Source: Verrucomicrobiota bacterium
GTDB lineage: Bacteria > Verrucomicrobiota > Verrucomicrobiia > Opitutales > UBA953
Reading direction: 5' to 3'
Length of the DNA: 64,000 bases
Assembly (NCBI GenBank): GCA_016871415.1
Contig: VHDL01000001.1
Location: 62,001 to 126,000 of the forward strand
Notes under the pieces: model-generated
What the model saw: only the letters and a program-made list of their open reading frames with translations
What the model was told of the DNA's origin: nothing
Databases searched by the model: none
In this document: one piece after another, positions 1 to 64,000 of the stretch
Layout of the letters: every line of letters starts with the position of its first letter
How positions within the stretch are numbered: the stretch's first letter is position 1
Translations under genes and position numbers: made by a program

Positions 1-916
1 CGCGGCGCAGCCGCATCAGGGCCGACTGCTGCAGTTGTCGCACCCGTTCGCGGGTGAGCTTGAAGGCGGCCCCCACCTCCTCGAGCGTGAGGGGGCTCTC
101 GCCGTCCAGGCCGAAGCGCCGCACGAGCACCTCCCGTTCGCGCGCGTCCAAGTGGGACAGCAGATCCTGCAGTTCACCGAAGTCCGACTTTCCGCGGAGA
201 CTTTCGAAGGGCGTGCGTTCGCTTTCGTCCTTCACCAGGTCGCCGAGGGTGGCATCGCCTTCCTCGCCCACGGGCTGGTCCAGCGAGGCTGCGCGGTTGG
301 CCACCGCCTTCATGTGCACGACCTTGGAGAGCGGGATTTGCATCGCCTCCGCGATCTCCTCGTTGTGCGGCTCCCGGCCGATTTCGGCCGCGAGCTGCGC
401 GGTCACCCGGCGCATCTGTGAGATGCGGTCCACCATGTGCACCGGCAGGCGGATCGTCTTGCCGCTGCTGGCCAGCGCGCGCTTGATTGCCTGCTTGATC
501 CACCAGGCCGCGTAGGTGCTGAGCTTGCCGCCCTTGTCGGGATCGAAGCGTTCGACCGCCTTGATCAGTCCGAAGTTCCCCTCGCTGATCAGGTCCATCA
601 GGGGTAGCCCGAAGCCGTCATAGTCCTTGGCGATGCGCACGACCAGCCGGAGGTTGGACTGGATCATCCGCTGGCGTGCCGCCTCGTCACCCTTGAGCAC
701 CTTGCGCGCGAGGGCGGTCTCCTCCTCGAGGGTCAGGAGGGGGGTCTTGCCGATCTGGTCGAGGTAGGTCCGCAGCGGGGAGCGCTCCTCGGGATGCAGC
801 TGGTCGAAGGGCAGGCCGGGCTCCGTGACGTCCTCCTCGGGCGAGGCGGGCGGCGGCGCGGGAGGCGCCGGAACCGGCGGCCGATCCTTGGCCTTCCTGA
901 CGGGTCGCTTAGCCAA
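1..916 (-). CDS. RNA polymerase sigma-70 family factor (RpoD/RpoS-like), 3' end cut by the window
   Basis: Read from the minus strand, this gives about 305 codons of a primary-type or group 2 sigma factor. A short Pro/Ala-rich, basic N-terminus leads into region 1.2 (SPLRTYLDQIGKTPLL). Region 2 follows with NLRLVVRIAKDY and the core-binding and melting segment ending STYAAWWIKQAIKRAL. Region 3 comes next, then region 4 with a helix-turn-helix ending TLEEVGAAFKLTRERVRQ. There is no long region 1.1, which favours a group 2 (RpoS-like) factor over the main RpoD, though this is not decisive. The chosen start is a TTG at 916, because an in-frame TAA lies only six codons upstream and no ATG or GTG lies between. 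It begins two bases after the trpE stop, so the two genes are probably co-transcribed. Only the last few residues should be missing. Confidence 0.9.
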   Translation of the reverse strand, partial: MAKRPVRKAKDRPPVPAPPAPPPASPEEDVTEPGLPFDQLHPEERSPLRTYLDQIGKTPLLTLEEETALARKVLKGDEAARQRMIQSNLRLVVRIAKDYDGFGLPLMDLISEGNFGLIKAVERFDPDKGGKLSTYAAWWIKQAIKRALASSGKTIRLPVHMVDRISQMRRVTAQLAAEIGREPHNEEIAEAMQIPLSKVVHMKAVANRAASLDQPVGEEGDATLGDLVKDESERTPFESLRGKSDFGELQDLLSHLDAREREVLVRRFGLDGESPLTLEEVGAAFKLTRERVRQLQQSALMRLRR

Positions 917-918
917 GT

Positions 919-2415
919 TCAGGCCCTGAGTTTAGAGGCTAGGCCCAGGGCGCGGAGCACGCCCTTGGACTTGTTGACCGTCTCCTCGTATTCGGTGGCG
1001 GGCACGGAGTCGGCGACGATGCCGGCGCCAGCCTGCACGCTGGCCACGCCGTCCCGGAGGGAGGCGGTGCGGATGACGATGCAGGAGTCGTGGCCGCCGT
1101 CGAAGCCGAAGTAGCCCACCGCGCCCCCGTAGGCGCCGCGGCTTTCGCGTTCGAGTTCGGAGATGACCTGCATCGCGCGCACCTTGGGCGCGCCGGAAAG
1201 GGTACCGGCCGGGAAGGTCGCCCGGAAGAGGTCGAAGGCGTCCCGTCCTTCGGCCAGCTCCCCTTCGACCTGGGAGACGATGTGCATCACGTGCGAGTAG
1301 CGTTCGACCACGGCGTAGTCCGGCACCGTGACTGATCCCGGCACGCAGACGCGCCCGAGGTCGTTGCGGGCCAGGTCGACCAGCATGAGGTGCTCCGAGC
1401 GCTCCTTGGGGTCGGCGAGGAGCTCGGCCTCCAGCCTTCGGTCTGCCGCCTCATCGGCTCCCCGCGGACGGGTGCCGGCGATGGGACGGATCTCGCAGCG
1501 ACGTCCGGTCAGGCGCACGTTCACTTCGGGAGAGGCGCCCACCATGTCGAAGCCGCCGCCCGTCTCGAGGGCGAACATGTAGGGGGAGGGGTTGACGTGG
1601 CGAAGCACGCGGTAGAGGTCCAGCGGATCGCCCTTGAAGGGCACGTCCTTGCGGCGCGACAGCACGACCTGCACGCAGTCGCCGGCCCGCACGTATTCCT
1701 GGGTCCGGCGCACGGCGGCCTCGAAGGCCGGCTGGTCGACGTTCCCCTTGCCCTCCGCGAAGCCGGCGACGGCTGGGAGCTCGGCGGCCGGCGCGGCCTT
1801 CGGGCCGGTCACGACCGTGCGCAGGGCGTCCAGTTCCTTGCAGGCGGCCTGCCAGGCCTCGTCGGCCCTGTCGGGCGAGCTGATGCGGGCGTTGACGATC
1901 AGACGGAGCGTCTGGCGGGCGTTGTCGAAGGCCACGACCCGGTCGACCAGCATGAAATGCAGCAACGGACTACGGGTCGGATCCGCGGCGGCCTTGGGCA
2001 CCGTGGGCTCGATGCGATGCACGTATTCGTAGCCGACCATGCCCACCATGCCGCCCACGAAGGGAGGCAGGCCGGGCACCTTGGCCGCGCGAAGTCCGGT
2101 GAGCTGGGCCTTGACCAGGGAGAGCGGGTCCTGCGGCGTCGGGACGGTCTCCGATTTCCCTCCCCGTCGGGCGATCTCCGTGCGATCCTCCCAGACGGTC
2201 AGCGTCATGGCCGGGGCGGCTCCGCAGAAGCTGTAGCGCCCGATGTTCTCACCGCCCGTGACGGACTCGAAGAGGAAGGAGGGGCCCAGCGACCTCAGGC
2301 GGGCGTAAACCGAGACTGGCGTCTCGAGGTCCGCCATCAGGTCGAGGCAGACCGGCACCAGGTCCGAGATGCGGGCGAGGCGGCGGAAAGTTTCTAGGTC
2401 GGGAGTCAGGCTCAC
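919..2415 (-). CDS. trpE: Anthranilate synthase component I
   Basis: This 498-residue protein is the chorismate-using subunit of anthranilate synthase, the first committed step of tryptophan synthesis. The N-terminal regulatory part carries a variant of the tryptophan-binding LLES motif (LFESVTGGENIGRYSF, about residues 48-63). The C-terminal chorismate-binding domain shows IAGTRPRGADEAAD, ERSEHLMLVDLARNDLGRV, FPAGTLSGAPKVRAM and GAVGYFGFDGGHDSCIVIR. A TrpE rather than PabB assignment rests on the full length and the complete C-terminal signature; PabB or a bifunctional use cannot be excluded. No trpG or trpD lies beside it. trpF is about 60 kb away at the other end of the window, so tryptophan genes are scattered here. 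Confidence 0.95.
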   Translation of the reverse strand: MSLTPDLETFRRLARISDLVPVCLDLMADLETPVSVYARLRSLGPSFLFESVTGGENIGRYSFCGAAPAMTLTVWEDRTEIARRGGKSETVPTPQDPLSLVKAQLTGLRAAKVPGLPPFVGGMVGMVGYEYVHRIEPTVPKAAADPTRSPLLHFMLVDRVVAFDNARQTLRLIVNARISSPDRADEAWQAACKELDALRTVVTGPKAAPAAELPAVAGFAEGKGNVDQPAFEAAVRRTQEYVRAGDCVQVVLSRRKDVPFKGDPLDLYRVLRHVNPSPYMFALETGGGFDMVGASPEVNVRLTGRRCEIRPIAGTRPRGADEAADRRLEAELLADPKERSEHLMLVDLARNDLGRVCVPGSVTVPDYAVVERYSHVMHIVSQVEGELAEGRDAFDLFRATFPAGTLSGAPKVRAMQVISELERESRGAYGGAVGYFGFDGGHDSCIVIRTASLRDGVASVQAGAGIVADSVPATEYEETVNKSKGVLRALGLASKLRA

Positions 2416-2478
2416 GCGTGGCCAGAGTAGTACGCTCCGCCGACGATTTGGAACCCTAAACGCCGCCCGCGGGGACGA

Positions 2479-3354
2479 TCAGCCCTTGGCCTGCCAGCGT
2501 CCCCAGAGCGAGAGCGGAAGCAGCCGGCCGCCCGATTCTTGACGCAGCGCGAGTTCGCCGATGTCGATGCCCCCGCCGAGCCCGCGCGTCATGTCCTCTA
2601 GCAGATTGCGGCAGAGGATGGAGGAGGCGTCGATGGTGTAGACGGTGAGGATGACGAACCTAGCCTCGGGGGAGAGCAGTTCTCGGCAGGCGCGCAGCAG
2701 CGGAGCTAGGTCACGTTCCACTTTCCAGAATTCTCCGCCGGGACCGCGGCCGAAGGCCGGCGGATCGAGGAGCACCGCTTCATACCTGTTGCCGCGTTTC
2801 ACCTCCCGGCGAACGAACGTCGGCGCGTCCTCGATGATCCAGCGGATGGGCGCATCGGCTATGCTGGACAGCTCCTGATTGCGTCGGCCCCAGGCCACGG
2901 CCGGCTTGGAAGCGTCCACATGCGTGACGGCCCATCCGGCCTTGGCCGCAACCAGCGACGCGGCTCCCGTATAGCCGAAGAGGTTCAGGAGCCTCGGGCG
3001 CTGGCCCTGGGCGGGACGTTGGCGCGAGAGCCAGTCCCAGTGGGGCGACTGTTCGGCGAAGACTCCGAACTGCTTCGAGTTGTCCATGAACCTCAGGGTC
3101 AGCCTGAGGTCGCCGTAACGCGTCTCCCACTCCTTGGGGCAGGCGTCCTTGAGACGCCAGCGACCTTCACGTCCGCCTTCCTCATGCTCGGCGACCGCGC
3201 GCTGCCACTCTGCCGCGGGCAGCGAACGGCTCCACCACGCCTTGGGCTCGCTGCGGACCAGGCGAACGCCGCCCACCTCCTCGAGCTTCGCTCCGTCGCC
3301 GGAGTCTAGCAGGCGATGTCCCTGCCAGTCGCTGATCATGACGCTTATTTCCAC
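2479..3354 (-). CDS. Class I SAM-dependent methyltransferase, RlmI/RlmK-like
   Basis: The protein has 291 residues. The N-terminal part (about residues 1-95) is a small beta-rich region. The C-terminal Rossmann methyltransferase domain has the SAM-binding motif LLNLFGYTGAASL, an acidic strand end (VTHVDAS) and the catalytic-type motif LLDPPAFGRG. DPPxF and the preceding FGVFAEQSPHWDW segment are typical of the family containing the 23S rRNA cytosine methyltransferases RlmI and RlmKL, so an RNA base target is likely but unproven. There is no obvious complete PUA domain, unlike E. coli RlmI. The start could be the first ATG (3354) or an in-frame ATG at 3339. It lies in the same orientation as trpE and the sigma factor, 63 bases upstream of trpE. 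Confidence 0.85.
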   Translation of the reverse strand: MEISVMISDWQGHRLLDSGDGAKLEEVGGVRLVRSEPKAWWSRSLPAAEWQRAVAEHEEGGREGRWRLKDACPKEWETRYGDLRLTLRFMDNSKQFGVFAEQSPHWDWLSRQRPAQGQRPRLLNLFGYTGAASLVAAKAGWAVTHVDASKPAVAWGRRNQELSSIADAPIRWIIEDAPTFVRREVKRGNRYEAVLLDPPAFGRGPGGEFWKVERDLAPLLRACRELLSPEARFVILTVYTIDASSILCRNLLEDMTRGLGGGIDIGELALRQESGGRLLPLSLWGRWQAKG

Positions 3355-3436
3355 GCAGGCATCGTGGGAGGAGCCCGGCCGGAGGAAAGCCCGCTTTTGC
3401 TCGCCAAGTCAGCGGACGCGTCTCCAATCGTCAGGC

Positions 3437-6969
<3,533 letters not shown>

Positions 6970-6993
6970 GTCCAGACCGAAGGTCCTGAAGCG

Positions 6994-7026
6994 CAGGCGG
7001 CCCGACCGGGCCGCCTGCCTCTTTTG
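6994..7026 (+). terminator. Intrinsic terminator after gap
   Basis: A perfect 10-bp inverted repeat (CAGGCGGCCC, GACC loop, GGGCCGCCTG) lies 25 bases after the gap stop and is followed by CCTCTTTTG. The short T-rich tail and the GC-rich stem fit a rho-independent terminator or attenuating hairpin between gap and pgk. Confidence 0.75.
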
Positions 7027-7113
7027 CGGCGGCCGTGACGATTCCTCGCTCCGGCCCCGTTTGTTCTTCCCACCCCGCGGGCAAGGGCTTTCTCTGCACT
7101 CCTTCCCATCGCC

Positions 7114-8358
7114 ATGCCCGTACCCACCCTCCGAGAGCTCGGTTCCGTCAAGGGCCAGCGCGCACTGGTCCGCGTCGATTTCAACGTCCCGCAAGACAAG
7201 AAGACCGGCGTCATCACGAACACCCAGCGCATCGCCGCCGCGCTTCCGACGACCAATTTCCTCCTGGAGGGCGGCGCCTCGCTCGTGCTGATGTCGCACC
7301 TCGGCCGTCCGGACGGCAAGGCGGTCGAAAAGTTCTCGCTCCGCCCCGTCGCCGCCGAACTGGAGAAGCTGCTGGGGCGGCCGGTCAAGTTCGTCCCCGC
7401 CTGCGTCGGTACTGAGGCCGAGTCGGCCGCCCAGGCCCTCCGGCCCGGCGAAGTGCTTCTGCTCGAGAACCTCCGCTTCCACATCGAGGAGGAGGGCAAG
7501 GTGAAGCTCGAGGACGGCACCAGCCAGAAGGCCGACCCCGCAAAAGTGGCTAAATTCAGGGACTCCCTCTCGCGTCTGGGCGACGTCTACGTCAATGACG
7601 CCTTCGGCACCGCGCACCGCGCCCACTCCTCGATGGTGGGCGTGAGCCTGCCCCGCAAGGCGGCTGGGTTCCTGCTCGAGGCCGAGCTGAAGGCTTTTGA
7701 CGCCGTGCTCAACCATCCGAAACGGCCGCTGCTGGCCATCCTCGGCGGCGCCAAGATCGCCGACAAGATCCCCCTCATCCGCAACCTCATCGAGAAGGCC
7801 GACGAGATCATCATCGGCGGCGGCATGGCGTACACCTTCCGCAAAGTCTGCGACGGCATGGAGATCGGCAACTCGCTCTTCGACACCGAAGGCGCTAAGA
7901 TCGTCCGGGAACTGCTCGACAAGGCCGAGGCCCGCGGGGTCAAGGTGACCCTGCCGGTCGACTTCATCTGCGGCGACAAGTTCTCGCCCGAGGCGAACAC
8001 CCGTCCCGCCACCATGCAGTCCGGCATCCCCGCCGGTTGGGAGGGCATGGACTGCGGCCCTGAGTCGATTAGGCTCTACGAGGCCGCCATCGCCCGGGCC
8101 GGCACCGTGGTCTGGAACGGCCCCTGCGGCGTCTTCGAGTTCGAGAAGTTCGCCGTCGGCTCCAAGGCCATGGCGGCCGCCGTCGCCCAGGCGACCGCGC
8201 GCGGCGCGATTACCATCGTCGGCGGAGGCGACACCGCCACCGCCGCCAAGAAGTTCGGCGTCGACAGCAAGGTGACCCACTGCTCGACCGGAGGCGGCGC
8301 CTCGCTCGAGTACCTCGAGGGCAAGGTTCTCCCCGGCGTCGCCGCCCTCACCGCCTGA
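7114..8358 (+). CDS. pgk: Phosphoglycerate kinase
   Basis: This 414-residue protein transfers phosphate from 1,3-bisphosphoglycerate to ADP in glycolysis. Near the N-terminus are the substrate-binding motifs [12 protein letters not shown] and [10 protein letters not shown], followed by LLLENLRFH. Mid-protein [18 protein letters not shown] and C-terminal [14 protein letters not shown] with [15 protein letters not shown] form the nucleotide site and hinge. The length is normal for the family (about 390-420). It lies 144 bases after gap and 15 bases before tpiA. An ATG start at 7114 gives a conventional N-terminus. Confidence 0.97.
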
Positions 8359-8373
8359 ATTTCCAGCACCACC

Positions 8374-9150
8374 ATGTCAAACCGCACCCCCCTCATCGCC
8401 GGCAACTGGAAGATGAACAAGTCACCCGCCGAGGGCGTCGAGCTCGCCAAGGCCCTCGTCGCGCAGGTCGGCACGGAGTCCGCCGTGCAGATCGTCCTGT
8501 GCCCCCCTTTCACCGCGCTCGACGCGGTAGGACGCGCCATTGAGGGCACCCATCTCGCGCTCGGCGCGCAGAACATGCATGACAAGGCCTCGGGCGCCTT
8601 CACCGGCGAAGTGTCCGCGACCATGCTCCGCGGGCTCCACGTCGGCCACGTCATCCTCGGCCACAGTGAGCGCCGCAGCATCTTTGGCGAGGACGACGCG
8701 TTCATCAACCGCAAGGTCCTGGCCGCCCTCGAGGCCTCGCTGAAGCCCATTCTCTGTGTTGGCGAGCTGCTCTCCGAACGCGAGGCTGGCCGCACCAATG
8801 AGGTCGTCCGCGCACAGGTCGAGAGGGGCCTTACCGGCGTCGCCGCAGGCAAGGCCGAACAGGTTATCATCGCCTACGAGCCCGTCTGGGCGATCGGCAC
8901 GGGCAAGACCGCTACGCCGGCCATGGCGCAGGAGGTCCATGCCTACATCCGCAGCCTGCTGGCCGCGCAGTTCGGCCCAGAGATCGCGGCCCGGATCCGC
9001 ATCCTATACGGCGGTTCCATGAAGCCCGACAACGCGGACGCCCTCCTTGCCGAGCACGACATCGACGGCGGCCTCATCGGCGGAGCCGCCTTGGAGGCCA
9101 AGAGCTTCGTCGACCTCGTTCGCAGCGCTTCAAAATCCCTTTTAGCCTGA
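8374..9150 (+). CDS. tpiA: Triosephosphate isomerase
   Basis: The protein has 258 residues. It interconverts dihydroxyacetone phosphate and glyceraldehyde-3-phosphate. The N-terminal AGNWKMNKS carries the active-site Asn and Lys, GHSERR carries the electrophilic His, and AYEPVWAIGTGKTATP holds the catalytic Glu and the mobile loop. The C-terminal ILYGGSMKPDNA and GGLIGGAAL form the phosphate-binding loops. It starts 15 bases after pgk, so the two are probably co-transcribed. A perfect 16-bp stem-loop follows 23 bases after the stop. Confidence 0.97.
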   Translation: MSNRTPLIAGNWKMNKSPAEGVELAKALVAQVGTESAVQIVLCPPFTALDAVGRAIEGTHLALGAQNMHDKASGAFTGEVSATMLRGLHVGHVILGHSERRSIFGEDDAFINRKVLAALEASLKPILCVGELLSEREAGRTNEVVRAQVERGLTGVAAGKAEQVIIAYEPVWAIGTGKTATPAMAQEVHAYIRSLLAAQFGPEIAARIRILYGGSMKPDNADALLAEHDIDGGLIGGAALEAKSFVDLVRSASKSLLA

Positions 9151-9173
9151 AGCAATTCAAGGAAAGGAGGGGG

Positions 9174-9210
9174 ATTAGGCCCATGAGAGTAAATCTCTCA
9201 TGGGCCTAAT
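9174..9210 (+). terminator. Perfect 16-bp stem-loop after tpiA
   Basis: The arms ATTAGGCCCATGAGAG and CTCTCATGGGCCTAAT are perfect reverse complements around a 5-base TAAAT loop. The position directly after tpiA suggests transcription termination, but there is no T-tract on the plus strand after the stem, so mRNA 3'-end protection or another role is also possible. It is preceded by a purine run (AAGGAAAGGAGGGGG). Confidence 0.6.
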
Positions 9211-9534
9211 ACTTCCGTCATCCGAGGGATAGGGGTAGCCGGCGCCATGGCATGGGATTTTCTATTTTTAATCATTCTAAATCCATAAATAACTAATATT
9301 CAGTGTTTTATGATTTAGCATGCCTGCCCTTGGGTCAAGTTGGCTCCAATCAGCGGCAAGGATGCCCGAGAAAACGGGCTAAAACCCTCCAAATTTGGGT
9401 TGCGATGGGTTGCCGGGATGCGTGCCTCTTTGGGCAAACTCCATGAGAAAGAACGTCGTGTCCTCTCCGACCAACCGCCCAGGTCCCGGCCTCATGTCCG
9501 CCCCCTCCAACCGCTGATTCCGTAAGTCACCGCG
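9211..9534 (+). promoter_or_regulatory. Long intergenic leader upstream of the act operon
   Basis: About 320 bases without a convincing gene lie between tpiA and actA. Positions 9255-9320 are strikingly AT-rich against the GC-rich background, with several possible -10 elements (TAATAT at 9294, TATGAT at 9309), but no matched -35 was found. Downstream are a GCCCG/CGGGC hairpin (9364-9379) and the perfect palindrome CCAAATTTGG (9389-9398). This is the natural place for the promoter and control sites of the respiratory operon. A possible 61-codon TTG-start frame at 9340-9525 has no recognisable features and was not called. Confidence 0.5.
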
Positions 9535-10236
9535 ATGCGCAAGCTCATCGAATTCCTCAACCGTCCCGCCCCGCGCGGGAACTTCTTCGCCCGGGCAATC
9601 AACTCCGCCCCCCTGCAGATCGGCGTCTGCCTGCTCATCACCGCCGTCGTGCTCGTCGCGGCCGTCAACGAATACGCCACCAACAAGTATCTGAATGTAG
9701 GATACACGCCCGACCAGCCCGTCGCCTTCGACCACTCCTTCCACTCGGGTCCCGGTTCCGCCCTCGGGCTGGACTGCCGTTACTGCCATAACTTCGTCGA
9801 CAAGTCGGGCCATTCCAACGTCCCCAGCACCAACACCTGCTGGAACTGCCACAGCCAGGTGAAGACGGACAGCCCCGCGCTCGCCCTAGTCAAGAAGAGC
9901 GTCGAGACCGGCGAGGCCATCCGCTGGGTCAAGGTCCACAAGGTGCCCCACTACGTGTACTTCAATCACGCCGTGCACGTGAACCGCGGCGTGAGCTGCG
10001 TCGAGTGCCACGGCCGCGTCGACCAGCAGGTCGTGGTCGGGCAGCAGAAGTCCCTCAACATGTCCTTCTGCCTGGACTGCCACCGCAACCCTGAGCAGGC
10101 GCTGCGTCCCGTCGACAAGGTCACCGACCTCGCCTGGAAGGCCGAGTCTCCCGCCAAGCAGGTCGAGCAGGGCACGAAGTTCGTGCACGACTGGAAGGTG
10201 AACCCGCCGCAGAGCTGCTCCGGCTGCCACCGCTGA
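9535..10236 (+). CDS. actA: Alternative complex III subunit A, pentaheme cytochrome c
   Basis: The protein has 233 residues: an N-terminal membrane anchor (about residues 26-44) and then a periplasmic domain with five CXXCH heme sites, CRYCH, CWNCH, CVECH, CLDCH and CSGCH. It resembles the cytochrome c7/NrfH-like fold seen in ActA of alternative complex III, a quinol:cytochrome c oxidoreductase unrelated to the bc1 complex. It is the first gene of the operon, and actB follows after 21 bases, matching the conserved act gene order. Its hemes should take part in electron transfer out of the complex. Confidence 0.93.
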   Translation: MRKLIEFLNRPAPRGNFFARAINSAPLQIGVCLLITAVVLVAAVNEYATNKYLNVGYTPDQPVAFDHSFHSGPGSALGLDCRYCHNFVDKSGHSNVPSTNTCWNCHSQVKTDSPALALVKKSVETGEAIRWVKVHKVPHYVYFNHAVHVNRGVSCVECHGRVDQQVVVGQQKSLNMSFCLDCHRNPEQALRPVDKVTDLAWKAESPAKQVEQGTKFVHDWKVNPPQSCSGCHR

Positions 10237-10257
10237 TCCACCTCGACACCCCCTTCG

Positions 10258-13200
10258 ATGAGCAAGAAAGTCTTTCAGCATCCCGCCCCGCGCGAAGGCG
10301 CCGTCCAGCCGTGGCGCAGCCTTGCGGAGCGGAACAAGAGCCCCGAGTTCTTGACCCGTGCCGAGCGCGAGTTCGTCGACGGCGCCTCCGCCGCGCCCTC
10401 TCCCGTCGAGCGGCGTGAGTTCCTCACGCTGATGGGCGCCTCGTTCGGTCTCGCCGGTCTCGGCCTGGCCGGCTGCCGCGAGCCCCGTCACCACACGCTG
10501 CCCTACGCCAAGCAGCCCGAGAACACGATTCCGGGCATCCCCATCTACTACGCCAGCTCCTTCCCCGGCGAGTTCGCCAGCCAGCCGCTCATCGTCGAGA
10601 CGCATCAGCACCGTCCCACCAAGGTGGAGGGTAATCCCAGCCACGCCGGCGTCGGCCGCGCCTCCTCCAAGTTCGCGCAAGCCAGCGTCCTCGACCTCTA
10701 CGACCCTGACCGCGCCAAGGGCTCCTACGGCCGCGACGGCGCGCTCCTCGCCCCCTCCGCCGTCCGCGAAGCGCTTCGCGCGCTCGCCGCAGAGGCGAAG
10801 TCCGACGCTGGCGACGGACTCGCCTTCCTCGCCCGTCCCTCCTCCTCGCCGTCGCGCCGTCGTCTCGTCGAAACCGTCCGCGCCGCGCTCCCGAAGGCCC
10901 GTTGGGTCGAATATTCTCCCGTCGCGCAGAATCGCGCCGAGGCTGCCCTCGGTGCTCGCGCCCTGCCCGATTACGCCAAGGCCCGGTGCATCCTCGCCAT
11001 CGACTGCGATTTCCTCGGTTCGGGCGATGCCTCGCTCGAGGCCACCCGTGCCTATTCCGAGGGCCGTCGCGCCGACACCATCGCCGAGGCCGAGCGCATG
11101 ACCCGCCTCTACGTCGCGGAGTCGCTCTTCACCCTCACCGGCGCCGCGGCGGACCATCGTCTCCGCGCGCCCTCCTCGCACATGTCGGCCCTGGCCGCCG
11201 CTTTCGCCAAGGAGGTGCTGAGCCTGACCGGAGGAGCCGCCGCCGCGATCCGCGTCAGCGGCCTGCAGGTCGACGCCCATTGGATTCGCGAATGCGTCCG
11301 CGACCTCGTGGACAACCGTGGCCGGGCGCTCATCGTGGCCGGTGACCATCTCTCGCCCGAGGCCCATCGCGCCGTGGCCGCGGCCAACGCCGCGCTCGCC
11401 GCCCCCGTGCGCTATGTCGCCGTGCCCGACCGCGTCGCCAACGCCTCCCTCGCCGACCTCGCAGCCCGCCCCGCACGCACCCTCGTGATCCTCGGCGGCA
11501 ACCCCGCCTACGACGCGCCCTCCGACGTGCGTTTCGCCGCCGCCGTCAAGGCCGCCGTCAACGTCGTCCGACTGGGCCATCACGGTGCCGAGTTCGACGA
11601 GACCTCCGCCCTCGCCCGCGAGGCCAAGGGTCTCGTGCTCGCCGCCTCGCACTACCTCGAGTCCTGGTCCGACGGCCGCGCCGTCGACGGCACCGTCGTG
11701 CCCGTCCAGCCGATGATCGAGCCGCTCTTCCCCTCGTTCACCGAGCTCGACGTCATCGCTCCCTTCGCCGGTTCCGACAAGGACGCCGCCGCGATCGTCC
11801 GCGAGACCTTCAGCCAGCTCTCCAAGGACGCCTCCGACGCCGCCTACGCGGCCTGGCTTGCCGAGGGAGTGCTCCGCGGAACCGCCTTCGCCCCCGTCCA
11901 GCCGCAGCTCGCCGCGGCCGGCGGCGATTTCTCGGCGCCCGCCGTTTCGTTGGACGCCCTCGAGGCGCGCATCGTGCCCAGCGCGCACGCCGGCGACGGA
12001 CTCTTCGCCAACAACGGGTGGCTCGCCGAGACCCCCGACCCCCTGTCGCGCACCGCTTGGGAGAACGTCATCCTCGTCAGCCCCAGGCTCGCCAAGAAGC
12101 TCTCCATCGAGCCCGCGGCCAGCACAATCAACGAACTCGGAGCGTTGAACCGCAACATCAACGCCGTCGAGGACGGCAAGCTGATGTGCCGCGTGGCTCG
12201 GCTCACCGTCGGAGGCGTCACCGTCACCGGCCCCCTTTTCATCATGCCCGGTCTGGCTGACGGCACCGTCGGCCTGCAGCTCGGCTTCGGCCGCCGGACC
12301 GCGGGCCGCGTGGCCACCCGCGTCGATGCCCGCCTCCGCGGCGAGGTACTCGGCAACGGATTCAGCGCCTATCCTTTCGTCACCGCCGCCTCCCCCGACT
12401 TCCGCAACGGCGTCCGTCTCGAGCTGACCGCCGGGCGCGTCCAGGTCTGTAATCTCCAGGACCACTGGTCCATGGAGGGCCGCGACATCCTGCGCGAGGG
12501 CACCGTGGAGGACCTCCGCGCCGGCACCGACTTCGCCAAGCTGGGCGTCGACGGCCACGCTCCCGCGGTCTATGGCAAGGATGGCGCCATGGCGCCCGCC
12601 CTCAAGGCCGTCACCACGCCCCGGGGCAACTCGGCCTACGAGCACCCTGACCACACCGTGGCGCCGAACGTCGCCGTCTGGCGCGGCCACGAGGACAAGT
12701 TCCCCGCCCCGCAGCAGTGGGGCATGTCGATCGACCTCAGCACCTGCACCGGCTGCAACGCCTGCGTGACCGCGTGCCAGGCCGAGAACAACATCCCCGT
12801 CGTCGGCCGCGACCAGGTGCTCAAGGGACGTAGCATGCACTGGCTGCGCCTCGACCGCTACTTCTCCGACGGACGCGAGCACGCCGGACTTGAGATCCCC
12901 GAGGATCCGCAGATCACCTTCATGGGCGTCGCCTGCCAGCACTGCGAGACCGCTCCGTGCGAGACCGTCTGCCCCGCCAACGCCACCGTGCACGATGAGC
13001 AGGGCCTGAACACCATGGCCTACAACCGCTGCATCGGCACCCGCTACTGCGCGAACAACTGCCCTTACAAGGTGCGCCGCTTCAACTTCCTAGACTACAA
13101 CAAGCGCGAGGCCAGCCACTACTACCAGGGTCCCCTCGGTCCGGAGAAGGCCGTCAAGGATCCCGCCGACCTGCCCCAGATGCAGAAGAATCCCGACGTC

Positions 13201-13593
13201 TCCGTGCGCATGCGCGGCGTCATGGAGAAGTGCACCTACTGCGTGCAGCGCATCCAGGAGGCCAAGATCCGCGCCAAGGTGCGCGCCAAGGACTCCGGCG
13301 ACATCCGCATCCCCGACGGCGCGCTTCAGGTGGCCTGCCAGCAGGCCTGTCCGGCCGGCGCGATCGAGTTTGGCGACATCACCGATCCGAACTCCCGCGT
13401 GGCGAAGGCCAAGGCCTCCTCGCGTAGCTACGGCGCCCTAACCTACCTCAACACCCGCCCGCGCACCACCTACCAGGCGCGCCTCCGCAACCTCAACCCG
13501 AGGATGCCCGGAGCCCGCAAGGCGCCCAACACCCGCCTCGAGCTGGACGGACGCGCCCACGGCCCCTCCCACGCCGAAGGTGCCCACAAGTAA
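10258..13593 (+). CDS. actB: Alternative complex III subunit B, molybdopterin-oxidoreductase-like plus 4Fe-4S domain
   Basis: This 1111-residue protein fuses a large molybdopterin-oxidoreductase-like domain with a C-terminal ferredoxin-like domain, as in known ActB. A Tat-like motif RREFLTLMG (about residues 52-60) precedes a hydrophobic stretch ending in the lipobox-like LAGC (Cys73), so Tat export with lipid anchoring is plausible. Iron-sulfur cysteines are seen at about 830 ([11 protein letters not shown]), 892 ([14 protein letters not shown]), 925 ([12 protein letters not shown]), 992 (CTYC) and 1027 (CQQACP). From family knowledge the large domain carries no molybdenum cofactor in ActB. 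It is followed by actC after 21 bases. Confidence 0.93.
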
Positions 13594-13614
13594 TCCCTCG
13601 CCGCAAGACGAACC

Positions 13615-15024
<1,410 letters not shown>

Positions 15025-15043
15025 TCCCCGCCCCGCCCACCCG

Positions 15044-15586
15044 ATGAACGAACGCAACGAACGCATCTTCGGCGTCTCTTGCACCTTCCGCAGGCCGTCC
15101 GACGTCTACCGCGCGGCCGAGGAGGTGCGCGACGCCGGCTGGACGCGCTGGGACGTCCACACCCCCTATCCGATTCACGGCCTCGACCAGGCCATGGGCC
15201 TGCCCCGTTCCTCCTTGCCGCGCCTGACGCTGCTGGGCGGCGTGACCGGCTTCATCATCGGCTGCCTGCTCACCTGGTACATGAACTCCTACGACTACCC
15301 GCTGATCGTCGGCGGCAAGCCGTTCTGGAGCGTCATCTACCCGTTCCCGGTGCTCTACGAGTGCACGATCCTCTTCGCCGCCTTCGGCACCTTCTTCGGG
15401 CAGTTCGTCTTCAACCGGCTGCCCCGCCACCACCACCCCCTGTTCGACCTGCCGCAGTTCGCGCGCGTCTCCGACGATACCTTCATGGTCGTCCTCGAGG
15501 CCCGCGACCCGCAGTTCCGCCTGGATGACGCCCGCGGCTTCCTGCAGTCGCTCGGCGGCCAGGAGATCACCGTGATCCGCGACTGA
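15044..15586 (+). CDS. actD: Alternative complex III subunit D (DUF3341)
   Basis: This 180-residue protein begins with a soluble region containing TFRRPSDVYRAAEEVRDAGW, followed by two transmembrane segments (about residues 62-80 and 100-122). The pattern WDVHTPYPIHGLDQAMGL is typical of the ActD/DUF3341 family. It is a structural membrane subunit of alternative complex III with no cofactor motif. The C-terminal part ends in a short soluble region. It sits between actC and actE in the expected order. Confidence 0.9.
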   Translation: MNERNERIFGVSCTFRRPSDVYRAAEEVRDAGWTRWDVHTPYPIHGLDQAMGLPRSSLPRLTLLGGVTGFIIGCLLTWYMNSYDYPLIVGGKPFWSVIYPFPVLYECTILFAAFGTFFGQFVFNRLPRHHHPLFDLPQFARVSDDTFMVVLEARDPQFRLDDARGFLQSLGGQEITVIRD

Positions 15587-15596
15587 GACCCCGTCC

Positions 15597-16313
15597 ATGA
15601 ACCGCTACCTCCTCTCCCTGGCCGTCGTGGTCGTCGCCTGCCTGGGCTTCTTCGGGCTCCAGGGCCGCGTTTCCAAGGACACGCCGGTCCAGGTCTTCGA
15701 CGACATGGACCTGCAGGCCAAGTACCGCCCCCAGGGCGAGAACCGCTTCTTCGCCGACGGCCGCGACGCGCGGCCTCCCGTCGCTGGCACCGTCGCCCGT
15801 GGCGACGACCTCGCTCCCGAGAGGGTCTTCTCCGCCGAATACCGCCGGGCCGAGTCGCTCAATCCCTCCTTCGTGAGCGGCAAGGACGCGCAGGGTGCCC
15901 ATCTCGCCGCCTTCCCCGCCAAGTCGCTGACCGTCCTTCCGGGCGGCGCCCTCGCCGACTTCAAGGTCGACGCCGCAATCCTCGAGACGGGCCGCCAGAA
16001 GTACGGCGTCTACTGCGCCGTCTGCCACGGCGCCGCCGGCGACGGTAACGGCATCATGAAGGTGCGCTCCGCGGTCGAAGGCGACGTCGCCATTGTGACC
16101 ATCGCAAACCTCCACACGCCGCTCTTCCGCGCCTACCCGCACGGCCAGATTTTCGACGTCATCACCAACGGCAAGAACACCATGCAGGGCTACGGCGACA
16201 AGCTGACGCCCGCCGAGCGCTGGGCGGTCGTCGCCTACGTGCGCGCGCTGCAGCTCTCGCAGGCCTGCCCGCCCGAGGCCGTTCCGGCTTCCGTGAAGTC
16301 CCAGACCAAGTGA
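15597..16313 (+). CDS. actE: Alternative complex III subunit E, monoheme cytochrome c
   Basis: The protein has 238 residues, with an N-terminal hydrophobic export or anchor segment (about residues 4-20) and a C-terminal class I cytochrome c domain. The single heme motif is CAVCHGAAGDGNG (Cys140), and a downstream Met in NTMQGYGDKLTP is a candidate distal ligand. ActE is the monoheme cytochrome subunit of the complex and a likely exit point for electrons. Unlike many ActE proteins, no lipobox Cys is evident at the N-terminus. actF follows after seven bases. Confidence 0.9.
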   Translation: MNRYLLSLAVVVVACLGFFGLQGRVSKDTPVQVFDDMDLQAKYRPQGENRFFADGRDARPPVAGTVARGDDLAPERVFSAEYRRAESLNPSFVSGKDAQGAHLAAFPAKSLTVLPGGALADFKVDAAILETGRQKYGVYCAVCHGAAGDGNGIMKVRSAVEGDVAIVTIANLHTPLFRAYPHGQIFDVITNGKNTMQGYGDKLTPAERWAVVAYVRALQLSQACPPEAVPASVKSQTK

Positions 16314-16320
16314 CCTTACA

Positions 16321-17595
16321 ATGACCTCTCTCCCGTCCGCACATCCCGTCACGTCCCGCTGGAAGGCCTTCTTGGCCGTCGGCGTCGTCGCGCTCGCGGT
16401 CTCGTGGGGCTTCGCCGCCCAGGGACTCTCGGCCCATGAGCACCGTCCGGCCCTCTCCGTGCTCGTCGGAGGCCTCTTCTGGACCTCGGTCCTCATCGGC
16501 ATGCTCATGCTCACGATGATCACCCGCGTCTTCGACGCGGGCTGGGCTCCGGTCATCCGCCGCTCCTGGGAACTCGCGCTCCCCGGTCTGCCGACCGTCC
16601 TCGCCCTCAGCGTCCTGCCGCTGGCGCTGATTCCCGGTTTCCGTCACCTCCTCTGGGAGTGGACCGACGCCCATCATGTCCTGCCCAGCGGGCACGAGGT
16701 CGGTCATGACCCCATCCTGCAGTCCAAGGCCTGGTTCCTCAACGGCCCCTTCTTCCTCACCCGCGTCGTGCTCTACGTCGTCTTCTTCGGCGTACTCGTC
16801 TGGGCGCTCCGTCGCGGGTCCATCGCGCAGGACTCGGACCGCACTGCCGGCCACACGCACCGCCTGCACGCCGTCTCGGCCGCCGGCATCCCCCTCTCGG
16901 CCGTCATGCTCACCATGCTGGCTTTCGACTGCCTCATGGCGCTCTCCTACCACTGGTTCTCCACCATGTACGGTGTCTGGTTCTTCGCGCTTTCCATCCG
17001 CCTCGCACTCGCCGTGACCGTGCTCGTCACGTATTTCCTCTCCCGCGGAGGCTGGCTCGACGGCATCCTCAACCAGGCCCATCGCCATGTCTTGGGCTGC
17101 CTCTGCCTGGCCTTCACGGTCTTCTGGGCCTACATCAGCTTCTCGCAGTACTTCCTCATCTACACGGCCAACATCCCCGAGGAGACCTTCTGGTACAACA
17201 TCCGCGAGCTGGATCCCGTGACTGGAGCCAAGAATCAGTGGTGGGGCGTCTCGATGTACCTCATCTTTGGCTTCTTCGTCCTGCCTTTCCTCGCCCTCCT
17301 GTTCTACCGCACCAAGATTCTGGCCGGACGTCTCGCCTCAGTGGCGGCGGTAATCCTCGTGGGCGGATTGGTGGACCTCTGGTTCAACGCCGTGCCGCGC
17401 CAGATCACGACCCCGGGCGCACCCGAGGGCTTCACGGTAACCCCGTTCCTCTCCTCCGGCCTGGCCCTCGACCTCCTCGCGGTCATCGGCTTCGGCGCGC
17501 TGGTCGTCGGCCTCCTCCTTCGCGGCGCCTCCCGTCATGAGACCATCCCGGTCCACGACCCCCGCATCCTCGAGTCGATCCATTACCATGAGTGA
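16321..17595 (+). CDS. actF: Alternative complex III subunit F, integral membrane protein
   Basis: This 424-residue protein has about ten hydrophobic segments. It is related to the ActC/NrfD group but more divergent, as is usual for ActF. Segments such as KAWFLNGPFFLTRVVLYVVFFG, MLAFDCLMALSYHWFSTMYGVWFF and FWAYISFSQYFLIY are characteristic of the act-cluster quinol:cytochrome c oxidoreductase subunit. Its last codons overlap the start of the following cytochrome gene by eight bases, so translation is probably coupled. The role is structural, in the membrane arm of the complex. Confidence 0.9.
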   Translation: MTSLPSAHPVTSRWKAFLAVGVVALAVSWGFAAQGLSAHEHRPALSVLVGGLFWTSVLIGMLMLTMITRVFDAGWAPVIRRSWELALPGLPTVLALSVLPLALIPGFRHLLWEWTDAHHVLPSGHEVGHDPILQSKAWFLNGPFFLTRVVLYVVFFGVLVWALRRGSIAQDSDRTAGHTHRLHAVSAAGIPLSAVMLTMLAFDCLMALSYHWFSTMYGVWFFALSIRLALAVTVLVTYFLSRGGWLDGILNQAHRHVLGCLCLAFTVFWAYISFSQYFLIYTANIPEETFWYNIRELDPVTGAKNQWWGVSMYLIFGFFVLPFLALLFYRTKILAGRLASVAAVILVGGLVDLWFNAVPRQITTPGAPEGFTVTPFLSSGLALDLLAVIGFGALVVGLLLRGASRHETIPVHDPRILESIHYHE

Positions 17596-18331
17596 GCTTC
17601 CTCTCCGCTCCCGTCCGCTGATCCCCGGCCAGGTCGCCTCCTGGCTGGCGGTCCTTGCGCTCGTCGGAGCCGTCACCGCGGCCTCCGTGGCGGCGTTCCT
17701 TCACTTCCGCACGGGCGTCTCTCCCGAGGCCGCCCGTCGCGCCCAGCAGGTCGCTCTCCGTGCCGAGACCGAAGCCAAGGCGTCCACGCTGCTCGCCTCC
17801 TCTGCCAAGAATGACGACGGCACTTACCGAATCCCTCTCAACGAAGCCTTGCGCATCGCCGCCGAGCGTCCCGAGGTGCTCGGCAAGCTCGCTCCAGCCG
17901 TCGCGCCTGCCGCTCCGGCCTCTTCCGCTCCCACGGCCTTCGTGCCCGCCGATGAGGCCACGCTCAAGCGCGGGCAGGCCGTCTACGCCCGCACCTGCAT
18001 CGCCTGCCACCAGCCCACGGGCATGGGTCTGCCGCCCGTCTTCCCGCCGCTCGTGGAATCGCCCCTGGTCACCGGCGACCCGTCCCTCTCCATCAAGTTC
18101 GTCCTGCACGGGCTGATGGGCCCCGTCACCGTCAAGGGCATAACTTATAATTCCATGATGCCGCCCGTGATGGGCGTCACCGACCAAGATATCGCCGACG
18201 TGCTCACCTACGTCCGTCAGAGCTTCGGCAACAAGGCCTCGGCCGTGACCGTCGCCCAGGTCAAGGCCGTGCGTGACGCGGCCTCCGGCCGTACCGTGCC
18301 CTGGAACACCGCCGAGCTCGGCATCAAGTGA
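17588..18331 (+). CDS. Membrane-anchored monoheme cytochrome c of the act operon
   Basis: This 247-residue protein has one N-terminal transmembrane anchor (about residues 17-38). A charged, Ala-rich linker contains DGTYRIPLNEALRI, and a C-terminal class I cytochrome c domain carries CIACHQPTGMG (Cys137, Cys140, His141) and candidate ligand Met residues in YNSMMPPVMG. The heme domain is very similar to that of the gene at 20258-20938, pointing to a duplication. The start overlaps the actF stop. It probably carries electrons from alternative complex III to a terminal oxidase. Confidence 0.85.
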   Translation: MSELPLRSRPLIPGQVASWLAVLALVGAVTAASVAAFLHFRTGVSPEAARRAQQVALRAETEAKASTLLASSAKNDDGTYRIPLNEALRIAAERPEVLGKLAPAVAPAAPASSAPTAFVPADEATLKRGQAVYARTCIACHQPTGMGLPPVFPPLVESPLVTGDPSLSIKFVLHGLMGPVTVKGITYNSMMPPVMGVTDQDIADVLTYVRQSFGNKASAVTVAQVKAVRDAASGRTVPWNTAELGIK

Positions 18332-18342
18332 ACCCTCCTCCA

Positions 18343-19707
18343 ATGACTCAGGAACAACGATCCGGCCGCCCTGACGAGGACCGTTCCCGCCTGTCGCGGA
18401 TTGATGCCCCTCTGCGCGCCCCCTTCCTCCTCCTGTTCGGTTCAGCCGCCCTGTGGCTGATGCTGTCCTCGGCGCTCTCGCTGCTGACGACCCTCAAGGC
18501 CCTGCCCGCCGGGATTGGATCCTACGAGTGGTTCGCCCACGGTCGCCTGGAGGCTGCCGCGCGCAACGCCTTCGTCTACGGATGGGCCGGCAACGCCCTG
18601 TTTGCGATCAACCTCTGGCTGCTCGCCCAGCTCGGCAGGTTTGAGATTCGCAACGGCTGGATGGCCTCGGTCGGCGGGTTGTTCTGGAACCTCGCCCTCA
18701 CCTGGTGCACGGGCTCCGTGATCGTCTCCGGCCCCGGCGCCTACGCGCTGCTCGACTTCCCGGTCGGCGCCGGCCCGGTGTTGGCCGCATCCTTCGCGCT
18801 GGCCGGTCTCTGGCCCGTGGTGGCGTACGCCAAGCGTCCCACCGGACACAACTTCGCCGCCCAGTGGTTCGTGGTCGGCGCTTCGGTGACATTCCTCCTG
18901 GCCTTCCTGCTCGCTCAGGCCGCGGTCTTCTGGGCTCCCGCATCCGGCGTGGTCCAGGCCGTCGCCCATTCCTGGTATGTCCGCACCGTGCACCTTCTCT
19001 GGCTCGGCGGCTCCGCGCTCGGACTCGGCTACTACTTCGTGTCCAAGGTGCTGGCGCGTCCTCTCCACGCCTACTACCTGGCCTCCGTCGCCTTCTGGAC
19101 TTACTTCCTCTTCGCCGGCTGGACCGCTCCGGCCTCCCTCATCGGCTCCCCCGTCCCCCTCTGGATCCAGTCGATTGGCGTCGTGGGCTCGATGATGCTG
19201 CTCGTGCCGGTGCTGCTCATCGGCCTGAACTTGCTCGGCGCGCTCTCCCGCGACGGCGGATGGTTCCGCGCCTGGAACAGCACCTCGCTGCGCTTTATCT
19301 CCATCGGCATTGTCTCCCTGCTGGCTTCGCTGGCGATTGCCGCCTGGGCCTCGGACCGCTCCGTCAACGCCGGCCTGAGGTTCACCTCCTTCGCCGAAGG
19401 GCAGAATCTCCTGCTGCTTTACGCGGGCGTGACGTTCTGCGTGTTCGGCGCTGCCTATGCGGCGTTGCCCCGCGTGTCCGGAGGCCGCTGGCCTTCCGCC
19501 GCCGCCATCCACGTCCACTTCTGGGCGTCCACCCTCGGCGCCGCCGGCGCGGCCTTCGCGGCCTTCGCCCATCCTTCAGCCCATGGATTCATCAGCGCCG
19601 TCTCGGCGGCGCTCCTGCTCATCGGACATCTCGCCTTCGCCTCCACCGCCTTCGCCGCGCTTCTCAGCGGCGTCCCGGCCGGCGAGTCCCAACCTGCCCA
19701 CGACTGA
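18343..19707 (+). CDS. CcoN-like (cbb3 oxidase subunit I) protein lacking heme and copper ligands
   Basis: A polytopic protein of about 454 residues with roughly twelve hydrophobic segments. Numbering below is from an alternative GTG start at 18328. Several stretches align with CcoN: GYYFVSKVLARP with the YYFVPK motif, AFWTYFLFAGW with HFWALIFLYIW, and PLWIQSIGVVGS after it. At the positions expected for ligands it has Ala78 (low-spin heme His), Arg218 and Ala269-Ser270 (three Cu ligands), Gln359 and Leu361 (helix X heme His pair) and Ala263 (cross-linked Tyr). It therefore cannot form the known binuclear centre. It lies between a monoheme cytochrome and a CcoO-like gene. The alignment is from memory of the family. 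It may be a structural or docking subunit. Confidence 0.75.
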   Translation: MTQEQRSGRPDEDRSRLSRIDAPLRAPFLLLFGSAALWLMLSSALSLLTTLKALPAGIGSYEWFAHGRLEAAARNAFVYGWAGNALFAINLWLLAQLGRFEIRNGWMASVGGLFWNLALTWCTGSVIVSGPGAYALLDFPVGAGPVLAASFALAGLWPVVAYAKRPTGHNFAAQWFVVGASVTFLLAFLLAQAAVFWAPASGVVQAVAHSWYVRTVHLLWLGGSALGLGYYFVSKVLARPLHAYYLASVAFWTYFLFAGWTAPASLIGSPVPLWIQSIGVVGSMMLLVPVLLIGLNLLGALSRDGGWFRAWNSTSLRFISIGIVSLLASLAIAAWASDRSVNAGLRFTSFAEGQNLLLLYAGVTFCVFGAAYAALPRVSGGRWPSAAAIHVHFWASTLGAAGAAFAAFAHPSAHGFISAVSAALLLIGHLAFASTAFAALLSGVPAGESQPAHD

Positions 19708-19716
19708 ACCATCGTC

Positions 19717-20253
19717 ATGAAGAACTTCCGATACCTCGTCCTCGGCGCGCTCGCCGCCACGGCTTTGCCTTTCGTCGGTATCGTCGTCGGGGCCCAGGCC
19801 CAGTTCAACTCCCTTGGCCGTGCTCCCGCCGAGGAGGGAGGCCCCCTCATGCCCCCTCTGGAGCCCGGTCAGGCTATCCAGGGCAGGCAGGTCTACCTTT
19901 CCCTCGGTTGCGTCAGCTGCCACACCCAGCAGGTGCGTCCGGCGGGGCAGGGCGGTGACATCGCCGGCGCCCTCGGCGCCCGTCCCTCCGTCGCCCGTGA
20001 CTACGTGCTTCAGCCCGTCGTTCTGCTTGGCGACCGTCGCATCGGGCCCGACCTCGCCAACTATGGCGTCCGGGCCAAGGCCGACGCCGACGTGCACCTC
20101 GCGATCCTGCACAAAGTCGGGGGCCGGGATCAGTTCGGGTTCCTCTATTCTGGAGCGAATCACGAAATCCCTTCGGAGCGGGCCGTCATGCTCGCCGCCT
20201 ACCTGCGTTCCCTTCGTCAGGATTACTCCTCTCCCGAAGCCCCTCTGAAGTGA
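19717..20253 (+). CDS. CcoO-like membrane-anchored monoheme cytochrome c
   Basis: The protein has 178 residues: an N-terminal transmembrane segment (about residues 6-28) and then a periplasmic domain with one heme motif, GCVSCHTQQVRP (Cys65, Cys68, His69). The segment after the heme, with LLGDRRIGPDLANYG, matches the CcoO pattern GSKRTGPDLARVG, so it is the FixO/CcoO partner of a cbb3-type subunit I. It is shorter than typical CcoO (about 200 residues). It follows the CcoN-like gene by nine bases. Unlike that neighbour, it keeps its cofactor site. Confidence 0.83.
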   Translation: MKNFRYLVLGALAATALPFVGIVVGAQAQFNSLGRAPAEEGGPLMPPLEPGQAIQGRQVYLSLGCVSCHTQQVRPAGQGGDIAGALGARPSVARDYVLQPVVLLGDRRIGPDLANYGVRAKADADVHLAILHKVGGRDQFGFLYSGANHEIPSERAVMLAAYLRSLRQDYSSPEAPLK

Positions 20254-20257
20254 CACT

Positions 20258-20938
20258 ATGAATGACCGCAACCGCCATTATGACCGCAACCGGCCCCGTC
20301 AGGGTAGTCCCGGGCCCGAAGGCTTCTCCGACGGCCGTCTCGTCGAGGTGCACTCCCAGATCGCCCGGGACAAGCAGGAGCCCGCGCAGGGCTTCTCGAT
20401 GACCCCGATCTTAGTGGTCTTCCTGTTCTGCGCCCTCGGTTTCTGGGCCGGCCTCTACCTCACCCGCAATTCCCGCGGCTTCTCCGCTTCCGCCTTCGAT
20501 CTCAACGCCCCCGTGGCTTTCGCCTCGGCCGGTCCCGTGGTCTTCGAGCCCGATGCCGCCAAGGGCCAGACGCTCTACCTCGCCAACTGCGCCGCCTGCC
20601 ACCAGCCCACCGGCGCCGGTGTCCCCGGGGCGTTCCCGCCTCTGGTCAAGTCCCTCTGGGTCGCCGGTGACGAGAAGCGCATCATCAAGATCATCATCGC
20701 GGGCATGGCTGGTGAGGTCGAAATCGATGGAGTCAAGTACAACGGCAACATGCCCAACGTCGGCGTGGCCCTCAAGGACGCCCAGATTGCGCACATCGCG
20801 ACCTACGTCCGTTCTGCCTGGGGCAACGCCGCCGAGCCCGTTATGGACGCCTCCGTGGCCGCCGTCCGCAAGGAGATCGGCGCTAGGGGCCAGTACAGCC
20901 CGAAGGAGGTGCTAGACGCGCACCCCCTCGGCAACTGA
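20258..20938 (+). CDS. CcoP-position monoheme cytochrome c, last gene of the act operon
   Basis: This 226-residue protein has a polar N-terminus of about 48 residues, one transmembrane helix (about 49-69) and a C-terminal class I cytochrome c domain with CAACHQPTGAGVPGAFPPL (Cys111, Cys114, His115) and a candidate Met ligand in YNGNMPNVG. The topology is that of CcoP/FixP, and it occupies the ccoP position, but it has one heme rather than the usual two. The heme domain resembles that at 17588-18331 much more closely than typical CcoP. A terminator-like hairpin follows at 20967. Confidence 0.82.
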   Translation: MNDRNRHYDRNRPRQGSPGPEGFSDGRLVEVHSQIARDKQEPAQGFSMTPILVVFLFCALGFWAGLYLTRNSRGFSASAFDLNAPVAFASAGPVVFEPDAAKGQTLYLANCAACHQPTGAGVPGAFPPLVKSLWVAGDEKRIIKIIIAGMAGEVEIDGVKYNGNMPNVGVALKDAQIAHIATYVRSAWGNAAEPVMDASVAAVRKEIGARGQYSPKEVLDAHPLGN

Positions 20939-20966
20939 GCCGGAAAGCCACTGTCAGTGCAAAAGA

Positions 20967-20990
20967 GAGGGTCCGGGAGGCCGGACCCTC
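20967..20990. terminator. Bidirectional terminator between the act operon and trxA
   Basis: A perfect 10-bp stem (GAGGGTCCGG / CCGGACCCTC) with a GAGG loop lies between two convergent transcripts. On the minus strand the stem is followed by TCTCTTTT, a good tail for ending the trxA transcript. On the plus strand the tail (GTCTTGG) is weaker. Confidence 0.75.
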
Positions 20991-21012
20991 GTCTTGGCCG
21001 GGTCGGACCCGG

Positions 21013-21342
21013 TCAGATGTGCTTCTTAATGAAGGCGGCGATGTCCCCCTTCGGACGCGCGCCGACCATCTTGTCCACCACCTCGCCGTTCTTGAAAAGA
21101 AACAGGGCGGGGATCGAGGTCACGCCGAGCTGCTGGACGAGGTCGCGGTTCGTGTCGACATCGACCTTGGCGATTTTCGCCGACTCCTTCATCTCCTCGG
21201 CCAGCTGGTCGAGCACGGGGCCGAGCTGCTTGCAGGGCCCGCACCAGGTGGCCCAGAAGTCCACGAGCACGGGCTTCTGTGAAGACTTGATGGAGGACTC
21301 GAAGTTGGACGAGTCTAGGTTGGCGATGAGGGGGGATGCCAT
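21013..21342 (-). CDS. trxA: Thioredoxin
   Basis: This 109-residue protein has the classical active site DFWATWCGPCKQL (Cys-Gly-Pro-Cys) and the cis-Pro segment GVTSIPALFLFKNGEVV. It is a general cytoplasmic disulfide reductase; no signal peptide is seen. The length and motifs are standard for TrxA. It is the last gene of a minus-strand group, eight bases after the proline-rich membrane protein gene, and is followed by the terminator at 20967-20990. Confidence 0.96.
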   Translation of the reverse strand: MASPLIANLDSSNFESSIKSSQKPVLVDFWATWCGPCKQLGPVLDQLAEEMKESAKIAKVDVDTNRDLVQQLGVTSIPALFLFKNGEVVDKMVGARPKGDIAAFIKKHI

Positions 21343-21349
21343 GGAAGAT

Positions 21350-21700
21350 TCAGTTGCCCTTGGTCTTGGAGAAAAGCTCGAGGGCTAGGAAGACGGCCGC
21401 TCCTAAGGAGACGACCATGACGAGGACGTCGCTGGCGGCGGCGAGTTTGCCCACGCTGCGCTCGGACCTCGTGGAGGCGGTCTTGAAGGTCGGTGCCGCA
21501 GGCGCGACGGGGGCGGGCGCGGCGGGGGCGACCAAGGGCGGAGGCGGAGGGATGGCGGCGCCTCCGACCGGAGGCGGAGGAGGGGGCGGAGGCACGGCCG
21601 GAGCGCCCGGAGCCACCGGCTTAGCCAAGCGGAGTCTAGGAACGGACGCAGGCTCTCCTTCGGGCGGAGGCGGAGGCGGCGGGATCGGCTCGGTGCTCAT
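21350..21700 (-). CDS. Proline-rich protein with C-terminal membrane anchor, unknown function
   Basis: This 116-residue protein was not recognised. The first 70 residues are dominated by proline runs (three blocks of five to eight Pro separated by Val/Ala/Gly), probably an extended, disordered stretch. A single hydrophobic helix near residues 88-107 (VLVMVVSLGAAVFLALELF) is followed by SKTKGN, so the proline arm would lie on one side of the membrane and a short basic tail on the other. The frame is open and closely spaced with trxA (eight bases), which supports it as a real gene. The low complexity makes the assignment less certain. Confidence 0.6.
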   Translation of the reverse strand: MSTEPIPPPPPPPEGEPASVPRLRLAKPVAPGAPAVPPPPPPPPVGGAAIPPPPPLVAPAAPAPVAPAAPTFKTASTRSERSVGKLAAASDVLVMVVSLGAAVFLALELFSKTKGN

Positions 21701-21755
21701 GAGGGGAGTTCAATCAAGCCATGCCCGGCTTTTGAGTCAAACCGTCAATGAGCCC

Positions 21756-22001
21756 TCAGCGGTCTTCTCCGTGCTTCCGGAGTAGATCGATGATTTCACG
21801 AGGGTCGGCGTCGATGATTGACTTGCCTTTACGCTCCAGGTCCTCGGTCGTCTTGATGACCGTTTCCGCCATCTTGTCATGGGTCTCCTGCGAGCCCCCG
21901 ACCAGATTGAACCCCTCTCCGCTCGTGATGCGCCTGTGGCCGTCCTTGGCGTCCAGGCCGAGACCGAGCAGGTGATTCTTTTGGCGCGTCTTGCGAGCCA
22001 T
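21756..22001 (-). CDS. Small conserved-looking protein, unknown function
   Basis: This protein of about 81 residues (86 if the ATG at 22016 is used) was not recognised. It is charged and soluble, starting MARKTRQKN. A central glycine-rich part reads GLGLDAKDGHRRITSGEGFNLVGGS, and a C-terminal amphipathic helix is rich in Lys, Glu and Asp. The amino-acid composition looks like a real protein, whereas the overlapping frame at 21737-22009 gives an Arg/Ser/Trp-rich product typical of a shadow. It lies downstream of scpA on the same strand, behind a stem-loop at 22021-22043. Confidence 0.6.
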   Translation of the reverse strand: MARKTRQKNHLLGLGLDAKDGHRRITSGEGFNLVGGSQETHDKMAETVIKTTEDLERKGKSIIDADPREIIDLLRKHGEDR

Positions 22002-22020
22002 GGTTTCATTTTGCACTGAA

Positions 22021-22043
22021 GTAGTCGGCTTTCAAGCCGCTAC
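22021..22043 (-). terminator. Stem-loop after scpA
   Basis: GTAG and CGGCTT pair with AAGCCG and CTAC around a two-base loop, with one bulged T. It begins one base after the scpA stop and ends four bases before the next possible start. It has no clear T-tract, so it could attenuate or process the transcript rather than end it. Confidence 0.4.
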
Positions 22044-22044
22044 C

Positions 22045-22899
22045 TCATTCCGTGGCCGAGGGCGTGTCGAATTCTGAGCCGCTTTCGGCCGTGTCGCCGG
22101 CGTTCGGCCCTTCCGAATCGTCGGATTTCTCGCAGGCGATCTCCGCGAAGATCCCGTCCTGCGCCAGCTTCAGCCGTCCCAACCTGGCCAGCTCAAGGCA
22201 TGCGAGGAAGGTGGCCACGAGCTGGGCGACGGTCGGCTTGGACGGAAGCAGGGAAGTGAAGGCGAAGGACGTCTCCGTCCTAAGCCGATCGAGGATCATC
22301 TCCATGCGGTCCGCCACGGTAACGGTCTCCTGCGTCATGTCACCGGGCTGGATGCGTTCGGCCAGCCGGCGCAGCACGAGGTTGAAGGTGTTCCAAAGCT
22401 CGATGCGATCGGTCGGAGCCACCGGCCGGACGACGGCGTCCTCTCCCTGCGGCTGGTGAACGACGCGCGAAAGCAGGCCCAGCCGGTCGTCGATGAGGCC
22501 GCGCAAGATGGCGGCGGTCTCCTTGACGCGTTTGTACTGGATGAGCTGCTGCACGAGCGACCACCGCGGATCCTGTCCCTCGTCGGGCGACGGCACGTCC
22601 TCCTCTGGGCGGCTTTCCGCGGGGAGCAGCATGCGGCTCTTGATGTACATCAGGGTGGCCGCCATCACGAAGAAGTCCCCGGCCAGCTCGAGGTTGCCCT
22701 TCTCCTGGGTCCGCAGGATTTCGAGATACTGCCGCGTGACCGTCTCGATAGGGATGTCGTAGATGTCCACCTCGTTCTTCCGGATGAGGAACAGCAGCAG
22801 ATCCAGCGGGCCTTCGAAGATGTCGAGCCGGATGGGTAGGTCCGAGGGCGGCAGGATGCCGTCGGTGGGCAGGGGGGCGTCTGCGGGATCTTCGGCCAC
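22045..22899 (-). CDS. scpA: Segregation and condensation protein A
   Basis: This kleisin subunit of the SMC-ScpAB condensin has about 284 residues. The N-terminal motif FEGPLDLLLFLIRKNEVDIYDIPI is diagnostic, followed by LELAGDFFVMAATLMYIKSRMLLP. The C-terminal winged-helix part includes FLACLELARLGRLKLAQDG. The frame is open upstream into lptD, but a GTG at 22899, two bases after the lptD stop, gives a normal N-terminus and is the preferred start. scpB is not in the window. Coupling to lptD is likely positional rather than functional. Confidence 0.9.
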   Translation of the reverse strand: MAEDPADAPLPTDGILPPSDLPIRLDIFEGPLDLLLFLIRKNEVDIYDIPIETVTRQYLEILRTQEKGNLELAGDFFVMAATLMYIKSRMLLPAESRPEEDVPSPDEGQDPRWSLVQQLIQYKRVKETAAILRGLIDDRLGLLSRVVHQPQGEDAVVRPVAPTDRIELWNTFNLVLRRLAERIQPGDMTQETVTVADRMEMILDRLRTETSFAFTSLLPSKPTVAQLVATFLACLELARLGRLKLAQDGIFAEIACEKSDDSEGPNAGDTAESGSEFDTPSATE

Positions 22900-22901
22900 G
22901 G

Positions 22902-25043
22902 TCAGAATCTGAACAGACGGAACTCCATGTAGAAGCCCAGATTTCTCGGCTCCCGGGGGTCCAAGAACCTCTCCAGTCCGTATTCTATCATCCACGTGTT
23001 TCCGACCGACTGCTGCAGGCGCAGCCATTGGCCGATGTTACGTCCGGACCGGACATCATAGAGGCTCGTGCCGGAGAGGATGAAGACGGAGTTCAGCCTC
23101 ACGGTCGCATTGGCGGCCAGCTGCTTGGTCGGATTCAGACGGTTGAATTCGATCCAGTTGACTTCCGCCGACCAGAGGTCGCCGGACTTCACCCTAACGC
23201 TCTGGATGGATTCGAGGGGGGCTCCGCCTCCGTTGGGCAGGCGTTGCGCGGAATCGAGCGCCAGCCAGTCGATGGGCGTCCAGAGCAAGCGCGCGTGGAA
23301 GTCGCCTCGGCCGTCCTCCTGCTCGGTGGGCCCGTCCCGCCAGTCGGTGAAGAAGTCAGCCCTGAGCAGATCGCGGGAACCCCCGTTCTCCGAACGGGTG
23401 GCCAGGGTGTTGCGGACGCCCATCCGCATGGACTGCGTGTCCCTCGTTGTGGCGGCGTCGAGACGGTCGGCTAGGTCCAGCTCTTCAAGGATGTTGACTG
23501 CGACGGCGCGTTCCGCGGGCGGCGCGGTCCCCAGCTTCTGATCGGCCCCCGGCATGGCCCTGTAGTGGATGAAGGGCCTCATGGAGTGCCGTAGTCCGTC
23601 CACTTTCCATCCTTCTGAGCGGGCTTCCCACTGTCCGGTCACGAGGCCTTCGAGGTCGAAGCCCGCCTGGCCGATCGCCTTGGAGGAAGGCCCGGATCCG
23701 TTGAGTCCGTCGCTCCACGACGTCAGTCGCGCTCCGGCGACCGGCCGGAAGGTGAGCCAGTCCTGCACTTGGATCGGGTAAGCCAGGCCGTAGTAGCCGT
23801 CGACTCTGGCCGAGCTCCATGAGCCATTGTGCAATGTCTGCTGCTGGTAGGCGGGCAGGGGTAGTTCGGTCGAAGGGCGTTCGGTGAGGTAGGCGAAGGT
23901 CAGGAAGGAGCGGCTCTGCAGTCCGTCCCGTCCGAACGCCGAGGTGGGCATGTCCAGTCTCAGTTCGGGGAGTTTCTGCACGACGTCCTGGTAGTCATCC
24001 ACCTTGGCGACGAAGCCGGCCGAGGCGTAGCCGGATTCGAATTGTCCCGTCGCCTCGAGGTTGGCCCGGGGCCGTCCCGAACGGTTCACGAGGTGCGGCC
24101 GCACGTCGCGCAGCATGAGGGGGTCGCTCTGGGCGTAGAGCTGGCCGGCGACGTCCACGCCTCCCTCCGTCCGCCCGGCGACGTCTCCGTAGAAGAAGTG
24201 CCGGTCGGAGCCGATGGGACGTCCGTAGTAGTCCGCCGGCAGCCCGGACTTTTCGTCCATGAATCCGCCTTCGATCTCGGCCAGCCAGCCTTTGCCGGTC
24301 CTGGTCCGTCCGTTGTCGTAACGCAGCGCCGGTCCCACCATCAGGCCCGATTCGCCATAGTAGTCCAGGACCGGGCCCGCCCACAGGTTCTCCGCCTGCT
24401 TCGCCATCACAGTCGAGCGCACGAACATACCCTGCACGTCCGTGTTGCCTGTCCGGATGTAGATGTCGTAAGGGAATTCGCGGTAGCCTTTCTGGGAGTA
24501 TGCCGGGAGATGGGCAAAAGGCGCGCCGGCGACGAATCCCGTCGCTGACCTGAGGCTTAGTCGGTCTGTCTTTGCGACATAGTCTAGTTCCTGCACGCTC
24601 AGGTGCATGCCGTCCGGGTGGGGCTCGTTGAACCAGGCGCGTAGTCCGCGCATCGAGCGGTCCTGCCCGCGGATGGTCAGTTCATCGGCGGTGAAATGCA
24701 CCGGGGCGCGGCCGAAGCGCACATTGCGGGCCACGATCAGGTCCTTGCGTCGGTCGATGTCAATCGACTGGCTGAAGATACGGTATTCACCGCTGGAGTA
24801 GACCACGTTACCCTCGGCATGGATGACGCCGTTGGCCAGGTCGGCCCTGACCGACTTCGCCCAGAGCGACGTCGTGCCGGACCGCACCACCGCGTTCTTC
24901 ACGGTGAGCACACGGCCATTCTGGGAATAGACGGGGTCGTCACCCTCGATGAGAGGGGCTCCGGCCGGGGGCGTCGCCTGCCCATGCGCGACGAGCGGCG
25001 CGGCCAGGGCGGTCACGAGGGACCAGAGGCGATTTCCAGGCAT
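22902..25043 (-). CDS. lptD: LptD-like outer-membrane LPS assembly protein
   Basis: The protein has 713 residues. An N-terminal signal peptide (about 1-21, ending AHGQA) is followed by an OstA/LptA-like beta-jellyroll domain with repeated strands (VLTVKNAVVRSGTTSLWAKSV, GVIHAEGNVVYSSGEYRIFS). A long C-terminal region of alternating aromatic strands, ending in FYMEFRLFRF with a terminal Phe, is typical of outer-membrane barrels. This indicates the LPS translocon subunit LptD and therefore an LPS-bearing envelope. Sequence divergence from proteobacterial LptD is high, so it could be another member of the same superfamily. scpA follows two bases after the stop. Confidence 0.78.
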   Translation of the reverse strand: MPGNRLWSLVTALAAPLVAHGQATPPAGAPLIEGDDPVYSQNGRVLTVKNAVVRSGTTSLWAKSVRADLANGVIHAEGNVVYSSGEYRIFSQSIDIDRRKDLIVARNVRFGRAPVHFTADELTIRGQDRSMRGLRAWFNEPHPDGMHLSVQELDYVAKTDRLSLRSATGFVAGAPFAHLPAYSQKGYREFPYDIYIRTGNTDVQGMFVRSTVMAKQAENLWAGPVLDYYGESGLMVGPALRYDNGRTRTGKGWLAEIEGGFMDEKSGLPADYYGRPIGSDRHFFYGDVAGRTEGGVDVAGQLYAQSDPLMLRDVRPHLVNRSGRPRANLEATGQFESGYASAGFVAKVDDYQDVVQKLPELRLDMPTSAFGRDGLQSRSFLTFAYLTERPSTELPLPAYQQQTLHNGSWSSARVDGYYGLAYPIQVQDWLTFRPVAGARLTSWSDGLNGSGPSSKAIGQAGFDLEGLVTGQWEARSEGWKVDGLRHSMRPFIHYRAMPGADQKLGTAPPAERAVAVNILEELDLADRLDAATTRDTQSMRMGVRNTLATRSENGGSRDLLRADFFTDWRDGPTEQEDGRGDFHARLLWTPIDWLALDSAQRLPNGGGAPLESIQSVRVKSGDLWSAEVNWIEFNRLNPTKQLAANATVRLNSVFILSGTSLYDVRSGRNIGQWLRLQQSVGNTWMIEYGLERFLDPREPRNLGFYMEFRLFRF

Positions 25044-25133
25044 CCAAGGAGCGTTGAGGGTCCGGCCTTCGCCTCAAGGTTTTTTCGGGTAATGAGCGCT
25101 TGCGGACGCGCCGTCGGCGTGGAATCTCCCGTC

Positions 25134-27455
25134 ATGCTTCTCCGTCCTGCGGAATTGGTCGCTCTGGCCGAAGGAACGGAGGCCGAACCCCACCGTCTGC
25201 TGGGTCTGCACCGGTCTCCGTCGGGAGGTGCCGTGGTCCGAGCGCTGCTCCCAGGGGCTTCCGCTTGCGAGTTGCTCCGAGACGGGGCCGCCCCCGTCAG
25301 GCTGGTCCGCCTCGGGTCCACGGATGTCTTCGAGAGGGAGGTTCCTACGCCTCCTCCCTTCGGTTACGCCCTGCGCACGGTCTATCCCGACGGAGCCACG
25401 CACCGTTTCCAGGATCCTTACCGCTTCCTACCCACGATTTCAGAGGAGCATCTCTACTTAATCGGCAAGGGCGATGATCACGGCGTCCATCATCGGCTGG
25501 GATCCCACCTGCGGGAGATGGACGGCGTCGCCGGCGTCGCCTTTGCGGTCTGGGCTCCCAGTGCCCGCCGGGTCTCTGTGGTGGGTGACCATAATTTCTG
25601 GAACGGCCGCGCCCACCCGATGAGGCGTCTCGGCGCCTCGGGCGTCTGGGAGCTGTTCGTCCCGGGCCTCAAGGCGGGCGCACGTTACAAGTACGAGGTC
25701 GTCGGGCCTCACGACGCCACGCCGTTCCTCAAGACGGATCCGTATGCGCTGCACTTTGAGCCCGCGCCGAACCACGCCGCCATCGTGACCGATCTTTCCG
25801 GCTTCGTGTGGAATGACGCCGAGTGGATGAAGTCCCGCGCGCGGGCCGACCTGCGGAGGCGCCCGATGTCGGTCTACGAGGTGCACCTCGGCTCCTGGCG
25901 CCGCGTGCCCGAGGAGGGAGGCCGCATGCTTGGCTACCGGGAACTGGGCGCCCAGCTGGCCGAATACTGCGTGCGGACGGGCTTCACGCACGTCGAGCTG
26001 ATGCCGCCCTCGGAGCATCCCTTCGACGGCTCCTGGGGCTACCAGGTCACGGGCTTCTTCGCCCCGACGCAACGATTCGGTTCGCCGCTCGACTTCATGG
26101 CCATGGTTGACGCACTCCACCGCGCCGGGGTCGGCGTGATCATCGACTGGGTGCCCGCCCACTTCCCGCGCGACTTCTTCGCGCTGGCCCGCTTCGACGG
26201 CACGCACCTCTACGAGCACGCCGACCCTCGCCTCGGCGAGCATCAGGACTGGGGCACGCTCATCTTTAATTACGGCCGGCATGAGGTGCGCGGCTTCCTC
26301 GCCGCCTCGGCGCTCTCATGGCTCGACCGGTTCCATGTGGACGGACTCCGCGTCGATGCGGTCGCCTCGATGCTCTACCTCGACTACTCCCGCAAGGTCG
26401 GGGAATGGATTCCGAACCGCCATGGCGGTCGGGAGAACATCGAGGCGATCGAGTTCCTCCGGCACGTGAACTCCCTCGTTCACCTCTACCATCCGGGCGC
26501 GGTGACCGTGGCCGAGGAGTCGACGTCCTTCCCCGGGGTGACGCGCTCGGTCGCCGAGGGCGGCCTCGGCTTCGACTTCAAGTGGAACATGGGTTGGATG
26601 CACGACACGCTCCACTACTTCCGCCAGGACCCGCTGTTCCGCAAGCATCACCACGACAAGCTGACCTTCGGCATGCTCTACCAGGGGTCGGAGTCCTTCA
26701 TGCAGGCGTTCTCGCACGACGAGGTGGTTCACGGAAAGGGGTCGCTCATCAACAAGATGGGCGGGGCCGATGACCGTCTTAAGGCCGCCGACCTGCGCTG
26801 CCTGCTCGCCCTGCAATGGGCCTGGCCGGGCAAGAAGACGCTCTTCATGGGCTGCGAATTCGGCCAGTTCGCCGAATGGAGGCACGACCAGTCCCTCGAC
26901 TGGCACCTGCTCGACGCCCCAATCCACGCCGGCCTGCAGCGGCTGGCGGCGGACCTCAACCGTCTCTATGTCGGAGACCCCGCCGTCGCCGCCGAGGACG
27001 GCAGCGCGTCCGGCTTCTCCTGGATCGAGGCGGACGACCGGGAGAACAGCGTCCTGGCTTTTGAGAGACGCGGTCATGGCGCAAGCTGGGCGGTGGTGGG
27101 CAATTTCACGCCCGTCGAACGCACCTACCGGCTGGGCGTGCCCTTCATCGGTCGCTGGGAAGAGGCGCTCAACACCGATTCAGCCCACTATTCCGGCGAG
27201 GGGATGGGCAATCTTGGAGGGGTCGAGGCCGATCCGATTCCCTCGCACGGGCGGCCTCATTCCATCGAGGTCCGTCTGCCCGGACGCTCGGTTCTGATTT
27301 TCCGCCACCCCGCACGCGTTCCTCAGCCGCACTCAGTCGCACCTGCAGTCGCATCCGAAACTTCTGCCGTTCTGGTCAAGGCGACCGCGAAGGAGACGAA
27401 ATCCAAGCCGGCCAAGTCCAAGCCGGCCGGTAAGCCCGCTTCCCGCCGCCGATGA
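25134..27455 (+). CDS. glgB: 1,4-alpha-glucan branching enzyme
   Basis: This glycogen branching enzyme has about 773 residues. The N-terminal region (PHRLLGLHRSPSGG) and a CBM48 domain (FAVWAPSARRVSVVGDHNFWNG) precede the GH13 barrel. Catalytic regions are VIIDWVPAHF, DGLRVDAVASMLYLDYSR (nucleophile Asp), VTVAEESTSFPGVT (acid/base Glu) and FSHDEVVHGKGSL (stabilising Asp). It ends in an added tail of about 25 residues rich in Lys, Ala, Pro and Ser. ATG 25134 is preferred over an upstream ATG at 25092 from family N-termini. A TPR gene overlaps its stop by four bases. Confidence 0.95.
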   Translation: MLLRPAELVALAEGTEAEPHRLLGLHRSPSGGAVVRALLPGASACELLRDGAAPVRLVRLGSTDVFEREVPTPPPFGYALRTVYPDGATHRFQDPYRFLPTISEEHLYLIGKGDDHGVHHRLGSHLREMDGVAGVAFAVWAPSARRVSVVGDHNFWNGRAHPMRRLGASGVWELFVPGLKAGARYKYEVVGPHDATPFLKTDPYALHFEPAPNHAAIVTDLSGFVWNDAEWMKSRARADLRRRPMSVYEVHLGSWRRVPEEGGRMLGYRELGAQLAEYCVRTGFTHVELMPPSEHPFDGSWGYQVTGFFAPTQRFGSPLDFMAMVDALHRAGVGVIIDWVPAHFPRDFFALARFDGTHLYEHADPRLGEHQDWGTLIFNYGRHEVRGFLAASALSWLDRFHVDGLRVDAVASMLYLDYSRKVGEWIPNRHGGRENIEAIEFLRHVNSLVHLYHPGAVTVAEESTSFPGVTRSVAEGGLGFDFKWNMGWMHDTLHYFRQDPLFRKHHHDKLTFGMLYQGSESFMQAFSHDEVVHGKGSLINKMGGADDRLKAADLRCLLALQWAWPGKKTLFMGCEFGQFAEWRHDQSLDWHLLDAPIHAGLQRLAADLNRLYVGDPAVAAEDGSASGFSWIEADDRENSVLAFERRGHGASWAVVGNFTPVERTYRLGVPFIGRWEEALNTDSAHYSGEGMGNLGGVEADPIPSHGRPHSIEVRLPGRSVLIFRHPARVPQPHSVAPAVASETSAVLVKATAKETKSKPAKSKPAGKPASRRR

Positions 27456-27760
27456 GCTCACGCGCGGATGCGTTCCGCCAGCGCGTCGCGGACGACCCCG
27501 CCAACCCGCTCTTCCGATTCTCCCTCGGACAGGCATTGCTGGCCGAAGGACGCCCCGCAGAGGCCGTCAAGCACCTGCGACTGGCCGCCGGCTCCAAGGC
27601 GGACTGGATGGCACCGCGCATCCTGCTGGGGAGGGCCTTGCTCGCGACAGGCCTCAAGGATGAGGCCAGGACGTCGCTGGAGGACGCCCTGCGTCTGGCC
27701 GTGGCGCAGGGCCATGAGGAGCCCGAAGCGGAGCTCCGCAGACTCCTCGCGTTGCTCTGA
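27452..27760 (+). CDS. Small tetratricopeptide-repeat protein
   Basis: This 102-residue helical protein fits about two TPR-like units: NPLFRFSLGQALLAEGRPAEAVKHLRLA and APRILLGRALLATGLKDEARTSLEDAL show the Gly-Ala-Pro spacing of the repeat. There is no signal peptide. The ATG lies inside the glgB stop (ATGA overlap), so it is translationally coupled to the branching enzyme. The function is unknown; a role as a small scaffold is a guess. It abuts the convergent sulfatase gene with no gap. Confidence 0.75.
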   Translation: MSSRADAFRQRVADDPANPLFRFSLGQALLAEGRPAEAVKHLRLAAGSKADWMAPRILLGRALLATGLKDEARTSLEDALRLAVAQGHEEPEAELRRLLALL

Positions 27761-29590
27761 TCAGTCGACGCGCTCGAGCATCACCCGGCGCAGGTCCATC
27801 ACGGCGTTCTTGACCTTCTTCACCGGACGGACTTTCAGCGTGTTCGTGCCGGCGGCCAGGGTCAGCCGGCCGACCTCGCGGGGAATGAAGCGCTGGAAGT
27901 GCCCGGTCTCCTCGACGGTGAATTCCAATGACGACGCTCCGCAGTCGAGGGCCACGGTCGAACCGCCCTGGTCCTTGCCGCAGCCCTGCAGCACCGTCAC
28001 GCGGTAGTTGCCGGCTGCCGGGGTGTCGAAGGTCCAGGAGGCGGTGTCGGCGGCGTTCACCCAGAAGCCGAGGGTGTCCTTGTGGGGCGGCTCCTCATAC
28101 TTGAGCTTCTCGCCCGAGACCTTGGCGTCGCGTGCCTCAAGGTGGATCAGGGCGTTGGAGCCCAGCTTGGAAGCGTCATTCATGGCCTTGCGCCAGTCGG
28201 CGAGGAGCGGGCGCATGGCTTCCGACTTCGGCAGGGCCCGCAGCCGGGTGACGTCGGTGCGGACGAAGCACTCTTCCCAGGCGGCGCGGCTGAAATCTGG
28301 ATTAGCGCGCATGCCCTCGGCACCCACTGAGCGGCGCCAGGCCTCGAGTTCGCCACGCATCGTCGCGACGCGGGCCGGTTCCTCCGCCGCAAGGTCCTTG
28401 GTCTCGGAAGGGTCCCTGGAGAGGTCGAAGAGTTCGAGCGATCCGTCCTCGTAGTGCTCGATGAGCTTCCAGGATCCCGCGCGCACCACGCCCCCCGGGC
28501 GACCGCCTTGGTTCATGTAGTGCGGCTGATGCCAGAACAGGGGGCGGTTGAGGGATTTCTTTTCAAAGAGCACCGGGGAAAGGTCGTTGAAGTCGAGCAC
28601 GGCCGGCGCGGGCGTGCCGGTCAGGGAGCAGATGGTCGGCACGAGGTCACCCAGTAAGACCGGCTCGGAAATCTCACCCGGCGTGAGACGCGCGGGATAG
28701 CGGACGATCAGGGGCGTACGGATGCCGCCCTCATAGAGGAAGCCTTTGCCCGCGCGCGAAGGCGCGTTGTAGGTCGCAGGCGACTCCTTGAGCTCCGAGA
28801 TGTGCACGCCGCCGTTATCGGAGGCGAAGGCGACCAGCGTGTTCTTCGCCAGACCGTTGCGCTCGAGCGCGGCGAGGATCCGCCCGCAGGCCTCGTCGAG
28901 CGATTCGATCAGCGCGGCGTAGGTGGGATGGAATGCGTCGGCCTTCGCCGCGACGGCCTTGGCTGGGGCGAAGAGCGGGATGTGCGGGTTGTCGAACCCG
29001 ACGTAGAGCAGGAAGGGCTTGTCCTTGTTGCGTTCGATGAACTTCACCCCGTAGTCGGCCTGGCCGAGCTCGCCCTTGCCCCCTTGCGGCGATTCGGCCC
29101 CGGCATTAGCCCGCCCCGGGAAGTATTCGTCAAACCCGCGGTCCGTGGGCTGGTGTCCCTTGCCGCCCAGATGCCACTTGCCGACGGCCGCCGTCGCATA
29201 GCCCCTCGGCTTGAGGAGTTCGGCCAGCGTCTTCGCCTCAGCCGGCAGCTGTAGGTTGATCTTGGCGGCGAGCAGGCGATGCGAGGCGCGGTCGGAGCGG
29301 CCGTTGAGGAAGGTGGTGATCTTGACGCGCGCGGGGCTCTGTCCGGTCAGGATGGCGGCGCGGGAGGGCGAGCAGACCGAGGCGGCCGCGTAGGCCTGCG
29401 TGAATCGTGCGCCTTCCGCCGCCAGCCGGTCGAGGTTGGGCGTGCGCTGGTCCTTGCGGCCGAAGCAGCCTAGGTCGTTGATGCCGAGGTCGTCCGCGAA
29501 GAGGATGACGATGTTCGGCGTCGACTGCGCCGAGAGTGAGGCGAACAGCAGGAACGCGAGCGCAGTCAGGCCGGAGAAGGGTCGGGGCAT
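27761..29590 (-). CDS. Secreted sulfatase (arylsulfatase A-like, S1 family)
   Basis: This 609-residue protein has a signal peptide (about 1-22). The metal-binding start NIVILFADDLGINDLGCFG and the formylglycine motif CSPSRAAILTG (Cys73, converted by an anaerobic or aerobic maturase) are both present. GKWHLGG and DNGGVHISELKES are further sulfatase signatures. After the catalytic domain a C-terminal region of about 110 residues (SWTFDTPAAGNYRVTVLQGCGKD onward) looks like a carbohydrate-binding beta-sandwich. It should remove sulfate esters from a glycan in the periplasm or outside the cell; the substrate cannot be told from sequence. The maturase is not in this window. Confidence 0.92.
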   Translation of the reverse strand: MPRPFSGLTALAFLLFASLSAQSTPNIVILFADDLGINDLGCFGRKDQRTPNLDRLAAEGARFTQAYAAASVCSPSRAAILTGQSPARVKITTFLNGRSDRASHRLLAAKINLQLPAEAKTLAELLKPRGYATAAVGKWHLGGKGHQPTDRGFDEYFPGRANAGAESPQGGKGELGQADYGVKFIERNKDKPFLLYVGFDNPHIPLFAPAKAVAAKADAFHPTYAALIESLDEACGRILAALERNGLAKNTLVAFASDNGGVHISELKESPATYNAPSRAGKGFLYEGGIRTPLIVRYPARLTPGEISEPVLLGDLVPTICSLTGTPAPAVLDFNDLSPVLFEKKSLNRPLFWHQPHYMNQGGRPGGVVRAGSWKLIEHYEDGSLELFDLSRDPSETKDLAAEEPARVATMRGELEAWRRSVGAEGMRANPDFSRAAWEECFVRTDVTRLRALPKSEAMRPLLADWRKAMNDASKLGSNALIHLEARDAKVSGEKLKYEEPPHKDTLGFWVNAADTASWTFDTPAAGNYRVTVLQGCGKDQGGSTVALDCGASSLEFTVEETGHFQRFIPREVGRLTLAAGTNTLKVRPVKKVKNAVMDLRRVMLERVD

Positions 29591-29650
29591 GGGCTCTTTT
29601 TAACGTCGGCCCGCATTGTGCAAAGAGAAAACCCCGGTTCCGTCCCCTTC

Positions 29651-30082
29651 ATGGACGCTCATTTGTTGAAGATAGTCTTGGCCTGCGTCGACGTCTCCAT
29701 GGCCGCCGTGTCTTGGCTCATCCTGCTGTGCACTTATCCGGACTTCGCCCGCTGGCGTCCGGAGGGATTTGCCGCGGCCCACGACGCTTACACGCGGAGG
29801 GTGGGGCGGATCGTCGGTCCGTTGCTCATCCTCCAGCTACTCGGGCACCTCTGGGCGGCGTCCGTGGGCAACTGGTTCGGATTGGTGCTGGTGGCGGCCT
29901 GCTGGGCCCTGACCGCCCTGTGGTCCGTGCCCTGCCATCGGCGCCTGCGTGACGAAGGTCCGGATTCCGAGGGCTTGGCCTCACTGGTGAGGTCCCATGC
30001 CTGGCGTACCGTGCTCTGGACCCTGCTGGCGTTGCTTTCAGTCGTTGGTGCGGCGGACCTGACCGGTCTTGGCTCAGGATGA
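29651..30082 (+). CDS. Small integral membrane protein, unknown function
   Basis: This 143-residue protein was not recognised. About four hydrophobic helices are visible: LLKIVLACVDVSMAAVSWLILL near residues 5-26, VGRIVGPLLILQLLGHLWAA, WFGLVLVAACWALTALWSV and VLWTLLALLSVVGAADL. The motif YPDFARWRPEGFAAAHDAYTRRV in the first loop is distinctive and resembles a widespread family of small four-helix membrane proteins. ATG 29651 is preferred over an upstream frame extension. Its last codons overlap the start of the barrel remnant at 30079. Confidence 0.7.
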   Translation: MDAHLLKIVLACVDVSMAAVSWLILLCTYPDFARWRPEGFAAAHDAYTRRVGRIVGPLLILQLLGHLWAASVGNWFGLVLVAACWALTALWSVPCHRRLRDEGPDSEGLASLVRSHAWRTVLWTLLALLSVVGAADLTGLGSG

Positions 30083-30708
30083 CCGACGATTCACGCCCTG
30101 GCGGAAGGCGCGTCGACTCGCCGGGCGTGCGGGCCTTCGGTGACATCGTCGGAACGGATTTCGACTACGACGTCTCATTCACCCTGCAGCACGGACATGA
30201 CGGAGGGGTGCCGATCCGGGCGCATGCCTTTACCGCTGAAGCGGGTTGGCGGGCCCGCGATTCCTGGGATTCGCGGCTCGGTCTGTTTCCGGGCGTCGCG
30301 ACGGGCGATGACAGTCCGACCGACGGCCGATTAAGCCGTTTCGAAAAGTTCTTCGGGTTCGGACGGCCTTGGTCCGCCAGCGATTACATCGTCAACGAGA
30401 ACATCGTCACTCTGAGGCCTCGCTGGGAGGCCAGGCGTTCTGCCGTGCTGAGGTTCGACGTCGGATGGTCGTCCCACTGGCTTGAGTCTTCGACCGACAG
30501 GTTTTCGGCGCATCCCTGCAGGAAGCCACGGGGGCTTCGGGCAGCCATCCCGGTGACGAAGTTGAATTCCGGATCCGCTGGACCCTTGAAGCAGGATGAC
30601 CGTGACATTCGGGTTTTTTCAATTCAACTGCGTGGGTTCGTTCGCTCGCTGGCCGGAAGAGGCGACACCGACTTTGCATATTTGGAGGCCCTATTGGGCG
30701 CTTTTTGA
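30079..30708 (+). pseudogene. C-terminal remnant of an alginate-export-type outer-membrane barrel, frameshifted
   Basis: The open frame gives 209 residues with no signal peptide. Its first 120 or so resemble the C-terminal half of alginate-export-family barrels: TDFDYDVSFTLQHGHDG, AHAFTAEAGWR, LGLFPGVATGDDSPTDGRLSRFEKFFGFGRPWSASDYIVNENI. After STDRFSA the frame turns basic and unlike a barrel. The +1 frame there reads FGASLQEATGASG then DEVEFRIRWTLEAG, as expected for this family, up to a stop near 30599. The original frame then recovers a family-like end, GFVRSLAGRGDTDFAYLEALL. At least two frameshifts and the missing N-terminus point to a decayed gene. Confidence 0.7.
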
Positions 30709-30721
30709 CGGTAGAAGAGAC

Positions 30722-30750
30722 TTGCAAAGGCCAGCGGCTTATCATTTAAT
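30722..30750 (+). promoter_or_regulatory. Predicted sigma-70 promoter for the ABC transporter operon
   Basis: TTGCAA, a 17-base spacer and TTTAAT match a sigma-70 -35/-10 pair reasonably well. It lies in an AT-rich patch (30735-30790) just upstream of the binding-protein gene. Confidence 0.5.
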
Positions 30751-30786
30751 CATTACTAATCTTATCAACTTTAAAGCCTTTTCGTT

Positions 30787-31791
30787 TTGCGTCTCCTCCT
30801 ATCCAGTCTGCTTTTCTGGCCATTTCTGGCCATCGGCACCTCCCTCAGGGCGGAGGCTCTTCGGGTTGGTTTTTTCCCCAACCTGACCCATTCGCCGGCT
30901 CTTGCCGCGAGGCAGTTGGAGAGGGAAGGGGCACCTTGGCATGCCTCCCGGTCGATTCCGGTCCGAGTTGAATGGCAGGCCTTCAACGCCGGCCCTTCCG
31001 CCGTCGAAGCCTTGCTCACCGGCACGGTGCACGTGGTTTACGTGGGCGCCTCTCCCTTGATTAACGGTCATGTCCGGTCCCGGGGCAAGACGCTCCGTCT
31101 CCTCGCGCCCGTGGTTTCCGGTGGCAATGCTCTCGTGGTCAGGCCCGGTCTGGAGCTACGTTCTCCGCAGGATTTTCGCGGCCGTCGGTTGGCCACGCCT
31201 CAGTTGGGTAACACGCAGGATGTTTCCGCCCGAGCCTGGCTGAAGTCCGGCGGTCTCAGGGTCACGCTTGCGGGAGGAGACGCGCAGGTGATTCCTGCCG
31301 CCAATCCCGAGCTCGTGATGCTGTTCGGCCGCGGTCAGGTGGATGCCGCCTGGACGGTCGAGCCATGGGTCTCCCGACTCACTTCCGAGTTCGGCGGCGT
31401 CGTCGTGGCGGAAGACGCGACCGCTGTCGTGACGGTTCTCGCCTGTTCGGCGGCCGCGCTGGAGGATCGGGGCGACGACGTCCGTGCCTTCGTACGTTCG
31501 CATTGGGAGCTGCGTAACCGTCTCATCGCTGACCCCGCCCTTCATCGCAGGCTGATCTCGCAGGGGCTGGCTGCTGAGACGCGTTCCAAGCCCATGGCGG
31601 AGGCTTTGCTCGACTCTGCGCTCCACCGGATGCGTCTGGACGGACATGAGCCGGCCGCCGACCGGCACGCCCGTCTTGCGGCTTCCCTCGGGAAGTCGAT
31701 GGACGACGCCGTCTCCGCCGGCTTGCTTCGTGAGGCCCATCCCCTGGACTCGCTTCTTTCCGAATTGCAGGAGGATCGTCCGACCCGCTGA
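30787..31791 (+). CDS. ABC transporter substrate-binding protein, nitrate/sulfonate/taurine type
   Basis: This 334-residue periplasmic binding protein has an N-terminal signal peptide ending near LRAEA. The start of the mature protein, LRVGFFPNLTHSPALAA, is typical of the NrtA/SsuA/TauA group, as are NAGPSAVEALLTGTVHVVYVGASPLI and LATPQLGNTQDVSARAWL. The only plausible start is a TTG at 30787; no in-frame ATG or GTG fits before the signal peptide. It is followed within two bases by the ATPase gene. The substrate (nitrate, sulfonate or another small anion or amine) cannot be assigned. Confidence 0.88.
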   Translation: MRLLLSSLLFWPFLAIGTSLRAEALRVGFFPNLTHSPALAARQLEREGAPWHASRSIPVRVEWQAFNAGPSAVEALLTGTVHVVYVGASPLINGHVRSRGKTLRLLAPVVSGGNALVVRPGLELRSPQDFRGRRLATPQLGNTQDVSARAWLKSGGLRVTLAGGDAQVIPAANPELVMLFGRGQVDAAWTVEPWVSRLTSEFGGVVVAEDATAVVTVLACSAAALEDRGDDVRAFVRSHWELRNRLIADPALHRRLISQGLAAETRSKPMAEALLDSALHRMRLDGHEPAADRHARLAASLGKSMDDAVSAGLLREAHPLDSLLSELQEDRPTR

Positions 31792-31793
31792 AC

Positions 31794-32585
31794 ATGGATT
31801 CCCCCGGTTCACAGCCCGCGGCCCTGACGCTGCGTAACGTCACCAAACGCTTCAACGGGGCATCGGGTCCCCTGACGGCGCTTGAGGACATTTCAATCGA
31901 CGTGCGAGAAGGTGAATTCCTCGTGCTCGTCGGTCCTTCCGGCTGCGGAAAGTCCACGCTGCTCTCGTTGCTCGCCGGTCTGGAACTGCCGGATGAGGGT
32001 GAGATTCGCCTGGCGGACTCTCCCGTGCGCGGTCCCGGCCGGGACCGTCTGGTCATGTTCCAACAGGACGCCCTCTTCCCCTGGCTAAACGTCCTGGAGA
32101 ACGTCACGTTCGGCCTGCGGCTGAAGCCCGGCCTGACCGATGATGAGCGTCGTGAGTCCGCACGTCATTATCTCCAACTCGTCGGACTCGGCAACAAGGA
32201 GCTTGCCAGACCTCACGAGCTTTCGGGGGGCATGCGTCAGCGCGTCGCGCTCGCCCGGTCGCTCGCTCCCAACCCCCGCGTGCTGCTCATGGACGAGCCC
32301 TTCTCGGCCCTGGACGCGCTCACGCGCGACCAGCTTTACGGCGACATCCAGGAGATCTTCACCAAGCGGCGGAAGACCATCGTGCTCGTGACTCACAACA
32401 TCCGCGAGGCGGTCTGCTTAGGTGATCGCGTCGTGCTCCTCTCCCCTCATCCCGGACGGGTGCGCGAGGTCTTTGAGATTGATCTGCCCCGTCCGCGGCG
32501 GATCAATGATCCGGCGCTCGCCGCACTCGCCGCCCGCGTCACCGAGTCCCTCGCCTCCCACCTCACGAAAGGGGCCCTCGAATGA
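31794..32585 (+). CDS. ABC transporter ATP-binding protein, nitrate/sulfonate/taurine type
   Basis: The protein has 263 residues. It shows Walker A GPSGCGKST (residues 47-55), Q-loop MFQQDALFPWLNVLENV, the signature LSGGMRQRVALARSL, Walker B RVLLMDEPFSALD and the switch His in VTHNIREAV. The Q-loop LFPWLNV and EAVCLGDRV are characteristic of SsuB/TauB/NrtD-type ATPases. It energises uptake by the neighbouring permease. Its stop overlaps the permease start by four bases. Confidence 0.94.
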   Translation: MDSPGSQPAALTLRNVTKRFNGASGPLTALEDISIDVREGEFLVLVGPSGCGKSTLLSLLAGLELPDEGEIRLADSPVRGPGRDRLVMFQQDALFPWLNVLENVTFGLRLKPGLTDDERRESARHYLQLVGLGNKELARPHELSGGMRQRVALARSLAPNPRVLLMDEPFSALDALTRDQLYGDIQEIFTKRRKTIVLVTHNIREAVCLGDRVVLLSPHPGRVREVFEIDLPRPRRINDPALAALAARVTESLASHLTKGALE

Positions 32586-33352
32586 GCCTGCCACGTCCAG
32601 TCATACCGACCGTGCTGGCCGTGCTCATGCTCGGCTGCTGGGAGTGGGCGGTCCGTTCCGGCCGGGTTGACGAACTGTTTTTCCCCGCCCCCTCCCATGT
32701 CGTGGAGTGGTGCTGGGACGGTTTGCTCAACGGTGAGCTTCTTTCCGCCACCTGGGTCACGGTGCGCCGTCTGGCGCTGGGTTTCCTCATCGGCGTCGTC
32801 CTCGGCTTCCCGCTCGGCGCGCTCTGCGCCCGCGTCCGTTGGATCAATGACACGCTCGGCATCATCGCCCTCGGGCTGCAGACGCTGCCTTCCGTCTGCT
32901 GGGTGCCGCTGGCTCTTCTCTGGTTCGGTCCCGAGGAGTCGGCCGTCGTGTTCGTGGTCGTCATGGGCACCCTGTGGGCCGTCCTCGTCGCGGTGCGTGA
33001 GTCGGTGCTCAACGTCGAGCCGCTCTACTTGCGCGCCGCCCAGACCATGGGTTCTGGCGGGGTCCACCTCTGGACGCAAGTCGTCCTGCCCGCGGCTCTG
33101 CCCGGCGTGATCAGCGGCATGAAGCAGGGCTGGGCCTTCGCCTGGCGCTCGCTGATGGCCGCCGAAATCTTCGTGGTCATCCTCTCCGGCTTCGGCCTCG
33201 GCTCGCTCCTGCACGCGGGCCGCGAGCTGCTGCGGATGGAACAGGTCATGGGCGTGATGGGCGTGATCATGCTGGTCGGCTTCCTCGCCGACCTCGCCTT
33301 CTTCTCTCCGGTTGAGCGTTGGCTGCGTCGCTCCCGCGGGCTGGAGCGCTGA
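32582..33352 (+). CDS. ABC transporter permease, nitrate/sulfonate/taurine type
   Basis: This 256-residue membrane protein has about six hydrophobic helices of the SsuC/TauC family. The coupling-helix (EAA-like) region reads AAQTMGSGGVHLWTQVVLPAALPGVISGMKQGWAFAWRSLMAAE, which contacts the ATPase. LGLQTLPSVCWVPLALLWFG is another family signature. It completes a three-gene importer with the binding protein and ATPase. obgE starts 49 bases later and may be read from the same transcript. Confidence 0.93.
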   Translation: MSLPRPVIPTVLAVLMLGCWEWAVRSGRVDELFFPAPSHVVEWCWDGLLNGELLSATWVTVRRLALGFLIGVVLGFPLGALCARVRWINDTLGIIALGLQTLPSVCWVPLALLWFGPEESAVVFVVVMGTLWAVLVAVRESVLNVEPLYLRAAQTMGSGGVHLWTQVVLPAALPGVISGMKQGWAFAWRSLMAAEIFVVILSGFGLGSLLHAGRELLRMEQVMGVMGVIMLVGFLADLAFFSPVERWLRRSRGLER

Positions 33353-33401
33353 GCGCCCTTTACGGCTCGACCCTCGCGGGAGGCGTCCCCACCTTCGGGG
33401 C

Positions 33402-34580
33402 ATGTTCATCGATGAGGCCAAGGTCATCCTGCGCGCCGGCGACGGCGGCCACGGGTGCGTGAGCTTCCGCCGCGAGAAGTTCATCCCCAAGGGCGGCCCC
33501 GACGGCGGCAACGGCGGCAAGGGCGGCGACGTGGTGCTGCTCTGCGACCGCAACGAGGGCGACCTGGAGACCTACCGCTGGCAGCCTCACCGCGCCGCCA
33601 AGAACGGCACGCCCGGCATGGGCCGCCAGTGCGCCGGGCCCGACGGGTCGGACCTCGTCCTGCGCGTGCCTCCGGGCACGCAGGTGCTGGAGGAGTCCAC
33701 GGGCCGGCTGGTCGCCGAGGTCACCGAGCACGGCGAGAAGGTCATCCTGCTTGCGGGAGGCAGGGGCGGGCTGGGCAACATGAACTTCAAGAGTTCGGTG
33801 AACCAGGCGCCGCGTCGCAGCACGCCTGGCTGTCCGGGCGAGAAGGGTGAGTACCGACTGGTGCTCAAGACCATCGCCGACCTCGGGCTGGTCGGCTTTC
33901 CCAACGCTGGCAAGTCGACCCTGACCAACCTCATCACCGCCGCACGGCCCAAGACTGCCCCGTATCCTTTCACGACGCTGCACGTCAACGTGGGGGTCAT
34001 CGAGTATCCCGACCGCCACGGCCGAGTGGTGATGGCGGACATTCCCGGGCTCATCGAGGGCGCGCACGAGAACCGCGGTCTGGGGCACCAGTTCCTGCGC
34101 CACATCGAGCGCTGCTCGCTTCTCGTGTTCCTCATCGACATGGCCGGCAACGACGGCCGCCGTCCCTGGGATGATTTTAAGGTGCTGGAGCGCGAGCTGC
34201 GTCTGTACTCGCCCGTGCTGGCGAGCAAGCCCCGGATCGTCGTCGTCAACAAGATGGACCTGCCCTCCGCGGTGAAGAATCTCGAGGAGTTCACGCGCAA
34301 GGTCGCGGCTCCGACGCTCGCCATCTCCTGTCACGATGGTTCCGGGTTGGAAGCGTTCAAGGAGACGGTCCGGAAGGCCGTCCGGCAGGGCGTCCTCCCC
34401 GAATCGGCCGCCAAGCCGGCCAAGGCCAACGGCAAGGCCGAACCCAAGCGGACCAAGCGCGTTCAGAAGGCCGTAAAGCTGGTCACGAAGGCCGTGCGCA
34501 AGCCGAAGAAGAAGGAGACCCGTACGGCGGGCAGTAAGCCGGTCAAGCGGTCCAAGACTCAGAAGCGTCGGGGACGCTGA
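33402..34580 (+). CDS. obgE: GTPase Obg/CgtA
   Basis: This 392-residue ribosome-assembly GTPase has an N-terminal glycine-rich Obg fold (FIDEAKVILRAGDGGHG, GGPDGGNGGKGGDV) over residues 1-158. The G domain has G1 GFPNAGKST (165-173), G2 around PFTTLHVNVG, G3 DIPGLIEGAH and G4 NKMD. The C-terminal 60 residues replace the usual OCT domain with a very basic Lys/Ala/Pro/Arg-rich tail. ATG 33402 was chosen because it gives the standard MFIDEAKV start. It is convergent with msrB, four bases away. Confidence 0.95.
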   Translation: MFIDEAKVILRAGDGGHGCVSFRREKFIPKGGPDGGNGGKGGDVVLLCDRNEGDLETYRWQPHRAAKNGTPGMGRQCAGPDGSDLVLRVPPGTQVLEESTGRLVAEVTEHGEKVILLAGGRGGLGNMNFKSSVNQAPRRSTPGCPGEKGEYRLVLKTIADLGLVGFPNAGKSTLTNLITAARPKTAPYPFTTLHVNVGVIEYPDRHGRVVMADIPGLIEGAHENRGLGHQFLRHIERCSLLVFLIDMAGNDGRRPWDDFKVLERELRLYSPVLASKPRIVVVNKMDLPSAVKNLEEFTRKVAAPTLAISCHDGSGLEAFKETVRKAVRQGVLPESAAKPAKANGKAEPKRTKRVQKAVKLVTKAVRKPKKKETRTAGSKPVKRSKTQKRRGR

Positions 34581-34584
34581 GGGG

Positions 34585-35145
34585 TCACTTCGCCGTCTTG
34601 AGTTCCTTGAACTTCAGGGACTCGGAATTGAGGCAGTAGCGCAGGCCGGTGGGCGGAGGTCCGTCCTCGAACACGTGCCCGAGATGTCCGTCGCAACGTG
34701 CGCAGAGGATCTCGGTGCGGGTCATGCCGTGGCTGCGGTCCTCGATGGTGACCACGTTGTATTTCGAAACCGGACGGAAGAAGCTCGGCCAGCCGGTACC
34801 GGAGTTGAACTTGGAGTCGGAGGAGAAGAGCGGGAGCTCGCAACCGACGCAGTGGTAGGTGCCGTGCTTCTTGTTGTCGAGCAGGGTGCCGCAGAAGGGG
34901 CGTTCGGTGCCCTTGGCGCGCAGGATGCGGTAGGTCTCGGGAGGGAGCAGCGCCTGCCACTCGGCGTCGGGCTTGACGACCTTGTCGACGACCGTCGGCT
35001 TGGCGACGCCGCCCTTGCCGTCGTCGAGGGTGACGCGGACTTTGCCGGCGGGGACTTTCTCGTTCTCGGTATCCACGGGCTTGACAGGTTCCTTGGCGGT
35101 GAGGGTGAGGGCGAGCAGGAGTGCGAAGGGCAGGGCGGGGCTCAT
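34585..35145 (-). CDS. msrB: Peptide-methionine (R)-S-oxide reductase MsrB, exported
   Basis: This 186-residue protein has an N-terminal signal peptide (about 1-17), so it probably repairs oxidised methionine in the periplasm. The MsrB domain shows [35 protein letters not shown], the second zinc pair CARC and the catalytic segment [11 protein letters not shown] with its Cys. The zinc-binding CxxC pairs and the catalytic Cys are all kept. A linker of about 40 residues separates the signal peptide from the domain. It is two bases downstream of the Fe-S carrier gene. Confidence 0.93.
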
Positions 35146-35147
35146 GG

Positions 35148-35483
35148 TCAGCTGAAGGATTTGCCGCAGCCGCAGGTGCTGGTGGCGTTGGGGTTGCGGA
35201 CCTCGAAGCCCTTGCCGTGCAGGCCGTCGTCGAAGTGCACGGTGGAGCCGTCCAGGTAGGCGTGGCTGGCGGGGTCGATGAGCAGGCGCACGCCCTGGCT
35301 TTCGAATTCTAGGTCGCCCTCCTTGCGGGCGTCGAAGGACATGCCGTATTCGAAGCCCGAGCAGCCGCCGGCCTCGACGAGGACGCGGAGCAGGGTGGCG
35401 GGGTCCTGCTTGGCGTGGAGGGCCCGGACCTGAACGGCGGCTTCGGGCGTGAGGTGGATCATGACTTCATTTTTGACGGTCAT
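35148..35483 (-). CDS. A-type iron-sulfur cluster carrier (IscA/ErpA/HesB family)
   Basis: This 111-residue protein carries the three conserved cysteines of A-type carriers, in [12 protein letters not shown] and near the C-terminus in [22 protein letters not shown] and [20 protein letters not shown] are family-typical. It delivers Fe-S clusters to apoproteins such as the ferredoxin-like domain of ActB, although that link is only inferred. An alternative start is the Met at residue 8. It is co-transcribed with msrB. Family members ErpA, IscA and SufA cannot be told apart here. Confidence 0.9.
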
Positions 35484-35563
35484 GGTCGGGAGTCAAGGGG
35501 CACGGGGTTTTGGGGTGGTCAGACCCGCCCGCGGGGGGCATTTTGAATCAACCCTCACTCCCC

Positions 35564-36256
35564 ATGTCCGCCGTCATCCGAGCGTTCCTCATCTCTCTGC
35601 CGCTGGCCTTCGTCTTCAACGCACTGTTCTGGTTGCTGGCTTCCTTGGTGCTCTGGGACGGCGCTTTCCTGAATGTGAACCAGCTGCTCGGCCTCGATTA
35701 TCTCTCCTTCGAGGACACCAAGGAGCTGCTGTGGCCGCTCGCGGTCTGGTTGCTGGCCTTCATCCAGTCGTTGCTCGTCTCGGTGCCGCTGCCGGTGACT
35801 CCGGCTCCGGCCTCGGCGTCGGCGCTGCTGCCCAGGGTGGCGGGGGCCGCTTTCCTCGGCGGTCTTCTCCTCGCCCTGCCGGTCTTCGCCCTCATCGACG
35901 TTGCCTATTTCCTGCCTTCGGTCGACCCCAAGAAGTTCGACTCCTTGTCCTGCATCGTGGGCGCCTTCGGTGTCTGGGCGGTTTCCTGGACGGTCTGGAT
36001 TCCGGTGCTGCTCCATCGCTGTTCTAAGGAAGCCGACGCGCTCGAACGCTTCGTCGCGCGTTTCGTTAGGGGTTCCGCCATCGGCCTAGCGCTCTGTCTG
36101 CCCTGGTACCTCGTGCTGCGCCGCAAGCAGGCCTGCCACTGTGCGCTGGGCACTTTCATCGGTCTCGCCGCCGGACTTTGGTCGCTGCTCGTGGTCGGCG
36201 GGCCGCTGCTGCTGTTCCTCTCGCGCGAGCGGCGTCTCCGCGCCACGCTGCGCTGA
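35564..36256 (+). CDS. Integral membrane protein, unknown function
   Basis: This 230-residue protein was not recognised. About five or six hydrophobic helices are seen: residues 3-28, 55-70, 85-105, 125-148, 167-182 and 190-215. A Ser/Pro-rich loop (TPAPASASALLP) separates the second and third. A Cys pair near QACHCALG lies at the start of the last helix. ATG 35564 is chosen over an upstream extension because the open frame before it is not protein-like. It is convergent with the dus gene, with no gap. Confidence 0.7.
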   Translation: MSAVIRAFLISLPLAFVFNALFWLLASLVLWDGAFLNVNQLLGLDYLSFEDTKELLWPLAVWLLAFIQSLLVSVPLPVTPAPASASALLPRVAGAAFLGGLLLALPVFALIDVAYFLPSVDPKKFDSLSCIVGAFGVWAVSWTVWIPVLLHRCSKEADALERFVARFVRGSAIGLALCLPWYLVLRRKQACHCALGTFIGLAAGLWSLLVVGGPLLLFLSRERRLRATLR

Positions 36257-37311
<1,055 letters not shown>

Positions 37312-37315
<4 letters not shown>

Positions 37316-37755
37316 GCCTGCTTGCGCAGCTTGGCGAGCTGGGCCGACATATCCTCGCAGGCCTCGACCACTGGTAAGGCGATGAAGACGGGCCGCTTGG
37401 CCTTGACCGCCAGCACGAGCGCGTCGCTGGGACGGGCGTCGACCTCGGCGACCTTGCGGGCCACGGGCCCGTCCTGCGCGAGGAGGACGCGCGCGTAGAA
37501 CACCCCGTCCTTCACGCTGACAATCGCCACGTGCGAGACCGCCGCATCAAGACCGAGGAGCAGGTGCAGCATCAGGTCGTGCGAGAGCGGCCGCTCCGAG
37601 AGGCGTCCGTCCAACGAGGCCTGCAGGGCCTCCCCCACGGCGGGGTCGACCTGGATCACGACGGTCTTGAGGGGGGTGACGAGGAAGACGGCGGTGCCCC
37701 CCTGGACGGGTACCACTTCGATGGCCTGGACCGGCACTGCCTCCTCGACGTTCAT
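37312..37755 (-). CDS. Bifunctional nuclease family protein (DUF151)
   Basis: This 147-residue protein has the DUF151 (BFN) domain: VFLVTPLKTVVIQVDPAVGEALQ, LMLHLLLGLDAAVSHVAIVSVKDGVFYARV and the signature VDARPSDALVLAVKAKRPVF. Members are small proteins, some with RNase/DNase activity. The frame is open upstream, but ATG 37755 gives a normal N-terminus MNVEEAVPVQ. It overlaps the dus start by four bases. Confidence 0.85.
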
Positions 37756-37818
37756 GCCGCACAATGAAGGCCGCAGGGGGCGCTTCGCAAGCCCGCTCCG
37801 AGGGCGCCAATCCTCGCT

Positions 37819-39966
37819 GTGCGCTTGCTGGACGACGTTTCGGGGGCATCTTGCCTCCCCGTGCATCCCTTCCTCGACGACGCCTTCCTCTTCGACTGGA
37901 GCCGCCTGCGCCCCGGGCACGTCGAGCCCGACATCCGCGAGGCTTTGCGCCGCGCCCAGGCCAACGTCGAAGCATTCAAGGCCCTGCCTCCCGGCCGACT
38001 GACCTATGACGATGTGCTTCTTGGTCTCGAGCGTTCCACGCGTGAGCTTTCACGTGCCTGGGGGCTGGTGACGCACCTCGATGCGGTCATGAACTCGGAG
38101 CCGCTGCGCAAGGCCCACAACGCCCTGCTGCCGGAGGTGACCGCCTTCTTCACCTCGCTGACGCTCGACCCTCAGGTCTGGTCAGTCATCCGTGACTACG
38201 CGGGCACGCCTGAGGCCGCCGCGCTGACCGGCGTGCGACGTCGTTTCCTGGAGGAGACCGTCGCCGACTTCGTCGAAAACGGCGCCGACCTGCCCCCGGA
38301 AAGCAAGCAACGGCTGGCTGCGATCAACGCCGACCTCGCCTCACGCACGCAGAAGTATTCCGAGAACGTCCTGGACTCCACCAACGCCTGGGACCTCTTC
38401 ATCACGGACGAGGCCCGGCTCCGCGGGCTGCCTCCCAGCGCTCTCGGCGCCGCCAGGCAGTCGGCGACGGCCAAGGGCCGCCCGGAAGCCTGGCGTTTCA
38501 CTCTGCACGCCCCGTCGGTCTTCCCGGTGCTCGAATATGCCGAGGATGAGGCCCTGCGCCGCGAAGGCTGGGAGGCTCTCGGACAGGTCGGGCTCAAGGC
38601 GCCTTGGGACAACACCGCCCTGGTGGGGGAGATCCTCGCGCTCCGGCAGGAGAAGGCGCGGCTGCTCGGCAAGGAACACTTCGCCGACTTCACCACGGCG
38701 CGCCGGATGGCTGGCAGCGGCGCCCGCGCGCTCGCCTTCATCGAGGACCTGGGCCGTCGTGTGCGTCCCCGCTTCCGCCAGGAGGCCGATGAGCTGGAGG
38801 CCTTCCGGGCGTCCCGCACCGGCGAGGCGAAGCGACACCTGCATCCCTGGGAGTTCGCCCTGTGGTCGGAGCGCATGCGCAAGGAGCTGCACGGCTTCGA
38901 CGACGAGGCCCTGCGCCCCTGGTTCCCGGTCGACGGCGTCATCGGCGGGATGTTCCGCCTCTTCGGCGAGCTGTTCGGCATCACGGTCGCCGGACGCGAC
39001 ACCGTGCACGTCGATCCCTCGACGGGCGCGCGCACGGTCGTCCGCGCCGCGGAGCCGCGCATCGAGGCCGAGCCCGTGCCCGTCTGGCATCCCGAGGTGC
39101 GCTTCTACGAGGTTCGGGACGGCGCCCGCCATCTCGGCTCCTTCTACACCGACTGGTTCCCGCGCGAATCGAAGCGCGGCGGGGCGTGGATGAACTTACT
39201 GCGCACCGGCGGTCCCCGTCCGGACGGGACCTTCGCGCCGCACCTGGGCCTGATGTGCGGCAACTTCACGCCGCCCGTCGGCGGCGGGCAGGCTCTGCTC
39301 ACGCATGACGAGGTCACGACCGTCTTCCATGAGTTCGGCCATCTCCTGCACCACGTGCTCAGCGAAGTCGAGGTGGAGTCCCTCTCCGGCGTGCGCGTGG
39401 CCTGGGACTTCGTCGAGCTGCCTTCGCAGATCCTCGAGAACTGGTGCTGGGAGCGCGAAGCGCTCGATCTCTTCGCCAGGCATCATCAGACCAACGAGCC
39501 CCTCCCCGCCGACCTCTTCGCCAAGCTCGACGCCGCCTCCAACTTCCGCTCGGCCTCCGCCTGCATGCGTCAGCTCGCCTTCTCCAAACTGGACCTCGAC
39601 CTGCACCTCCGCGCGGAGGAGCTCAGGGGCCGGGATCTGGACGACCATTGGAACGGCGATTTCGCGGAGTGGCAGGCGCCCACGACCCGGCGGCTCCCCG
39701 CGATGGCCCGTCGCTTCAACCACCTCTTCTCCGACGCCACGGGCTACGCCGCCGGCTACTATTCCTACAAGTGGGCCGAGGCGCTCGAGGCCGACGCCTT
39801 CACCCGATTCCTCAAGGAGGGCGTGCTCAATCCCAAGACCGGCCGTGAGCTCCGCAGCCGCATCCTGGCCAAGGGCAATTCGGAGCCCGCGGCCAAGCTC
39901 TTCCGTGACTTCATGGGGCGCGACCTCGACCCCGAGGCTCTGCTGGTGCGCGACGGGCTGGCCTGA
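37819..39966 (+). CDS. M3-family oligopeptidase (oligopeptidase A-like)
   Basis: This zinc metallopeptidase of about 715 residues degrades short peptides in the cytoplasm. The catalytic motif HEFGHLLHH (His504 region) is followed by a downstream Glu in the ELPSQILENWCWE segment, typical of M3 enzymes. SFYTDWFPRESKRGGAWMN and GYAAGYYSYKWAEALEADAF are also family signatures. No ATG is available at the start. GTG 37819 is the longest choice, and GTG 37861 (starting HPFLDDAF after the initiator) fits the family N-terminus slightly better. A clear terminator follows at 40000. Confidence 0.92.
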   Translation: MRLLDDVSGASCLPVHPFLDDAFLFDWSRLRPGHVEPDIREALRRAQANVEAFKALPPGRLTYDDVLLGLERSTRELSRAWGLVTHLDAVMNSEPLRKAHNALLPEVTAFFTSLTLDPQVWSVIRDYAGTPEAAALTGVRRRFLEETVADFVENGADLPPESKQRLAAINADLASRTQKYSENVLDSTNAWDLFITDEARLRGLPPSALGAARQSATAKGRPEAWRFTLHAPSVFPVLEYAEDEALRREGWEALGQVGLKAPWDNTALVGEILALRQEKARLLGKEHFADFTTARRMAGSGARALAFIEDLGRRVRPRFRQEADELEAFRASRTGEAKRHLHPWEFALWSERMRKELHGFDDEALRPWFPVDGVIGGMFRLFGELFGITVAGRDTVHVDPSTGARTVVRAAEPRIEAEPVPVWHPEVRFYEVRDGARHLGSFYTDWFPRESKRGGAWMNLLRTGGPRPDGTFAPHLGLMCGNFTPPVGGGQALLTHDEVTTVFHEFGHLLHHVLSEVEVESLSGVRVAWDFVELPSQILENWCWEREALDLFARHHQTNEPLPADLFAKLDAASNFRSASACMRQLAFSKLDLDLHLRAEELRGRDLDDHWNGDFAEWQAPTTRRLPAMARRFNHLFSDATGYAAGYYSYKWAEALEADAFTRFLKEGVLNPKTGRELRSRILAKGNSEPAAKLFRDFMGRDLDPEALLVRDGLA

Positions 39967-39999
39967 GACGACCGTTCCCGGGACCCCGGGCCTCTTATT

Positions 40000-40022
40000 C
40001 CCCTTGCGCCGAGGGGGTTTTT
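40000..40022 (+). terminator. Intrinsic terminator after the M3 peptidase
   Basis: A short stem CCCCT/AGGGG with a seven-base loop is followed by G and five T residues. It lies 33 bases after the peptidase stop and before typA. Confidence 0.7.
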
Positions 40023-40044
40023 ACTATGCGTAGGACCTTTTCCC

Positions 40045-41946
<1,902 letters not shown>

Positions 41947-41949
41947 GCC

Positions 41950-42399
41950 TCAGGACGGCGTGGTGAGACGGTAGCGGTGCGTCCCGTCCGGGAGCATCGC
42001 CGCTTCCATGCGCCAGGCGTCAACAGGCAGCCGTCCCTCGACGCGCTCCGGCCATTCCACGACCAGGTTCCACGGGGTCTTCGCGAGGTCCCAGACCATC
42101 AGGCCGTCGAAGGCGTCCGGGGCCTTCAGCCGGAAGGCGTCGACATGCAGCAGCCGTCGCCGGCCCTCGAGCACGTTGAGGAGCGGGAACGAGGGGCTGG
42201 TGACGTCCCCCGCGTAGCCAAGGCCGCGGGCCAGACCGCGGACGAACGTCGTCTTGCCCGCCCCGAGGTCTCCCGAGAGCGCCAGGACCGTGTCCGGCGG
42301 CAGCAGGGCCGCGAAGGCCTCGGCGGCGTGCTCGGTCTCCTCGCCCGACCGCGTGACGAGGCCGGCCTTCCAGGAGTCGAGCGAGGCGGTCTGGCCCAT
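41950..42399 (-). CDS. tsaE: tRNA threonylcarbamoyladenosine synthesis ATPase TsaE
   Basis: This 149-residue small P-loop ATPase works with TsaB, TsaD and TsaC to make the t6A modification of tRNAs reading ANN codons. The Walker A motif GDLGAGKTTF (residues 43-52), the TSPSFPLLNV segment and the conserved LLHVDAFRL and VVEWPERVEGRLP are all typical. It has a normal length. A terminator-like hairpin separates it from the GH109-like genes upstream. The partner genes are not in this window. Confidence 0.93.
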   Translation of the reverse strand: MGQTASLDSWKAGLVTRSGEETEHAAEAFAALLPPDTVLALSGDLGAGKTTFVRGLARGLGYAGDVTSPSFPLLNVLEGRRRLLHVDAFRLKAPDAFDGLMVWDLAKTPWNLVVEWPERVEGRLPVDAWRMEAAMLPDGTHRYRLTTPS

Positions 42400-42447
42400 G
42401 GGCGCAGTCTCAGCCTGCCGGCGTCATCCACGCAAACCGCAAACGAA

Positions 42448-42471
42448 GGACCGGGCCGGACGGCCGGGTCC
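42448..42471 (-). terminator. Putative terminator after the GH109-like pair
   Basis: GGACC/GGTCC and GGCC/GGCC arms form an imperfect ten-pair stem with one mismatch. On the minus strand it is followed by TTCGTTTGCGGTTT. It lies between the GH109-like pair and tsaE. Confidence 0.45.
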
Positions 42472-42491
42472 GTGGGCGCTTGCGGGCGCGC

Positions 42492-43946
42492 TCAGGAGAC
42501 GATGCCGAGGGGCTTGACCGTCCTCCAGCCGCCACGGGTGAAGTCGGGGCACTGCGCGGGCGCGCTGCCGTCCTTCACCGAGCGGACCGAGAGCTCGAGG
42601 ATGGCGGACCAGTCGGCCGCGTCGTAGACGGTCATATCGGGCGTGATGCCCTGACGCACGCAGTCCAGCATCCGATAGTTGAGGATGAAGTCCATGCCGC
42701 CGTGACCGCCGACCTTCTTGGCCAGTTCGCCTACCTTGGTGACCAGCGGGTGGCAATTGGCCTGCATGAACTTAGTGAGCTTCTCCTTCTCGTACGTCCA
42801 TTCATGGCTGTTACGCTTCTCCAAGGGGTCGAGGAGCGGGTGCTTGTTGCCGGCGTCGATGGCGAGGCGCGCGGGGTAGCCGAAGAACGTGGCCTCGGTG
42901 CCGCAGAGCCCGTTGATGCGCGAATAGGGGCGGGGGCTGACCACGTCGTGCTGGATCATGATCGTCCGGCCGAGCTGGGTCTTGATGATTGACGTGTTCA
43001 TGTCGCCGCACACGAACTTCTCGTCCTTGTGCCGGCCCTTGTTCGGCTGCGCCTTGTCGCGGAACTGGGTCAGGTTCAGCTCAGGCGAGGAGACCGAGAC
43101 CACGAACTTGAAGGCGTCGCCCCGGCCGATGTTTAGGTACTGGGCCACCGGGCCCAGGCCGTGCGTCGGGTACAGGTTGCCGTCCATGAACGTGTGATAG
43201 TTGCGACGCCAGTCCCTGCCCAGGGCCCAGAGCACGCCCTTGCCGAGGTCGTGGATGTAGGCGCACTCGGCGTGCTTGAGCTCGCCGAAGAGCCCCTGTC
43301 GGGCCATGTGCAGGACGAAGAGCTCCTCTTCGCCGTAGCAGCAGTTCTCCAGGATGGAGCAGTGACGCTGGTATTTTTCCGAGGCGTCGACGAGCTGCCA
43401 GCATTCGTCCACGGTCACGGCCGCGGAGACCTCGACGAAGGCGTGCTTGCCCATCTCCATCGCCTTGAGGGCCATGGGGACGTGCCATTCCCAAGGGGTC
43501 GAGATGAACACGACGTCGATGTCGTCACGTGCCACCAGCTTCTCCCAGGCGTTCTCGTCGCTGAAGTAGACGGCCGGCTCCTTGCCGGTCTTCTTCTTCA
43601 CGCTCTCGGCCGCGCCCTTGGCTCGCTGCTCGACGATGTCGCAGACGGCCACGACCTCGGCGAACGGGATGTTGGCGGCGGAGTTGACGTGACCGCGGCC
43701 GCGGTTGAGGCCGATGTAGCCGCAGCGCACCTTCTCCAGGGGCTTGGTGGTCAGGTCCCACACGGGCTTGTTCCCCGCGGGACGCGGGCGCGTGGCGCCG
43801 ATCTCCTGCGTGCCGAGGAGCTTGAGCGTACGGGGGTCGGGGCCGGCTTCGGCGGACACGGCGTAGAGGCCGAGGCCCGTTGCGGCGACGGCGCCGAACT
43901 TCAGGAAGTCGCGGCGGTTGGAGGGTTCCTTGGGGTTAATGGACAT
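42492..43946 (-). CDS. Tat-exported Gfo/Idh/MocA-fold protein, GH109-like (copy 2)
   Basis: This 484-residue protein has a Tat signal (SNRRDFLKFGAVAATGLGLYAVSAEA). A Rossmann NAD-binding domain with GYIGLNRGRGHVNSAA and VVAVCDI is followed by a Gfo/Idh/MocA C-terminal domain. DWRRNYHTFMDGNLYPTHGLGPVAQYLNIGRGD closely resembles the GH109 family, NAD-dependent enzymes that remove alpha-N-acetylgalactosamine through redox steps. It also contains NSHEWTYEKEKLTKFMQA and GGHGGMDFILNYR. It is a tandem paralogue of the gene at 43948. An oxidoreductase role is the alternative if it is not a true GH109. Confidence 0.82.
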   Translation of the reverse strand: MSINPKEPSNRRDFLKFGAVAATGLGLYAVSAEAGPDPRTLKLLGTQEIGATRPRPAGNKPVWDLTTKPLEKVRCGYIGLNRGRGHVNSAANIPFAEVVAVCDIVEQRAKGAAESVKKKTGKEPAVYFSDENAWEKLVARDDIDVVFISTPWEWHVPMALKAMEMGKHAFVEVSAAVTVDECWQLVDASEKYQRHCSILENCCYGEEELFVLHMARQGLFGELKHAECAYIHDLGKGVLWALGRDWRRNYHTFMDGNLYPTHGLGPVAQYLNIGRGDAFKFVVSVSSPELNLTQFRDKAQPNKGRHKDEKFVCGDMNTSIIKTQLGRTIMIQHDVVSPRPYSRINGLCGTEATFFGYPARLAIDAGNKHPLLDPLEKRNSHEWTYEKEKLTKFMQANCHPLVTKVGELAKKVGGHGGMDFILNYRMLDCVRQGITPDMTVYDAADWSAILELSVRSVKDGSAPAQCPDFTRGGWRTVKPLGIVS

Positions 43947-43947
43947 T

Positions 43948-45390
43948 TCAGGTGATCAAGGGGAGGGGAGGCAGGGTCTTCCAGCCACCGCGGGTGAAGT
44001 CCGGGATTTCGACCGGCATGCTGCCGGAGGTGACCGACAGGTGCGAGACCTCAAGCAGGCATGACCAGGCGGCGGCGTCGTAGACGGTCATGTCCGGCGT
44101 CAGCCCCCTTCGTATGCAGTCAAGGAAGCGGAAGTTCATCAGGTGGTCCATGCCGCCATGTCCTCCGACCTTGCGCGCGTCCTCGCCAGCCAGTTTCACG
44201 AGCGGGTGGGGATTTGCCTGCATGAACTTCTTCAGCCTGTCCCCTTCGTAGGTCCATGCGTGGCTGTTGCGCTTCTCGTTCGGGTCAAGGAGCGGGTGCC
44301 GGTTGCCTGAGTCGATGGCGAGGCGGGCGGGGTAGCCGAAGAAGGTGGCTTCGGTGCCGCACAGCGCGTTGATCCTGGAGTAGGGTCGCGGCGAGGTGTT
44401 GTCGTGCTGGATCACGATGGACCGCCCGAGCGCCGTCTTGATCAGCGTCGTGTTCATGTCGCCGCACGTGAACCGTTCGCCGGCCGTCCGGGTCCGGTCC
44501 GCGCCCGTCTTTTCCCGCAGTTGCGAAAGGCCGATTTCAGGCGACGAGACCGAGACGGCCCGCGTCATGACGTCACCCCTGCCGAGTCCGAGGTAGGTCG
44601 CGAGCGGGCCGATGGCGTGGGTCGGGTAGGGGTTGCCGTCGATGAGGGTGTGATACTTGCGCCGCCAGTCGCGCTGCGGACGGAAGAAGGTGCTGTCGGG
44701 CGCGGTCCCGCGCTGGTCGTGGATGTAGGCTCCCTCCGCGTGCTTGAGGTCGCCGAAGAGGCCCTCGGCCGCCATGCGCCGCACGAAGAGCTCCTCCTCG
44801 CCGTAGGCGCAGTTCTCCAGGATCGGGCAGTGGCGGCCGTATTTCTCGGAGGCGTCGACGAGTTCCCAGCACTCCTTGACGGTGATGCCGCAGTTCACCT
44901 CGACGAAGGCGTGCTTGCCGAGCTCCATCGCGCGCACGGCCATGGGCTTGTGCCATTCCCAAGGCGTGGCGACGTAGACGACGTCGATGTCGTCGCGGGC
45001 CACCAGCTTCTCCCAGGCGTCCTCCGAGCCGACGTAGAGGTCGGGGGACTTGCCCGTCCTCTTCCGCACCGCTTCGGCCTGCGCCTTGGCGACGTCCTCC
45101 TTGATGTCGCAGAGGGCCTTCACCTCGACCCACGGCAGGGCGACGCAGGAGTTCACGTGGGCCCGGCCGCGGTTGAGGCCGATGATGCCGACGCGGACCT
45201 TTTGGACCGGCTCGGTGGTCAGGTCCCACACGGGACGGCTGCCCGTCGGACGCGCAGGCGTCGCGGTCTGCGTCCGCGCGCCGAGCAGGCCGCGGGGGTC
45301 GGGCGCCGCTTCCGCGGAGGCCGCGCCAAGGGCGGCGAACGGGGCCATCTTTAGGAAGTCGCGGCGCGAAGGATGGACGGGGCGATCCAT
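43948..45390 (-). CDS. Tat-exported Gfo/Idh/MocA-fold protein, GH109-like (copy 1)
   Basis: This 480-residue paralogue of the next gene has a Tat signal beginning SRRDFLKMAPFAALGAASAEA. Its Rossmann motif is GIIGLNRGRAHVNSCV and ALCDIKEDVAK follows. The DWRRKYHTLIDGNPYPTHAIGPLATYLGLGRGD segment corresponds to the GH109 signature, with Ala-Ile in place of Gly-Leu and NPYP in place of NLYP. It is the promoter-proximal gene of the pair, and copy 2 starts one base after its stop. Whether both copies act on the same N-acetylhexosamine linkage is unknown. Confidence 0.82.
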   Translation of the reverse strand: MDRPVHPSRRDFLKMAPFAALGAASAEAAPDPRGLLGARTQTATPARPTGSRPVWDLTTEPVQKVRVGIIGLNRGRAHVNSCVALPWVEVKALCDIKEDVAKAQAEAVRKRTGKSPDLYVGSEDAWEKLVARDDIDVVYVATPWEWHKPMAVRAMELGKHAFVEVNCGITVKECWELVDASEKYGRHCPILENCAYGEEELFVRRMAAEGLFGDLKHAEGAYIHDQRGTAPDSTFFRPQRDWRRKYHTLIDGNPYPTHAIGPLATYLGLGRGDVMTRAVSVSSPEIGLSQLREKTGADRTRTAGERFTCGDMNTTLIKTALGRSIVIQHDNTSPRPYSRINALCGTEATFFGYPARLAIDSGNRHPLLDPNEKRNSHAWTYEGDRLKKFMQANPHPLVKLAGEDARKVGGHGGMDHLMNFRFLDCIRRGLTPDMTVYDAAAWSCLLEVSHLSVTSGSMPVEIPDFTRGGWKTLPPLPLIT

Positions 45391-45455
45391 GCATCATTGG
45401 TATTTGGCGTCGCTTGAAGCGACAAGTCCCAAGCGGTGTCCGAATCCGCCTTTTG

Positions 45456-46028
45456 TCACCAGAGCACGAAACCCTGCGCCCACTTGACGCCGAACACCGC
45501 CAGATTACGCACGATATGTGCCGTAAAGCACGGCGCGAGCGACCGATCAGGGTTCAGGGGGTTGAATCGGGCCACGTAGAGTCCGAGCGAGGTCACGAAG
45601 GCGAAGGCCAGGCTGATGCGTCCCTGCGCGGTCGAAACGTCAAACCCATGGATGAGCGCGAAGACGGCCGATCCGCCGAGCGCCACTCCGAGAAGGCCCG
45701 GTCCGGTCAGCCAGCTCGGCGCGGCGAATCCGCGGAACACCGTCTCCTCGACCACCGCCGCCGCGATCAGCGAGAGCAGGGAGAGTCCCGTGAGCACCGA
45801 CTGCATCTCCGCGACCCCCGTCCTGATCTCGACCACCGATTCCGCCACCGTGATGAGAAGCATCGCGGAAGCCGCCGCGAAGTGGGCTGCGGCGGGCGCG
45901 CGCGTCGTGCCCGGCCAGAAGCCCTCCGGAGCCGACGTGGCCGCGCGGCGGCGCTTCTCGCGCGTCCATCCTGCCGTCACCGCCGCCGCCAGCAGGGTGT
46001 AGAGCAGGGCGGCGGTCGTGGCGTCCAT
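45456..46028 (-). CDS. CPBP-family intramembrane metalloprotease
   Basis: This 190-residue protein has about five hydrophobic helices and the CPBP (Abi/CAAX protease-like) motifs: VVEETVFRGF (Glu94, Glu95, Arg99), FALIHGFDV and a final TAHIVRNLAVF. The glutamates and histidines are the expected catalytic set. Targets of bacterial members are mostly unknown. It is six bases downstream of cutA on the same strand, forming a LOG-cutA-CPBP operon. Confidence 0.85.
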   Translation of the reverse strand: MDATTAALLYTLLAAAVTAGWTREKRRRAATSAPEGFWPGTTRAPAAAHFAAASAMLLITVAESVVEIRTGVAEMQSVLTGLSLLSLIAAAVVEETVFRGFAAPSWLTGPGLLGVALGGSAVFALIHGFDVSTAQGRISLAFAFVTSLGLYVARFNPLNPDRSLAPCFTAHIVRNLAVFGVKWAQGFVLW

Positions 46029-46034
46029 CGCAGT

Positions 46035-46349
46035 TCAGCGGACGCCCAGCACCCAGGCCCGGTAGGCGGGCGAGGCGTGGTCGGCGGCGAAGGCCAGCCA
46101 TTGCGGGACCGCGTAAGGGTGGCGGGCGTGAACCCAGGATTCGAGGTCGCGTCCTCGGGCGGCGGCGAACTTGAACGTCACCCGGAACTCCTCTTCGCTC
46201 TCAGGCCTGCCTTCCCAAACGTAATGCGAGCGCAGCGGGCCTTCGACCTGGGCGCAGGCGGCGAGGCCGGCCGCGACGGCGTCGGCGGCCATCCGGTCTG
46301 CCTCCTCGCGTGAAGGGAGGGTGGTGATGGCGACGCCGACCTCAGTCAT
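46035..46349 (-). CDS. cutA: Divalent-cation tolerance protein CutA
   Basis: This 104-residue protein has the CutA fold signature: AITTLPSREEADRMAADAVAAGLAACAQVEG near the start, SHYVWEGRPESEEEFRVTFK in the middle and HPYAVPQWLAF near the end. It forms trimers with unclear metal-related function. It overlaps the end of the LOG gene by eight bases. The start ATG at 46349 gives the standard length. Confidence 0.92.
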   Translation of the reverse strand: MTEVGVAITTLPSREEADRMAADAVAAGLAACAQVEGPLRSHYVWEGRPESEEEFRVTFKFAAARGRDLESWVHARHPYAVPQWLAFAADHASPAYRAWVLGVR

Positions 46350-47202
46350 GTCCCGGATCGGAGTCGGCCAAGTACTTCTCCGTGATGATGCTCACGAGGA
46401 GGTCGCGGGCCTCCTTGACCGAGTCGACATGCACGTACAGGTCGCGGTCCTCGGGCGAGACCATGCCCCACTGCTGCATCACTTCGAGGTCCATCACGTG
46501 CTTCCAGAACGGCGAGCCGAAGAGTAGGATGGGGAACTTCTTCTTCGTTTTGCCGGTCTGGATGAGCGTCAGCATCTCGAACAGCTCGTCGAACGTCCCG
46601 AAGCCTCCGGGGAAGGCCACGAGCGCCTTGGCGAGGTAGAGGAACCAGTACTTGCGGACGAAGAAGTAGTGGAACTCAAGGTTGAGCTCCTCGGTGATGA
46701 AGGGGTTGTGGCTCTGCTCGAAGGGCAGGGAGATGCCCAGCCCGACCGAACGGCCGCCCGCCTCATGCGCGCCGCGGTTGGCCGCCTCCATGATGCCGGG
46801 GCCTCCGCCGGAACAGATGAGGAAGCGCTGCCACTCGGGCAGACCCATCGACCAGTGGGTCATCTCGGCCGCCAGTTCGCGGCATGCCTCGTAATAAGCC
46901 GAGCTGCGCAGCGCCAGCTCGGCAACACGGAGACGGGCAGCGCATTCGTTTCCGTCGCAGACACCCAGCCGGACGGCCTCCTTGGCGGCGGCCAGCTCGG
47001 CTTCCGCCTTCTCCCGCGGCAAGGTGCGGGCGGAACCGAACATGACCACCGTGTTGCGGACGCCGTTCTTCTTGAACCGGAGGTGGGGCTCCATCATCTC
47101 CGCCATCACCCGCAGGGTGCGGGCTTGGGGGCTCAGCATGAACTCCCTGTTCAGGTAGGCTTTGGGCGGGGTGGGCCGTTTGCTTCCTTTGAAAGGGTCC
47201 AT
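46342..47202 (-). CDS. LOG-family protein (TIGR00730, cytokinin-activating-enzyme-like)
   Basis: This protein of about 286 residues has the LOG-family nucleotide-binding motifs VVMFGSAR, LICSGGGPGIMEAANRGAHEAGG, and AFPGGFGTFDELFEMLTLIQTGK. Members release the base from nucleoside 5'-monophosphates. Compared with short LOGs it has an N-terminal extension of about 50 residues and an inserted helical region, as in the larger bacterial subfamily. ATG 47202 is chosen; an upstream start at 47307 would run across the rpmH promoter. Confidence 0.88.
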   Translation of the reverse strand: MDPFKGSKRPTPPKAYLNREFMLSPQARTLRVMAEMMEPHLRFKKNGVRNTVVMFGSARTLPREKAEAELAAAKEAVRLGVCDGNECAARLRVAELALRSSAYYEACRELAAEMTHWSMGLPEWQRFLICSGGGPGIMEAANRGAHEAGGRSVGLGISLPFEQSHNPFITEELNLEFHYFFVRKYWFLYLAKALVAFPGGFGTFDELFEMLTLIQTGKTKKKFPILLFGSPFWKHVMDLEVMQQWGMVSPEDRDLYVHVDSVKEARDLLVSIITEKYLADSDPGHD

Positions 47203-47253
47203 GCCGTCATCTTTGACCCCTGCCGAGTCCTGCCAAGCCGGGAAGCACGGTGC

Positions 47254-47282
47254 TTGACACTTACGAAGAGGCTTCGTTGCTT
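47254..47282 (+). promoter_or_regulatory. Predicted sigma-70 -35 region of the rpmH-rnpA-yidD operon
   Basis: A consensus -35 element TTGACA lies at 47254-47259, with a weaker -10 candidate (TTGCTT) 17 bases downstream and rpmH starting 14 bases after that. The spacer contains a small CGAAG/CTTCG inverted repeat. Confidence 0.4.
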
Positions 47283-47296
47283 TGTTTTTTCGACTT

Positions 47297-47428
47297 ATGC
47301 AGCCCACCTACCGTCCGTCTAAAATCGCCCGCGCCCGTAAGTGCGGCTTCCGCGCCCGCTCCAAGACCCGCGGCGGCCGCAAGGTGCTGGCCAACCGCCG
47401 TCGCGTCGGTCGCAAGCGGCTCGCCTGA
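47297..47428 (+). CDS. rpmH: Ribosomal protein L34
   Basis: A 43-codon gene on the plus strand. It encodes [18 protein letters not shown], then a basic run with [15 protein letters not shown], ending VGRKRLA. This is the standard L34 protein of the large ribosomal subunit, rich in Arg and Lys, with the usual RxxGR-like core. It is followed seven bases later by rnpA, the conserved gene order. Neither dnaA nor dnaN is next to it. Confidence 0.95.
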
Positions 47429-47435
47429 GGGCTAC

Positions 47436-47789
47436 ATGCGTCTTCCGCGGGAGCGAAGAATCAGGGCTTCGGCCGATTTCCAACGCCTCCGCACCACGGG
47501 CTCGCGGATCGACTGCGGGCCATTCGTTTTGAACGTCGGACCGGGCGCCGTCGGCTGTCCCGCGCGCTTTGCGGTCGTCGCCGCCAAGAAGAGCCTGCCC
47601 CTTGCGGTCGACCGTAATCGCGTCAAGCGGCTCGCCCGGGAACTGTTCCGAACCGATCCCGCGGCTTTCCCCGACGGGTGGGAGGTCGTGCTCGTCGCGC
47701 GCGCCTCGATGCTGCGCCGGCCGTTGGCCGAGCTGCGGCGCGTCTTTGCCCAAGCTGCGTCGCGTACCGTGGGCGGCGCCAAGTCATGA
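47436..47789 (+). CDS. rnpA: Ribonuclease P protein component
   Basis: This 117-residue basic protein of RNase P helps process tRNA 5' ends. The start [20 protein letters not shown], central [28 protein letters not shown] (the RNRxKR signature) and [23 protein letters not shown] are typical. The start ATG 47436 matches family length; the frame is open upstream through rpmH. It overlaps yidD by four bases. Confidence 0.95.
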
Positions 47790-48031
47790 GTCCGTCTTTG
47801 CCCGCCCGGGCTGCGCTGGCCCTGGTCGCCTTCTACCGGCGCTTCCTCTCGCGCCCCCTGCATCTCATCGTGCCTGGATCGGGCTGCCGCTTCACGCCCA
47901 CCTGCTCGGCCTACGCGTTGACATGCCTCGAGCGCTTCGGCCTTTTGAAGGGCGGATGGCTTTCCTTGAGGCGTATCTGTCGCTGCCATCCCTGGGGAGG
48001 CTGCGGGCACGACGAGCCGCCCTCCGCCTGA
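47786..48031 (+). CDS. yidD: Membrane protein insertion efficiency factor YidD
   Basis: This 81-residue protein has [36 protein letters not shown], then [28 protein letters not shown]. The cysteine pattern and the [11 protein letters not shown] end are diagnostic. It helps YidC insert membrane proteins. The ATG is inside the rnpA stop. It is convergent with the pseudopilin gene; yidC is not downstream, unlike many genomes. Confidence 0.94.
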
Positions 48032-48034
48032 AGC

Positions 48035-48805
48035 TCAGTTGCCCGCCCAGTTCGTGAGATTGTCCGCGCGGTAGGGGCCGGACGCGTTGTCGTCGAAGTA
48101 GGTGGCCGGCACGATGCCCGAGGTCGTCATCGAGGGCGAGCCGAGCGGGTCCCAGTATTCTCCGGCGGCCGGCTCCAGTCCAGCCGCCGGCTCGACGTAG
48201 TTCGCTCCGCAGCTGACGATGAGGAAGCCGGAGGTGCGCCAGTTCACGTAGGGCGTAGCGAATACGCCCGTGGTCGGATTCTGCACGGCGGTTCCGGATG
48301 AGGGCAGGATGCGGTAGCGGTAATCGTAGGGGTTGCCCCAGGGGTCGACGAAGTGGATCTGGGTGGTCAGGTCGCCTGAGGCGGCGTTGTTGTTCGTGTC
48401 GACTTCGCCCGAGTTGAGGAAGGGCTTGAGTCGCCGGGCGGCGCCGCCGGGCAGCGACGTGTCGTTGAAGTTCACGAGGGTGACGCTCACCCCGCCGGTC
48501 GCCACGGGTGACTGACGCAGCACCTGACGGCCGCTCAGCTGGTTGTAGAGGGCGCGACGGAAGCCGACGCTGTCAGAGACTCCCGTGCCCGCCGGGGCGC
48601 AGGGGTAGTCGCCGTAGCTCTTCTTGTAGGCCTCGGAGGCCATCGCCATCGCCTGGATGCTGCCGCGCGCGACCGCCTTGGAGCGGGCGTTGCTGGCGGC
48701 ACGGAAGAGCCCGAAGGAAAGGGCGGCGAGGATCAGGATGATCGCGATGACGACCAGGAGCTCGATGAGGGTGAACCCTCGGCGTGTGCGGGTGCGGACG
48801 GACAT
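48035..48805 (-). CDS. Prepilin-like protein (type II secretion/type IV pilus pseudopilin)
   Basis: This 256-residue protein has the prepilin cleavage motif RRGFTLIELLVVIAIILILAALSF just after a short basic leader, with the invariant Glu at position +5 after Gly. The hydrophobic helix is followed by a long soluble C-terminal domain (SEAYKKSYGDYPCAPAG, DPWGNPYDYRY, as in PulG-type pseudopilins). No other secretion or pilus genes lie nearby; isolated pseudopilins are common in PVC bacteria. It is three bases after the dUTPase-like gene. Confidence 0.9.
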   Translation of the reverse strand: MSVRTRTRRGFTLIELLVVIAIILILAALSFGLFRAASNARSKAVARGSIQAMAMASEAYKKSYGDYPCAPAGTGVSDSVGFRRALYNQLSGRQVLRQSPVATGGVSVTLVNFNDTSLPGGAARRLKPFLNSGEVDTNNNAASGDLTTQIHFVDPWGNPYDYRYRILPSSGTAVQNPTTGVFATPYVNWRTSGFLIVSCGANYVEPAAGLEPAAGEYWDPLGSPSMTTSGIVPATYFDDNASGPYRADNLTNWAGN

Positions 48806-48808
48806 GGT

Positions 48809-49183
48809 TCAGATGTGTCTGGAATCGTTCTCGTCCTTCTTGACGTATCCGGAGTCCTGCCGCTGGTGGTTGACGGCGTTCTTCTTGAGGTAGGCCTGAT
48901 GGACGTCGTCCGCGGACATGCCGAGGACCTGGGCGATGGAGATGAGGAAGTGGAAGAGGTCGATGACCTCCACCTTGGCGTTCTGCTCGTCGAACTTCTG
49001 ATACTTGGCCCACCACTTCCAGGGCACGGAGTCGGTCAGCTCGGCCATCTCCTGCTGCATGGCGCGCAGGTAGTTGAGGGTCCATTTGACCTTCTCCTCC
49101 TCGGTCATCCCCTGGGTGACGACCCCGATGCGGCTGTTCAGCGCCTCCTGCATCTTGAAGATCTCCTCGAGCTTGTCGGACAT
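48809..49183 (-). CDS. All-alpha NTP pyrophosphatase, dUTPase-2 family
   Basis: This 124-residue helical protein has LRAMQQEMAELTDSVPWKWW, VEVIDLFHFLISIAQVLGMSADDVHQAYLKKNAVNHQRQDSGY. The acidic EXXE and EXXXD metal-binding motifs and the KKNAVNHQRQDSGY end fit the dimeric dUTPase-2/MazG-like superfamily. The likely reaction is dUTP to dUMP and pyrophosphate. No trimeric dUTPase is in the window to compare. It is upstream of the pseudopilin in a two-gene unit. Confidence 0.83.
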   Translation of the reverse strand: MSDKLEEIFKMQEALNSRIGVVTQGMTEEEKVKWTLNYLRAMQQEMAELTDSVPWKWWAKYQKFDEQNAKVEVIDLFHFLISIAQVLGMSADDVHQAYLKKNAVNHQRQDSGYVKKDENDSRHI

Positions 49184-49224
49184 GCTTCGAGGCTGGGGGC
49201 GCCGCCGCTCCGGAGCAACACCGT

Positions 49225-51813
49225 ATGCGCCCCTTGCGGATTGCGCTTTGCATGCCGCAGGGACTCTGGCTTGCTCCTGACGTGCCCGAAGCGGAATCCG
49301 CCAGCCTGAGGAAGCCCGAGGTCCTCGCCCCGGCCGGCGGCTGGGACTGCGTCCGCGCGGCGGTCGAGAACGGCGCCGACGCCGTCTTCTTCGGCGTGGG
49401 CCGCTTCAACGCCCGTGTCCGCGCCTCGAACTTCGAGGAGGTCGACTTGCCGGAGCTGATGAAGTTCCTCCACGGCCGGGGTGTCCGCGGCTACGTCACC
49501 TTCAACACGCTGATCTTTCCTGAGGAGCTCGCGGAGGCCGCGCGCACGTTGCGCACGATCGTGGCCTCCGGGGTCGACGCGGCCATCGTGCAGGACGCCG
49601 GCATCTGCCGGCTCATCCGCCGCATCTCGCCCGACTTTCCCATCCACGCCTCGACGCAGATGACGGTCACGAGCGGCGCGGGCGTGGCCTTCGCCAGAGA
49701 GCTCGGGGCCTCGCTCGCGGTGCTCGGCCGCGAGGTCTCGCTGCCTGAGATGCAGGGTATCCGCGAGGAGCAGGCCGCCAAGGGGCTCCCGCTCGACCTC
49801 GAGGTCTTCGTGCACGGCGCGCTCTGCGTGGCCTATTCGGGGCAATGCCTGACCAGCGAGTCGCTCGGGGGGCGTTCCGCCAACCGCGGCGAATGCGCCC
49901 AGGCCTGCCGTCTGCCGTATGAGCTCGTGGTCGACGGCCGTCCGGTCGACCTCGGCGACCGCGCCTACCTGCTCTCTCCGCAGGACCTCGCTGGGGTCGA
50001 GGTCGTCCCCGACCTCATCCGCGCCGGCGTCCGTTCGCTCAAGATCGAGGGGCGTCTCAAGTCCCCCGAATACGTCGCGGCCATCACGCGGGCCTACCGT
50101 CGCGCGGTCGACGCGGCCTGGGAGGCGCTCACGAAGGGGTCGGACGCCGACGCGGCCGCCGCCAAGGTGCGCCAGGAGGAGGATTACGCGATGCAGATGA
50201 CCTTCTCGCGCGGACTCCACACGGGCTGGCTCCGCGGCATCGACAACCAGCGTCTGGTCCACGCCCGTTTCGGCAAGAAGCGCGGAGCCTTGGTGGGCCG
50301 TGTCGCGGAGGTCGCCGCCAACGGGGTGCTGCTGCGACTGGAGGGTCCGGTCAAGCCGGGCGACGGCGTGGTCTTCGATCAGGGCCGTCCGGCGGAGCGC
50401 GAGCAGGGCGGCTTCGTCCACGGCGTGGAGCCGGCCCGCGGCGGCCTGACGTTCCTGCGCTTCGGGCGCGAGGACATCGACTGGTCCCTGGTCGCCCCGG
50501 GCGCGCTCATCTGGAAGACCAAGGATCCCGAGCTCGAACGCCGTCTGCGCGATTCCTGGGACCGTGAGCGTCCCAACCACCGCCGTCCGGTCTCAGCCCG
50601 CGTGGCGGGACGCGCCGGGGCTCCTTTGCGCATCGAGTTCCGCGACGACGACGGCCATGTGGCGTCGCGTGAGAGCGCGGCGCCCTGTGCAGTGGCGGAG
50701 AAGCGCCCGCTGGACGCGGCCGTCCTGCGTGAGCAGCTGGGACGTCTGGGTGACACCGCGCTGGAGCTGCGCGACCTGGCGGCCGATCTCGAAGGCCCAG
50801 TCATCGTGCCCGTCAGCGAGCTCAACCGGATGCGACGTGAGCTGGCCGCGGATATCGGGGAGCAGCGTGCCCGGCCGCCCCGCTGGACGCTCCTACCTTA
50901 TGATCCGCAGGCCGTCCGGGTCGCCGTCGGTCCGGACGCGCCCAAGGGCCCCGCGGAGATCGTGGCGGTCATACGGGAGTCGGCCCAGCTCGAGCCCGCG
51001 CTCGAATCAGGCGCCCGGACGGTCTACGCCGAATTCGAGGATCCCAAGAAGTTCCGGGCCGCGATGGCCCGCGTGCGGGAGTTCCGCGAGGCGAAAGGAA
51101 CGCCCGTCGAGTTCTGGGTTATGGGTCCGCGTCTCCGCAAGCAGGGCGAGGAGCGCGTCACCGAGCTTGTACTCTCCTGCGGAGCGGACGGCTATCTGGC
51201 CCGTAATCACGAGGACCTGCGCGCGTTTGCCGAGGCCGGCGTCCGCCGCCGCGGCGACTTCTCCCTCAACGTCGCCAACGGACTCACCGCCGAGTGGCTC
51301 ATGACCCGTCACGGCCTCGAGGGCGTGACCGCCTCCTACGACCTCGACGCCGGACAGCTGGCGGCGCTGCTCGGTTCGGCCCCGCCCGGTTGGTTCGAAG
51401 TCACGCTTCACCAGCACATGCCCATGTTCCACATGGAGCACTGCGTGTTCTGCGCCTTCCTCTCCAAGGGCAAGGACTACCGCGACTGCGGCCGCCCCTG
51501 TGAGAAGCACCGCGTGACCTTGCGCGACCGCGTCGGCGCCGAGCACCTGCTCCGCGCCGACGCCGGCTGCCGCAACACCCTTTACAACTCCCGGGCCCAG
51601 ACGGGGGCCGAATACGCCGGCCAGCTGCTGGCTCTGGGCGTCCGCCGCTTCCGCGTAGAGTTTGTCGACGAGGACGTGTCCACGGTCGCCCGTACGCTCG
51701 CGAAATACCGCGCGCTGCTCGACGGCGACCTCGATGGCACCGCGCTCTGGAACGACCTTAAGGTGCTCAACCAGCTGGGCGTGACGCGCGGCACGCTGCG
51801 GGTTCGGCCCTGA
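49225..51813 (+). CDS. Peptidase U32 family protein, long form
   Basis: This 862-residue protein begins its domain at KPEVLAPAGGWDCVRAAVENGADAVFFG. The U32 signature runs as EVFVHGALCVAYSGQCLTSE with NRGECAQACRLPY, including the cysteines that may bind an Fe-S cluster. A long C-terminal half contains a second repeat-like part ending with FCAFLSKGKDYRDCGRPCEKHRV and NSRAQTGAEYAGQL. Some family members, such as RlhA, hydroxylate 23S rRNA, so the name peptidase may mislead. It is convergent with recD2, with no gap. Confidence 0.88.
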   Translation: MRPLRIALCMPQGLWLAPDVPEAESASLRKPEVLAPAGGWDCVRAAVENGADAVFFGVGRFNARVRASNFEEVDLPELMKFLHGRGVRGYVTFNTLIFPEELAEAARTLRTIVASGVDAAIVQDAGICRLIRRISPDFPIHASTQMTVTSGAGVAFARELGASLAVLGREVSLPEMQGIREEQAAKGLPLDLEVFVHGALCVAYSGQCLTSESLGGRSANRGECAQACRLPYELVVDGRPVDLGDRAYLLSPQDLAGVEVVPDLIRAGVRSLKIEGRLKSPEYVAAITRAYRRAVDAAWEALTKGSDADAAAAKVRQEEDYAMQMTFSRGLHTGWLRGIDNQRLVHARFGKKRGALVGRVAEVAANGVLLRLEGPVKPGDGVVFDQGRPAEREQGGFVHGVEPARGGLTFLRFGREDIDWSLVAPGALIWKTKDPELERRLRDSWDRERPNHRRPVSARVAGRAGAPLRIEFRDDDGHVASRESAAPCAVAEKRPLDAAVLREQLGRLGDTALELRDLAADLEGPVIVPVSELNRMRRELAADIGEQRARPPRWTLLPYDPQAVRVAVGPDAPKGPAEIVAVIRESAQLEPALESGARTVYAEFEDPKKFRAAMARVREFREAKGTPVEFWVMGPRLRKQGEERVTELVLSCGADGYLARNHEDLRAFAEAGVRRRGDFSLNVANGLTAEWLMTRHGLEGVTASYDLDAGQLAALLGSAPPGWFEVTLHQHMPMFHMEHCVFCAFLSKGKDYRDCGRPCEKHRVTLRDRVGAEHLLRADAGCRNTLYNSRAQTGAEYAGQLLALGVRRFRVEFVDEDVSTVARTLAKYRALLDGDLDGTALWNDLKVLNQLGVTRGTLRVRP

Positions 51814-54015
51814 TCAGCCGTCGTCGCGCAGGCGGGGCAGCAGGCCCGTGACACGCCGCGAATCGGAGGCGTTGCGCACCGCCATCGCATAGGCCGTCGG
51901 ATCGCCGACCAAGATCACCTGCCGTCGACCGCGCGTGACGGCGGTGTACACGAGGTTACGCGCGAGCATCACGCTGTGCTGGCGAAGTAGCGGGACGACG
52001 ACTGCGGGGAACTCCGAGCCTTGCGACTTGTGGATGCTGACCGCGTAGGCGAGCTGCAGGTCCCCCTGTTCGCCGCGCTCAAGCTCCACGCGTGCGCCGT
52101 CGAAGTCCACCAGCAGCGTGCCTTCCTCGTCCTGCTCCAGCACCACGCCGAAGTCGCCGTTGAACACATTGCGGTCGTAGTTGTTGCGCGTCTGGATGAC
52201 CTTGTCTCCGGGCGAGACGCGTCCCGGCCTCGCGTCGCGTCCGCGCAGGCGGTCCTGCAGGGCCGAATTGAAGGCCTGGATGCCGCCCGTGCCCTTGTGC
52301 ATGGGCGCCAGCACCTGGATGTCGCGGAGCGGGTCCAGCCTGAGTGCGCGGGGCAGCACCTCGCAGCAGAGCCGGGTGACCGCCGCCACGCAGGCTTCCG
52401 GTTCGTCCGCCCGGACGAAGTGGATATCCTGCGTGAAGTCGAGCGAGGCGGGATCGGTCAAGGGCGTGGGCGGCGCGGTCTCTCCGTGGAGGATGCCGTG
52501 GGCCACGGTGACGATGCCGCTGCGCGCCCCCTGGCGGAACACCGAGTCGAGCCGCGTGACCGCGGCGGCCTTGGAGTCGATGAGGTCGCCGAGCACGTTG
52601 CCGGCGCCCACCGACGGCAGCTGGTTGACGTCGCCGACCAGCAGCAGGTGGGCCTGCGCCGGCACGGCGCGCAGCAGCGCCGCGGCCAGCTTGGTGTCCA
52701 GCATGCTGGATTCGTCGATGATGACGAAGTCGGCCGCCAGCGGGCTGTCCGCGTTGACCGTGAATCCGCCCGCCGCGGGGTCGAACTTGAGCAGCCGGTG
52801 CACCGTGGCGGCCGCCTGGTGGGTGGCCTCCGACATGCGCTTGGCGGCGCGACCGGTCGGCGCTCCCAGCACCAGCTTGGCGCGTTTCGCCGAGAGGATG
52901 TCGCAGAGGGCGCGGAGGATGGTCGTCTTGCCCGTGCCCGGGCCGCCGGTCAGCACGGAGACCTTCGACCCCAGGGCCATCTTCACGCCCTCGGCCTGCG
53001 CGGGCGAGAAGGCGAATCCGGCCCGTGCCTGCGCCCATTCGACGGCCCGGTCGGCCTGGATGGGCGGCAAGGCGGAGCCGGCGGCTAGGATGCGGCGTAT
53101 AGACTGGGCAACCGACTTTTCGGCGGACTCCTGGGCGCGGAGCTGTACAAGACGCGTGCCCCGGGCGTCCAGCACGCCCACCGCCGACTCCGCGATGAGC
53201 CGTCGCAGGCGCTCGTGCACGACCGTCCGGTCCACCTCGAGCAGCTCGGTCGCCTTCTCGAGCAGGCCTTCTTCCGGGAAGGCGCTGTGACCTTCGCCCT
53301 CGAGCTCCTCGAGCGCGTGCAGGATGCCCGCGTCGACCCGCTGCGGTCCCGCCGTGGGCAGTCCGAGGTTGCGGGCGATCTTGTCCGCGGTCCTGAAGCC
53401 GACGCCGTCGACTTCGCGGCAGACGCGGTAGGGCTCGGTCGTCAGGACCTTTTTGGCGTCCTGCCCGTAGGCCTTGACGATGCGCAGGCAGAGCGCGTTG
53501 GTCACGCCGTACGTCTGCAGGAACACCATGACCTCGCGCAGGGACTTCTGTTCCTCCCAGGCCTCCTTGATGGCCTTGGCGCGGCTGGGGCCGATGCCCT
53601 CGACCTCGCGGAGCCGCGCCGACTGGTGGGAGATGATCTCGAACGTGCGGACGCCGAATTTGGCCACGATCTTGTCCGCGTAGGTCTTGCCGATGCCGTG
53701 GATGAGACCGCTGCCCAGGTACTTGCGGATGCCATGCACCGAGGAGGGCAGGCGTGAGCAGAAGGACTTCACGCGCAGCTGGGGCCCGTGGGAAGGGTGC
53801 CGTTCCCAGTGGCCGGTGACGTCGACCGTCTCGCCGCACTGCAGGCCCGTCATGTTGCCCAGCACCATGGTCCTCTCACCGTTCTCCTGCGAGAGTTCCG
53901 CGATGGTGAAGTGCGTCTCTTCGTCGAGCCAGAGGATGCGTTCCACCACGCCCGAGAGGGTCGTCTCGGGTCCGCGGTCCTTCGGGTCGCGCGGATTAGC
54001 CATGGGTTTATGCAA
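51814..54015 (-). CDS. recD2: RecD2-type ATP-dependent DNA helicase
   Basis: This 733-residue superfamily 1 helicase has an N-terminal region with helix-hairpin-helix motifs (GIGKTYADKIV, VEGIGPSRAKAIKEAW, VDGVGFRTADKIARNL). Walker A is GGPGTGKTT (residues 357-365) and motif II FVIIDESSMLD. QLPSVGAGNVLGDLI and the C-terminal VSIHKSQGSEFPAVVVPLL with AVTRGRRQVILVG are typical RecD2. It is not accompanied by RecB or RecC. It probably acts in repair of stalled forks or mismatch tolerance. Confidence 0.92.
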   Translation of the reverse strand: MHKPMANPRDPKDRGPETTLSGVVERILWLDEETHFTIAELSQENGERTMVLGNMTGLQCGETVDVTGHWERHPSHGPQLRVKSFCSRLPSSVHGIRKYLGSGLIHGIGKTYADKIVAKFGVRTFEIISHQSARLREVEGIGPSRAKAIKEAWEEQKSLREVMVFLQTYGVTNALCLRIVKAYGQDAKKVLTTEPYRVCREVDGVGFRTADKIARNLGLPTAGPQRVDAGILHALEELEGEGHSAFPEEGLLEKATELLEVDRTVVHERLRRLIAESAVGVLDARGTRLVQLRAQESAEKSVAQSIRRILAAGSALPPIQADRAVEWAQARAGFAFSPAQAEGVKMALGSKVSVLTGGPGTGKTTILRALCDILSAKRAKLVLGAPTGRAAKRMSEATHQAAATVHRLLKFDPAAGGFTVNADSPLAADFVIIDESSMLDTKLAAALLRAVPAQAHLLLVGDVNQLPSVGAGNVLGDLIDSKAAAVTRLDSVFRQGARSGIVTVAHGILHGETAPPTPLTDPASLDFTQDIHFVRADEPEACVAAVTRLCCEVLPRALRLDPLRDIQVLAPMHKGTGGIQAFNSALQDRLRGRDARPGRVSPGDKVIQTRNNYDRNVFNGDFGVVLEQDEEGTLLVDFDGARVELERGEQGDLQLAYAVSIHKSQGSEFPAVVVPLLRQHSVMLARNLVYTAVTRGRRQVILVGDPTAYAMAVRNASDSRRVTGLLPRLRDDG

Positions 54016-54045
54016 TCGCCCGGTGCCGCCGGGGCGAAGCGAAAA

Positions 54046-54714
54046 TCACTTCAGGCCCAGGGCGTCCCTACCGAGCTCGGCCAGTCCGGGATGGATGCCG
54101 TCCGGGCCGTGCGGCTCGAGTTCCTCCGCCGTGTGGCTGCCGGTCGTGACGCAGTGCATGCGGGCGAGGCCGCCGTTGCGTGCGGTGGCGATGTCGAACG
54201 GCGAGTCCCCGACCATCATCGTGCGCGCGGGGTCGGCCTTCATCCGGTCGACCACGTAATGCGTGAATTCCGGCTGCGGCTTGCGCCAAGCATGGACGTT
54301 GGTGCCGAAGATGCCGTCGACCAGTCCGTCGAGCCTCAGTTCGGCCAGGATGGCGCGGGAGCAGGTCTCATCCTTGTTGGTGTAGACGGCGGTGCGGACG
54401 CCCCGGGCGCGCAGGTCGGTCAGGATCTCGCGGCAGCCCGGGTAGGTCCGCAGTCCGTGGAACATCACGGAGGGAAAGTGTTCGCGGAAGAGCCGGACGG
54501 CGGTCGGGGCGTTGGCCTCCCCGGCCAGATTGACCACGGTCACATTCACCGATCCACCCACCGCCCGACGCACGTCCTCAAGGCTGACTCCGGGCAGGCC
54601 CATGAGCTTCATCACGTCGTCATAGCAGCGGTGGATGGCCTCGAAGTTGTCCACCAGGGTTCCGTCCAGGTCGAACAGCACGGTTTCCGTGGGCGGGCGC
54701 GTCATGTCGGGCAT
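54046..54714 (-). CDS. HAD-superfamily hydrolase, phosphoglycolate-phosphatase-like
   Basis: The protein has 222 residues. Motif I LFDLDGTLVDNFEAIHRCYDDV carries the nucleophile Asp. A helical cap domain follows. Motif II-like YTNKDETCSRAIL and motifs III/IV in HAWRKPQPEFT and MMVGDSPFDIATARNGG complete the site. The cap type and sequence suggest a Gph-like phosphatase, but the substrate is not certain. It lies 30 bases upstream of recD2. Confidence 0.87.
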   Translation of the reverse strand: MPDMTRPPTETVLFDLDGTLVDNFEAIHRCYDDVMKLMGLPGVSLEDVRRAVGGSVNVTVVNLAGEANAPTAVRLFREHFPSVMFHGLRTYPGCREILTDLRARGVRTAVYTNKDETCSRAILAELRLDGLVDGIFGTNVHAWRKPQPEFTHYVVDRMKADPARTMMVGDSPFDIATARNGGLARMHCVTTGSHTAEELEPHGPDGIHPGLAELGRDALGLK

Positions 54715-54789
54715 AGTGGGCGGCTCCCGCCCGGCTTTCCAAGTTTGGATTTGCAGGGGTAGGGGGCTCTCCTAGGTTGCGTCTTTTCC

Positions 54790-55428
54790 ATGAGCCTCTC
54801 GCTGGACCTCAACAAGCCCCTCGGCCGCGCCGGCCTTCTCGTCGCCGCCGTCGTGGCCGCCGCCGTCACCTACGCGGCCGCCCATTTCTCCTTCCACTTC
54901 ATGACTGAGACCCTTCCCCACAAGGGACTCGAGAAGAAGAAGGCCGCGCTCTTCGAGAAGGTCAGTTCCGCCGCCTTCGCCAAGTCCAAGGTAGCCGCCA
55001 AGGGCAAGACCTTCGACGACCAGGCGGCCAAGGCTCAGGCTGATGCCGCCGCGGCCGCCGAACTCAAGAAGCAGGAGGCCGAACTGCATCATGAGGCTGA
55101 GGGGATTTGGGGACCCTTCGCCATCTTTCTCCTCATCCTTTCCGCGATTTTTGGGGCCGGCCTCCTCAGCGTCTACGTCCAGCGACGCGCCAATGACGCA
55201 GGACTCTCGGGCCTCTGGATCTTCACCAACCACCTCGGCGCCTGGGCCGTGGGCTGTTATGTCGCCTTCATTCCCTATCTACGAGAAGTCGGCGCTGTGA
55301 AGGTCTGGAGTCTGGTTCCAATCATCGGCGTCCTGCTGCTGCTTCCCGTGATGCTGGCCGGAGGAGGGCACGCCCATGACCATGGGCACGACCACGACCA
55401 TGACCATGACCATGGTCACGCTCACTGA
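54790..55428 (+). CDS. Membrane protein with C-terminal His/Asp-rich tail, unknown function
   Basis: This 212-residue protein was not recognised. An N-terminal helix (about residues 13-31) is followed by a soluble Lys/Ala/Glu-rich, coiled-coil-like segment of about 60 residues (KGLEKKKAALFEKV to KQEAELHHEAEG), and then three further hydrophobic helices (about 105-128, 142-160, 170-188). The last 21 residues are a run of alternating His and Asp with Gly, a likely metal-binding tail. It was checked for similarity to known zinc or nickel transporters, and no family motif was seen. Confidence 0.65.
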   Translation: MSLSLDLNKPLGRAGLLVAAVVAAAVTYAAAHFSFHFMTETLPHKGLEKKKAALFEKVSSAAFAKSKVAAKGKTFDDQAAKAQADAAAAAELKKQEAELHHEAEGIWGPFAIFLLILSAIFGAGLLSVYVQRRANDAGLSGLWIFTNHLGAWAVGCYVAFIPYLREVGAVKVWSLVPIIGVLLLLPVMLAGGGHAHDHGHDHDHDHDHGHAH

Positions 55429-55436
55429 GCCCTGTT

Positions 55437-56207
55437 TCAGGCCGGGGCGGTCCGCCCGAAGTCAAAGACGGTGTGGCTGACCTCCCCCCGCTCGAGGCAG
55501 GAGAGGTCGCTGTCCGGCCCTGATTCGACGGTTTCACCATCTTTCCAGGCGAAGCGGTAGCCGAGTTCCGAGGGCCGGAACAGCGAGCCGTGGCGGACCA
55601 GCGCCGGCACCGTGCGCTTCATTTTGGCCCCGTCATGCATGTTCGAGGGATAGTTGAGGCTGTGCACCAGCATGCCGCGCGGGGGATGTCCGACCAGCGA
55701 GTGGGCGAAGGCCGTGGCATGACGGCAGGCCGACTCCAGGTTGCCCCTGACCTCCTCCGGGCATTCGGCGGATCGGTGGTGCGCCCGTTCGAAAACGGTC
55801 CGGTCGAGGTCGAACGAGCAGGCCACCGCGGGGAGGCCCCAAGCCGTGCCTTCCGTCGCTCCTGCCAGTGTGCCAGAACTGAGGCAGAGGGGCATGGTGG
55901 CGTTGAACCCGATGTTCATGCCGGAGACGACTACGTCGGGCTTGCGCTTTAGCAGGTGGCCCAGGGCGATGTTCACGCAGTCGGACGGGGTGCCGTCGAT
56001 CGACCACGTCTCGTCACCCGGTCCGTCGAGGGCGGTCACGGTGACTTCGCGATGGCGGCTGAAGGCCCGACCAATCCAGCTGCGTTCGCCGGAGGGCGCG
56101 GCCACGATGACTTTGAACCCCGCCTTGCCCAGGGCATGGGCCAGGGCGTGCAGGAAGGCGGCCCCCACGCCGTCGTCATTGGTCAGAAGTGCGGTGGGTT
56201 TCATCAA
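55437..56207 (-). CDS. surE: 5'/3'-nucleotidase SurE
   Basis: This 256-residue phosphatase releases phosphate from nucleoside monophosphates. The first metal-binding motif ALLTNDDGVGAAFLHAL (residues 7-23) and VVVSGMNIGFN are diagnostic, as is WSIDGTPSDCVNIALGHLL. Most SurE proteins have SGIN rather than SGMN at the second site. It sits in a two-gene unit behind the McsA-like gene, which it overlaps by four bases. The C-terminal half is more divergent. Confidence 0.88.
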   Translation of the reverse strand: MMKPTALLTNDDGVGAAFLHALAHALGKAGFKVIVAAPSGERSWIGRAFSRHREVTVTALDGPGDETWSIDGTPSDCVNIALGHLLKRKPDVVVSGMNIGFNATMPLCLSSGTLAGATEGTAWGLPAVACSFDLDRTVFERAHHRSAECPEEVRGNLESACRHATAFAHSLVGHPPRGMLVHSLNYPSNMHDGAKMKRTVPALVRHGSLFRPSELGYRFAWKDGETVESGPDSDLSCLERGEVSHTVFDFGRTAPA

Positions 56208-56698
56208 GGGGGGTCGTTCTTGCCGCCGGTCTCGAGCTCGGCGATCAGGTCCCGCAGGACGGCCGCCGTCTCGTAATCTTCTTCAGCCAGGGCTTTGCGG
56301 AGACGCTGCTTGGCCGAAGCAATCTTGCCCCACGGGTCGGCGGTCTCATCGGCGGCCGGACGGCGTCCCGTATGGACCAGGCCGGGCTGGGCTCGGGCGA
56401 TGGTCACGACGGTCTCCTTGGCGTGGGCCTCGTAGCAGGAGGGGCAGCCCAGCCTGCGGACTCTTTCAAAGTCGCTCCAGCGGAACCCGCAGGCCGGGCA
56501 CCGCCCGCGCCCCGCGGCGGAGGGCACGTCAAACTTCACTCCCAAGGCCAAGGAGGGCAGGGTGCCGGCCGCCGCCTTGGCCACGCAGGGGCAGGCACCG
56601 CAGCAGGCGAACGGGTGAGCCTTGGCTCCGGCGACGAGGCTGATGAAGACTTGGGGGGGCTGCTGGCAGCCTTGGCAGCTGGGCGGACGCGGGAGCAT
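56204..56698 (-). CDS. McsA-like zinc-finger and UvrB/UvrC-motif protein
   Basis: This protein of 164 residues has several CxxC metal-binding pairs: CQGC near the start, CCGAC around residue 30, CPAC and CPSC (in RCPACGFRWSDFERVRRLGCPSCYEAH). It ends with a helical UVR motif (SAKQRLRKALAEEDYETAAVLRDLIAELE). This is the layout of McsA, which in some bacteria regulates heat-shock proteolysis with the McsB kinase; no mcsB is seen here. ATG 56698 was chosen within a much longer open frame. Its end overlaps the surE start. Confidence 0.82.
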   Translation of the reverse strand: MLPRPPSCQGCQQPPQVFISLVAGAKAHPFACCGACPCVAKAAAGTLPSLALGVKFDVPSAAGRGRCPACGFRWSDFERVRRLGCPSCYEAHAKETVVTIARAQPGLVHTGRRPAADETADPWGKIASAKQRLRKALAEEDYETAAVLRDLIAELETGGKNDPP

Positions 56699-56791
56699 CG
56701 GTTGTCCAACATGGACGGGGCTTCCTCCGGGTTCAAGCGCGACAGGGGTCTTTTCCTGTTGAAGCCGGTCTCGTCTCGGATTGCCTATGGG

Positions 56792-57661
56792 ATGATGTCC
56801 GTCCTCCTCACCCTGTCGATTCTGGCCGAGGCCGAGACCAAGGGAACCTTGTGGTATTTCCAGCAGATGGACAGCGTCGGCCTCGCCGTCGCCGGCGTCC
56901 TGCTGGTCTGCTCCTTCATCGGCTGGGGCGCCATGATCCAGAAATGGGGCGACGTGCAGGAGCTGCGCCGCCGCAATCTGGCGTTCGAGCGCCGGCTCCG
57001 TGATGAGCCCGCGGTCGTCGCGCTCAACTTCCCGCGCGGCGCGAGCCTCGCCCCCTACGAATACCTCGTTGCCGAGGCCGTCTCGGCGGTCCAGCGCCAC
57101 AAGGGTCGGCTCCTCCGTCAGTCCGACGTCACGCTCTGCATGGGACACGTCGAGAACGCCGTGCAGCGCGGCGTGTCCCGCACCATGGTCAAGTATGAGG
57201 ACAAGATGGTGCTGCTTTCCTCGCTCGTCTCCGGCGGCCCGTTCCTCGGCCTGCTCGGCACGGTCTGGGGCGTCATGCTCACTTTCGGCGCGCTCACCGA
57301 GAAGGCGAGCATCTCGCAGCTCGCGCCCGGCGTCTCCGGGGCGCTCGTCACCACCACGCTGGGCCTGCTCGTCGCCATCCCCGCCACCTTCGGCTACAAC
57401 TATCTGCTCACGCGGGTGAAGCTCATGACCACGGAGCTGGAGAACTTCGCCAGCGCGCTGGCCGACCGCGTCGAGCTCGAGCTCGAGGGCGAGGCCCGCC
57501 GCAACTTCGCACAGCATCAGGAGCGCGAGGCGCTCCGACGCGCCGCCGCGACCGTCCAGCCCGCCGCCTCGGCGCCGGCCGCCGCCGTCTCCCCGTCGCC
57601 GCAGGCGCCCGCGACCGACGACGGTTCCTTCAGTCCTCCCGGCTGGGAGGACGCCCAGTGA
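56792..57661 (+). CDS. MotA/TolQ/ExbB-type proton channel subunit
   Basis: A protein of about 289 residues from ATG 56792; a longer form from ATG 56711 is possible but would leave only 12 bases to the divergent gene. The first helix (GLAVAGVLLVCSFIGWGAMI) is followed by a large cytoplasmic loop. Two later helices carry the TolQ/ExbB signature GGPFLGLLGTVWGVMLTFGAL and ISQLAPGVSGALVTTTLGLLVAIPATFGYN. A Pro/Ala-rich tail ends the protein. With the next two genes it makes a proton-driven energy-transducing complex. Confidence 0.9.
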   Translation: MMSVLLTLSILAEAETKGTLWYFQQMDSVGLAVAGVLLVCSFIGWGAMIQKWGDVQELRRRNLAFERRLRDEPAVVALNFPRGASLAPYEYLVAEAVSAVQRHKGRLLRQSDVTLCMGHVENAVQRGVSRTMVKYEDKMVLLSSLVSGGPFLGLLGTVWGVMLTFGALTEKASISQLAPGVSGALVTTTLGLLVAIPATFGYNYLLTRVKLMTTELENFASALADRVELELEGEARRNFAQHQEREALRRAAATVQPAASAPAAAVSPSPQAPATDDGSFSPPGWEDAQ

Positions 57662-57667
57662 TCCGGC

Positions 57668-58093
57668 ATGGCGCGCTCCTTCTCCAAGCCGCACCGGTTG
57701 CACGTGATGAACGAGCTCAACGTCACGCCGATGCTCGACCTCTGCTTCTGCCTGCTGATCATCTTCATGATCGCCACGCCGGTCCTGGAGCAGACCACTG
57801 CGGTCAACCTGCCCAAGGCTGAAAAGGGCGCCGGAAAGTCGCCCGACACCAAGGCCCAGTACCGGTTCGTGGTCATCGGAGCCGACGGCTCTTACAGTCT
57901 GGGCAACCGACCGGTGACGCCGGCCCAGCTCGGCGAGGAGTTCGCCTCCATCGCCGCCCTGCCGGAGGCGGAGCAGCCCGTCGTGCGCGTGCGCGGAGAC
58001 GGTGCCCTCCAGTACCAGAAGGTGATCGACGTCATGTCGATGGCCAAGTCCCGCGGGCTGACCAAGGTCGGCCTCGATACGGAGGTCCGCTGA
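57668..58093 (+). CDS. ExbD/TolR-type protein
   Basis: This 141-residue protein has a short cytoplasmic N-terminus (ELNVTPMLDLCFCLLIIFMIATPVL) with the conserved Asp in the single helix that takes part in proton transfer. The rest is a periplasmic domain ending VIDVMSMAKSRGLTKVGL, as expected for ExbD/TolR. It starts six bases after the channel gene and four bases before the TonB/TolA-like gene. Confidence 0.92.
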   Translation: MARSFSKPHRLHVMNELNVTPMLDLCFCLLIIFMIATPVLEQTTAVNLPKAEKGAGKSPDTKAQYRFVVIGADGSYSLGNRPVTPAQLGEEFASIAALPEAEQPVVRVRGDGALQYQKVIDVMSMAKSRGLTKVGLDTEVR

Positions 58094-58096
58094 GCG

Positions 58097-58894
58097 ATGT
58101 CCGGCGGAGCCAGGGGCATGATCGGGTCGGTGCTGGTGCACCTGCTCATCGTCGGGGCGTTCGTCGGCTTCTCCTGGTTCGCGGCCACGCGGTCGGGCGA
58201 ATCGCTCGAACCGGACGACATCCTGCTGGTCGACCTCAACGGCGTGCCGAGCCGTCGTCCAGGCGAAATCGGTAAGGCGGCCGGAGTGGCCAAGGGCTCG
58301 CCCGACGCTCCCAAGGGCATCAAGAGCGTGCGCATCAAATCCTTGGACATGGAGGCCGTGCGCAGGGCCCAGGAGCAGACCGAGTCGGCCTCGCAGTCCA
58401 AGACGGCGTCCAAGTCCGATACCAAGTCCCCCGCGAAATCCTCCGACAAGTCCTCGAAGAACGGACGCACCTCGCTCGGCGAATTCCTTTCCTCCAAGGG
58501 AGGCCGATCGAGCTCCTCCGGTAAGACGGGTTCGATCGGCGGCGTCTCCGTGCGCGGACGCGCCCATGGCACGGGCGAGAACGGCGGGGACGGCGGCAGC
58601 GCCTCCGCGATGCAGCTCTACGCCGGCGAGGTGCACGCTCGTTTCCGCTCGGTATGGGTCGAAATCATCAGCCAGGACGGCGCGGAGATCGAGAAGGTCG
58701 GGGCCTGCGGCGTGACGCTCATGGTCGACGCCTCGGGCAACGTCCGCTTCGGCTCCTGGATGAGGCAGCCCGCCGATTCCCGCATCGCCGAACTCGTCCG
58801 GCGCGCCTGCGCGCGGATCGGCAACTGCGGCCCGCCTCCCGGCGGCAAGGGCTTCGGGATCGACTTCCCCAACGTCTCCGTCAGCGGAGGCTGA
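58097..58894 (+). CDS. TolA/TonB-like periplasm-spanning protein
   Basis: This 265-residue protein has one N-terminal transmembrane helix (about 7-27). A long Ser/Lys/Thr-rich low-complexity spacer follows (QSKTASKSDTKSPAKSSDKSSK region), then a C-terminal domain with two Cys residues (VGACGVTLMVDASGNVRFGSW, RRACARIGNCGPPPGG) that resembles the TonB/TolA C-terminal fold. It is the third gene of an exbB-exbD-tonB-like unit. Whether it serves TonB-dependent uptake or envelope stability (Tol) cannot be told; Pal and TolB are absent here. Confidence 0.78.
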   Translation: MSGGARGMIGSVLVHLLIVGAFVGFSWFAATRSGESLEPDDILLVDLNGVPSRRPGEIGKAAGVAKGSPDAPKGIKSVRIKSLDMEAVRRAQEQTESASQSKTASKSDTKSPAKSSDKSSKNGRTSLGEFLSSKGGRSSSSGKTGSIGGVSVRGRAHGTGENGGDGGSASAMQLYAGEVHARFRSVWVEIISQDGAEIEKVGACGVTLMVDASGNVRFGSWMRQPADSRIAELVRRACARIGNCGPPPGGKGFGIDFPNVSVSGG

Positions 58895-58897
58895 GGC

Positions 58898-59362
58898 TCA
58901 GTCCCTGACCTGCAGTGTCATCTGCACCTCGACCGAGGCGCCGAGCGGAAGTCCGTTCACCGAGACCGCGGCACGAGCGTGCCTGCCGGCTTCGCCGAAG
59001 GCCTGAAGCAGGAATTCGGAGGCGCCGTTGAGCACCTTGGGGCTATCGCTGAAGCCGTCGATGCCGTTGACGAAGCCGTTGACCATGACCACGCGCTCGA
59101 CCTTCTCCAGGCCACCCAGGGCGGCCTTGGCGTTGGCGAGCGCATTGAGGGCGCAGAGCCGGGCGGCCTCGGCGGCCTGGACGAGGTCCACCTCGCGCCC
59201 GACTTTGCCCTGCGAGACCACCTTGCCGTCCCGGATCGGAAGGGTGCCGGCGAGGAAGAGCAGCGAGCCTGTGCGCACGGCGGGCACGTAGGCGCCGGCG
59301 GCGGCAGGAGGGGCGGGCAGGGTGAGGCCGAGTTCGGCGATGCGGGCTTCGACGTTAGACAT
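58898..59362 (-). CDS. RidA/YjgF-family protein
   Basis: This 154-residue protein of the RidA family has GSLLFLAGTLPIRDGKVVSQGKVGREV, NALANAKAALGGLEKVERVVMVNGFVN and HARAAVSVNGLPLGASVEVQMTLQV near the end. The canonical catalytic Arg is replaced by Val or Ser in this end segment, so it may belong to a Rid subfamily other than RidA itself. It is convergent with the TonB-like gene. A gap of 119 bases separates it from the upstream secreted gene; nothing was seen in it. Confidence 0.85.
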   Translation of the reverse strand: MSNVEARIAELGLTLPAPPAAAGAYVPAVRTGSLLFLAGTLPIRDGKVVSQGKVGREVDLVQAAEAARLCALNALANAKAALGGLEKVERVVMVNGFVNGIDGFSDSPKVLNGASEFLLQAFGEAGRHARAAVSVNGLPLGASVEVQMTLQVRD

Positions 59363-59481
59363 GGTTCAGCGCGCATGCTTGGCAGGTATCCGTCCTGGCG
59401 CAAGTGGCGACAGCCGGTCGGCCGGAGCGCCGCCTTCAGTCCGCCGCGTCCCGGCTGGAGAGGCCGCGGTCATGGTGCCGG

Positions 59482-59988
59482 TCAGCGACCGTTGGCCTTG
59501 CGGAGCCCTTCAATCAGCTCGGTCACGAGTTCGCGCGCCCTGGCCTTGACCTCGCGCGGCAGCGCCGTGTCGGCGGAGGCCACGGCCTTCTTCACCTGCG
59601 TGTACGTCACGGCCATGACCTTCTCGTTGTTGCGGATTACGGTGGCGGTGTCGCGGATGGAAAGCTCGATGTCGGCGGCGGACCGCCCCAGGGTGCGGTC
59701 GAACCTCACTTCGATGGTGAGGAGGGGCACGGTCGTCTCGTTCGAGATCATCGGTGCCTCCTTGGGCGCAATATTGCTGCGTCGTAGCTCAAGTTCGATG
59801 ACGTCGCGCAGCTCGGCCCGCAGGTCCCCGTCCTCCGTCCGCTGGTCGCTGACCTTAACGTCGATGAACAGGAAGTTGATGCCGCGGAGCTTGTTCACGC
59901 TGGTGTCGACCGGGGCGGATCTGGCCGGAGCGGGTTCCTGTGCGAGGACGACGGAGACGGTGAGCAGGGCGGCGATGAGGTGGCGCAT
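59482..59988 (-). CDS. Secreted protein, unknown function
   Basis: This 168-residue protein was not recognised. A signal peptide (about 1-16, ending VVLAQ) is followed by a short Pro/Ala spacer and a soluble alpha/beta domain with NFLFIDVKVSDQRTEDGDLRAELRDVIELELRRSNI, then PLLTIEVRFDRTLGRSAADIELSIRDTATVI. The layout (about 110-residue domain with amphipathic strands) resembles small lipoprotein-like periplasmic proteins. It lies 50 bases downstream of the start side of ridA and after the peptide-binding lipoprotein gene. Confidence 0.65.
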   Translation of the reverse strand: MRHLIAALLTVSVVLAQEPAPARSAPVDTSVNKLRGINFLFIDVKVSDQRTEDGDLRAELRDVIELELRRSNIAPKEAPMISNETTVPLLTIEVRFDRTLGRSAADIELSIRDTATVIRNNEKVMAVTYTQVKKAVASADTALPREVKARARELVTELIEGLRKANGR

Positions 59989-60038
59989 GGGGAGCTCCCA
60001 TCATCTTGCCTTGTGGGGGGGCTTCCCTTCAATCCCGA

Positions 60039-61679
60039 TTACTTAGGGCCGAGGGTGACGGCGTTTAGGGGATGCTGGTCCAGCAGGGTGGGATGCCATC
60101 CCTGTACGCGGGGGCTGATGAGGAACTTGTTGCGCCCGAAGGCCACCGGGATGACCGGCGCCTCCCGCACCAGCAGCTCTTCCGCCGCTTGGAAGTGGCC
60201 GTGACGCTTCACGGGATCGACCTCCCGCGCCGCCAGTCCGAGGAGTCGGTCGTACTCCGGATGGCTCCAGCGGGACTGGTTGAGGCCGTTGCCGGTCTGG
60301 AGCATCTCGAGGAAAGTGTTGGGGTCGTTGTAATCGCCGACCCACGCCCCGCGGCCGATCTGGTAGTCACCCTTGTGCATGGCCGAGAGGTAGACCTTCC
60401 ACTCCAGATTGCGCAGCTCCACCTCGACGCCCAGTCCGTTGCGCCACATCTCCTGATAAGCCTGCGCCGCCATCTGGGAGCCCTCCGAACTGTTGTAAAG
60501 GTATTCGAGCCGAGGCAGGCCGCGTCCCTCCGGGTAGCCGGCCTCCGCCAGCAGGCGTCTCGCCTCGGCGAGGTCAGGCCGCCAGCGTGCGTTCGCATGG
60601 AATCCTCCCGTGCCCGGGGGCGTGAAGTGGAGCGCGGGCGTCTCGCCGGCGCGAAGCACCTTGTCCACGATCTGCTGACGGTCAATGGCTAGGCCAAGTG
60701 CACGGCGCACGCGGGAGTCGGAAAGCACCTTCTTCACCGCGGGATCCTTCCCCTGGTAGTCGCAGTTGACCCAGACGAACGCGGTGGCGAGGAAGTGATC
60801 AAGGCGCAGGTGGGGGGCCTTTTCCTCACGGAGCCTCTTCACCTTGTAGGGAGGCACCGCGCCGGTGAGGTGGAGCTCTCCGCCGCGGAACGCGCGTTCT
60901 TCCGCGAAGAGGTCAGGGATGGCGCGGAATATCACGCCGTTGAGGGCCACGTGCGAGGCGTCCCAATAACGCGGATTGCGGCGCAGTTTCACGTGCCGGG
61001 CGACCTCCCACGACTCGAGTTCGAAGGCTCCGTTGCCGACGAGGGAGCCCGGTCGCGTCCAAGGGGTGTGGAGGGCGTCGATCTTCCCGTGCCTGAGGAT
61101 GGTCGGGGGATGTACGGGCAGCCAGCTGTGGTGGCAGAGCAGGCCCAGGAAGTACGGTACCGGATACTCCAGTTCGATGACCACCGTACGGGGGTCCGGG
61201 GCCTTGAAACCGACTTGTCCGAAATCCTGGAGTCGCCCCTCGTTGAAGTCCTTGGCTCGTTTCACCGGATGGAGCATGGAGGCGTATTCCGCGCCGAAGC
61301 TCGGCATGAGCATGCGTCTCCAGCTGAAGAGGAAGTCCGCCGAAGTTACCGGATCGCCGTTGGACCAGCGGGCCTCAGGCCTGAGACGGAAGGTCCATGT
61401 CCTGCCGTCCGGCGACATCTCCCATCTCTCCGCGACGCCGGGCACAGGACTGAGGTCCTTGGGGTCGTAGTTGACCAGTCCTTCGAACAGCGCGCCCATG
61501 ATTCTGCTTTCGTTGAGCCCGGTCACGGCCTGCGGGTCCAGACCCGAGGGTTCGGCCATATTGTTGATGACTAGGACGCCCTGGTCGGCGAGGCGGTCCG
61601 CCGTGGTCCTGCCGTCGTCACATCCGGCCAGGGCCGCCAACGTCAGGAGCAATGCGGATGGGCGGAAGAGGCGGGACAT
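60039..61679 (-). CDS. Oligopeptide ABC transporter substrate-binding lipoprotein (OppA-like)
   Basis: This 546-residue protein has a lipobox LAALAGC with the lipidated Cys20. The SBP_bac_5 fold shows NMAEPSGLDPQAVTGLNESRIMGALFEGLVNYDPK near the N-terminus, and GRTWTFRLRPEARWSNGDPVTSADFLFSWRRML and NQSRWSHPEYDRLL later. Ligands are probably short peptides. No oppB, C, D or F genes are beside it, so it is an orphan binding protein that may work with a permease elsewhere. It is divergent from the cupin lipoprotein gene. Confidence 0.9.
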   Translation of the reverse strand: MSRLFRPSALLLTLAALAGCDDGRTTADRLADQGVLVINNMAEPSGLDPQAVTGLNESRIMGALFEGLVNYDPKDLSPVPGVAERWEMSPDGRTWTFRLRPEARWSNGDPVTSADFLFSWRRMLMPSFGAEYASMLHPVKRAKDFNEGRLQDFGQVGFKAPDPRTVVIELEYPVPYFLGLLCHHSWLPVHPPTILRHGKIDALHTPWTRPGSLVGNGAFELESWEVARHVKLRRNPRYWDASHVALNGVIFRAIPDLFAEERAFRGGELHLTGAVPPYKVKRLREEKAPHLRLDHFLATAFVWVNCDYQGKDPAVKKVLSDSRVRRALGLAIDRQQIVDKVLRAGETPALHFTPPGTGGFHANARWRPDLAEARRLLAEAGYPEGRGLPRLEYLYNSSEGSQMAAQAYQEMWRNGLGVEVELRNLEWKVYLSAMHKGDYQIGRGAWVGDYNDPNTFLEMLQTGNGLNQSRWSHPEYDRLLGLAAREVDPVKRHGHFQAAEELLVREAPVIPVAFGRNKFLISPRVQGWHPTLLDQHPLNAVTLGPK

Positions 61680-61771
61680 GATTTCAAGTTATGGCGCCAG
61701 CCCGAACCGGGGCAAGGCGGCTTGAGCGGCATTGCTTGTCGGAAGGATGAACCGGGACTATCCCTCCCTCC

Positions 61772-62281
61772 ATGCGAAATTCCGTCCTTGCCGGCCTGTG
61801 CCTGGTCCTTCTTCTCGGCGGCTGCGCCTCCTCATCCGTTCCCTCAGGGAAGTACGCCCGTCCTCCGGTGATGACTTCGACCGCCTTCGACTGGGACAAG
61901 CTCGAGTACAAGCCCACTGCGAAGGGCGGAGTGCGCCATGTCGTCTGGGCGTCCACTCCCACGCTCGACGAGCTGGAATGTCACATCACGACGCTCAATC
62001 GCGGCGAGACCTCCCACGAGCCGCACATCCATCCGGACGAGGAGATCATGGTCGTGAAGGAGGGCGTGGTCGAGGCCCTGGTCGCCGGGGAGTGGAAGCG
62101 ACTCGGTCCCGGCTCGGTCATCTTCCAGGCCTCCTGCGTCGAGCACACCATCCGCAACGCCGGTGACACCCCGGCCACCTACCACGTCTTCAAGTGGAAC
62201 TCCCCCGGCATGCTGGAGCGGAACAACGCCATCAAGGCGGAGATCAAGGCGGCCAAGACGAAGGCCGCCGCCTCCAAGTGA
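61772..62281 (+). CDS. Cupin-domain lipoprotein
   Basis: This 169-residue protein has a lipobox LLLGGC (Cys18). The cupin core shows GETSHEPHIHPDEEIMVVKEGVVEALVAGEW, with the His-x-His and Glu metal-binding pattern, and GPGSVIFQASCVEHTIRNAG supplying the second-motif His. A Lys/Ala-rich tail ends the protein. The enzyme or sensor function of such single-domain cupins cannot be told. It is convergent with glnB. Confidence 0.85.
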   Translation: MRNSVLAGLCLVLLLGGCASSSVPSGKYARPPVMTSTAFDWDKLEYKPTAKGGVRHVVWASTPTLDELECHITTLNRGETSHEPHIHPDEEIMVVKEGVVEALVAGEWKRLGPGSVIFQASCVEHTIRNAGDTPATYHVFKWNSPGMLERNNAIKAEIKAAKTKAAASK

Positions 62282-62291
62282 ATGCAAACAG

Positions 62292-62316
62292 GAAGGGCGG
62301 CCGGAGGCCCCCCTTC
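62292..62316. terminator. Terminator-like hairpin between the cupin gene and glnB
   Basis: GAAGGGCGGCC pairs with GGCCCCCCTTC around a GGA loop with one mismatch. It lies between two convergent genes. No clear T-tract follows on either strand. Confidence 0.5.
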
Positions 62317-62337
62317 AGGACAAACTGATTTGGACCC

Positions 62338-63412
<1,075 letters not shown>

Positions 63413-63416
<4 letters not shown>

Positions 63417-64000
63417 GGATTCAGCGCCGTGATCACGGCGTCGCGGATGGCGGCGGCGGTCGGTGCGGACGCGGTCGCGGCCAGGGGGATGCCGGCCTTG
63501 CGAAGAGCGTCCGCGGTGGTGGCGCCGACCGCGACCGCCTTGGGCTGCTTCGCGCCGGCTTCCGGCCTCAGGGAGGCCGCCTGGTGCATGAAGGACTCCA
63601 CGGCCGACGGACTGGCGAAGACGATGGCGTCCGCCCCGCGCCGACGGAATTCGGCGGCCTCGGGGGAGTCTCCGACCGGATTCTCCTCTGTCCCGTAGAC
63701 TTTGAGGGTGTCCACGATCGCCAGGCCTCCGCTGCCCAGCATGCGTGGCAGCTCGGGGGAGTTCAGGTTCCCGGTGATCACGAGCACCTTCTGGTTCTCG
63801 ACGTCATGCTTTTCAATCAGTTGCTGTCCGAGCGCGCGCGCGTCGGACTGGGCGGCGGTGAGGTCCGACTCGAGATGGTAGCCCCTCAGCTGACGTTCGG
63901 TCGCCGGTCCTACGCAGGCGAAGCGGGCTCCGCCCACCGAGCGGATGTCCGCGAAGCGTTCGAAGAAGCGGTCGAAGAACCCGCGCACGCCGTTCGGGCT
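63413..64000 (-). CDS. hemD: Uroporphyrinogen-III synthase, 5' end cut by the window
   Basis: About 195 residues of the C-terminal part are visible; the start is beyond 64000. The first visible residues read SPNGVRGFFDRFFER, the conserved TSPNG substrate-site motif region. FACVGPATERQLRGYHLESDL and IVFASPSAVESF, followed by VAVGATTADALRKAGIPLAATASAPTAAAI, match HemD. It closes and inverts the hydroxymethylbilane ring in heme synthesis, which the many cytochromes here need. It is translationally coupled to trpF. Confidence 0.9.

Follow-up and report, generated by a model that had tools for sequence, protein, structure and literature searches.

A protein encoded beside alternative complex III (ACIII) in the window (the whole stretch of DNA analysed, 64,000 nucleotides), here called N, is a subunit I of the heme-copper oxidase (HCO) superfamily by descent and fold that stands outside the catalytic family. 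Comparison with its relatives extends the initial annotation of this DNA by indicating that the ancestral N in the same operon position belonged to a complete C-type oxidase, and that parallel disarming took place many times, ccoS being lost as well. We consider it probable that an ACIII-cbb3 module has been converted repeatedly to a non-catalytic scaffold, the cytochromes of which carry ACIII electrons to a separate caa3 oxidase.

A CcoN homologue without ligands in an ACIII operon

The open reading frame of N (18328-19707, + strand) encodes 459 amino acids from a GTG codon that overlaps the stop codon of the preceding gene (17537..18331); an alternative ATG start at 18343, five codons further in, would give 454 amino acids. 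The genes are arranged as follows, with O and P denoting the CcoO/FixO-like and CcoP-like cytochromes:

9535..10236, + strand: ActA, multiheme cytochrome c (Pfam Cytochrome_C7/CIII and NCBIfam QrcA-like matches)
10258..13593, + strand: ActB, iron-sulfur/molybdopterin-like subunit (open reading frame, assigned by its position, which is that of ActB in relatives)
13615..15024, + strand: ActC, NrfD-like membrane subunit (Pfam NrfD, E 1e-23)
15044..15586, + strand: ActD (Pfam ActD, E 1e-59)
15597..16313, + strand: ActE, monoheme cytochrome c (Pfam Cytochrome_CBB3, E 2e-13)
16321..17595, + strand: ActF, membrane subunit (operon position, conserved in relatives; no Pfam match above cut-off)
17537..18331, + strand: membrane-anchored cytochrome c (Pfam Cytochrom_C, E 6e-11; HMM of the protein in the ActF-N gap, E 1.5e-6)
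18328..19707, + strand: N, disarmed CcoN homologue, six His ligands and cross-linked Tyr replaced (profiles, alignment, AlphaFold fold)
19717..20253, + strand: O, CcoO/FixO-like membrane monoheme cytochrome c with CVSCH kept (Pfam FixO, 37.2 bits, cut-off 29.6)
20258..20938, + strand: P, CcoP-like membrane cytochrome c with a single heme motif, CAACH (Pfam Cytochrom_C, E 1e-13; TIGR00782 ccoP, E 5e-13)

Since all of these genes, from ActA to P, lie on the + strand with intergenic gaps of about 4-21 bases or overlaps, they probably form one operon. ActA to ActF stand in order with N, O and P downstream, as in an ACIII operon. Compared with what characterises a cbb3 complex, the window has a CcoO-like monoheme cytochrome adjoining the CcoN homologue, and it lacks both the diheme CcoP (one CXXCH in P, likewise in nearly all intact relatives) and the CcoS assembly factor. 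The N-terminal half of the 17537-18331 product matches a small membrane protein located between ActF and N in relatives, and the gene represents a fusion, present in the window's genus, that joins this protein to a cytochrome c domain.

The initial annotation had described N as a CcoN-like oxidase subunit, a description that the profile, structure and fold comparisons all bear out. N matched Pfam COX1 (PF00115) with E 6e-21 and 75.1 bits, above the curated cut-off of 34.8, and TIGR00780 (ccoN) with E 3e-19 and 69.3 bits, far below the equivalog cut-off of 583. Its closest PDB sequences are the CcoN chains of 9g6b and 3mk7 (E about 1e-17). An AlphaFold model of N has 12 helices in a CcoN fold (mean pLDDT 80, pTM 0.85), and among solved structures CcoN chains resemble it most closely (Z 40.2, rmsd 2.6 over 422 residues); the input alignment of the model consisted of CcoN-like relatives, which makes this support for the fold dependent on homology. 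Relatives of N were searched for among viral contigs, and none were found.

Ligand positions were taken from the alignment to Pseudomonas stutzeri CcoN (3mk7), in which the last two ligands are numbered H345/H347. In N, the low-spin heme ligand H60 is replaced by A78, H207 by R219, the cross-linked Tyr Y251 by A263, H257-H258 by A269-S270, H345 by Q359 and H347 by L361. The replacements listed in the initial annotation were all recovered, with the single correction that its 'Arg218' was off by one and is R219. As the six His and the C-type cross-linked Tyr that define a catalytic heme-copper oxidase are replaced at 7/7 positions, N falls outside the catalytic family, and it is near certain that it does not catalyse oxygen reduction, in agreement with the earlier claim that it cannot reduce O2 in the known way. 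An alignment slip as the cause of the missing ligands was rejected, the alignment being bridged at these positions by dozens of intact relatives (35-40% identity). The ligands were also lost in 33/33 N proteins examined from the window's genus, with differing substitutions, so that the loss is not private to one genome.

Intact and disarmed relatives, ccoS and other oxidases

Judging by its named relatives, the window probably belongs among Opitutales-like Verrucomicrobiota. N homologues, some of them ordinary CcoN, are encoded in 104 of 177 sampled genomes of the same order. Among the relatives' loci, which were fetched with flanks, nearly all kept the order ActABCDEF-N-O-P. Homologues that lack the ligands are indeed found together with act genes, a check that the initial annotation had proposed. 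Three loci (L224, L226 and L227) carry an intact N-O-P without nearby act genes; these are second copies, in genomes that have the ACIII operon too.

We call an N protein 'intact' if all seven ligand residues are present and 'disarmed' if at least one is absent. Out of 192 distinct proteins, 109 were intact (one of them truncated at its start) and 83 were disarmed, the latter with about 50 distinct substitution patterns. Given in the order H60 H207 Y251 H257 H258 H345 H347, the window has ARAASQL, and other members of its genus have QQAASQQ, AQAAAQQ and EQAATLH. Within this genus, two non-ancestral His are conserved, at window positions 214 and 395. Six more families of the class (f29, f30, f31, f33, f35 and f37) likewise include disarmed N. 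One genome of the window's genus has a further disarmed N at the edge of a contig (L228), which is possibly contamination. In family f2, nearly all disarmed N keep the equivalents of H257, H258 and H345 and have lost the other four residues (loci L195, L197, L198, L200, L201, L204-L206, L208, L210, L211, L216 and L223); judging from residue conservation, this triad may be a candidate new metal site.

Loss of the ligands was accompanied by loss of ccoS. The interval between ActF and N in intact operons encodes the small membrane protein and a protein of 65-90 amino acids matching PF03597 (FixS/CcoS), with E values of 1e-6 to 4e-4 in four examples tried, some just below cut-off. With an HMM built from intact operons, ccoS was found immediately upstream of N in 102/102 intact operons scored and in 2/79 disarmed operons, being absent from the other 77. 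The two disarmed operons that keep it are L180 (FFSNYHY) and L115 (HHSARHH). The latter, from Opitutaceae, still has both heme sites and lacks the Tyr and two of the CuB His; its pattern suggests that it is perhaps an intermediate with hemes and without copper. Because the HMM had been trained on intact operons, whole genomes were searched with the curated PF03597 profile as well. The best match adjoined N in the intact-N genomes tried, above cut-off in seven and below it in G010, G143 and G079. In the whole genome of the window the best PF03597 match had E 0.97, and no credible CcoS was found there or in the operon. CcoG (TIGR02745) was absent from intact and disarmed genomes alike and is uninformative. 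Active cbb3 requires CcoS (PMC7558416), and the loss of ccoS, as a separate line of evidence, indicates that disarmed N is without oxidase cofactors. According to a passage in PMC5742617, citing Koch 2000 and Kulajta 2006, cbb3 of Rhodobacter capsulatus is fully assembled and inactive without CcoS; an assembled complex without oxidase activity is therefore feasible. The likeness to the disarmed-N module lies in this assembled, inactive cbb3-type complex, but the R. capsulatus case is a laboratory mutant with all ligands, whereas N is a natural, ligand-less protein.

Intact N was the sole HCO found in four genomes (G010, G079, G143 and the 80% complete G005), which also lack a bd oxidase; to judge from this gene content, intact N is evidently a real oxidase. 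Another HCO was found in 53/54 disarmed-N genomes, the one exception being G037 (410 contigs), in which no other oxidase was found. The window's genome (2.2 Mb, 99.5% complete) has one PF00115 gene besides N, on another contig, in a caa3 operon encoding CtaC (with a CuA motif and a fused cytochrome c), CtaD, CtaE and CtaF; a search of this genome for cytochrome bd found none. In two other genomes (G004:C1:382213-387205 and G014:C10:17102-21874), an HCO gene encoding about 600 amino acids is unusually paired with a partial match resembling cytochrome bd subunit I, which lies some 3 kb away.

The heme motifs of the neighbouring cytochromes are retained. CXXCH was kept in all O, and in all P but one, of the disarmed operons scored; in L285, a disarmed operon, the called O frame has no CXXCH. 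A third CXXCH motif after ActF was present in 27/77 disarmed versus 2/88 intact operons, a simple count in which the window's genus is heavily represented.

Proposed scaffold role and comparison with known systems

We infer a scaffold role for disarmed N, together with its assembly with ACIII, the electron path and the absence of a new cofactor. The ancestor of N would have been catalytic, as subunit I of a C-type (cbb3-like) oxidase whose genes stood with those of ACIII. Once another oxidase took over O2 reduction, the active site of N would have been free to decay and ccoS to be lost, and the heme and copper sites would have disappeared in the window's genus and, independently, in many other verrucomicrobial lineages. 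What was retained would be a cofactor-free membrane platform of 12 helices that anchors the CcoO-like and CcoP-like cytochromes beside ACIII, and in the window also the third, fused cytochrome, an extra carrier presumably gained in this genus when the small membrane protein acquired a cytochrome c domain. Electrons would then pass from menaquinol through ActA/ActE to the hemes of O and P and on to the separate caa3 oxidase, and N would stay because the electron exit must be held in place. The wider form of this proposal, in which the phylum has seen about 16 parallel conversions of an HCO catalytic subunit into a structural component, free of cofactors, of an ACIII-cytochrome supercomplex, we also favour, with slightly less assurance. 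The structural role suggested in the initial annotation is thus the best-supported explanation of disarmed N, by inference; its alternative suggestion of a new electron-transfer module fits the surrounding cytochromes but not N itself, which has no visible cofactor site.

It is unlikely that N, deprived of oxygen chemistry, instead binds another cofactor (heme via other ligands, copper, zinc or quinone) as an electron-transfer or reductase subunit. The nearly strict H257-H258-H345 triad of family f2 and the new conserved His of the window's genus would suit such a function, but no replacement ligand set is common to the lineages, the substitutions being diverse (Q, A, S, E, F, Y, R, L), and ccoS is lost, with no credible CcoS match in the window's genome.

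Marginally less probable again is that N is a docking or proton-handling subunit joining ACIII to caa3 in a supercomplex in which O and P would be incidental. Docking to another oxidase had been proposed in the initial annotation, and docking to caa3 is possible by analogy with Flavobacterium johnsoniae, where ACIII and an A-type oxidase associate in a supercomplex (PMC8361435, PMC8552683); the nearly constant presence of another HCO in disarmed-N genomes points the same way. Intact relatives, however, share the operon without need for a docking role, and the residues lost from disarmed N include polar ones, for example S240. In the F. johnsoniae supercomplex, as in the arrangement proposed here, ACIII hands its electrons to an A-type oxidase, but in F. 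johnsoniae the oxidase itself docks to ACIII, whereas the window has a disarmed C-type subunit in the operon and caa3 on another contig.

A close comparison for the window's module is with C-type oxidase genes beside ACIII, which are described for verrucomicrobial methanotrophs and Opitutaceae in PMC6688271 and PMC8498564 (the latter in connection with Refojo 2010). The gene neighbourhood is the same as in the window, and the intact members of the N family are probably this known system; the window differs in having a ligand-less CcoN, no ccoS and an additional, fused cytochrome. With canonical cbb3 CcoNOQP (3mk7, 8smr, 6xkw) the window has in common the CcoN fold and the CcoO-like and CcoP-like cytochromes, but its N has no heme or copper ligands, its CcoP-like protein has one heme motif rather than two, its module is encoded with ACIII and its genome is without CcoS. 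The ACIII-cbb3 gene neighbourhood was thus already known, while for the disarmed form no published description was found in the open-access literature, either of a ligand-less or inactive CcoN or HCO or of ccoS co-loss.

Heme-copper oxidases are defined by a subunit I with hemes and copper. That selection has kept a ligand-free subunit I in many lineages shows that this protein can be of use even when its chemistry is gone, its likely task being to hold electron carriers in place; it would represent an HCO pseudoenzyme with a scaffold function selectable independently of catalysis. The natural series of intact, partly lost and fully lost N, with and without ccoS, offers a means of separating assembly and docking roles from catalysis, and also bears on how ACIII hands on its electrons, which is still debated. 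A PF00115 or CcoN-like match beside act genes is no proof of a high-affinity oxidase, and such genomes could be misread on this point.

Number of independent losses and selection on N

How many losses are counted varies with the tree used, with 5-6 changes of N on the N tree, 10 on the O+P tree and 14-17 on ActA-F trees. On the concatenated ActA-F tree (164 operons), N changes 16 times and ccoS 15 times (a first ActA-F tree, of 140 operons, gave 14 changes of N), and among 16 independent pairs ccoS changed in the same direction as N in 14.8 and in the opposite direction in 0 (p 6e-5). The tree of N itself gave five changes under a simple model and six under LG+C20 with the catalytic columns removed. 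At least five independent losses are firm, and our best estimate is that N was disarmed about 16 times.

The simple-model N tree, with its five changes, places most disarmed proteins together, as would be expected if all disarmed N came from one ancient disarmed paralogue swapped between operons; this grouping was examined as long-branch attraction by a mixture model and AU tests. Under LG+C20, the window's genus is sister to the intact N of its family (SH-aLRT 98), g54 falls inside f11 (99), and L175 and L115 group with the intact L189 (99) and L104 (93), respectively. With catalytic columns removed, the AU test rejected a single clade of all disarmed N (p 3e-43), and did not reject family-wise clades of disarmed plus intact N in f14 (0.73) and f11 (0.51). 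One ancient paralogue for all disarmed N is rejected on this test and very improbable; a partial version, with a few swaps, is possible.

Disarmed N is under purifying selection, with pairwise NG86 omega of 0.04-0.22 (0.17-0.19 in the window group), compared with 0.03-0.06 for intact N. The initial annotation was right in noting that the gene is kept intact. Survival by chance as a decaying pseudogene, for which the faster evolution of disarmed N relative to intact N and the omega of the window group might be cited, is rejected as extremely improbable by the full-length open reading frame, an omega far below 1 and the retention of N across whole families with operon order kept. The columns fixed in intact N and lost in disarmed N comprise the ligands together with R57, W203, S236, S240, Y317, H337 and others, and those retained in disarmed N are scaffold W, P, G, Y and K residues.
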